A stretch of DNA of 30,297 bases, from the IMG/VR virus record IMGVR_UViG_3300042468_000701, positions 1-30,297 of that record; one strand, written 5' to 3'. A model generated the notes under the pieces. That model was not told the DNA's origin and made no database searches. It saw only the letters and a list, made by a program, of their open reading frames with translations. Shown here in pieces: positions 1 through 30,297 of this stretch. The position numbers and the translations under genes were made by a program. Source of the stretch: a virus. The stretch's first letter is position 1. Each line of letters opens with the position of its first letter.

Positions 1-41
1 CTCTTCTCCGCTCGTCGCGTCGCTCACCCGGCGCGGCGGGT

Positions 42-111
42 TTGACACACCCGGGGCTTGTTGCCCCAAACACCCACGCACCCCCCACTCTGCTGACGCT
101 GGGAGGGGGGG
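42..111 (+). promoter_or_regulatory. Leader of helicase gene with two small hairpins
   Basis: The DNA before the first gene holds a TTGACA box (42-47) with no good -10 at the usual distance, a GGGGC/GCCCC hairpin (53-57 with 63-67) and a C6 tract (81-86) that can pair with the G-run at 105-111. That G-run is the ribosome binding site of the helicase gene, so the hairpin could limit translation. Positions 1-41 show nothing recognisable. The pairing is seen in the sequence; the regulatory role is inferred. Confidence 0.35.
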
Positions 112-114
112 TTT

Positions 115-1491
115 ATGAAAAACGACTACTACGGGTTTCTTGCCAAGCGAGCCCAGTTCGACAATATGACCGGATTTGAGCCGCTTTGGATGCCTTCCGA
201 GCTGTTCGGGTTTCAGGCATCGCTTACTGGTTGGGCAATCCGAAAGGGCCGAGCCGCGATCCTTGCCGACTGCGGGCTTGGTAAGTCTTTCATGCAGCTT
301 GTGTGGGCCGAGAACGTGGTGCGAAAGACCGGGTTGCCGGTGCTGTTGCTCACCCCGCTCGCGGTCGGTCCCCAGACCTTGAAAGAGGCGATCAAGTTTG
401 GGATTGACGCGGCTAAAGCCGTGCACGGACAGGCCATGTCTGCCAAGGTATACGTCACGAACTACGAGCAGTTGCACAAGTTCAACACCGCCGACTTCGC
501 GGGCGTGGTGTGTGACGAAAGCTCAATCCTGAAGAACTTCGACGGGTCTACCCGTGACGCCGTGGTAGAGTTCATGCGGACCCGGCCCTACCGACTGCTT
601 TGCACGGCGACGGCGGCACCAAATGACTACGTGGAACTTGGCAACTCTGCCGAGGCCCTTGGCGAGATGGGGTTTCAGGACATGGTGTCCAAGTTCTTTA
701 GCAAAGAAACGGGCAAGGATCATCTTGGGTGGGGACGGACCACGTACAAAATTCGTGGGCACGCCGAGACGGACTTCTGGCGGTGGGTGTGTTCGTGGTC
801 GCGTGCGGTTCGCAAGCCGTCAGACCTTGGCTTTGATGACGGGAACTTTGTTCTGCCCCCTCTGACTTCTCGGGAGCACGTTGTTTCGGCGGTTCGCCCA
901 GCCGACGGGTTCCTTTTCGACTTGCCCGCCCACACGCTTGAAGAACAGCGCGAAGAACGGCGCAGAACGCTCCCGGAGCGGTGCGAGATGGTGGCGTCCC
1001 TTGTGTCTCACAAAGAGCCCGCCGTCGCTTGGGTTCACCTCAACGAAGAGGGCGACCGCGTAAGCGATATGGTGAAGGACTCCGAACAGTTGAGCGGCTC
1101 AGACTCGGACGAACGGAAAGAGGAACTTCTGGGGGCGTTTGCATCCGGCCAGTTGCGGGTGCTCGTCACCAAGCCGGTACTCGCGGGCTTTGGGCTCAAC
1201 TGGCAGCACTGTGCCCATCAAACATTCTTCCCGTCCCACTCGTTCGAGCAGTACTACCAAGCCGTGCGCCGGTGCTGGCGATTCGGCCAGAAAAAGACCG
1301 TCACAGTGGACATTGTGACGAGTCAGGGGGCGGCGGGAGTTCTCGCCAACATGCAACGTAAAGCGGACGCGGCCGAAGCCATGTTCGCTCGTTTGGTTCA
1401 ACACATGAACGACACCTTGGGCCTGAGTCGGTCCCGGACGTTCGAGAAGAAAGTGGAGGTTCCCAAGTGGCTTGCATCGACCAAAAAGTGA
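115..1491 (+). CDS. SNF2-like superfamily 2 DNA helicase/translocase
   Basis: This is a 458-residue superfamily 2 helicase-like ATPase. A Q-motif-like stretch (LFGFQ, 30-34) precedes Walker A (ADCGLGKS, 51-58). The Walker B position carries DESS (134-137), motif III is TAT (164-166), and motif VI is a SNF2-type QxxxRxxRxGQ block from Q382 to Q392. The family uses ATP to move along double-stranded DNA, often alongside nucleases or methyltransferases. The start is supported by a very G-rich ribosome binding site. Its 3' end overlaps the methyltransferase gene by 25 bases, so the two are probably translated together. It may serve phage replication or recombination, or a modification or defence function. 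The helicase fold is secure; the exact role is not. Confidence 0.88.
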   Translation: MKNDYYGFLAKRAQFDNMTGFEPLWMPSELFGFQASLTGWAIRKGRAAILADCGLGKSFMQLVWAENVVRKTGLPVLLLTPLAVGPQTLKEAIKFGIDAAKAVHGQAMSAKVYVTNYEQLHKFNTADFAGVVCDESSILKNFDGSTRDAVVEFMRTRPYRLLCTATAAPNDYVELGNSAEALGEMGFQDMVSKFFSKETGKDHLGWGRTTYKIRGHAETDFWRWVCSWSRAVRKPSDLGFDDGNFVLPPLTSREHVVSAVRPADGFLFDLPAHTLEEQREERRRTLPERCEMVASLVSHKEPAVAWVHLNEEGDRVSDMVKDSEQLSGSDSDERKEELLGAFASGQLRVLVTKPVLAGFGLNWQHCAHQTFFPSHSFEQYYQAVRRCWRFGQKKTVTVDIVTSQGAAGVLANMQRKADAAEAMFARLVQHMNDTLGLSRSRTFEKKVEVPKWLASTKK

Positions 1492-2453
1492 CGGACAAGT
1501 ACGCGATCTACAACGGCGATTCGTGCGAGGTGCTCCCGACGTTCCCCGACGAGTCGGTACACCTGTCGGTTTACTCCCCGCCGTTCTGTGGGCTCTACAA
1601 CTACTCATCATCGGATCGGGACCTGTCGAACTGCCGGGACTACAAAGAGTTCTTTGACCACTACGAGTTTATCGTCCGCGAGTTGTACCGGGTGACGCTG
1701 CCGGGGCGAATCTCGGCGGTTCACTGCATGGACGTTCCCCGGGCGGGGGCGAATCTTGGCGGCGGGCTTATGGACTTCCCCGGCGACATCATTCGAATGC
1801 ACGAGCGGCTCGGGTTCAAATACTGCTGCCGCTACCACATTTGGAAGGAACCGCTCGGCGTGCGGAACCGGACGATGGCGAAGGGTCTGACGCACAAGCA
1901 GGTCGTCGAGGATTCGTCTCTCTGCGAGGTTGCGTCAGCGGACTACATGCTGATGTTCCGAAAGAAGGGAGACAACCCGATCCCCGTAACCCATCCGCAG
2001 GGCCTGTTGAGGTACGCGGGCGAGCGCGAGATTCCGCCCGAACTTCTCAAGTACAAGGGATGGAAGGGCAACCAGATCGAGAATCGTTACTCTCACTGGA
2101 TCTGGCGGCAGTACGCATCCGCGTTCTGGGACGACATCCGCATCGGTCGGGTGCTCCCGTACCGGGACTGCCGCGAGCCGGACGACGAGAAGCACATGCA
2201 CCCGCTGCAACTGGACGCGATCGAGCGGGTGGTGGAGTTGTGGTCGAATCCCGGTGAGACGGTGCTTACGCCGTTCCTTGGGGTTGGGTCAGAGGTCTAC
2301 GGGGCGGTGCTGTGCGGTCGGGTCGGCGTTGGGATCGAGTTGAAGCCCGCGTATTACCGTCAGGCGGTGAAGAACATCGAACACGCGATCGAGAACGGGG
2401 TTCGGATTGAGGAGCCGGATATGTTCTCGGCGGGTGACGAGGTACCCGCATGA
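1467..2453 (+). CDS. N4/N6-type DNA methyltransferase
   Basis: This 328-residue protein looks like a DNA amino-methyltransferase of the N6/N4 family. The catalytic motif SPPF (37-40) lies near the N-terminus and the AdoMet-binding FxGxG motif (FLGVGS, 270-275) near the C-terminus, the beta-class order. SPP(F/Y/W) can occur in N4-cytosine or N6-adenine enzymes, so the methylated base is uncertain. The start is GTG, six bases after a perfect GGAGGT inside the helicase gene; no in-frame ATG fits better. It overlaps the nuclease-like gene downstream in an ATGA. With no clear restriction endonuclease beside it, it probably modifies phage DNA, either to evade host restriction or to mark it for replication. 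Confidence 0.87.
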   Translation: MACIDQKVTDKYAIYNGDSCEVLPTFPDESVHLSVYSPPFCGLYNYSSSDRDLSNCRDYKEFFDHYEFIVRELYRVTLPGRISAVHCMDVPRAGANLGGGLMDFPGDIIRMHERLGFKYCCRYHIWKEPLGVRNRTMAKGLTHKQVVEDSSLCEVASADYMLMFRKKGDNPIPVTHPQGLLRYAGEREIPPELLKYKGWKGNQIENRYSHWIWRQYASAFWDDIRIGRVLPYRDCREPDDEKHMHPLQLDAIERVVELWSNPGETVLTPFLGVGSEVYGAVLCGRVGVGIELKPAYYRQAVKNIEHAIENGVRIEEPDMFSAGDEVPA

Positions 2454-2809
2454 CCACCCCCACCCAACGCACGCTCGCACACGCGAGGGAGATTGGATTC
2501 CAAGCCCAAGTCGTCGAACGCTGGAACATGCACGCGAAGGTCCGCATCGACCTCTTCGGCGTGATCGACATTGTGGCCGTCCATGACGGCTGCGGGATCG
2601 TCGGCATTCAGGCGTGTGCTGGTGGCTCGCATTCGACACGGCGGGCGAAGGCTCAGGCGAGCGACGAGTTGAAGCGGTGGCTGTCGGCGGGGGGGCGTTT
2701 CGAGTTGTGGTCGTGGGCGAAGCGTGGCGCTCGGGGCAAGCGGAAGACGTGGACCCTGCGGCGCGAGGAACTGGTGTTGCGGGATGGGGAGATTGTGGCG
2801 AAGGACTGA
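2450..2809 (+). CDS. PD-(D/E)XK-like nuclease, possible Holliday junction resolvase
   Basis: The 119-residue product resembles small phage proteins of the PD-(D/E)XK superfamily. The signature-like part is VERWNMHAKVRIDLFG followed by VIDIVAV and GIVGIQACAGG, at about residues 22-60. It fits a metal-binding Asp on one strand and a Q-x-C/T pattern on the next, where classical enzymes have E-x-K. A basic C-terminus (RGARGKRK) could contact DNA. It is coupled to the methyltransferase by an ATGA overlap. Members of this group may resolve recombination or replication intermediates. Because the E-x-K position is substituted, it could be inactive or only DNA-binding. This is a fold-level judgement from motif pattern. 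Confidence 0.55.
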   Translation: MTTPTQRTLAHAREIGFQAQVVERWNMHAKVRIDLFGVIDIVAVHDGCGIVGIQACAGGSHSTRRAKAQASDELKRWLSAGGRFELWSWAKRGARGKRKTWTLRREELVLRDGEIVAKD

Positions 2810-2823
2810 GGCGGCGGGTGGGA

Positions 2824-2839
2824 AGAAAGGACGTACTGA
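2824..2839 (+). repeat. 16-bp direct repeat carrying a ribosome binding site, copy 1
   Basis: The sequence AGAAAGGACGTACTGA sits immediately before the start of the gene at 2839. An identical copy is at 3137-3152, before the next gene. The AAAGGA core is the ribosome binding site. The two copies suggest that one translation-start cassette was duplicated with a gene. Confidence 0.8.
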
Positions 2840-3138
2840 TGCCTTGCATGGATGGCGGACCAACTCGTGACCAGATGGATGCCGAGAGGATCAACCAACT
2901 GACAGAGGACTTGTGCTATGTCCTCTCTCGGGCGGAACGTGGCGACAAGCTCGCACTGATCCTCAAAGAGAAGCCGACGTTGGCGAAGTGGTGGGCCAAC
3001 CACAAGGCCGAGGACGCCAAACGCGAGGCTCGGGAGCGTGCGGCAGCCAAGAACAAGCGGGAACGCGATGCGGCGCGCGAGTCGGCGTTGTCGAAGCTGA
3101 CCGATGCGGAACGTGCCGCCCTTGGTCTGAACAGGTAG
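2839..3138 (+). CDS. Small charged phage protein, helical
   Basis: I do not recognise a function for this 99-residue protein. It starts MPCMDGGPT, then has a helical first half with a KPTLAKWWANHKAED stretch (about 46-60) and a very basic/acidic C-terminal helix (about 55-95) that could form a coiled coil. Small phage proteins with a similar start and a WW..H motif exist, but I know no assigned role for them. The ATG at 2839 is preferred over earlier in-frame starts because it follows the AAAGGA of a 16-base repeat. It lies in the early rightward operon behind the nuclease-like gene. Confidence 0.75.
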   Translation: MPCMDGGPTRDQMDAERINQLTEDLCYVLSRAERGDKLALILKEKPTLAKWWANHKAEDAKREARERAAAKNKRERDAARESALSKLTDAERAALGLNR

Positions 3139-3152
3139 AAAGGACGTACTGA
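3137..3152 (+). repeat. 16-bp direct repeat carrying a ribosome binding site, copy 2
   Basis: Second exact copy of AGAAAGGACGTACTGA (first at 2824-2839). It overlaps the TAG stop of the preceding gene and supplies the ribosome binding site for the gene at 3154. Confidence 0.8.
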
Positions 3153-3153
3153 G

Positions 3154-3393
3154 ATGGCGAAGAAGGCGAAAGTGTCGGTCCCCAAGGGTTGCATCAAAGC
3201 GTTCACGATTTTTAACGCAAAAGGCGAGATGGAGTTGACCAAGGACCACACGGGGGATTGGTGGGAGGGAAAGCTGCTGTCTGTTAAAAAGATGGTGTCC
3301 GCCGACCGCCCCGTGGCTGTTGTTCCGCTTGATGGACGATTCGAAATCGTTCCCGTCAAGACAAAAGGAGCGAATCGTGGCAAAGCGAAGTAA
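3154..3393 (+). CDS. Hypothetical small phage protein
   Basis: A 79-residue protein of unknown function. It opens with a Lys-rich segment (MAKKAKVSVPKG) followed by alternating hydrophobic residues that suggest a small beta-barrel: FTIFN, WWEGKLLSV, PVAVVPLDG, FEIVPV. The fold could be an SH3-like nucleic-acid or protein binder, but that is inference. The start is fixed by the AAAGGA of the repeat just upstream. Its last bases overlap the next gene by 17 nucleotides. Confidence 0.7.
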   Translation: MAKKAKVSVPKGCIKAFTIFNAKGEMELTKDHTGDWWEGKLLSVKKMVSADRPVAVVPLDGRFEIVPVKTKGANRGKAK

Positions 3394-3649
3394 GACAGCG
3401 GGGGAGAAGATCATGCTGGACTTCTACGGCATGAGCATCGAAGAACTGCGGGCGGGCGAGACACAATGCGGGCGGGCGGCCAAAGACACGGCCCGCCAGA
3501 TCGACGCCGCGATCCGCCGGGCGGTGAAGGAGGCGTTTGACGCGGGGCGGAAGTTTGAACGTGCGGCATGGACGGTTGAGCCCACGAATCACAGCGTCGG
3601 TAACGCCGCGATCGACCGGATCATGTCCAAGTACCGCGTCAAACTGTAG
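3377..3649 (+). CDS. Hypothetical small helical protein
   Basis: A 90-residue product of unknown function. I chose the GTG at 3377 because AAAGGAG (3364-3370) lies six bases before it; an ATG at 3413 after GGGGGAGAAG is a reasonable alternative. The sequence is mostly helical and charged, with an amphipathic stretch around AAKDTARQIDAAIRRAVKE. It overlaps the preceding gene by 17 bases and is followed by a C-tract/G-tract hairpin. Confidence 0.6.
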   Translation: MAKRSKTAGEKIMLDFYGMSIEELRAGETQCGRAAKDTARQIDAAIRRAVKEAFDAGRKFERAAWTVEPTNHSVGNAAIDRIMSKYRVKL

Positions 3650-3660
3650 GTCGCAAAGCA

Positions 3661-3692
3661 TCCCCCGCCGCGCCGAGAGGTGGGACGGGGGG
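3661..3692 (+). promoter_or_regulatory. C-tract/G-tract hairpin before the gene at 3710
   Basis: TCCCCCG (3661-3667) can pair with CGGGGGG (3686-3692). The loop can be closed further by short internal pairs. The 3' arm is followed by ATTGAAAGGAG, the ribosome binding site of the next gene. No T-run follows, so it is more likely an mRNA stability or translation element than a simple terminator. Confidence 0.5.
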
Positions 3693-3709
3693 ATTGAAAG
3701 GAGTTTCGC

Positions 3710-3946
3710 ATGGCAAAGACAAAGAGTGAGGTTTTGGCGGAGTTTCTCAAGTCGAAGGTCCGCGAGGCAACAAAAGAACACGCGGCTGGCCTTGTCGGCT
3801 CGGATCCCTCCCGAGCACAGGCGATTATGCGGGAAATGCACTACATCGCCGAAGCGGTTGGGTACGACATCGCCCACAACGCCTACGGACGCATGGAACT
3901 GGAGGACATTCTCCGCTGGAAGATCCGCAGGCCGCATTGGGATTGA
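3710..3946 (+). CDS. Hypothetical small helical protein
   Basis: A 78-residue protein with no recognised domain. It is predicted mostly alpha-helical: AEFLKSKVREATKEH, then AQAIMREMHYIAEAVGYDIAHNA, and a tryptophan-rich basic tail (RWKIRRPHWD). A strong GAAAGGAG site precedes the ATG. It sits between two C-tract/G-tract hairpins, suggesting separate control of each cistron in this part of the operon. Confidence 0.65.
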   Translation: MAKTKSEVLAEFLKSKVREATKEHAAGLVGSDPSRAQAIMREMHYIAEAVGYDIAHNAYGRMELEDILRWKIRRPHWD

Positions 3947-3952
3947 AATCTG

Positions 3953-3984
3953 CCCCCCGCACCGCTTAATCACGGTACGGGGGG
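3953..3984 (+). promoter_or_regulatory. 12-bp hairpin between small early genes
   Basis: CCCCCCGCACCG (3953-3964) pairs with CGGTACGGGGGG (3973-3984), 11 of 12 positions, around an 8-base loop CTTAATCA. It starts six bases after the stop of the preceding gene. The following bases ATTCC are not a T-run, so termination would be weak. It shares the six-C/six-G design with the hairpin at 3661-3692. Confidence 0.6.
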
Positions 3985-4024
3985 ATTCCGGGCGCGTGGC
4001 CCGAGGGTGGGGGAAGGAGTTTTT

Positions 4025-4252
4025 ATGGCATTGAAGATTGAGAAGTTTGAGGGCGTGAAGACGGGCGACACGGACACTAACCAATTCTGGCGGACGGTTG
4101 GAAAGCTCAAGGTCGGCGAACGGGTGTTTTACCCGACGAAGACCGTGAATCGCGGGGTCGTGAGTAGCGGGATTCAAGCGTTGCGAGAGGTGACTGACGT
4201 TCACTGCCGCTCTGGCGTCGAAGACGGTCGCGTGTTCGTCTACCGCGTCTGA
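4025..4252 (+). CDS. Hypothetical small beta-rich protein
   Basis: A 75-residue product of unknown function. The ATG at 4025 is favoured by AAGGAG at 4015-4020 over an earlier in-frame start at 4007. Residues VGKLKVGERVFYPTKTVNRGVVSSGIQALRE, given here only as the region about 22-52, suggest a small beta-sheet domain followed by one helix. VGERVFYP recalls short DNA- or RNA-binding folds, but no assignment is possible. It is the last gene before the replication leader. Confidence 0.65.
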   Translation: MALKIEKFEGVKTGDTDTNQFWRTVGKLKVGERVFYPTKTVNRGVVSSGIQALREVTDVHCRSGVEDGRVFVYRV

Positions 4253-4258
4253 CCTCCC

Positions 4259-4284
4259 CCCGCGTCGCCTACCGGTGTCGCGGG
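4259..4284 (+). terminator. GC hairpin after the early gene block
   Basis: CCCGCG (4259-4264) pairs with CGCGGG (4279-4284) seven bases after the stop of the preceding gene. There is no T-run after it, so it may be a weak or factor-dependent terminator closing the early block, or an mRNA 3'-end stabiliser. Confidence 0.35.
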
Positions 4285-4304
4285 CGATTGAACAACCGAC
4301 AGGC

Positions 4305-4323
4305 TTATCACACACCATCCACA
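4305..4323 (+). promoter_or_regulatory. Two DnaA-box-like 9-mers
   Basis: TTATCACAC (4305-4313) and CCATCCACA (4315-4323) each resemble the DnaA box TTATCCACA with about two differences. They lie upstream of the replication module, which itself encodes a DnaA domain IV protein at 5887. The match is imperfect, so this is suggestive only. Confidence 0.3.
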
Positions 4324-4362
4324 CCCAAACCCACGTTTGAAACAAGCGAGCGATGTTGTTTG

Positions 4363-4371
4363 TGGTATGAT
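4363..4371 (+). promoter_or_regulatory. Extended -10 promoter for the replication module
   Basis: TGGTATGAT is a consensus-like extended -10 element (TGN plus TATGAT). No good -35 is found at 16-18 bases, which extended -10 promoters tolerate. The predicted start of transcription is near 4378, exactly where a long inverted repeat begins. An imperfect small palindrome, GTTTGAAAC (4335-4343), lies in the -35 area and could bind a regulator. Assignment assumes a sigma-70-like factor. Confidence 0.45.
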
Positions 4372-4377
4372 TCTAGT

Positions 4378-4471
4378 GCTGCTCCATGACATTCAACCTT
4401 GACAATACGAGCCGCCCCCGCCCAGATGCCACGACCCCCGGTCATGGAGCAGCCTTCTGGCGCGGGGGTCG
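4378..4471 (+). promoter_or_regulatory. Structured leader with crossed inverted repeats (possible pseudoknot)
   Basis: GCTGCTCCATGAC (4378-4390) is a perfect inverted repeat of GTCATGGAGCAGC (4441-4453). CGACCCCCG (4432-4440) is a perfect inverted repeat of CGGGGGTCG (4463-4471). The arms are crossed: the 5' arm of the second stem lies in the loop of the first and touches its 3' arm. The RNA could therefore fold as a pseudoknot or switch between the two stems. In addition GCCCCC (4414-4419) can pair with the G-run 4491-4496 just before the proposed start codon at 4501. The pairing is seen; control of replication gene expression is inferred. Confidence 0.5.
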
Positions 4472-4500
4472 CTCGCTTTGTCGCGGGACTGGGGGCACGG

Positions 4501-5337
4501 ATGCCTGACGGGTTGCCGACTTACGCGATCGTCGATTGGGGAACGTTCGAGAACTGCCGAACGCGAGAAGTCAAGACGATGAACTGGATCAGTCTCCCCG
4601 TAACGCTGTCTCCGGACTGTGTGGGATTCCTCATGTCGCGCCCAAACGGGCTGAGGAACTACGGGTTGTTCGTGTGGCTTGTCCAGATTGCGGCCAACAT
4701 GCCGAAGCGTGGCGTGCTGGAAGACGCGCGTGGACCTCTCACGGCCAAGCGGATCGCCATGATGATTCGGGCGACCGAGCAAGAGGTCGAAGAAGGCTTG
4801 AAATCCCTATCAGATCCCGAAATCGGATTGATTTCACGATCTTGCACGACTTCGCACGATGTCGCACGGATTCCTTGTATGTCTGATGTGTCTGTATGTC
4901 CTGTTGTCTCTGTTCCGGAAAGCGAACAAACTCCGAGCGTCAAACAAGCGACCGGTTCGGCAAATCGGTTCATCGCTGACCGCCAGATCCGAACGGGAAA
5001 CACCCCGCCCGGATTCTTGGAGTTCTACAACGCATACCCCACGGGCTTCAAATCCGACCGCGACGGGATGCTCGCCCTGTGGAGCGCTCAAGGACTTGAG
5101 TCTGACGCACAAACAATTCTGAATGGGCTGGCCGCGTGGACCACTTGCGAGCGATGGCGAGAGGGGTTCATCGTCGAAGCCCGCAAGTTCATCGAAACGA
5201 GGAAGTGGCTGGACGAACCGCCCCCGCCGAAGCCCAAGGCGTCAACCGATCCGAAGGGGCTTGTGTCTTCCGACGACGCCGTAGCCGCGTATTGGGCTCG
5301 CCAGAAAGCGAAAGGAGTGACCCGTGACACCCAGTGA
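4501..5337 (+). CDS. Lambda O-like phage replication initiator
   Basis: This 278-residue protein has the plan of phage replication initiators. An N-terminal part (about 1-105) resembles the winged-helix DNA-binding region of replisome organizers (DWGTFENCRTREVK, then YGLFVWLVQIA and PLTAKRIAMMIRATEQEV). A flexible middle follows, and a C-terminal FLEFYNAYPTG-type domain (about 178-245) ends ...IETRKWLDEPP, like lambda O and DnaD-type proteins. I chose ATG 4501 because the conserved DWGTFENCR segment must be included; a TTG at 4399 or ATG 4432 cannot be excluded. Iterons lie inside the gene, as the lambda origin lies inside O. It overlaps the next gene by 14 bases. Confidence 0.65.
   Translation: MPDGLPTYAIVDWGTFENCRTREVKTMNWISLPVTLSPDCVGFLMSRPNGLRNYGLFVWLVQIAANMPKRGVLEDARGPLTAKRIAMMIRATEQEVEEGLKSLSDPEIGLISRSCTTSHDVARIPCMSDVSVCPVVSVPESEQTPSVKQATGSANRFIADRQIRTGNTPPGFLEFYNAYPTGFKSDRDGMLALWSAQGLESDAQTILNGLAAWTTCERWREGFIVEARKFIETRKWLDEPPPPKPKASTDPKGLVSSDDAVAAYWARQKAKGVTRDTQ
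4834..4900 (+). repeat. Iterons and T-rich repeats: candidate origin of replication
   Basis: Four imperfect 10-bp units stand head to tail: TCACGATCTT (4834-4843), GCACGACTTC (4844-4853), GCACGATGTC (4854-4863) and GCACGGATTC (4864-4873). A period of 10 is not a multiple of three, so this is a DNA-level repeat rather than a protein repeat. A CCGA/TCGG palindrome (4817-4826) precedes them. A T/G-rich, less GC-rich stretch follows, with TGTATGTC repeated at 4876 and 4893, a plausible unwinding element. The location in the middle of the initiator gene matches the lambda origin layout. Origin function is inferred. Confidence 0.55.
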
Positions 5338-5890
5338 AGCCGCAACCGTGATGGCGTTTCTTCTGTCCGCGTGGCCGCAGGCCGCGAAGTTCTGGCCGAT
5401 CGAGCATCAGGACCTGTTGCAAGAGGACCTCACAAAGCTCGAACTTCATCCCGATCAGTGCATCGCCCGGCTCCGGAAGCTCGCCCGCGACCACGGGACA
5501 ACCCTTCCGGACCTCCGTAAAGGCGTCTGGGCGGCTTTGGAGGCTTTGGACCGCTCTCAGCACGTCCAAGCCGTCGCAAGGCCGCAGGACGGATCGTGGA
5601 CGATTTGCGACCATCTCCGGCACCGATGGAGCGAGCGGAACCCGGACGCTACCCGAATGAGCGATGACGACGTGATGTGGGCTTACGCCGGACTGAGGGC
5701 CAGCGAAAGCAAGTGGCGGGCGGCGGCGCTGGAGTTTGAGACGCGGAGTCTGGGCTGGGACCGGGACCGCGTGCGGCGGGTGCTCACCGATCGGGAGTGC
5801 TACGACGGGCTGGATCTGGTTGAGCGCCGGTGGGCCGCTGACGACGTGGCGTATGAGCGGTTCATGGCCGCTAAGGGAGCGCGGGCATGA
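5324..5890 (+). CDS. Possible replicative helicase loader
   Basis: The 188-residue product follows the initiator and may act like lambda P or the G39P/DnaI-type loaders, which bring the replicative helicase to the origin. The N-terminal 70 residues are helical (MTPSEAATVMAFLLSAWPQ, then a segment ending PDLRKGVWAALEALDR). This resembles the 'loader and inhibitor' fold, in which a small helical bundle ends with a Pro-x-(I/L)-x-(D/E) turn. The rest is rich in W, R and D. No ATPase motif is present, so it is not DnaC-like. The GTG start has AAAGGAG seven bases before it, and the 3' end overlaps the DnaA-like gene in ATGA. Function rests largely on position. Confidence 0.45.
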   Translation: MTPSEAATVMAFLLSAWPQAAKFWPIEHQDLLQEDLTKLELHPDQCIARLRKLARDHGTTLPDLRKGVWAALEALDRSQHVQAVARPQDGSWTICDHLRHRWSERNPDATRMSDDDVMWAYAGLRASESKWRAAALEFETRSLGWDRDRVRRVLTDRECYDGLDLVERRWAADDVAYERFMAAKGARA

Positions 5891-6408
5891 CTCCCCCCAA
5901 GCGTCCCCGCACAACCGAAGGGCTGATCGGCTCGAACCTCGCACTTCTGCAAGGCGCGTTCGAGGCGTACGTCAAGGGTCCGCTCGGCGTGGAGGGAACC
6001 AGACGACGCCGGTACGTCCAATCGCTGCTTGATCGCATGTGGCGGCTGGAGAAACGGATGCTCGCGGAGCGTGTGCCGGTCAAGCGGTTCTCAAACCCTC
6101 GCATGGAGGCCGAGTACCGACGTGCTGTTCAGGTCTGCGGTGTTGACGACGCGACCGTGATCGGACCGCTCCGCCCCGTGCGAGAGGTGGCGTTCCGGTG
6201 GGCGTGGTGTACGGTGGCGCGTCAGCGTGGGTACTCGCTGCCGGAGGTCGCACGGTCGCTGGGAAGGCGTAACCATTCGTTCCTGTGCGAGATTGAGAAG
6301 AACATGCGAGAGAAGAAGACTCGGCCCGCGTGTGTTGCGTGGGAACTTGCCGAGATGATCCGTAACGAGTTGACCATGCCCGCGAGCGGGCGGAAGGAGG
6401 CGGTGTGA
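5887..6408 (+). CDS. Stand-alone DnaA domain IV-like DNA-binding protein
   Basis: The 173-residue protein lacks the DnaA ATPase. Its C-terminal part (about 100-150) matches the DnaA domain IV helix-turn-helix pattern: RPVREVAFRWAW, then RGYSLPEVARSLGRRNHS, where residues 126-131 (GRRNHS) replace the usual GGRDHT signature that reads the DnaA box. The N-terminal half is basic and helical with KRPRTTEG at its start. It probably binds DNA at or near the phage origin, or competes with host DnaA. It is translationally coupled to the loader-like gene (ATGA) and to a membrane protein gene after it (overlap at GTGA). Confidence 0.65.
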   Translation: MTPPKRPRTTEGLIGSNLALLQGAFEAYVKGPLGVEGTRRRRYVQSLLDRMWRLEKRMLAERVPVKRFSNPRMEAEYRRAVQVCGVDDATVIGPLRPVREVAFRWAWCTVARQRGYSLPEVARSLGRRNHSFLCEIEKNMREKKTRPACVAWELAEMIRNELTMPASGRKEAV

Positions 6409-6602
6409 AGAAGCACGTTGAAACGGCCTTGTTTGTCTTTATCGTGGCGGTTGTGTTCGGACTCATTCTGCTGATCGTGATGATTCAGCCGATCATGGAA
6501 TCCCGCACGTATAACAAACTCACGGGCGCGAACACGACGGCGTGGGATGCGTTGTGGGTTGAGCTTCGGGTGCAGGACGTCCCGAGAAAGGACCCCCAAT
6601 GA
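6405..6602 (+). CDS. Small single-pass membrane protein
   Basis: A 65-residue protein with one strong transmembrane segment at about residues 8-28 (LFVFIVAVVFGLILLIVMI), a basic start (MKKH) and a soluble tail. GTG is the start; GGAGGC lies just before it and it overlaps the previous stop. It could be a holin-like or superinfection-related protein, but nothing identifies which. Confidence 0.65.
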   Translation: MKKHVETALFVFIVAVVFGLILLIVMIQPIMESRTYNKLTGANTTAWDALWVELRVQDVPRKDPQ

Positions 6603-6892
6603 CCCCCATCTCCCCCGAAGTGCTCGCAGAAGCACAGGACGCGAAACGGCCCGCAATCTGCGTCGTCATTACCGATTGTGTCGGTAAAAACCCGCGACAG
6701 TTTGACTTCGTAGCCTCACGCGACGAACAATCGTCGTTCCTCGATTTCGTGAGGAGGCTGCTTGCGAGGCGTGGCCAACAACGTCGAATCAGTCCGCGTC
6801 AATTCGGGTCGCGTGCGGACGTGTCGCGTGACGGTTCGAGCGGACGAAGGTGCAACAACTGGACGCCGGGATGTGAAAGGAGGGGGGAATGA
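6599..6892 (+). CDS. Hypothetical protein with doubtful C-terminus
   Basis: A 97-residue protein of unknown function joined to its neighbours by ATGA overlaps at both ends, which supports the frame. The first 60 residues (PAICVVITDCVG, then FVASRDEQSSFLDFVRRLL) look like a normal small alpha/beta protein. The last 40 are Arg/Ser-rich with poor predicted structure and look as if they may be read out of frame. A frame +1 ORF (GTG 6771 to TGA 6899) overlaps this part and gives a more protein-like sequence. A sequencing indel or a truly overprinted region are both possible. Confidence 0.5.
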   Translation: MTPISPEVLAEAQDAKRPAICVVITDCVGKNPRQFDFVASRDEQSSFLDFVRRLLARRGQQRRISPRQFGSRADVSRDGSSGRRCNNWTPGCERRGE

Positions 6893-7224
6893 CGATTGAG
6901 GAGTTGAGGAAGATGCAGGTTGAAGCCGTGCAGTACCTTGTGGGCTCTGGCGCGATGCACGAAGACGACTGCCCGTGCGACGACACCTGTTCGTGCGAAT
7001 GGAAGCAGCGTAACGACGCGATCAATTCGCTTGTGGTGCTGCACCTCCCCCTTCTCGCGGTCGCGGAGGCGGCGGAGAAGAAGGCGACCGAGTGCGAGCG
7101 ATGCGGCGGGTCTGCGGAAGTGCCCGACCATGACAACCCCTACACCACGACGCGGGGTTGCCCGCAGTGTCTCGCTCTCCGCACCGCCCTCGCGGACTTC
7201 GCCAAGGCAAGGGAGGCAATGTGA
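6889..7224 (+). CDS. Cys-rich probable zinc-binding protein
   Basis: The 111-residue product has two cysteine clusters. Residues around 28-36 read CPCDDTCSC, and near the C-terminus CERCGG is followed after about 20 residues by CPQC, a zinc-ribbon or DnaJ-type knuckle pattern. The region between is helical (LPLLAVAEAAEKKA). The ribosome binding site is AAAGGAGGGGGG. It overlaps neighbours in ATGA at the start and GTGA at the end. Zinc binding is inferred from spacing, and the role is unknown. Confidence 0.6.
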   Translation: MTIEELRKMQVEAVQYLVGSGAMHEDDCPCDDTCSCEWKQRNDAINSLVVLHLPLLAVAEAAEKKATECERCGGSAEVPDHDNPYTTTRGCPQCLALRTALADFAKAREAM

Positions 7225-7613
7225 GCAAAGCAATCGCAAGTCTGGTCGCGTCCAAAGTCATGGGCTGGCCGTTCGTCAAGACCCTGAAGAACGGCAACGC
7301 CATCCACGAACACCCCGAGTACGGGCACACCACGGTCGGCACCCTTGACGCTAAGGGCAACTTTACCGCGCCGTGGGATCCAACTACGCCCGCCGCGATG
7401 ATGGCGGTGGTGGAGAAGATGCGCGAGGGCGGGTGTTCGGCGTCGATTACGATTTCGCAAGGTGGATTTCCGGCCTTGCACACTTGCCAGTTTGCGGGGA
7501 GAAGCTGGGGATTCGGGGCGGGTGACACGTTGATGCTCGCCGTCTGCCTCGCCGCCCTTCGAGCGTGCGCCGTCCCCGAGTCCGACATCGCGAAAGCACT
7601 GGAGGAACGATGA
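7221..7613 (+). CDS. Phage ABA-sandwich-like protein
   Basis: A 130-residue protein resembling small phage proteins of the 'ABA sandwich' type: LVASKVMGWP near the start, then a central PWDPTTPAAMMAVVEKMREGG and a final helical FGAGDTLMLAVCLAALRA. Such proteins are common in phage accessory regions and have no firm function. I chose GTG 7221 because it forms the GTGA overlap with the previous gene and has AAGGGAGG before it; an earlier in-frame start at 7158 lies inside that gene. Family assignment is by pattern only. Confidence 0.5.
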   Translation: MSKAIASLVASKVMGWPFVKTLKNGNAIHEHPEYGHTTVGTLDAKGNFTAPWDPTTPAAMMAVVEKMREGGCSASITISQGGFPALHTCQFAGRSWGFGAGDTLMLAVCLAALRACAVPESDIAKALEER

Positions 7614-7960
7614 ATCTTGAACGACTGCCCGAGATTGTCGAGAGGGTTGGAGTCACACGCCCTGACAAGCCGGGCCTGATTCTGCGATGGTTCGATTACG
7701 ACAAGAAGCCCACATGGGCGTACCACGGTTCCGAGTCTGTCGCCGAGTCCGTAAACCCCCACGACGCCGCGAACGCCTGCGTTGTGGCGATGCTGGGGAG
7801 GTGCGCGGCAACAACGGACTACGCCGTTGCGGTCGCATCCGACGGAATCCTGATGATCGACTGCAAGATGGTCACCAAGGCGAAGTTCCCCGGCGACCTC
7901 CTCAACGCCCTGTACGACGCATTCCTTTCGCACCCGGACTGGTTCAAGGAGCAAGCATGA
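7610..7960 (+). CDS. Hypothetical protein, ABA-sandwich-like architecture
   Basis: A 116-residue product of unknown function. It looks like an alpha/beta protein: a helical start (LERLPEIVERVG), strands such as KPGLILRWFDY and YAVAVASDGILMIDC, and a final helix (LLNALYDAFLSH). The ATG at 7610 has GGAGGA just before it and overlaps the previous stop in ATGA. Its design (short sheet plus packing helices) recalls the preceding gene, so the two may be distant relatives. Confidence 0.6.
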   Translation: MNLERLPEIVERVGVTRPDKPGLILRWFDYDKKPTWAYHGSESVAESVNPHDAANACVVAMLGRCAATTDYAVAVASDGILMIDCKMVTKAKFPGDLLNALYDAFLSHPDWFKEQA

Positions 7961-8226
7961 AACCGATGACGACTGCGGAGATGGTGAAGTACCTCGAAGA
8001 GTGGGCGGAGGTGTGTAGCGACGACGAAAGCAGGGACTTCACCGCCATCGCCCGCCGCCTGCGTTTGCTGGCGGAGGTGGCGAAGACGTCAAGCCGACGA
8101 CTGACCGCGAGCGGGTTCACGATGGTCCCTGTCGGACCAGCGACCCCGGACAACCCGATCTTTGTTGCGTACCGGGACGCCCGCGCCGCCCTCGACGCCG
8201 ACGAGCGGGAAGGAGGAAGCGAATGA
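7957..8226 (+). CDS. Hypothetical small helical protein
   Basis: An 89-residue product of unknown function, mostly helical (MVKYLEEWAEVC, then FTAIARRLRLLAEVAKTSSR) with a Gly/Pro hinge and a charged tail. The ATG at 7957 follows AAGGAGCAAGC and overlaps the previous stop; in-frame starts further upstream lie inside the preceding gene. The next gene starts within its stop codon. Confidence 0.6.
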   Translation: MKPMTTAEMVKYLEEWAEVCSDDESRDFTAIARRLRLLAEVAKTSSRRLTASGFTMVPVGPATPDNPIFVAYRDARAALDADEREGGSE

Positions 8227-8687
8227 GCGAGTCACCCAATCCAAGGAAGTTCGTGCTGGGCGAGGGCGAGCCAAGAAGGTGGATGGAGTGCGACGGCACG
8301 GGCACAATTATCACGACCGATCCGATGGTCTCTCACGCATTCCACGTCGCTGCCCTCGCCGCCAAGGACGCGGAAATTGAGCGGTTGAAGGTGCAACTGA
8401 ACGACAAAGAAGTTGACCTCGCGGTGTGGAAGGGCACGGCGAAGCAACGCATCGCCCAACTCGAATCCGACAACAAGGCGCTCGCGGCGGAGGCGGATAG
8501 GTTGGAGGAAGTGTGCAGGGTGCTGGGGGCGGAAATTGCGGACGCCCGGCTGTTCACCGACTACAACGAGACAAACAAGAACAAAGTGCCTTACGAGGCC
8601 AGCAAGTATCGCACGACCCGTCGAGCCACCGACGCCCACCCCCTCGCCCCGAAGTACGTCCAGCCGCGAAAGGAGACGCAGGAATGA
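8223..8687 (+). CDS. Coiled-coil phage protein
   Basis: A 154-residue protein with a long coiled-coil segment from about residue 45 to 108 (AALAAKDAEIERLKVQLNDK, then QRIAQLESDNKALAAEADRLEE). A short N-terminal domain includes WMECDGTGTIITTD. The C-terminus is basic and extended. Such small coiled-coil proteins are common in phage accessory operons and no function is known. The start is supported by GGAGGAAGCG and an ATGA overlap. Confidence 0.65.
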   Translation: MSESPNPRKFVLGEGEPRRWMECDGTGTIITTDPMVSHAFHVAALAAKDAEIERLKVQLNDKEVDLAVWKGTAKQRIAQLESDNKALAAEADRLEEVCRVLGAEIADARLFTDYNETNKNKVPYEASKYRTTRRATDAHPLAPKYVQPRKETQE

Positions 8688-9034
8688 CCATCCCCCCGCT
8701 GACCGCAGCCGAGTTGTTTGACGTCGTGAAGGACTGTCCGGAGGTGTGGGCCACCAAGGACAGCGGCCTGATCTATCGGGTCGAATCCGATTATTGGGAA
8801 CACGATGACGACTGGATTTCGCCGAAGATCGCCACCCTCACGCTCCTCGCGCTCTTCACCCTCGCGGCTGAGTGCGGGGTGAACTCATGCTCGTTCTCAA
8901 GCGGACATCCGACTGTCTGGGGGGCGTTTACCAATTTGGATCCTCTCTGGGTTCAGAGGGGCGCAGAGAACACCCACCCGCTGTCCGCCGCCGTCGCCGC
9001 GTACAAGAAGAAAGGAGCTGAGCGTGGAGTTTGA
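8684..9034 (+). CDS. Hypothetical protein, Trp- and Asp-rich
   Basis: A 116-residue protein of unknown function. An acidic, Trp-containing middle (YWEHDDDWISPK) is followed by a hydrophobic helix TLTLLALFTLAAECG, possibly too interrupted to be a stable membrane span. ATG 8684 is used because it overlaps the previous stop in ATGA and follows AAGGAGACGCAGG. It overlaps the next gene by 11 bases. Confidence 0.55.
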   Translation: MTIPPLTAAELFDVVKDCPEVWATKDSGLIYRVESDYWEHDDDWISPKIATLTLLALFTLAAECGVNSCSFSSGHPTVWGAFTNLDPLWVQRGAENTHPLSAAVAAYKKKGAERGV

Positions 9035-9527
9035 GAAGATGATCCCACCCGACAAACTGCAAGCACTCGAAACCGCGATGCTGGCGTACTACAACGCCAA
9101 GCGTGCCCACGACGACGCGGAAGAGGAGTATTTCAAAGACGACGGCCATACGTGGGACTACTTCGGGCGTCACCACATCGACGCGATGGAGAAGGCTGGC
9201 GATGCGTGGAAGGCGATCATGTTGGACCTCCTCCGCGCCGCCGCCACCGTGCCGCCGAAGGATCATGTCAAGTTCTTCGCGGACGCCATTCGAGCGGCCT
9301 GCGGAGCGTGTGGTGGGACGGGCGTCGGCGGGGTCACAAATGGACCCGGTGGTGAGCCAGAACCCTACGAGTGCGAGTATTGCGGGCGACCGATGCAGGC
9401 GTGCCAAGCCGCCGCCCAAGCCGCACGCGAGAGGGGAGGGGAGAAGTGCTCCGAATGTGGCAAATACCCGCCCGACCACAAAGGCGTCTGCGAAGGCTGC
9501 CTTGAGTACCGAAACCACCAGCGATGA
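9024..9527 (+). CDS. Zinc-ribbon-containing hypothetical protein
   Basis: The 167-residue protein has a helical N-terminal half rich in acid and aromatic residues (LAYYNAKRAHDDAEEEYF) and a C-terminal half with three cysteine pairs. These read CGACGG, CEYCGRP, then CSECGKYP followed by CEGC. The last two pairs look like zinc knuckles. The GTG start follows AAAGGAG by six bases. Function is unknown; the cysteine spacing suggests a structural zinc site. Confidence 0.55.
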   Translation: MEFEKMIPPDKLQALETAMLAYYNAKRAHDDAEEEYFKDDGHTWDYFGRHHIDAMEKAGDAWKAIMLDLLRAAATVPPKDHVKFFADAIRAACGACGGTGVGGVTNGPGGEPEPYECEYCGRPMQACQAAAQAARERGGEKCSECGKYPPDHKGVCEGCLEYRNHQR

Positions 9528-9539
9528 AAGGAGCCCGCG

Positions 9540-10532
9540 ATGGGAAGTGAGAAGAAGAACAACGGATGCCCGTGCCTCCACTGCACGATGGAGTCCGACG
9601 CGGAGTGTGTCTGCAAGAGCCACGGATCCGCCAGCGCCAACAAAGCCCTGTCCGACGCGATGGCCGAGACGTTGGCCCGCACCGCCGCGAGAAACCCCAC
9701 CCCCGCCAGCGTCGTCGAGACGCACAGGCCGGAGGTGCCGAAGTGCGATCTGGCCGACGAAATTGGCAAGCTGCTCAGGCTTCGCCCGGATCTTGAACTT
9801 GTGATCTACGACAACGATGGCGTGAACTTCGGTGTCCGGCTACTGGACCAATCTGCTGAAGGTCCGTCTAAGTGCATCCGCCGTCGCATTTCGTTTGATC
9901 TGCCGTTTGTGATTCGATCGTTCATCGAGTCGATCCCCGGAGAACCCCCATGCTCAAACGAATCGCAGAGTGGTGGCACCGTGCCTGTTGCGCCGTCGGC
10001 TGGCACGACTGGAACCCCATCGGGCGAATCACCAGAGCCCCCGAAGACTCCGATCGACTCTTCCTGCACGACGAATGCTCCCGTTGCGGAAAGCGTCGAT
10101 AACCCCCCCGCGCAGGCGTGCGATGGGAGCGGCGGGTTCTCGTCACAAAGCTACGACGACCGGGCGCAAGGGACGGTCGGCTCCTACCGCCCCTGCCCCG
10201 GCTGCCCCCGGTGCAAGCCCGCCAAGCACGACGACCAGACCGCCGACATCGCGGACGCCGCCCTGAAGTTCATCGGCGACGGGCCGGGCAAGGTGCTTGT
10301 CGAAACGTGGGGAGCACAGCAAGCCCGTCGCATTCACCTTCGGCGGGCACTGGAGCAGTGCGCGCTGGATGGGATCATGCGAGGCAAAGCCAAGCCCGAC
10401 GACGCCGCGTTCAGGGAGAAGGTGCGGGAGTTGTGCGAGTGGGTCGGGGAAGTCGCCATCATCGGCTCGCGTCCACGCTTGCTCGCCCGCGAAGTCCTCG
10501 CCATGATGGAGAAGCCATGCCCCAAGAAATGA
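9540..10532 (+). CDS. Hypothetical protein with low-complexity linker and nested gene
   Basis: This 330-residue frame has three parts. An N-terminal part (about 1-135) holds a Cys-rich start (CPCLHCTMESDAECVC) and an alpha/beta piece ending DLPFVIRSFIESI. A Ser/Thr/Pro-rich linker follows (about 137-195). The C-terminal part begins CDGSGGFSS with PCPGCPRC and ends in helices. The linker coincides with a separate 50-codon gene in another frame (9950-10102). The linker therefore either tolerates overprinting, or the two ends were once separate genes joined by a frameshift. GAAAGGAG supports the start. No function can be assigned; a zinc-binding role is plausible. Confidence 0.55.
   Translation: MGSEKKNNGCPCLHCTMESDAECVCKSHGSASANKALSDAMAETLARTAARNPTPASVVETHRPEVPKCDLADEIGKLLRLRPDLELVIYDNDGVNFGVRLLDQSAEGPSKCIRRRISFDLPFVIRSFIESIPGEPPCSNESQSGGTVPVAPSAGTTGTPSGESPEPPKTPIDSSCTTNAPVAESVDNPPAQACDGSGGFSSQSYDDRAQGTVGSYRPCPGCPRCKPAKHDDQTADIADAALKFIGDGPGKVLVETWGAQQARRIHLRRALEQCALDGIMRGKAKPDDAAFREKVRELCEWVGEVAIIGSRPRLLAREVLAMMEKPCPKK
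9950..10102 (+). CDS. Nested 50-residue Cys/His-rich protein
   Basis: A complete ATG-to-TAA frame of 50 codons lies inside the 330-residue gene in another reading frame, with GGAGA six bases before it. The product begins MLKRIAEWWHRACCAVG, continues WHDWNPIGR and ends with ECSRCGKRR. The GHDW-type tryptophan/histidine motif and the terminal CxxC knuckle look like a recurring kind of tiny phage zinc protein, so this is more than a chance frame. It may bind zinc and nucleic acid. It has no protein-level relation to its host frame. Confidence 0.5.
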   Translation: MLKRIAEWWHRACCAVGWHDWNPIGRITRAPEDSDRLFLHDECSRCGKRR

Positions 10533-10948
10533 CCATCGACGAAGCGATCAGGGATTGCATCGCGCAGGTGCCGGAGACGTGCCCCGTTGGGTTCAAGTGG
10601 TACGAGGATCAGTCTCCGCGTGCAGTCATGCCGCTGCGAGGGTGGCGAGACACGTCGTTACGCCAGCCGCCCGGTGTGATTCACACGATCAAGCCGGAGT
10701 ACTTCCGCGCCCTCTGGTTTGATGCCGCGTGGGAGTGGCTCGCTCGTCAGAACAAGCGGGAAGACGTTGAAACCGAGTTCTGGCCCGCGTTGCCGTACGA
10801 CGATTCGTGTCACGGGGCCGGATTGTGGGCGGTGCGTGAAATTGAAAAGTGGGCTGACGACGACGGTTTCGATTGTTGCGACCACCTGCCGACGAAATAC
10901 CACGCTCTTTGCAGGGCCGTCCTGCTTGCGAAGGAGTTGAAGCCATGA
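10517..10948 (+). CDS. Hypothetical acidic, Trp-rich protein
   Basis: A 143-residue protein of unknown function. It has MTIDEAIRDCIAQVPE near the start, a central IKPEYFRALWFDAAWEWLARQN and an acidic C-terminal helix (EIEKWADDDGFDCCDHL). The ATG at 10517 follows GGAGAAGCC and overlaps the previous gene by 16 bases; an upstream in-frame start at 10118 is inside that gene and unlikely. The next gene starts in its stop codon. Confidence 0.6.
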   Translation: MPQEMTIDEAIRDCIAQVPETCPVGFKWYEDQSPRAVMPLRGWRDTSLRQPPGVIHTIKPEYFRALWFDAAWEWLARQNKREDVETEFWPALPYDDSCHGAGLWAVREIEKWADDDGFDCCDHLPTKYHALCRAVLLAKELKP

Positions 10949-11151
10949 ACTACTACGTCCTCGCGTGGATGATCGGAGCCGTCCTCACGTTCGCCTACGC
11001 CATGTGGCAGTGCCGCGATTCGGTGGAGCGTGACGCACTCATTGACACGCTGGGGCTGGGGTTCGTGTGGTGGCTGGCGTTCTGGCCGCTGATCCTCGCG
11101 TGGCTGGTTGTCACTCACCTGCGGCGGCGAAAGGAAAGCACCCGTGGATAA
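10945..11151 (+). CDS. Small two-pass membrane protein, paralog A
   Basis: A 68-residue membrane protein with two transmembrane segments (about 4-21 and 36-57) joined by an acidic loop, and a basic tail (HLRRRKESTRG). The start ATG overlaps the previous stop and has AAGGAG before it. It is similar in size and layout to the next protein: aromatic start, glycine-containing first span, and a ...WP..L.WL.. second span. This suggests a tandem duplication. Two-span phage proteins of this size include holins, but no lysis partner is identified. Confidence 0.6.
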   Translation: MNYYVLAWMIGAVLTFAYAMWQCRDSVERDALIDTLGLGFVWWLAFWPLILAWLVVTHLRRRKESTRG

Positions 11152-11344
11152 CCCCTACATCGTTGCATGGATCGTCGGCGGGCTGCTCACCATCGTCTAC
11201 GGGCTCTGGTGCCGACGCCTAAAGAGCATGGGCCTGATGGAAATGGACGTGCTCGTTACGCTTGTGATCGTTGCAGTGTGGCCGATTGTGCTGCCGTGGC
11301 TGATTGGCGCACACGTCAACCGGGGAAGGAAGGCGGCTGAATGA
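11144..11344 (+). CDS. Small two-pass membrane protein, paralog B
   Basis: A 66-residue protein with two transmembrane segments (about 4-22 and 36-55) and a basic C-terminus (HVNRGRKAAE). It begins at GTG 11144 with AAAGGAAAG before it and overlaps the previous gene by eight bases. PYIVAWIVGGLLTIVYGLW aligns with YYVLAWMIGAVLTFAYAMW of the neighbour, and the second spans share WPxxLxWL. The pair probably arose by duplication and may form a hetero-oligomer. The function is unknown. Confidence 0.6.
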   Translation: MDNPYIVAWIVGGLLTIVYGLWCRRLKSMGLMEMDVLVTLVIVAVWPIVLPWLIGAHVNRGRKAAE

Positions 11345-11568
11345 TCCCCTCCGAAGCCACCTACCCGATGCTCGTCCGCATCCTTCGCATGTCCCACTCT
11401 CAACACGCGGGCCGGGGCTGGCTCGTCTCCGGGGCCAGAACCTACGGGCTGGTCCAGCCGTTCGGCCACAAGCACCCCGAGCGGATACCGTGGCACTATC
11501 TCAAACCGTGGGCGTCCGCAAACGCCCGTCACTCAACCATCGCCAACAAAAGGAAGGAAGAAACATGA
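11341..11568 (+). CDS. Hypothetical small basic protein
   Basis: A 75-residue basic protein of unknown function, rich in His, Trp, Arg and Lys. It contains RILRMSHSQHAGRGWLVSG and WHYLKPW, with a charged tail NKRKEET that doubles as the ribosome binding site region of the next gene. It overlaps the previous gene in ATGA and is preceded by GGAAGGAAGG. Confidence 0.5.
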   Translation: MIPSEATYPMLVRILRMSHSQHAGRGWLVSGARTYGLVQPFGHKHPERIPWHYLKPWASANARHSTIANKRKEET

Positions 11569-11765
11569 AGCCCGCGTTTCGATGGTGGATGTACCCGCTG
11601 GTGCCGATAGCAACCCCTGTTGTCGTTGCTTTGTCGATGCTCAGCGTTTTGGTGTGGATTACGACGCTTGTGTTTGTCGTCGTCCCCGTTTCCGTGTTCT
11701 GTTGGTTTTGGGAGGTCGAAGAGCCAAAGTGGTTTGGTCATTTCTGGCCCGTGTCCTCTGTTTGA
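11565..11765 (+). CDS. Small hydrophobic membrane protein, holin-like size
   Basis: A 66-residue protein with a hydrophobic core from about residue 8 to 48, long enough for two transmembrane helices (VPIATPVVVALSMLSVLVWI, then LVFVVVPVSVFCWFW), and a short polar end. ATG 11565 overlaps the previous stop and follows AAGGAAGGAAG. Its position before a secreted Cys-rich protein and the operon terminator makes a lysis or membrane function possible, but no endolysin is seen near it. Confidence 0.55.
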   Translation: MKPAFRWWMYPLVPIATPVVVALSMLSVLVWITTLVFVVVPVSVFCWFWEVEEPKWFGHFWPVSSV

Positions 11766-11776
11766 AAGGAGTCCCC

Positions 11777-12097
11777 ATGATCGTGAGTCTGATCCTGACC
11801 ATCGCGTCCCTCGTCGCACCCGTCGCCCAACCCGTCCCCAGCGGCCCGCCCGTGCAAGGCCCGTGCGCCTTCCCGAGGCCCGAGGACCACTACACGCCCC
11901 TGCAAGGCGTGGGCAAGTGCTGGACGCTGTACTACATGCGTCTGGAGACGAACAAGATCGCGTACTGGATCCGCGTGACCGAGCAGTGCGGAGGTGGCGA
12001 CTGTCACTGCTACGCCAAGGCAATCGAGAACTTCCTCGAACAAATGGCAATCGCCGAGCAGGAACTGGCCGAGTGTTTGGTCACTGGCGGGAACTGA
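11777..12097 (+). CDS. Secreted or periplasmic Cys-rich small protein
   Basis: A 106-residue protein starting with a signal-peptide-like sequence (MIVSLILTIASLVAPVA, with A17/Q18 a possible cut site). The mature part has six cysteines (C30, C48, C71, C76, C78, C100) and a CGGGDCHC cluster, typical of disulfide-bonded exported proteins. The start has AAAGGAG. It is the last gene of the rightward accessory operon, ending just before a terminator, and converges with the XRE gene (17-base overlap of 3' ends). The role is unknown; interaction with the host envelope is possible. Confidence 0.55.
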   Translation: MIVSLILTIASLVAPVAQPVPSGPPVQGPCAFPRPEDHYTPLQGVGKCWTLYYMRLETNKIAYWIRVTEQCGGGDCHCYAKAIENFLEQMAIAEQELAECLVTGGN

Positions 12098-12284
12098 TTT
12101 CACAGGACAAGCCAAGCCCCCGGACGAGCCGTGCATACGTGCTAATCCGGGGGTCTTTCTTTCCCGCGAGGATGTCGCTGATTCGGGGCTGGGTAACGCC
12201 CGAAAGCCGGGCAAGTTCATCTTGCGTGATGCCTTTGGCGTCCATTGCGGCGCGGATCTGTTCGATGAGGTGGGAGGGTTGCAT
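12081..12284 (-). CDS. XRE-family helix-turn-helix transcription regulator
   Basis: A 67-residue protein that is almost entirely one HTH_3/XRE domain: LIEQIRAAMDAKGITQDELA, then RLSGVTQPRISDILAGKKDP. The recognition-helix pattern (Q-P-R-I-S-D-I-L-A-G) is typical of phage repressors and antitoxin-like regulators. ATG at 12284 is chosen because GGGGTG lies five bases before it; a GTG at 12290 is the alternative. It is the last gene of the leftward operon and probably controls that operon or the lysis/lysogeny choice, perhaps by binding the inverted repeat at 13630-13679. Its coding strand opposes the terminator of the rightward operon. Confidence 0.75.
   Translation of the reverse strand: MQPSHLIEQIRAAMDAKGITQDELARLSGVTQPRISDILAGKKDPRISTYARLVRGLGLSCEISSRQ
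12117..12162 (+). terminator. Intrinsic terminator of the rightward accessory operon
   Basis: CCCCCGGA (12117-12124) pairs perfectly with TCCGGGGG (12146-12153) around a 21-base loop, followed by TCTTTCTTT (12154-12162). It lies 19 bases after the last rightward gene, in the antisense of the XRE gene. This is a convincing rho-independent terminator for transcripts from the accessory operon. Confidence 0.7.
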
Positions 12285-12287
12285 AAT

Positions 12288-12317
12288 CACCCCGCGCGAC
12301 GTTGGCCGGGCGGGGTG
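12288..12317 (-). promoter_or_regulatory. Hairpin covering the ribosome binding site of the XRE gene
   Basis: On the minus strand CACCCCGC (12317-12310) pairs with GCGGGGTG (12295-12288) around 14 bases. The second arm contains GGGGTG, the ribosome binding site of the regulator gene. Folding would hide the site, so translation of the regulator may depend on ribosomes from the upstream gene opening the stem. The pairing is seen; the control role is inferred. Confidence 0.45.
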
Positions 12318-12325
12318 GGGGTGGT

Positions 12326-12571
12326 TTACTGTTGTTCAAACGCGGCCCACTGTTCGTCGGTCGCCCAGTTCACGCCTTCGCGCCCGCACCGAAACTCAAG
12401 CGAGTCTTCTCGGTCTACGGGCTTTGCGGCTTCCGCGTTACGCTGCCGAATTGCACACGGGCGGCAGATTCCGAAGCCCGTGTCCATGTTCCACCATTGG
12501 GCATGACGACCAGCGCCGCCTCCACAGCAGTTGCACCGAAGGGACCGAACCGTTCCGGGGTTGTGATTCAC
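12326..12571 (-). CDS. Small Cys-rich zinc-finger-like phage protein
   Basis: An 81-residue protein with CNCCGG at about residues 13-18, a conserved-looking GRHAQWWNMDTGFGIC and CRPC (about 36-39). Such CxCC...QWWN.D.G.GIC..C proteins recur in phages and are probably zinc-bound. The start is GTG 12571, preceded by GGGAGG, and it overlaps the previous stop in GTGA. The role is unknown. It lies in the leftward operon between a short helical protein and the XRE regulator. Confidence 0.6.
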   Translation of the reverse strand: MNHNPGTVRSLRCNCCGGGAGRHAQWWNMDTGFGICRPCAIRQRNAEAAKPVDREDSLEFRCGREGVNWATDEQWAAFEQQ

Positions 12572-12816
12572 GCCGCCCTCCCTTCGATCCGAGCAAGTTC
12601 AGCCTTCGCCACCCGCAGAGCCCCGATCAGGTCCTGAGCACACGCGGCACCGTGCCGGGAGTAGTCCTCGAAGCACGCGACCAACTGGCCTAGAGCCCCG
12701 TAGCAGGTCAGCGCCCGAGACTGCACACGGGCAATTTGGGCCGCTTCGATAGCTTCCATATCGGCCACAAGCCCCGAAAGGCCCCGGCCACGACTACGAT
12801 CGTTCACGTTCCGCAT
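12568..12816 (-). CDS. Small helical protein of the leftward operon
   Basis: An 82-residue, mainly helical protein of unknown function (MEAIEAAQIARVQSRALTCY, then DLIGALRVAKAELARIEGRA). The ATG at 12816 is chosen over an in-frame start at 13002 because CAGGAG lies just before it and because a conserved leader hairpin sits upstream. The first 15 residues are Arg/Asn-rich. It is coupled to the Cys-rich gene through a GTGA overlap. Confidence 0.6.
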   Translation of the reverse strand: MRNVNDRSRGRGLSGLVADMEAIEAAQIARVQSRALTCYGALGQLVACFEDYSRHGAACAQDLIGALRVAKAELARIEGRAA

Positions 12817-12842
12817 AGATGTCTCCTGTTGCGGTTCGGGGG

Positions 12843-12860
12843 CCGACCTTGCCGGGTCGG
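12843..12860 (-). promoter_or_regulatory. Leader hairpin with CGGCAA loop, copy 1
   Basis: Minus-strand CCGACC-CGGCAA-GGTCGG, a 6-bp stem and six-base loop, ends 26 bases before the start at 12816. The loop and flanking CC/GG are identical to those of copy 2 (13194-13209), while the outer stem differs and still pairs. Confidence 0.55.
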
Positions 12861-12876
12861 TCCCCACTTGAATCCC

Positions 12877-12927
12877 CCCGACGTTCGGGAGGTGAATCGA
12901 CGCGCGGCCCGTTGGGGTGGCGCGTCG
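12877..12927. other. Two further intergenic hairpins
   Basis: In the 115-base gap between the genes starting at 12816 and ending at 12932, CCCGA (12877-12881) pairs with TCGGG (12885-12889). CGACGCGC (12898-12905) pairs perfectly with GCGCGTCG (12920-12927), with an inner CCC/GGG closing pair. The second is five bases beyond the stop of the upstream leftward gene and could end or protect its mRNA. Neither has a T-run. Confidence 0.4.
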
Positions 12928-12931
12928 GGGG

Positions 12932-13177
12932 TTAGGTGAACATGCACGATTCAGGGCGGAAGAACCAGTCGGCGGACTCTCCGCGCTCGGTTGTTGAGCC
13001 ACGGTCGATCAGTCGCTTGCCACAACCACAGCCAGAGAACGTGCAAACCGTCTCTTTGAGCCAGTCAGCCGTGTAGGTCCATCGAGCCCCGCTGGTTGGG
13101 CATTCGACCTTGTGCCACACTGTCGGGGCCGAAGCGGCGGGGGTGTTTAGACGACGCTTGATCCGGGAAGATTCCAT
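12932..13177 (-). CDS. Small Cys-rich protein
   Basis: An 81-residue protein of unknown function. It has a basic start (MESSRIKRRLN), an aromatic middle (WHKVECPTSGARWTYTADWL) and a CTFSGCGCGK cluster at about residues 45-54. C26, C45, C50 and C52 could bind zinc. CAGGAG lies eight bases before the ATG at 13177. A hairpin with the CGGCAA loop precedes that site. Confidence 0.6.
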   Translation of the reverse strand: MESSRIKRRLNTPAASAPTVWHKVECPTSGARWTYTADWLKETVCTFSGCGCGKRLIDRGSTTERGESADWFFRPESCMFT

Positions 13178-13193
13178 CGGTGTACTCCTGATT

Positions 13194-13209
13194 CCGCCTT
13201 GCCGGGCGG
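13194..13209 (-). promoter_or_regulatory. Leader hairpin with CGGCAA loop, copy 2
   Basis: Minus-strand CCGCC-CGGCAA-GGCGG lies 16 bases before the start codon at 13177 and just before CAGGAG. It shares its hexaloop with the hairpin at 12843-12860 but has a different paired stem, as expected for a preserved RNA structure. Confidence 0.55.
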
Positions 13210-13236
13210 GTCGAGCTTCTGGCCCGACAATACCAG

Positions 13237-13311
13237 CCCCGTCCGCTAAGACGGGGTGGGTGGTTCACCCGGCCTTGATTCGCGTCACCTTTCGGGAGAG
13301 GCGAGCCGGGT
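13237..13311. other. Two hairpins in the gap after the first leftward gene
   Basis: The 138-base gap between leftward genes (13178-13315) holds a CCCCGTC/GACGGGG stem (13237-13243 with 13250-13256, six-base loop) and an ACCCGGC/GCCGGGT stem (13267-13273 with 13305-13311). The latter begins five bases after the stop of the gene read from 13636. They may be partial terminators or mRNA 3'-end structures; no T-run is present in either direction. Confidence 0.45.
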
Positions 13312-13315
13312 ATGT

Positions 13316-13636
13316 TCATGCGGGATCAAAGTAATAATCTATCGACCCGCCGTCCGACCAGTTGTCCCAAGTACGGAGTTTCCACCGACCCTTGAGCCCC
13401 TGCGACTTACGCGCCACGGTCAGAATCTCTTTCACTGTGGGCTCGCGCAGAATCGGGTACCCGTGGTCCTGCTTGCGGACCTTGGACGACTTATCGACCC
13501 GAACGTACAGCCCTTCGTGGTCGGGGTGGAAGGCTACTACGCGGGCGTGTTGGCCGTAGCCCGTCTCTACGGAGTCTTGGTCCAGCGTGTAGATGTTCAA
13601 GTGCCCTTCGCGTCCGTGGGGGGTAGGCGTACTCAT
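13316..13636 (-). CDS. First gene of the leftward operon, unknown function
   Basis: A 106-residue alpha/beta protein of unknown function. It has strands such as HLNIYTL and ARVVAFHP, a basic loop (KSSKVRKQDHGYP), a helix around TVKEILTVARKS and an aromatic, Asp-rich end (WDNWSDGGSIDYYFDP). Its ATG at 13636 has TTGGAG eight bases before it and a good promoter with a leader hairpin. As the promoter-proximal leftward gene it may be expressed early or in lysogeny. Confidence 0.65.
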   Translation of the reverse strand: MSTPTPHGREGHLNIYTLDQDSVETGYGQHARVVAFHPDHEGLYVRVDKSSKVRKQDHGYPILREPTVKEILTVARKSQGLKGRWKLRTWDNWSDGGSIDYYFDPA

Positions 13637-13679
13637 GGGTCACACTCCAAGGCCGGGACAATCCCCGACCCCATGAGTA
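13630..13679. promoter_or_regulatory. Operator-like inverted repeat across the leftward promoter
   Basis: TACTCATGGG (13630-13639) is a perfect inverted repeat of CCCATGAGTA (13670-13679). On the minus strand one arm overlaps the -10 box and the other holds the ATG of the first leftward gene. Paired operator half-sites of this kind could bind a repressor, with the XRE protein of the same operon the obvious candidate. The repeat is seen; binding is inferred. Confidence 0.4.
13651..13670 (-). promoter_or_regulatory. 5'-terminal hairpin of the leftward transcript
   Basis: Minus-strand GGTCGGG-GATTGT-CCCGGCC forms a 7-bp stem with one G-T wobble. Its 5' edge (13670) falls at the transcription start predicted from the promoter, so the mRNA would begin with this stem. 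The ribosome binding site TTGGAG follows directly. Confidence 0.5.
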
Positions 13680-13703
13680 TACACCATCGGGAATAGAATG
13701 CAA
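13676..13703 (-). promoter_or_regulatory. Leftward sigma-70-like promoter
   Basis: On the minus strand TTGCAT (13703-13698), 16 bases, then TATACT (13681-13676) fit a -35/-10 pair, with 5 of 6 matches in the -10. The start of transcription would be near 13669. It reads toward the operon that ends with the XRE gene. Promoter strength is an estimate. Confidence 0.5.
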
Positions 13704-14188
13704 GCGTCTACAGCAGAATTATGCTCAATCGACGATAAACCCAAGGTTCCACTGGGTGACAGGTACCGAACCATCACCAACACCGTCCGATAACCAACAC
13801 CACCACCACCAACGCCCTTGGGGACCACGCGCGAAAGTGACTTTCCGAACGCTGTGGAATTCGATTTCGCACGACAGGCGTCCCCGAAGGGATCGGAGCT
13901 GTTTTCCTTGTCACCACTCAATTGAGAACGAGTCTCAACCGGACGGCTCGCAGCAATGGGCTCAACTGCGTCCGCTCACCCCTTGCGGGGGCGTTCTACC
14001 CCCTCGGTATCGACCCGGTGATGCACCGATCGACGGTCAGGGGTGGTTTGCCTCTTTCGCCTGTGCGCCGGGAGTTCAGTTCCGGGTAGGCTGCGAACGA
14101 TCCCCAATAGGGCAGAGGCGGCCCGCATGGGTGCTTGCCACAAGTGTACCCCCGAACCCACCGCCCGGAAGGTGGGTAATATAACCGC
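13704..14188. other. Noncoding control region before the late operon
   Basis: No convincing gene is seen in about 485 bases between the leftward promoter and the late operon; open frames here look like chance. It holds a Fur-box-like palindrome (13922-13938) and a cluster of competing hairpins at 13977-14044: CCCC/GGGG around TTGC, GGGGG/CCCCC at 13987-14003, and an outer ACCCC/GGGGT stem enclosing CGGTG/CACCG. An AT-rich patch (TAATATAAC, 14177-14185) lies just before the first late gene. It is a natural place for the late promoter, a packaging site or a small RNA, none of which I can prove. Confidence 0.5.
13922..13938. promoter_or_regulatory. Fur-box-like palindrome
   Basis: TTGAGAACGAGTCTCAA has two TTGAGA half-sites in inverted order around five bases. 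The core TGAGAAC-G-AGTCTCA has the 7-1-7 layout known for Fur-family metalloregulators. It could equally be the operator of another dimeric regulator. No iron-related gene is nearby. Confidence 0.35.
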
Positions 14189-14611
14189 ATGGTTAGCGAT
14201 CAAGGCCCCGAAAATGCAACGGGAGGGGTGCGAACCACTCTTGGCGATCATTGGGACCCAAACAACCCGCGCGATCTTGAAACCATCCGGTCGGCCATGA
14301 AGCGGTACCCCAAGCGGTTCCGCACCATGACGGAGGAGGCTCAGGCCGAAATCGTCGAAATGGCCCGGCTATCTGCCAAGTGCGCCAAGGATGCCGCCGC
14401 TGCCGCTGTGGAGCCACGGGACATTGTTGACGCCGGAAGGCTGGCGGCCCTGTCTGCGACCGTTGGGGCTGGTCTGGTGAAGATCCAGCAGGCCGACGAC
14501 CACCACGCGGACGACCTCGCCGTCGCCAAGGCCAACGCGATCAGCAACGCCGCAAACGCGGGGCTCCTGCCCAACAAGACGTATCTGGGGCTCAACCCGG
14601 GGAAGGTGTGA
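14189..14611 (+). CDS. Putative terminase small subunit
   Basis: A 140-residue protein placed two genes before the large terminase, where small terminases usually lie. The sequence is helical: DLETIRSAMKRYPKRFRTMT with a basic patch, then a long Ala-rich stretch (ARLSAKCAKDAAAAAVEPRD, VDAGRLAALSATVGAGLVKI) that may drive oligomer formation. The N-terminus is not a clear helix-turn-helix. The ATG at 14189 has GAAGGTGGG 12 bases away, a long spacing; ATG 14297 is an alternative. The assignment is from position and shape only. Confidence 0.4.
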   Translation: MVSDQGPENATGGVRTTLGDHWDPNNPRDLETIRSAMKRYPKRFRTMTEEAQAEIVEMARLSAKCAKDAAAAAVEPRDIVDAGRLAALSATVGAGLVKIQQADDHHADDLAVAKANAISNAANAGLLPNKTYLGLNPGKV

Positions 14612-14817
14612 ACGTGAACGACTCCCACGAACTGCCGCCCCGGTGCCGTTGCGGGGTCAAGATCCCGCCCCGGTTCGTCATGTGCAACGACTGTTTTCGC
14701 AAGGGTGGGCCGCCCCTCCCGCCCGACCGCTACAACAGTCGGCCCGACAGGGACACACGCACGCTGTTGCCCGGCGAAGGCAAGCACCGTTACGGGGTGA
14801 CGCCGCCCAATGACTGA
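14608..14817 (+). CDS. Small zinc-ribbon protein next to terminase
   Basis: A 69-residue protein with CRCG near residue 13 and CNDC at about 26-29, a compact four-cysteine zinc ribbon, followed by a Pro/Arg-rich tail (PPLPPDRYNSRPDRDTR). It starts with GTG 14608, overlapping the previous stop, and it overlaps the terminase start by eight bases. Tiny zinc proteins or HNH remnants are common near terminases; no HNH core is present here. The function is unknown. Confidence 0.55.
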   Translation: MNVNDSHELPPRCRCGVKIPPRFVMCNDCFRKGGPPLPPDRYNSRPDRDTRTLLPGEGKHRYGVTPPND

Positions 14818-16231
14818 CCCACTCGCACCCGAGTCCCGCCCGTTCACCGTCACGCCCGGTAGCCCCGCAGAACGGCTCATGTACTGCCGTGATCTTGTCA
14901 TCATGGCCGACGGGCCGACCGGCTCAGGTAAGACACGCCCGGCGCTGGAGAAAGCGTATTTCTGTGCGTCACACTGGCCCGGTACCCGCGTGCTCCTGCT
15001 TCGAAAGGCCAAGGCACACGCCGCCACGACGATTATGACGACGTGGGAAACGCAGGTGTGTCCCGAGGGCGATCCCGCCGCCAAGCTCCAAGCCCGCAAC
15101 TACAAGAGCCCCGCGTACTGCTTCCCGAACGGGTCTGTCGTCGCCGTGGACGGCATGTACGACGGGTCGGGGTATAACCAAGCGGTGATGGGAACCGAGT
15201 GGGACATCATCATTCCGGACGAGGGGACGCAGTACAGCGAAGACGACGCCATGCGGCTGATCGGGCGACTGAACCGCATCGCACCCACGCCGGAGCGGAT
15301 CCCGTTCAATCAAATCATCTTCCCGTGCAACCCGGACGCCCCGCGTCACTGGCTCTGGCAGTGGCACCTTACAGGCAAGCTGACCCGCATCCCCTCGCGG
15401 CTGGAGGACAACCCGGTCTTCTACGACGGCACCAACTGGACCCTGCAGGGCCTGAAATACCTCGCCACGGTAGACAAGTACACGGGTGTCATGCGCGAGC
15501 GGAACCGCTTCGGGCGGTGGGTTGGTGCGGAGGGGATGATCTACGACGAGTGGGACGAGAAGATGCACATTGTGGACCGGCTCCCGCCCGGATCCGAAGA
15601 CTGGTGGCGTGTCCGCTCCATCGACTTCGGCTATCGCGAGCCGTTCGTCTGTCTCTGGGGTGTCGTGGACCCCAACGGGCGAATCTACATCGAGCGTGAG
15701 TACGTCCGCTGCAACAAGACCGTGAGCAGGCACGCCCCCGAGTTGAAGCGGCTCACCCCCGACGAAGGGCTGGTTCAGTTCACCGTCGCCGACCATGACG
15801 CCGAGGACCGGGCCACGCTTGCCGAGAACGACATCGACACGGTTCCGGCGCTGAAACCCCGCAAGGACACGGATTGGGCCGCTCACTTTGATTGGGTGAA
15901 GCGTCGGCTTCAACCTGCGGCGGACGGGTTCCCGCGTCTGTTTGTCGTGCGGGACGCGGTGAAGGGTGGCGGGGGACGCGAACCCTTGCTCGGCAACAAG
16001 CCGTGTGGCATCATCGAGGAAATCACCGGGTACCAGTGGGAGGAGCCCAAGCCAGACAAGGCGTCCCGCGAGCGTCCGGCACAGGTGAACGATCACAGCA
16101 TGGACGCACTTCGGTACCTGTGCTTGGCGGTGGATCGGTGGTTCGACGGTGAGGCCGAGAGGGACAAGCCGGACTACGAAGACGGAACCATCGGTGAGGC
16201 GTTGGGGTTGAACGAGGAGGACGATGACTGA
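14810..16231 (+). CDS. terL: Terminase large subunit
   Basis: The 473-residue protein is the DNA-packaging motor. The N-terminal ATPase has Walker A GPTGSGKT (35-42) and Walker B IIIPDE with the catalytic pair D137/E138. The C-terminal RNase H-like nuclease has SIDFGY (D272), ADHD (D328, D330) and NDHSMDALRY (D428, D432), the acidic residues expected for the headful/cos nuclease. It cuts concatemers and pumps DNA into the procapsid through the portal encoded next, whose start overlaps this gene by eight bases. The length is normal for the family. Confidence 0.9.
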   Translation: MTDPLAPESRPFTVTPGSPAERLMYCRDLVIMADGPTGSGKTRPALEKAYFCASHWPGTRVLLLRKAKAHAATTIMTTWETQVCPEGDPAAKLQARNYKSPAYCFPNGSVVAVDGMYDGSGYNQAVMGTEWDIIIPDEGTQYSEDDAMRLIGRLNRIAPTPERIPFNQIIFPCNPDAPRHWLWQWHLTGKLTRIPSRLEDNPVFYDGTNWTLQGLKYLATVDKYTGVMRERNRFGRWVGAEGMIYDEWDEKMHIVDRLPPGSEDWWRVRSIDFGYREPFVCLWGVVDPNGRIYIEREYVRCNKTVSRHAPELKRLTPDEGLVQFTVADHDAEDRATLAENDIDTVPALKPRKDTDWAAHFDWVKRRLQPAADGFPRLFVVRDAVKGGGGREPLLGNKPCGIIEEITGYQWEEPKPDKASRERPAQVNDHSMDALRYLCLAVDRWFDGEAERDKPDYEDGTIGEALGLNEEDDD

Positions 16232-18173
16232 CCGCCTACTATCCCCCGGCATTGGGCCGCTCCCGGAGCGCCCCGTGATTGCCACCCCTGAAATTGCCCC
16301 GCCCGCCACGCTTGCCGAGCCGTCGGACACCTCACAGCCTTACTCCCCGTCGTGGTTCCGCCCGCGTGTGGAGCGGTTCGTCAAGCGGGCCGAGGACTAC
16401 ACCTGCTTCCCGGACGCCCGGTACCGCCAAGCGGTCGGCCCGTACTACGTCAAGGGCTGGCACGGGTCCGAGGAGACACACAGCAATTGGTACTGGAAGT
16501 TCGTCTACGACATGGGACCGGCCATGATCGGGGGTGAACTGTGCTTTGCCACGGGCGCGGCCGACCCGGACGCGATGGGCGAGCACGCGGAGGCGTTGGG
16601 CTTGTGGCTGAACCGTGCGTGCAAGGAAACCAAGCTCCAGATGGAGCTTTCGCAGGCGTGTGACAACATGCTCTGGGGTCCGGGCGGGGTGCTGATGGTC
16701 TACCCGGAGGATGTTCCGGGCACGCAAAGTCAGCGGATGGCGTCCCTTGGCGTCACGGCCCCGGTGCTGCGGGCTCGGGTCAAGTGTCTGGACACGAACG
16801 TGTGTTTTACCGACCCCGACTGCGAAATCAACGAGTCGGAAATCATGGGCCACCGCGAAATCATCAAGCGGGCGGACATTTTGCAGGAGATGGAGGGGAG
16901 CGCCGACGGTGCGGGCTGGAACCTTGACGCGGTGAACCAGATCCTGTCGGCCCAGAACGGTGACGGGGACGCACAGGAACTCCGCAAAAAGACGTTCAAC
17001 GACGGCATCAGCGGGATGAGCGTACAGGACGACCAGATGGTGGTTTACCGAATCTGGTGTCGTAAGACGCAGATGATCCACACGCTGGCGTTCCGTGAGA
17101 TTGAGGGCGAGAAGGACGGGATGGAACTGAAAGCGCCCGCCCGGTGGCGTGGTCATCCGCGCGGCCCCTACGTCTGGTGTGGTGTGGTGTGGATCCGGGG
17201 CCATGCGTACCCGATGCCCCTGACGGCGATTGCCGAGCGGCTGGTGAGGGAGCAGGACGAGCACCGAAAGAAGGACCGGCAGGACGCGGCGGCTGCCAAG
17301 CGGAACGTCGCGGTGATCGGCAAGAATGCGGTGAAGGAGTTTGCGAAGCTCCGCAACGGCGAAGCGTGGAATACCGACCCGAGCAAGATCAAGGAAATCG
17401 AAACGGGCGGGTCACAGGAAGCGACGGTTCAGCGGATCAACACGCTGGATATGGACCTTCAAGAGATTTTCGGCCTGTCGAGCGCCCGCATGGGCAACAC
17501 CGGCGAGGGGACGGCCACGAACACCGTGGTAGCCGAGCAGGCCCTTGGGGCGAAGAAGAAGCTGTTCGTGGACCGTTGGAAAGAGTGCGTCCGCGAGGTG
17601 GCCCGCCGAATGTCGTTCATCGGGTGGAATCTGGATCAGGTCGAAACGAAGATCCCGGTCGATGGTCCGGACGGGTCGATGGTCACGGCACAGTATTTCG
17701 GGGGCGTGGTCGAGGGCGATCAGGCCGACTGGATGGACGTGGAGAACGAAATCGACCTTGAACCGTTCTCGCTGGGTGCGGGCGATTCGGTCGAGAAGCA
17801 GGAGACGCTTGACCGGGTGGCGGCGATCGTGGACGAACTGATGCTCAGGGTGACAACCAACCCGCTCGCGTTCAAAATGGGCAAGTGGGAGAACTGGCTT
17901 GACGATCGGCTCCGGACGGCTGGAATCACCGGCGGGGCTAAGCGGTACGTCGATTGGGCGTACATCAATGCCTATGTCGAAACGGCTGGCATGGCGATGC
18001 TGGGCGGGGGCATGGCTCCCGGTGCTGGCGTCGCGGGGGCGGTTGAGGGTCAGGGCGGGATTCCGTCCGGCCCGATTGCCACGGGACCGGCCGACCCGAT
18101 GGGCGCGGCCCGGAGCATGGGCGCATCGGCTGGTGGCAAGGCCAAGAACGCGGCAGCGAAAGGAGCGGCGTAA
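16224..18173 (+). CDS. Portal protein
   Basis: A 649-residue protein directly after TerL and overlapping it. It has features of podovirus-type portals: an aromatic N-terminal region (RYRQAVGPYYVKGWHG, SNWYWKFVY), a beta-rich middle, the long helical stem segment around ERLVREQDEHRKKDRQDAAA, a FGLSSARMGNTGEGTATNT turn where portals carry conserved polar residues, and a Gly/Ala-rich C-terminus (about 595-649). Portals form the dodecameric ring at one capsid vertex. Identification is from size, order and motif texture. Confidence 0.75.
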   Translation: MTDRLLSPGIGPLPERPVIATPEIAPPATLAEPSDTSQPYSPSWFRPRVERFVKRAEDYTCFPDARYRQAVGPYYVKGWHGSEETHSNWYWKFVYDMGPAMIGGELCFATGAADPDAMGEHAEALGLWLNRACKETKLQMELSQACDNMLWGPGGVLMVYPEDVPGTQSQRMASLGVTAPVLRARVKCLDTNVCFTDPDCEINESEIMGHREIIKRADILQEMEGSADGAGWNLDAVNQILSAQNGDGDAQELRKKTFNDGISGMSVQDDQMVVYRIWCRKTQMIHTLAFREIEGEKDGMELKAPARWRGHPRGPYVWCGVVWIRGHAYPMPLTAIAERLVREQDEHRKKDRQDAAAAKRNVAVIGKNAVKEFAKLRNGEAWNTDPSKIKEIETGGSQEATVQRINTLDMDLQEIFGLSSARMGNTGEGTATNTVVAEQALGAKKKLFVDRWKECVREVARRMSFIGWNLDQVETKIPVDGPDGSMVTAQYFGGVVEGDQADWMDVENEIDLEPFSLGAGDSVEKQETLDRVAAIVDELMLRVTTNPLAFKMGKWENWLDDRLRTAGITGGAKRYVDWAYINAYVETAGMAMLGGGMAPGAGVAGAVEGQGGIPSGPIATGPADPMGAARSMGASAGGKAKNAAAKGAA

Positions 18174-18598
18174 TGCCCACCTACGTCTACGAAATCATGG
18201 AGGACGACTGCCCCACGGGCGAGACGTTCGAGGTGTTCCAGAAGATGAGCGAGGACGCTTTGACGAAATCTCCGGACGGGAGGACTTGCCGAAGGGCGGT
18301 GGTGTCTCCTACTGTGGTAGTAGGCAAGGAAGGCCGATCCAAGCGGTACAGGTCTGAGTATCGCGGCGTTCATCGGAGCGAACGAACGAAAGAGGGCGTC
18401 TACAACCCGAGCGCGAAGGGACACCCGCAGGTGTCGCTGTCAATGCCGCCGGACCCCCGCAGGGGTGTTGTGCGAGATGGGGTGCGGCATCACTCGGACG
18501 GCACCATTACCGCCCTGAATCACCAGCCGATCATCCGAAACGAGAGCGACCGCAAACGGTTTTGCGAGCGGCTCGGCGTGAAGCATTTGAAGGATTGA
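18173..18598 (+). CDS. FmdB-like protein with degenerate zinc site
   Basis: The 141-residue protein begins MPTYVYE, as FmdB-type zinc-ribbon proteins do, and continues with CPTGETFEVFQKMSEDALTK. In FmdB two CxxC pairs bind zinc; here only C13 and C39 remain (SPDGRTCRR where CPDCG is usual), so the ribbon is probably metal-free. The rest is basic and unstructured until a short helical end (NESDRKRFCERLGVKHLKD). The ATG overlaps the portal stop (TAATG). Its place between portal and scaffold suggests an assembly or head-maturation role, but none is known. Confidence 0.55.
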   Translation: MPTYVYEIMEDDCPTGETFEVFQKMSEDALTKSPDGRTCRRAVVSPTVVVGKEGRSKRYRSEYRGVHRSERTKEGVYNPSAKGHPQVSLSMPPDPRRGVVRDGVRHHSDGTITALNHQPIIRNESDRKRFCERLGVKHLKD

Positions 18599-18600
18599 AC

Positions 18601-19140
18601 ATGAGTGACAAGCCCAAGAACGACCCCGGCGACGAAACCCGCGCGCCCAAGGTTGGCGACCAAGTGCGTTACTTCTCCGCCGAGGACCGCCCCAACGCGG
18701 ACGTGATGGACAGGTTTACGCCCCGGCTGGCGTTCGTCTCCGAGGTGATCGGCGACCGCTACGACGTGCTGGTGGTGGCGAGCCGGTCGGACTCCAAGGC
18801 GATGCTGGAGCCGCTCCGCATCGAGCGGAACTGTTCGTTCTACGCCAAAAAGGAAGTGATCGGCAACCGTCGCGGTGACGGCGGCTGGGACTGGTCGGCC
18901 ACCGGCCAGAAGTTCATCGCGTTCGAGAAGCCCACGGTGATCCCGCGTGAGGCGGCTCCCAAGGCGATTGCCCCGGTTCCCGTCGCCCCGGTTGGCCCCG
19001 CCCCCGTGGAGGCCAAGCCCGCGAAGGCGATCATTCAGCCTCCGGGATTCGTGCCCGAGCCGCCCCCGGCCCCGCGTCACCCCCCGATCCATGCTACCGG
19101 CCGTGTCAAGCCCAAGGAAGGCGTGACGTTGGAAGCCTGA
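18601..19140 (+). CDS. Hypothetical structural-module protein with Pro/Ala tail
   Basis: A 179-residue protein. The first ~105 residues form a small beta-rich domain (VGDQVRYFS, FVSEVIGDRYDVLVVASRS, GGWDWS), and the last 70 are an extended Pro/Ala/Val/Lys-rich tail (PVPVAPVGPAPVEAKPAK). ATG 18601 follows AAGGATTG; an upstream in-frame start lies inside the previous gene. It may be a minor capsid or assembly protein, by position. Confidence 0.6.
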   Translation: MSDKPKNDPGDETRAPKVGDQVRYFSAEDRPNADVMDRFTPRLAFVSEVIGDRYDVLVVASRSDSKAMLEPLRIERNCSFYAKKEVIGNRRGDGGWDWSATGQKFIAFEKPTVIPREAAPKAIAPVPVAPVGPAPVEAKPAKAIIQPPGFVPEPPPAPRHPPIHATGRVKPKEGVTLEA

Positions 19141-19167
19141 TCCGCACCACAGCAGGAGTAAACACCC

Positions 19168-20457
19168 GTGCCCGAAGATTCCCTTCCGCTGGTCGATGGC
19201 AGCACCGAGCAACCCGCAAACGCCACCCCTGACACGGCAGCCAACCCGGAGCAGGTACAAGGGGCGAACGACGCGACACCCGCTACGGCGGCTGGGGAGA
19301 CGGCACAGGATGCCGCCACTCCGGACTCGGGCGCGGTCCAGAACGGCAGCAGCAACGGCGATACGCCCAAGGCGGAGCCGCCCCAACTCACCGACGCCGA
19401 AGCCGACAAAGCCGCGTGGTACATGACGGTTGGATCGTGGCCGAGGGGCTACACCCCGTCGAAGAATGTCCGCGCGTGGGTCGAGTGGAAAAAGGGCCGC
19501 AGTGCGGGGGTGCCGGACGGGAAGAAAGGATCGGGTGACGGGGAGCCGTCGAGCGGCGCGACCGCCCCCGTTCCTGCTGTGGAGAAGAAGGTTGAGGACG
19601 CGGCGACGAAACTTCGGGCCGCTTACGCGACGATTGATCCGGCCAAGGCTCAGGAGGTCATGCAGGCCGATTGGTATTTGGAGCACCACGGAGTTTCTCG
19701 CGAGACGCTGCTTGACATGAAGCCCGATGCGAGGGTACAGTTGGCTGTCACGTTGAAGAAGCGTGATGGCAACGTGGCGCGGCTGGCTGGTCAAGCCTCC
19801 CCGCGTCAGAAGCCCCCCGAAAGGCCCGCCGACGCTGCAAAGCAGCCCCCGGCGAACAAGGCCGATCCCACCCCCCAAGTGAATGACGAAGTGATGAGCG
19901 ACGCACCCCAAGAGGTCCGTGATGCTTTGTCCATTCTGGATGACGCCGAGGCGAAAGCCGTGGTTGAGTTCATCAAGAACAAGACGAAGCAGCCCGAGGC
20001 CGAACCCGAGGTTCCTGATTGGAGCCCGGCGGAGCAGCGTCTGATCCAAGGCAACGTACAACTTCTTGAACGAGAGGCGTTGGCGGAGTTCCCTTGGCTT
20101 GGGCAGCAAGGTGCGAAAGACATGGTGACGGCTCGCGTCAAGGCGTTTGCGGAAAGCGTCGGCGTGTGGCCGGAGGTCCTGACGGATCTTGACCGTCTCA
20201 AAGCGATTTACTTCGATCAGGCTTACTTGGTGCAGGCGCGGGATGTCAAGGGGAGCAAGACCGTTGCGGCTCAGGCCGCTGCGGTCACGGCCACCGCCGT
20301 TCGTCCCCCTCAGGGGCGTTCCGCGACGGGTCCGAGGGAGTTGTCACAGTCCGAGATTGACCGCGTTTCCGCAAGGGCCGCGCGTGATTCTCGGGGAAAC
20401 CGGCAAGAAAACTCCCGCCTCTTCCAGAAATACATGGCTGAGGCTCGTGGCTCGTAA
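19168..20457 (+). CDS. Putative scaffolding protein
   Basis: The 429-residue acidic, Ala/Pro/Glu-rich protein sits directly before the major capsid protein, the usual scaffold position. A disordered N-terminus (about 1-85) is followed by helical stretches (EVRDALSILDDAEAKAVVEF; LEREALAEFPWLGQQGAK) and a basic C-terminal helix (RVSARAARDSRGNRQENSRL) that could dock to the capsid shell. The start is GTG 19168 with AGGAG nine bases before. No protease motif is seen. The function is inferred from composition and order. Confidence 0.6.
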   Translation: MPEDSLPLVDGSTEQPANATPDTAANPEQVQGANDATPATAAGETAQDAATPDSGAVQNGSSNGDTPKAEPPQLTDAEADKAAWYMTVGSWPRGYTPSKNVRAWVEWKKGRSAGVPDGKKGSGDGEPSSGATAPVPAVEKKVEDAATKLRAAYATIDPAKAQEVMQADWYLEHHGVSRETLLDMKPDARVQLAVTLKKRDGNVARLAGQASPRQKPPERPADAAKQPPANKADPTPQVNDEVMSDAPQEVRDALSILDDAEAKAVVEFIKNKTKQPEAEPEVPDWSPAEQRLIQGNVQLLEREALAEFPWLGQQGAKDMVTARVKAFAESVGVWPEVLTDLDRLKAIYFDQAYLVQARDVKGSKTVAAQAAAVTATAVRPPQGRSATGPRELSQSEIDRVSARAARDSRGNRQENSRLFQKYMAEARGS

Positions 20458-20480
20458 CGGCTAGGCTGGTGCGAGCCACG
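20446..20480 (+). promoter_or_regulatory. Hairpin at the scaffold/capsid junction
   Basis: CGTGGCTCG (20446-20454) and CGAGCCACG (20472-20480) pair perfectly over nine bases around a 17-base loop that starts with the scaffold stop codon. The ribosome binding site GAAAGG of the capsid gene begins right after the stem. It may set relative capsid and scaffold output through RNA processing or mRNA stability. The pairing is certain; the role is inferred. Confidence 0.6.
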
Positions 20481-20493
20481 GTGAAAGGCACCG

Positions 20494-21600
20494 ATGGCAG
20501 ACGCATCAACCTATGGGCTGTTTCGCACGAATCGTCGCGACGCACGCACCCGCGATTACAAGTACTTCCACAACCTCGTCCAACGCCAGTCCACCCTTGC
20601 GGGTGTGATGATGGGCCGCGAGGAGATGGACACCAAGGTGAAGGGCGATCCCGAGAAGTGGACGCTCTTTTCCCGCACGTCCGGCGTGACCCGCCGTAAG
20701 AACCCGGTCGATCCGCTGAACATTCAGCGTGACGCGAACTCGGTCAAGGCGAGCGTGGGGCTTCGCATTTACACCACGCCGCTCCCGATGGTCGAGTACG
20801 AGCACGACATTCTGGACGGCTCGGACGACAACCGCTGGGCGAGCATGGCGGATCAGGAAGAGGCCGACCAGCTCACCGACTTCATCAACACGGTTGACGA
20901 CGACCTGATGGCCGTCCCGAACGTGCTGATGGAGCAGACCGAGCACAAGTCCGCCCCCTTCCACTCGCTTCCCACGCTTCTCTGTCCCGACGCCAACGGC
21001 CTTCCGAGCGGCTTCACGACCATGATGGGCGTTGCCCCCGGCGACGTTCCCACGGGCAAGTGGGCTCCGGTGGTCCGCACCTACGGCAACGACCCCTTCG
21101 ACTACGACTCGGGCGTGGTGGAGGCCCTTTGCTCCGCGTTCGACCGGATCAAGTTCGACAAGATCGCGCTGCGGGCGATGCAGGGCGACCCCAAGTTCCG
21201 CGAAACGACCGTCAAGGAATGCGGGATCATCACGGGTTACAACGGCAAGAGCCTGATTCGCCGGTACAACGCCCGCAACAACGACCAGCACGGTCTGGAG
21301 TTGGCGAAGGACGGCAGCACGATTCGCGGCATCCCGCTGATCTGCATCTCGGAACTGGACAACAAGAACCTCGACTACCGGACGACCTACACGGACGCCT
21401 ACCCGACCGACGAGCCGGTGTTCTTCCTGCCGAACTTCAAGGACATCCACCTGATCGCGCACGAGAAGCACTTCATGCGTCACGTTATGAAGGACATGGC
21501 CGCGCGTCAGTACGACGTGGAAGTGGACATTCTGGAGAACTGGATCGGCGTCCGGGCGCGTCGTCGCGACACGTCCGCCGTGGTCTGCCCCGCCGCCTGA
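20494..21600 (+). CDS. Major capsid protein
   Basis: The 368-residue protein in the capsid position is probably the shell subunit, with an HK97-like fold expected. It has the usual mix of an aromatic, Arg-rich N-arm (MADASTYGLFRTNRRDARTRD), central alpha/beta domains and a long C-terminal beta region (RGIPLICISELDNKNLD; VFFLPNFKDIHLIAHEK; VEVDILENWIGVRARR). The ending RARRRDTSAVVC is typical of capsid C-termini. GAAAGG supports the ATG. Its length is in the normal range for podovirus capsid proteins. The assignment rests on order and texture. Confidence 0.7.
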   Translation: MADASTYGLFRTNRRDARTRDYKYFHNLVQRQSTLAGVMMGREEMDTKVKGDPEKWTLFSRTSGVTRRKNPVDPLNIQRDANSVKASVGLRIYTTPLPMVEYEHDILDGSDDNRWASMADQEEADQLTDFINTVDDDLMAVPNVLMEQTEHKSAPFHSLPTLLCPDANGLPSGFTTMMGVAPGDVPTGKWAPVVRTYGNDPFDYDSGVVEALCSAFDRIKFDKIALRAMQGDPKFRETTVKECGIITGYNGKSLIRRYNARNNDQHGLELAKDGSTIRGIPLICISELDNKNLDYRTTYTDAYPTDEPVFFLPNFKDIHLIAHEKHFMRHVMKDMAARQYDVEVDILENWIGVRARRRDTSAVVCPAA

Positions 21601-21607
21601 TTTGAAC

Positions 21608-21619
21608 GCGGGCAACCGC
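21608..21619 (+). promoter_or_regulatory. Small GNRA-loop hairpin at the capsid/decoration junction
   Basis: GCGG-GCAA-CCGC is a 4-bp stem closed by a GNRA-type tetraloop between the capsid stop and the GAAAGGAC site of the next gene. It is short but fits the pattern of a stem-loop at every capsid-module junction. Confidence 0.35.
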
Positions 21620-21634
21620 TGAAAGGACAAACAC

Positions 21635-22174
21635 ATGAGCACCAGTCAAGATTTTCCGGTCAATTCGTTCGGGTCCACGGTGGACGCCGAATACGCCTAC
21701 CTCTACAACCGTTCGGGCGGAGCGTTGGTTCTCGGCGACGTGGTTGTGATGAACGACCTCGGCACGAACACCACCTACGACGACACCGACGGCAGCGCCA
21801 CGGACGTTGATAAGAACGTGATCGCGATTGCGGCCACGGAAATCAACAACCGCGTTCGCGTTGCTGCGGAGAACATCGCCAACGGCGCGAAGGGCAAGTT
21901 CTGGGTTCGCGGTCGCGTGCCCGTCAAAGTCGCGTCCCTCGCGGCTTCGGCGGTCATGGGTGCGAAGTTGACGGTTTCGAGCGCGGCCGCCGACGGCAGC
22001 ACGGTCGTTGCCAAGCAGCTTCACGCCCGCCTTGCGAACTCCGGCACCGGCCCGCTGAACGCCCTGACGGCGGCTCAGCAGACCTACGGCAGCACGAAGG
22101 TTGGCACGACCAACACCGCCGCTGTTGTCCTCTGTGACTTTGAGGGCGACGGCGAAGGTTTCGTCGGCGTCTAA
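21635..22174 (+). CDS. Capsid decoration (cement) protein candidate
   Basis: A 179-residue beta-rich protein following the capsid gene. AYLYNRSGGALVLGDVVVMN resembles the start of DUF2190-type capsid decoration proteins, and repeated V/A/G/T strands (NGAKGKFWVRGRVPVKVAS; GAKLTVSSAAADGS) suit a small beta-barrel. Such proteins coat and stabilise the expanded shell. GAAAGGACAAAC precedes the start. Assignment by analogy with gene order and sequence style. Confidence 0.5.
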   Translation: MSTSQDFPVNSFGSTVDAEYAYLYNRSGGALVLGDVVVMNDLGTNTTYDDTDGSATDVDKNVIAIAATEINNRVRVAAENIANGAKGKFWVRGRVPVKVASLAASAVMGAKLTVSSAAADGSTVVAKQLHARLANSGTGPLNALTAAQQTYGSTKVGTTNTAAVVLCDFEGDGEGFVGV

Positions 22175-22194
22175 GCACAACTAGGCCCAATGCC

Positions 22195-22224
22195 CCTGTT
22201 CCGCATCGGAAGGTGCGGGACGGG
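22195..22224 (+). promoter_or_regulatory. 11-bp hairpin at the decoration/adaptor junction
   Basis: CCTGTTCCGCA (22195-22205) pairs over all 11 positions, with two G-T wobbles, to TGCGGGACGGG (22214-22224) around an 8-base loop. TTTAG and the ATG of the adaptor gene follow at once. It matches the stem-loop at 23960-23989 in stem length, loop length and position relative to the start codon. Confidence 0.55.
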
Positions 22225-22229
22225 TTTAG

Positions 22230-22934
22230 ATGAACGCAGCCGAAATCATCGCGTGGGTCCAGAAACGTGTCCCGGCCAATCCGCCGAGCGGGTTTGACTG
22301 GTACACGCTGCTCAACCTCGCGGGCATCGACTTCCACAACGCCTATTCGTGGTCATTTGCGGAGGACACCACGACGACGATTGAGGGCGTGCCGGGGCTG
22401 TCGTCGCTGGCGTTGCCCGAGGACTTTGTGGCGGTGCGGTCGGTTCAGACGGTTGACCTTGGCCGCAATTCGGTTCGGATCGTCACGGTGGATCAGTGGA
22501 ACGAACTGGCGTCGGTTGACCTGATCGGGACGAGCTATCGGTTCGCGGTGTGCTTTGACACGGGCGAGAACCAGCAGACGGCCAACGTGTTTGCTCCCCC
22601 GGTGTGCAAGGTCTGGCCGACGCCGACCATCGCGGGCGAGCCGACGTTGCGGGTGACGTATGAGCGGGGCTGGCGGCACATCCCCACGGGTGCGAGCGGC
22701 GCGGTTCCGAACATCCGGCGGCACTGCGTCTCGGTGTTCTTGGACTTCGTGGAGCAGACGGCTTGGCGGTACTTCTTTGACACGGACGCCCCGCACGGAG
22801 CAACGAAGGCGGCACGACTGGCCCAATTGATTACGAAGGACGAGAGCGGCACGGTTTCGGTGCCGGTGCGTGGCGGGCTTCCGCTGTCACGGATGGACGA
22901 GTACGAGATTTCTGGTGACTTTGAGACAACCTAG
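22230..22934 (+). CDS. Head-to-tail adaptor protein candidate
   Basis: A 234-residue protein with the texture of podovirus adaptors (P22 gp4 or T7 gp11 class): a helical start with DWYTLLNLAGIDFHNAYSWSF, then LPEDFVAVRSVQTVD and a long beta region, with a final helical part (VSVFLDFVEQTAWRYFFD). Adaptors bind the portal and lock DNA in the filled head. LPxDF near residue 62 is a pattern seen in many such proteins. The ribosome binding site is weak; the ATG follows directly after a stem-loop. Confidence 0.5.
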   Translation: MNAAEIIAWVQKRVPANPPSGFDWYTLLNLAGIDFHNAYSWSFAEDTTTTIEGVPGLSSLALPEDFVAVRSVQTVDLGRNSVRIVTVDQWNELASVDLIGTSYRFAVCFDTGENQQTANVFAPPVCKVWPTPTIAGEPTLRVTYERGWRHIPTGASGAVPNIRRHCVSVFLDFVEQTAWRYFFDTDAPHGATKAARLAQLITKDESGTVSVPVRGGLPLSRMDEYEISGDFETT

Positions 22935-23029
22935 CCCCGACGGGGCATTATCGCCCCGCTTTCGTGTGAGTAGCACGCAGGCGGGTTTCCGAGGGGTGTT
23001 CCCCTTACCGCGACTCGGGCGGATTCCCG
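22934..23029 (+). other. Cluster of hairpins between adaptor and beta-helix genes
   Basis: This 95-base gap starts with three GC arms that can pair in two ways: GCCCC/GGGGC (22934-22938 with 22942-22946) or CGGGGC/GCCCCG (22941-22946 with 22953-22958), the second followed by CTTTCGT. AGGGG/CCCCT (22992-22996 with 23001-23005) and CGGG/CCCG (23016-23029) follow. The first could act as a switchable or partial terminator. Confidence 0.5.
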
Positions 23030-23045
23030 GGGTGGAGTGTCAGAC

Positions 23046-23945
23046 ATGAGTTATGGACAAAGCGTGCGGGCGGTTCAGGATGCGTTGGCGGCGGCGGGTG
23101 TGGCTTTGACGACCGGCACGGTGCGGTACGTCCGCTCCACCGTCGGCATCAATGCGGTCAGTTCCGGCAGCAAGCCGAGCGACCCGTATGCGTCGATTGA
23201 CTACGCGATCGGCCAGTGTGACGCGAGCAAGGGCGACGTGATCGTGGTTCTCCCCGGTCACACGGAAGCGATCACGGCGGCGGGCGGCATTACCTGTGAC
23301 GTGGCGGGCATCACGATCGTGGGCATCGGCACCGGGCGTAATCGCCCGACGATCACGTGGAGCACGGCGACGGCGGCGACGCTGCTTGTGACGGCCAGCA
23401 ACGTCACGATCAAGAACATCTACATGGACATGACCGGCATTGACGCGGTGGCGTCCGGCATCAGCGTGACGACCGGAACCGACTTTGCGCTGGATGGGTG
23501 CGAAATCGAGTTCGCCGACTCCGGCGGGCAGGCAACTTTGGCGATGTTGACCGAAGCGACGGCGGATCGTCTCCGCATCACCAACTGCAAGTTCTTTGGT
23601 TCGGCGGATGCGGGCACGGCTGCGGCTATCCGAATTGTCGGCGGCAACGATCACGTCATTACCGACAACGTGATCTTCGGCAACTTCACAACCACGCTGG
23701 GCGGCATCGACAACGCCACCACGGCGGGCCTGCGGTGGAACATCAGTCGCAACCTTATTGCGAACAACACCGCCAGCAGCACCATTGCCGTCGTGTTGCA
23801 ATCTGGAACGACCGGACACGTCACGAACAACCGATTCGCAATCCGCTCTGGCACTGCTCCTGTGACCGCAGCCGGTGCGTTCATGGGCGGCAACGTCTAC
23901 GTGGCGGCTGCTGGTGTCACGGCTGGTACCGCTGCGACCTTCTGA
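23046..23945 (+). CDS. Right-handed beta-helix virion protein
   Basis: A 299-residue protein with repeated short strands and turns typical of a pectin-lyase-like right-handed beta-helix: DVIVVLPGHTEAIT, GITIVGIGTGRNRPTI, NVTIKNIYMDMTG, LDGCEIEFAD, RLRITNCKFFG, HVITDNVIFGN. Such folds form phage tailspikes and some capsid-associated proteins. The ATG at 23046 is preferred over a GTG at 23037, since GGTGGAG lies at the right distance. Its place between the adaptor and nozzle genes suggests a virion protein that binds or cleaves a surface glycan. Function is inferred. Confidence 0.6.
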   Translation: MSYGQSVRAVQDALAAAGVALTTGTVRYVRSTVGINAVSSGSKPSDPYASIDYAIGQCDASKGDVIVVLPGHTEAITAAGGITCDVAGITIVGIGTGRNRPTITWSTATAATLLVTASNVTIKNIYMDMTGIDAVASGISVTTGTDFALDGCEIEFADSGGQATLAMLTEATADRLRITNCKFFGSADAGTAAAIRIVGGNDHVITDNVIFGNFTTTLGGIDNATTAGLRWNISRNLIANNTASSTIAVVLQSGTTGHVTNNRFAIRSGTAPVTAAGAFMGGNVYVAAAGVTAGTAATF

Positions 23946-23959
23946 TCCTCCTCCTGTTC

Positions 23960-23993
23960 CCTTCCCGGCGTTTCACGGCGTCGGGGAGGTTTT
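23960..23993 (+). terminator. Intrinsic terminator overlapping the next ribosome binding site
   Basis: CCTTCCCGGCG (23960-23970) pairs over 11 positions, with two wobbles, to CGTCGGGGAGG (23979-23989) around eight bases, followed by TTTT. It lies 15 bases after the stop of the beta-helix gene. The 3' arm GGGGAGG also looks like the ribosome binding site of the next gene. The hairpin may reduce read-through or gate translation. Confidence 0.6.
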
Positions 23994-25497
23994 GCAAAAG
24001 TTCCGGGACATCCTCGCGATCGGGAAGGGTGTAGACGAAAGCCTCCCGCCGCACCTTGCGCGGGCGGGCTCGTTCGCAGACTGCAAGAACGTCCGCCTGC
24101 TCCCCCCGCACACGCGCCGTCGTGGCGCTGGCAAACGGGCCGGGCTGGTGCTCGCGTTCCTGAACGCGGTCGGTCAGGCGACGGCCGGGCCGCGTGGCAT
24201 CCCGGTGACGGGTGCGATCCGGTGTACCCGCGCGGCGAACCAGACGGTGAATCTGGACGGCAACTACATCAACGTGGACGACGACTTCCGCTCCTACTCG
24301 GTGCCGAACGTCTTTGGCGGGACGTTCCAGACGGGGACGGACTTCCGGGGCAAGTACGTCGTGTTCTCGCACCGGATCACGGACGGGACGCCGGGCGGCA
24401 CGGATGCGTATGCGGAAAAGAACCCCTCCACGGGCGTCTACCCGAACGCGCCGTATGTGCCGGCGAACTCCACCGACGTTCGCTCGCTGGGGCGTGAGCT
24501 TCGGATCACGTCGCTCCCCAACTCGGCCACGCACAACTACGGGCTGGCCGTCAACTACGCCACGACGAACCGGATCAAGGCCACGATCAAGATTCTGGGC
24601 GACATCTTCGGCAACACCGGGGCGGACTTCCCGGCGGTCGGGACGGGCCAGTGTACGAATCTGGGCCTGTTCGTTCGCGGGTCCGAGACGCTGGGCAACT
24701 TCATTTGCGGGTACATCAAGGCGGTCGCGGTCGATCAGGTTCAACTCGTCATCGAGACGCACGAAAACGGGCTTCTCACGACGTACACAAGCAGCACGAC
24801 GCACAACCTGTCTCGCGGTCCGGGTCCGAGCATCCTGTCTCTGGAACTGGTGGCGACGGCAAGCTCGGTTTCGCTCCGGTTCCTGTGGGGCGATCAGGAG
24901 ATTGACGAGACGTACAACCTGTCGGACGCATCGCCGGGCACGGTGCTTGCGAGCGAGAACCGTGCGGGCCTGATTTATCGGCACGCGGGAACGAACACGT
25001 ATCGGTCGGTGACGCGGCTGGAATACACCACGCTTGTCCCGCTTGAGAAGGTGGTCAAGTACGGCATCCGGGCGACGGACGCGGATCCCACGCAGGGGCG
25101 TTGGCAGATCCCCAAGGGTTGGGACTCGGTGTATATCACCGATGCGACGATTCAGGGGCACGACGGGGCGACGGCGTACATCGAGAACGGAGCCACGCCC
25201 ACGGTGAACTACCCGATGATCGACCGCGTGGGCATCTCGCCCGCGTCGGGTGCTCCGGCCGAGGCACAGATTTATGGCGGGCAGACGAACGGGACGACGG
25301 GCGAGGGCGGCGTGAACAATGGCGGGGCACTGGTCAACCGGACCCGCATCATGTTCCCGACGGCTTACGACGACACGACGGTATCGGCGATGACGAAGAC
25401 GGCGGATGTGGAATTGGAGTGGAACGACACGGACGGCACGATTGACAACGCGATCGGGGCGGCGTTTCGGATCGACGGCATTTCGGGGACGTACTGA
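23992..25497 (+). CDS. Tail nozzle-like structural protein, N-terminal part
   Basis: A 501-residue protein of the late module. Its start (GKGVDESLPPHLARAGSFAD, then CKNVRLLPPHTRRRGAGKRA) resembles the KNVR/GVD signature near the N-terminus of podovirus nozzle or stabilisation proteins (T7 gp12, P22 gp10 class). The rest is beta-rich with many aromatic strands. The start is uncertain: TTG 23992 follows GGGGAGG by only two bases, and in-frame GTG 23875 lies inside the preceding gene. It ends one base before the next gene begins. A role in the short tail is inferred. Confidence 0.45.
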   Translation: MQKFRDILAIGKGVDESLPPHLARAGSFADCKNVRLLPPHTRRRGAGKRAGLVLAFLNAVGQATAGPRGIPVTGAIRCTRAANQTVNLDGNYINVDDDFRSYSVPNVFGGTFQTGTDFRGKYVVFSHRITDGTPGGTDAYAEKNPSTGVYPNAPYVPANSTDVRSLGRELRITSLPNSATHNYGLAVNYATTNRIKATIKILGDIFGNTGADFPAVGTGQCTNLGLFVRGSETLGNFICGYIKAVAVDQVQLVIETHENGLLTTYTSSTTHNLSRGPGPSILSLELVATASSVSLRFLWGDQEIDETYNLSDASPGTVLASENRAGLIYRHAGTNTYRSVTRLEYTTLVPLEKVVKYGIRATDADPTQGRWQIPKGWDSVYITDATIQGHDGATAYIENGATPTVNYPMIDRVGISPASGAPAEAQIYGGQTNGTTGEGGVNNGGALVNRTRIMFPTAYDDTTVSAMTKTADVELEWNDTDGTIDNAIGAAFRIDGISGTY

Positions 25498-27465
25498 GTG
25501 GCTTATTCGTCTTCATCTTCGGGCGGCGCTGGCGCGGGAAACCCGGCAAGTTTCACCATGCTGGAAGTGCAGGTCCAGACGACCCGCGACTCGGTAACGC
25601 GGTTGTTCAACCAGTCCGACTACATCCGAATCAGCCTCATTCAGAACGTCGCGGGCGTGCGGACGGTTCTGGATACGAAGGTTTTCAACTCCACGAACTG
25701 GCCCGGCCCGTTCTCGACTCAGCAGAAGCCGCTTGTGCGGGACAACTACGACGGAACCGATCCGGCAACGGACTACATCACGGTTGAAACGAACGGGATC
25801 GAGGTGTGCCGCCTGTCACCGACCAACAGCAACATCGCCAACACGTCCGGGCTGGACTACAGCGGGGCGTTCACGGGCCGGGTGGGGCTGGTGTTTAACG
25901 GCAACAGCGACGGGACCGGGAAGCCGTGTCGGGCGCTGGGTGGTCGGCTGGTCGATCCCCCCGCTCAGGGCGCTCAGGCCCCGGGCGTTGGTCGTCCCGA
26001 CTTCGTGGCGTTCGGCGAGAATGCCGTCTGGTCGGGCGTGATGGGCGAGGATCAGTTGCTTCAGCCGTTCACGCAGGCTAATCACGACGTGACAAATCTG
26101 GAAACCGGGCAGGTTGGATTGTTCGGCCGGTACGTTTCGGCCATGACCAAGATCATCACGTTCGACGACGAATCAGGTAACGCCGTCACGCGGAATCGGA
26201 TCTTGGCGACGGACGGGCGCGAGGCCGACGGGCACTGCCATGTGACGATCGACCCCATCGAGCGGAAGGTGGCGGAGTGGAACATTGAGGGTGGCGGCGC
26301 GGTGCCGGACCTGCTCGGGTTTGAACTGTGCTGCAATCACGGGCCGGGCGTGCTGATTGCGGCCATGCCGGGCAACAAGAGCATGTACGCCCTGTCGGCC
26401 AAGGTGGACAAGGCGGGGCCGGTGTATTACTGGCAGAACTTCAACCCGTCGGACGCGGGCATTACCACAACGACCGACCGGGCGGTGATCGGATCGGCCA
26501 GCGGGCAGGGGCTCCCGGCCGACGACATCATCGCCCTTGTCCCGGTTCCCAACGAGGACGCTCGGTACGAAACGCTGTTTATGTGCTCCCGGTCGATCTG
26601 GTCGCTGAAAGGCGATCCCCGGGTGGACGGCGGGCTCACGAACGTGTCCAGTTCTACCGGCATCTTCGGCCCGCAATCGTGGTGCTTTGACAACAAGGGC
26701 AATCTGTGGTGGATCGGCAACGGCGGGCTCCACGCGATGCCCAAGGGGACGCGGACGTACACGAAGACGGACGGGCGACGGCTCCCGGCCTACTTCGAAC
26801 TTGCCGACGTGTTCCGCCGCCAAGTCCTTCTCCGCTACCGCGCGAGCGACAACACGATTCTCTGTTACCTCACGCCCCGCGTGGGCGGTCCCGACGAGGG
26901 GCAACCGGCGCTGGTGGCGGTCTACGACATCGAGGCGCAGGAGTTCACCAAGGACGAATACGACGGCGATGTCGGCCCGACGGCGGCCGTGGAACTGACC
27001 GGCCAGAAGCCCGAGGACCGCGACGTAGCCCTGTGCGGGCTGGACGGGTTCGTCTACCGCTACTCGGATTCGGCGTACTCGGACAACGGGGAACCGATCG
27101 ACGTGGTGATGGATTTCGTGTCGTCCGAGGAAATGGGCGGCGAGGTGACGAGCCTGATGGACCTGATCGACGTGGAAGCGGCGACGGGCACGGGGGCGGT
27201 TGACCTGTCCATCTACACGGCCAACAGCCCGGTTGAGGCGAGGGACTTCAACATCGGCCAGTACGTCGGCGGGGTTCTCACGAACGAGGACACGCCGTAT
27301 ATCGAGAGCGTGCTGTTCCAGAACAAGTCCGGCGGGCGCGAGCGGGTTGCGGATCGGGCTGCGGGTGTCGCGTATCGGTTTGTGTTGCGTCAGCGTTCGG
27401 CGAGCGAGACGGTGGTGATTGAACGGCTTCGGGCGAGGTTCGCCCCGGTCGGGGAGGCTCGATAA
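25498..27465 (+). CDS. Tail nozzle-like beta-propeller protein
   Basis: A 655-residue beta-rich virion protein. A flexible Ser/Gly N-terminus is followed by repeated blades with patterns such as DFVAFGENAVWSG, TLFMCSRSIWSLKG, KGNLWWIGNGGLHAMPKG and RDVALCGLDGFVYRYSD. These suggest a propeller, as in the T7 gp12 nozzle. It starts with GTG immediately after the stop of the preceding gene and may be the second half of a split nozzle. The function is inferred. Confidence 0.45.
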   Translation: MAYSSSSSGGAGAGNPASFTMLEVQVQTTRDSVTRLFNQSDYIRISLIQNVAGVRTVLDTKVFNSTNWPGPFSTQQKPLVRDNYDGTDPATDYITVETNGIEVCRLSPTNSNIANTSGLDYSGAFTGRVGLVFNGNSDGTGKPCRALGGRLVDPPAQGAQAPGVGRPDFVAFGENAVWSGVMGEDQLLQPFTQANHDVTNLETGQVGLFGRYVSAMTKIITFDDESGNAVTRNRILATDGREADGHCHVTIDPIERKVAEWNIEGGGAVPDLLGFELCCNHGPGVLIAAMPGNKSMYALSAKVDKAGPVYYWQNFNPSDAGITTTTDRAVIGSASGQGLPADDIIALVPVPNEDARYETLFMCSRSIWSLKGDPRVDGGLTNVSSSTGIFGPQSWCFDNKGNLWWIGNGGLHAMPKGTRTYTKTDGRRLPAYFELADVFRRQVLLRYRASDNTILCYLTPRVGGPDEGQPALVAVYDIEAQEFTKDEYDGDVGPTAAVELTGQKPEDRDVALCGLDGFVYRYSDSAYSDNGEPIDVVMDFVSSEEMGGEVTSLMDLIDVEAATGTGAVDLSIYTANSPVEARDFNIGQYVGGVLTNEDTPYIESVLFQNKSGGRERVADRAAGVAYRFVLRQRSASETVVIERLRARFAPVGEAR

Positions 27466-28013
27466 TGGCGATTGATCCGATGTACGGGATTGCGGCCGGT
27501 GCTGGTCTGGAGGGGCTGGGCGGCCTGATTGCCAGCGGTCAGGCCAAGCGGGCCAAGCGGGCCGCGAAGCAGCGTCGCACCGGGGCGCTCGGCAACGTGG
27601 ACCTTGCGGGGTCTACGGCCCGGCAGGACGTGGCCGAGACGTTCGGCGACCAGCAGTCCGGGCTCCGCAACAGCCTTGGCGCTCGCGGGCTCACGGGCTC
27701 CACGGCGTTCGACGCGGCCCTGAACTCGAATCTGGGCAACCGCCAGCGGGCAATGAGCCGGGTCAATGAGGGCGTCGCCCGTGAGAAGAACGCCATCCTT
27801 GGTCAGTTTGACGATCAGGTGAGCGGGAACAACTGGCTTACCGGTCTGGGCGGTCTGGTCGGCAAGGCCGGAACGACAATGGCGATGCTGGACGGGATCG
27901 GTGACAACGATCGGGTAACGAAGGCGCAGTTGAACGGTGGCGAGGCGAAGGCCAAGCTGACCGGCGGCGGCTTTAGCTGGGACGAACTCATGCGGATGCT
28001 TGGGCGAGGATAA
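27465..28013 (+). CDS. Internal virion/ejection protein candidate A
   Basis: A 182-residue protein beginning with an amphipathic Gly/Ala-rich segment (MYGIAAGAGLEGLGGLIASG), a very basic stretch (QAKRAKRAAKQRRTG) and Gln/Asn-rich helical repeats. This is the style of small ejection proteins (T7 gp14, P22 gp7) that pass into the cell and form a channel. It starts in the stop of the nozzle-like gene (TAATG). The position after the tail genes supports the idea; no family is identified. Confidence 0.45.
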   Translation: MAIDPMYGIAAGAGLEGLGGLIASGQAKRAKRAAKQRRTGALGNVDLAGSTARQDVAETFGDQQSGLRNSLGARGLTGSTAFDAALNSNLGNRQRAMSRVNEGVAREKNAILGQFDDQVSGNNWLTGLGGLVGKAGTTMAMLDGIGDNDRVTKAQLNGGEAKAKLTGGGFSWDELMRMLGRG

Positions 28014-28015
28014 AC

Positions 28016-28909
28016 ATGCCGTACATCGTTCGAGAAGGCGATCCCCTCCCGTGGTTTCAGGGCACGAGCAATGCCCTTGGAAGCCTCATGGACTTGGCGA
28101 TGAACGACCGCCGCAACGCACAGGGCGCGGCCCGCGAGGAGGCTCAGTATGGGCGTCAGCGTCAGGCGTCGGCGGAGGACTTCACGCGGAACCGTGCGGC
28201 ACAGCAGGAGGACTACGCCACGCGGCGGGCGGACGAGAACGCGCGGGACCTTCGGAACTTTGGGCAGACGAAAGAGCTTCAGGGACAGGCCCAGACGTTT
28301 CAGCAGCAGTTGGCGGAGGCTCGCCGTCAGCAGGAACTCGCCGACGTTGAACGGAAGCGGTCGGAAGACTTGTCGCAGGGCGAGGAGTTTCTGCGTGCGT
28401 CGGGGTTGGCGGAGGAAGTCCCCGGGAGCATCCTGTTCCAGAACCCGCCGACTCAGGTACCGAAGCTGGGCTTGGAGGCATCCAAGGCACTCGCCGCGAA
28501 CAAGCGGATGATGGAGCAGAGCCAAATGTCGGCAGCCGAGCGGGAAGCCGACAACCAGCGGCTTGCCGCCATCGCTGCCGAAACCGCACGCCACAACCGC
28601 GCGACGGAAGCACTTCGGAGCCGTTCCAAGCCGATGCAGCCGCCTGAGCAGAAGGCGGCGGCCGAGAACGCGGGCCGGTACCTCACTATGTACCAAACCA
28701 TGCTTCGCTCGTTCCTGTCCAATCCCGAGGCCAAAAAGAAGCTGACAAATGAAGGATGGTCGGAAGAAATGCTTCGGGCTCGCATCCAGACATTGGGCAA
28801 CACGATCCAGCGTAACTCGCCGATGGCGGGCGGCCCGCCCGTCGATTCCCCCGCGTCCAACGACGGCCTTTCCGACGACGAACTCGACGCCCTTCTCTTG
28901 GGCGGATAA
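28016..28909 (+). CDS. Internal virion/coiled-coil protein candidate B
   Basis: A 297-residue, mostly helical protein rich in Gln, Arg, Ala and Glu. Long coiled coils run from about residues 30 to 125 (REEAQYGRQRQASAEDFTRN; QLAEARRQQELADVERKRSE) and 160 to 205, ending in a Pro-rich and acidic tail. It is likely an internal virion or tail-assembly protein. The start follows GGGCGAGGATAAAC. No enzyme motif is present. Confidence 0.5.
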   Translation: MPYIVREGDPLPWFQGTSNALGSLMDLAMNDRRNAQGAAREEAQYGRQRQASAEDFTRNRAAQQEDYATRRADENARDLRNFGQTKELQGQAQTFQQQLAEARRQQELADVERKRSEDLSQGEEFLRASGLAEEVPGSILFQNPPTQVPKLGLEASKALAANKRMMEQSQMSAAEREADNQRLAAIAAETARHNRATEALRSRSKPMQPPEQKAAAENAGRYLTMYQTMLRSFLSNPEAKKKLTNEGWSEEMLRARIQTLGNTIQRNSPMAGGPPVDSPASNDGLSDDELDALLLGG

Positions 28910-28918
28910 GGACCACGA

Positions 28919-29383
28919 ATGACGACCTCATCCATTGCCGTCTCACTCTCCCGCTCAGACGAAGGCTCCCCGGCGGTTTCAACCGTCTACCTCATGGAAG
29001 ACGTGGCCGCTCGAAAGGGTCCGGGGCGACGCGACATTCTGGCGGGTGACGGATCGACCGAGTACACGCTGTGGACCTCTTCGCTTGACGCAAGCGGGTC
29101 GGCGTTCACGACCATGCCGTTCGAGCGGCTGATCCTTGCCGTCGATCCCAAGTCGGCCCTTGACGACGAGGACAAGGGTGTTTGGGTGAAGCTGTATTAC
29201 ACGGCGGTTGCGGGCGGGTCCTCCACCGCGACCGGCACGCTTCACTTTGTCACCCGCAAGTGTCCGCTTGTGCTCGGCCCGTTGGTTGGCGCGACCATCT
29301 CCGGCGGTCGGGTGATTACCAAGGTGGCGGTGTTCAACGCAAACGCGAGCAACAACGTCCCCCTGATTCTTGAATTGGAGTAA
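28919..29383 (+). CDS. Structural-module beta protein
   Basis: A 154-residue beta-rich protein. Strands such as TVYLMEDVAAR, WVKLYYTAVAGGSSTATG, HFVTRKCPLVLGPLVGATI and RVITKVAVFNANASN alternate with Gly/Ser turns, as in phage fibre or spike head-binding domains. It follows a potential internal virion protein and precedes a fibre-like gene, so a tail-fibre or connector function is plausible. The ribosome binding site is weak (GGATAAGGACC). Confidence 0.5.
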   Translation: MTTSSIAVSLSRSDEGSPAVSTVYLMEDVAARKGPGRRDILAGDGSTEYTLWTSSLDASGSAFTTMPFERLILAVDPKSALDDEDKGVWVKLYYTAVAGGSSTATGTLHFVTRKCPLVLGPLVGATISGGRVITKVAVFNANASNNVPLILELE

Positions 29384-29386
29384 GCC

Positions 29387-29857
29387 GTGTCAAACCGGGT
29401 CGGCATTCGAACCACAAGCGGAGGGCACATCGCAACCGACGGAACATCCGTCGGCTTGCGTGCGTCGGGTTTGTTTGGCGTGCTGGACGGCGGTATCTCT
29501 ACGTCGATGATCGGGCAGAATGGCGCGACGAGCGGTCAAACGCTGGTGTGGAACGGAACGGCGTGGGCACCGGCGACACCGAGCAGCGGTAGTGGCAACT
29601 CCACCACGGTTGACGTGACGACTTCGGGCGATTCGTTTGCATCGACGGTGGTTACTGGTCAGACTTGGGTTGCCAGCGGGTCCGAGATTGTGGCGACATT
29701 GATGGATCATCCGAGCGGCACGTCGGCGGAAGAGGCGATTGCGGAGGGTGTGACGGTGGGCGTGGGCGCGATTGTCGCGGGCACGGGATTCACGGTGTAT
29801 CTGAACTCGCCGGACGGGGGCATCGGACCCTATCGCGTGGCGATTGTGGGAGTGTGA
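29387..29857 (+). CDS. Tail fibre-like protein with WNGTAW motif
   Basis: The 156-residue product contains NGATSGQTLVWNGTAWAP (about 43-60), a motif of the GxxGQVLxWNGxxWxP kind that recurs in phage tail fibres and host-recognition proteins. The flanking sequence is Gly/Ser/Thr-rich and beta-prone, as in fibre shafts. The start is GTG 29387. It probably belongs to the receptor-binding apparatus or its connector. Confidence 0.6.
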   Translation: MSNRVGIRTTSGGHIATDGTSVGLRASGLFGVLDGGISTSMIGQNGATSGQTLVWNGTAWAPATPSSGSGNSTTVDVTTSGDSFASTVVTGQTWVASGSEIVATLMDHPSGTSAEEAIAEGVTVGVGAIVAGTGFTVYLNSPDGGIGPYRVAIVGV

Positions 29858-29860
29858 ACT

Positions 29861-30297
29861 ATGGCAGTTACCATTGCGGGCGGATCAAGTACGGCGGGAC
29901 GGGCGAACGTCACTTCGACGTTTGACCTTCAGGTTCGGACGCCGACCGTCGAAGAGAACGCTGGGTTCGCCACGATGTCGTCGGAGATTGACGACGGCAC
30001 GGTGACGGGCTCGCGGCTGGTCAAGTCTCCCGAGGCAACGCACGACTACCGGCTGCGTGTCGGCGTGGACTGCCCGATGTTCAACCACTCGTTCGAAGGC
30101 ACGATCGTTGCGACCGACCGGCTCAACCAGTCACTTTCAACGATGACCGTCGCTCAGGCGTCGGGCTTCTTGTCGCTCAACTCGGGCAACGCCACGGCGT
30201 CGGGCAACTACGCGATCGTGACGACCCGGAGGACGTTCCCGATCTTGGGCACGTACCAGCTTTACGCGAACATGTTCATCCGAGAGGCCAACGAGAC
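29861..30297 (+). CDS. Structural protein, cut by the window end
   Basis: Only the first 145 residues are present; the gene continues past the window. It begins MAVTIAGGSSTAGRANVT and shows a beta-rich, Ser/Thr/Gly/Asn-rich sequence (FATMSSEIDDGTVTGSRLVK; LSTMTVAQASGFLSLN; RTTFPILG-like RTFPILGTYQLYANM) typical of phage virion or fibre proteins. It follows the fibre-like gene with a three-base gap. A function in the tail is likely but not proven. Confidence 0.55.
   Translation, partial: MAVTIAGGSSTAGRANVTSTFDLQVRTPTVEENAGFATMSSEIDDGTVTGSRLVKSPEATHDYRLRVGVDCPMFNHSFEGTIVATDRLNQSLSTMTVAQASGFLSLNSGNATASGNYAIVTTRRTFPILGTYQLYANMFIREANE

Follow-up and report, generated by a model that had tools for sequence, protein, structure and literature searches.

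Initiator gene and its surroundings

The window analysed here is a complete IMG/VR record, 30,297 bases long and classed as linear, and is the genome of a tailed phage or a large fragment of one. Helicase-like and DNA methylase genes lie in its left part, a terminase gene lies at 14810-16231 and structural genes are found to the right of the terminase. The N-terminal half of the terminase is nearly identical among phages and the C-terminal half differs (window 14810-16231, L002-L005), a sign of recent recombination within the gene.

The gene at 4501-5337 (plus strand) encodes a replication initiator of 278 aa with an N-terminal domain of DNA-binding type, a disordered linker and a C-terminal domain common to phage replication-initiation and primosomal proteins; the assignment was based on PHROGs 9474, 9327 and 270, on two homologues (L006 and L013) that align from the ATG at 4501 and on an AlphaFold2 model. 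The open reading frame as listed begins with a TTG at 4399, and the start most likely lies at the ATG at 4501 because homology to the relatives begins there. The three PHROGs, all of them replication-initiation or primosomal families, were matched via the common C-terminal domain with E values of 3e-4 to 1.6e-3 (residues 199-289 of the frame counted from the TTG at 4399, E = 3e-4), and the homologue L013 matched the same families at 2e-17. These matches, together with the DnaB helicase gene adjoining the initiator in the relatives, identify the gene as that of a replication initiator. The AlphaFold2 model was computed from three sequences and had a low mean confidence (pLDDT 59.8); residues 40-115 were modelled confidently, residues 116-165 had a pLDDT below 50 and the C-terminal part was helical, so that a disordered linker (residues 116-165, about nt 4846-4995) is predicted to separate two structured parts. 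No solved structure was found at E < 0.3 in a structure search with the model, and a search of a viral library returned weak helix-turn-helix and replisome-organizer matches; the model weakly suggests an N-terminal domain of helix-turn-helix type, which may be a winged helix. A first reading made from the letters of the window (the sequence-only reading) had called the gene O-like. The term suits the presumed way of working of the protein and fails as a statement of descent, since lambda O belongs to different PHROGs (277, 2365 and 391 among others), and neither the window protein nor its homologues matched any of these.

A 188-aa protein without a Pfam or PHROG match is encoded at 5324-5890 (plus strand), in the slot where a DnaB-type helicase comes after the initiator in L013 and in G002, the contig that carries L006; no DnaB helicase was found in this slot of the operon in the present record. 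The 188-aa product could possibly be a helicase loader; a loader of the SPP1 gp39 type was considered and rejected, as the sequence gave no support for it. The adjoining gene at 5887-6408 (plus strand), conserved in G002 and in a further contig, G004, encodes a weakly DnaA domain IV-like helix-turn-helix protein (Bac_DnaA_C E = 0.085, and 2e-5 in a homologue; below the Pfam cut-off), for which the role of a phage-encoded DnaA-box reader is conceivable. G002 and G004 have an almost identical copy of the intergenic block 4300-4372 upstream of the initiator, with CAGGCTTATCACACACCATCCACAC and the extended -10-like TGGTATGAT; the block was found in no other viral contig searched, and it is likely the promoter/operator of the replication operon. 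A scan with the promoter-like pattern added just chance matches.

Iteron array and adjoining tract

Four iterons of 10 bp are arranged head to tail on the plus strand within the initiator gene: TCACGATCTT (4834-4843), GCACGACTTC (4844-4853), GCACGATGTC (4854-4863) and GCACGGATTC (4864-4873). Residue 112 is encoded at 4834, and the array therefore begins where the N-terminal domain ends. With a mean pairwise identity of 0.683, 4834-4873 is the top-scoring four-copy 10-bp array of the 30-kb record. In 300 dinucleotide shuffles of the whole window no score was as high (maximum 0.65), and the array likewise exceeded all 1000 shuffles of the initiator gene at periods 7-25 and all 2000 synonymous recodings of that gene; the repetition therefore lies in the DNA itself and is not imposed by the protein sequence. 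Both the four 10-mers from 4834 and their nature as a repeat not driven by codons had been proposed in the sequence-only reading and are borne out here. TRF also detected the array (4835-4868, period 10). Copies of the iterons elsewhere in the record are single and scattered and look like chance matches.

On the 3' side of the iterons lies a T-rich, A-poor tract (4874-4916, plus strand), which TRF and nearest-neighbour energy mark as a candidate DNA unwinding element. The two copies of TGTATGTC that had been reported there lie at 4876-4883 and 4893-4900, and a repeat of period 18 was detected by TRF at 4876-4913. Unwinding energy had been named as a check, and its outcome was favourable: the stretch 4870-4923 is among the least stable of the record by nearest-neighbour energy, less stable 50-bp windows making up only 0.13% of it. 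Cumulative GC skew, named as another check, gave no support for an origin at 4.8 kb, as it rises steadily along the record without a turn there; most genes, however, share one orientation, and the record may cover just part of a genome. The CCGA/TCGG palindrome that had been placed before the iterons is present (CCGAAATCGG, 4817-4826); it was dropped as a feature for its short arms (4 bp) and for want of an equivalent in the relatives, and it carries no weight as part of an origin.

Homologous initiators

Related contigs were found by means of the terminase, and one of them, G002, has an initiator that is 35% identical (locus L006). Single-protein and alignment scans of viral contigs yielded only two homologues of the initiator, L006 and L013; two scans of cellular genomes yielded none, and a tblastn search of phage records with the initiator gave no match. 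An array occupies the corresponding position of the gene in both homologues (identity about 27-35%). In L006, seven CATCG-containing 11-mers form an 11-bp array of CATCGATCGAC type, which is followed by TCCCTTCCCTTCCCTTCCTTCCTTTCCTTCC, a pyrimidine run of 31 nt that is the longest in that locus; in L013, a AAGTGACGGTC array with a period of 11 bp and 9.6 copies is followed by the purine tract AGGAGAGGAGAGGATAGGAGAGG. Counted from the start of the initiator gene, the array begins at nt 334 in the window, nt 333 in L006 and nt 339 in L013, and each array exceeded synonymous recoding (0/2000 each); the array of the window is the weakest of the three (4 copies, 68% identity). Measured in 50-bp windows, the tract ranks among the lowest in stability in each of the three. 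The repeat sequences are unrelated among the three homologues, with a period of 10 bp in the window and of 11 bp in L006 and L013.

What is kept is the layout (place in the gene, order of the parts and a tract of low stability); the sequence is not. Such turnover of sequence would follow if every initiator recognised binding sites of its own. The sequence-only reading had anticipated a repeat conserved at the DNA level and would have given up the origin if relatives did not keep it; position and order are indeed shared across the phages, whereas the DNA sequence is not and the period shifts between 10 and 11 bp. Conservation of the repeat at the DNA level is a misleading test, because position and spacing persist while the repeat sequence changes completely. 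In the initiator of G004 the N-terminal part is unrelated, and the linker (L010 5857-5926) has a significant 18/12/6-bp repeat, PTPTPNPIPNPN; this could reflect repetition in the protein or a further origin within a gene.

Survey of phage initiators

Arrays with periods of 10, 11 or 19-23 bp were sought in phage initiators that have the common C-terminal domain, with a family-wise shuffle threshold of 0.01 and with 48 neighbouring genes as controls. A significant array was present in 14 of the 22 initiators and in 0 of the 48 other genes (Fisher p = 1.7e-9). The sample includes two related pairs, Pacha/CF183a and Lagaffe/nd4, part of the arrays are simple 5-bp repeats, and the control genes are unmatched for disordered linkers. 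The remaining initiators (8/22), and both Gordonia/Arthrobacter-type extremes, had no such array or just short-period repeats. Nearly all significant arrays lie upstream of the C-terminal domain; that of Birdsong lies within the N-terminal part. Four 11-mers in psageK9, GCACGGACCGT, GCACCACTCGT, GCACGAAGCGT and GCACGGATGGT, start with GCACG and are strikingly like those of the window. When periods of 4-30 bp were scanned, L006, L013, psageK9 and Rousseau showed an 11- or 22-bp array followed by a tract with a period of 5 to 9 bp, and other initiators showed periods of 12, 15 or 18 bp or nothing. Strong arrays of 15 and 18 bp, and not of 10 or 11 bp, were observed in L029 (phiPsal1, 2376-2435) and L039 (Ab105, 2293-2364).

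Known origins in initiator genes

The origin lies in the middle of the O gene in lambda and Stx phages (PMC7466680), oriL of SPP1 lies within gene 38 (PMC6316719), and the origin repeats of Tuc2009 and TP901-1 lie inside the rep genes (PMC8965321). The earlier statement that the lambda O gene contains the origin thus agrees with the literature (PMC7466680), and the array statistic, with lambda O as positive control, recovered the known iterons at 23-24 bp. The closest match to the layout of the window is Tuc2009 Rep rather than lambda O. The record of Tuc2009 rep2009 (orf16) is annotated 'contains origin of replication', and the gene has four 11-bp repeats (TTGGCAACCAA, GTGTCAACCAT, TCCGCAACCAA and ATGACAACCAA, nt 338-381) against four 10-bp repeats from nt 334 in the window; as in the window, the repeats are directly followed by a low-complexity, low-GC tract, which begins with AGGATAGGATAGGAGAGG. 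The repeat sequence differs, and the tract is purine-rich in Tuc2009 but T-rich in the window; homology between the two proteins was not found (Rep2009 belongs to PHROG 5708, hhalign probability 1.3%). Lambda O and ori-lambda share with the window four iterons in the middle of the gene, located in the linker that follows the DNA-binding domain, and an adjoining AT-rich tract (PMC7466680). The lambda iterons, however, are dyad-symmetric, 18 bp long and spaced at about 20-24 bp, an arrangement not found in the window, where 10-bp direct repeats stand head to tail. SPP1, compared by description, also has direct repeats and an AT-rich unwinding element inside its initiator gene (PMC6316719), but has a second origin, oriR, besides oriL. 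TP901-1 rep (ORF13) likewise has a repeat-rich origin inside the gene (PMC8965321), although its scan gave an AT-rich 15-bp period and not one of 10-11 bp.

Arrays in linkers could also be a by-product of mutation, left by slippage in unconstrained coding sequence and without any binding function. They do sit in predicted disordered linkers, just simple 5-, 6- or 7-bp repeats are seen in the initiators of Yvonnetastic, Lagaffe and 10KY502B, and the lack of matching for such linkers among the 48 control genes is in favour of this explanation; slippage in frame should, however, favour multiples of three, whereas the periods are 10, 11 or 22 bp in the three homologues, psageK9, Rousseau, CF183a and Tuc2009. 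Slippage is made very unlikely, moreover, by an array start at nearly the same codon in the three homologues with a low-stability tract after each, and by the layout of Tuc2009, which is identical in kind and belongs to a documented origin.

Origin and alternatives

The stretch 4834-4916 is very probably the core of the theta-type origin of this phage, situated in the part of its own initiator gene that codes for the linker. An origin with iterons in the initiator gene, as first suggested by the sequence-only reading, is the best-supported interpretation, and its layout recurs in the homologues, in distant initiators and in Tuc2009. It appears well supported by the array, the predicted disordered linker, the low-stability tract, the recurrence of the layout and the analogy with the documented Tuc2009 origin. 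Among the features of an origin embedded in an initiator gene (functional class of Tuc2009, lambda and SPP1 oriL), tandem repeats within the coding sequence as putative binding sites, an adjacent, easily unwound tract and a surrounding gene for a replication initiator are present. The N-terminal domain of the 4501-5337 protein would bind the four 10-bp iterons, which, being about one helical turn apart, would therefore share one face of the helix; the resulting complex would open the adjoining T-rich tract of low stability, and the C-terminal domain would recruit the replicative helicase, supplied by the host or the phage, directly or via a loader. With so little constraint on the protein sequence of the linker, the sequence of the iterons and the DNA-binding domain could change together and move as one cassette.

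Still less probable than slippage is a true origin elsewhere, for example in the conserved intergenic block at 4300-4372 or close to the DnaA-like gene, with the linker array as an accessory. Three related phages have the same TTATCACACACCATCCACAC, no 50-bp window of the record is less stable than that at 4358, and the DnaA domain IV-like protein is encoded nearby. Yet the block also stands before the unrelated initiator of G004, as would fit a promoter region common to these phages; L013 is without it but keeps the iteron layout, and no iteron array was found in 4300-4372. The least probable alternative is that the array is an autoregulatory operator by which the initiator, bound within its own gene, would block and so limit its own transcription rather than start replication: plasmid iteron initiators often autoregulate, but between the promoter-like site and the array, which lies downstream, there are about 460 bp, an operator has no need for the adjoining low-stability tract that is present in all three homologues, and an operator is compatible with an origin, so that both could hold.

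An origin within the initiator gene is a design already known, of which the window is a further example; what it adds is that the conserved feature is the layout, across unrelated DNA-binding domains. A general rule is put forward tentatively, its chances being judged somewhat below even: phage initiators with unrelated DNA-binding domains would hold, in linker-coding DNA, a two-part origin, with iterons spaced at one or two helical turns and, after them, a strand-asymmetric tract of short period; sequence would be freely replaced while codon position and order persist. If the rule is true, the initiator gene is a one-piece, swappable replicon with a specificity that can be read from its sequence alone. 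An uncultured phage lineage gains a precise, testable origin, and the conservation test is corrected, as such origins keep position and spacing and are missed by DNA comparison. The simple array statistic recovers the lambda and Tuc2009 origins and gives candidates in a dozen further phages, and origins could therefore be predictable from sequence for many phages that carry initiators of this type.

Leader of the initiator gene

The 5' leader preceding the initiator coding sequence (window 4366-4500; L006 1395-1533; L010 5228-5411) resembles a structured RNA and, from base complementarity, possibly contains an H-type pseudoknot. In the window the stem arms lie at 4378-4390/4441-4453 and 4432-4440/4463-4471. 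The arms differ in sequence among the three phages yet can still pair (13, 15 and 8 bp; shuffle p 0/2000, 0/2000 and 0.03), with folding z-scores of -3.6, -4.4 and -3.1; no relevant match was found in Rfam. Since the leader also precedes the unrelated initiator of G004, it may be a shared control element, and the putative pseudoknot may add a conserved layer of control.
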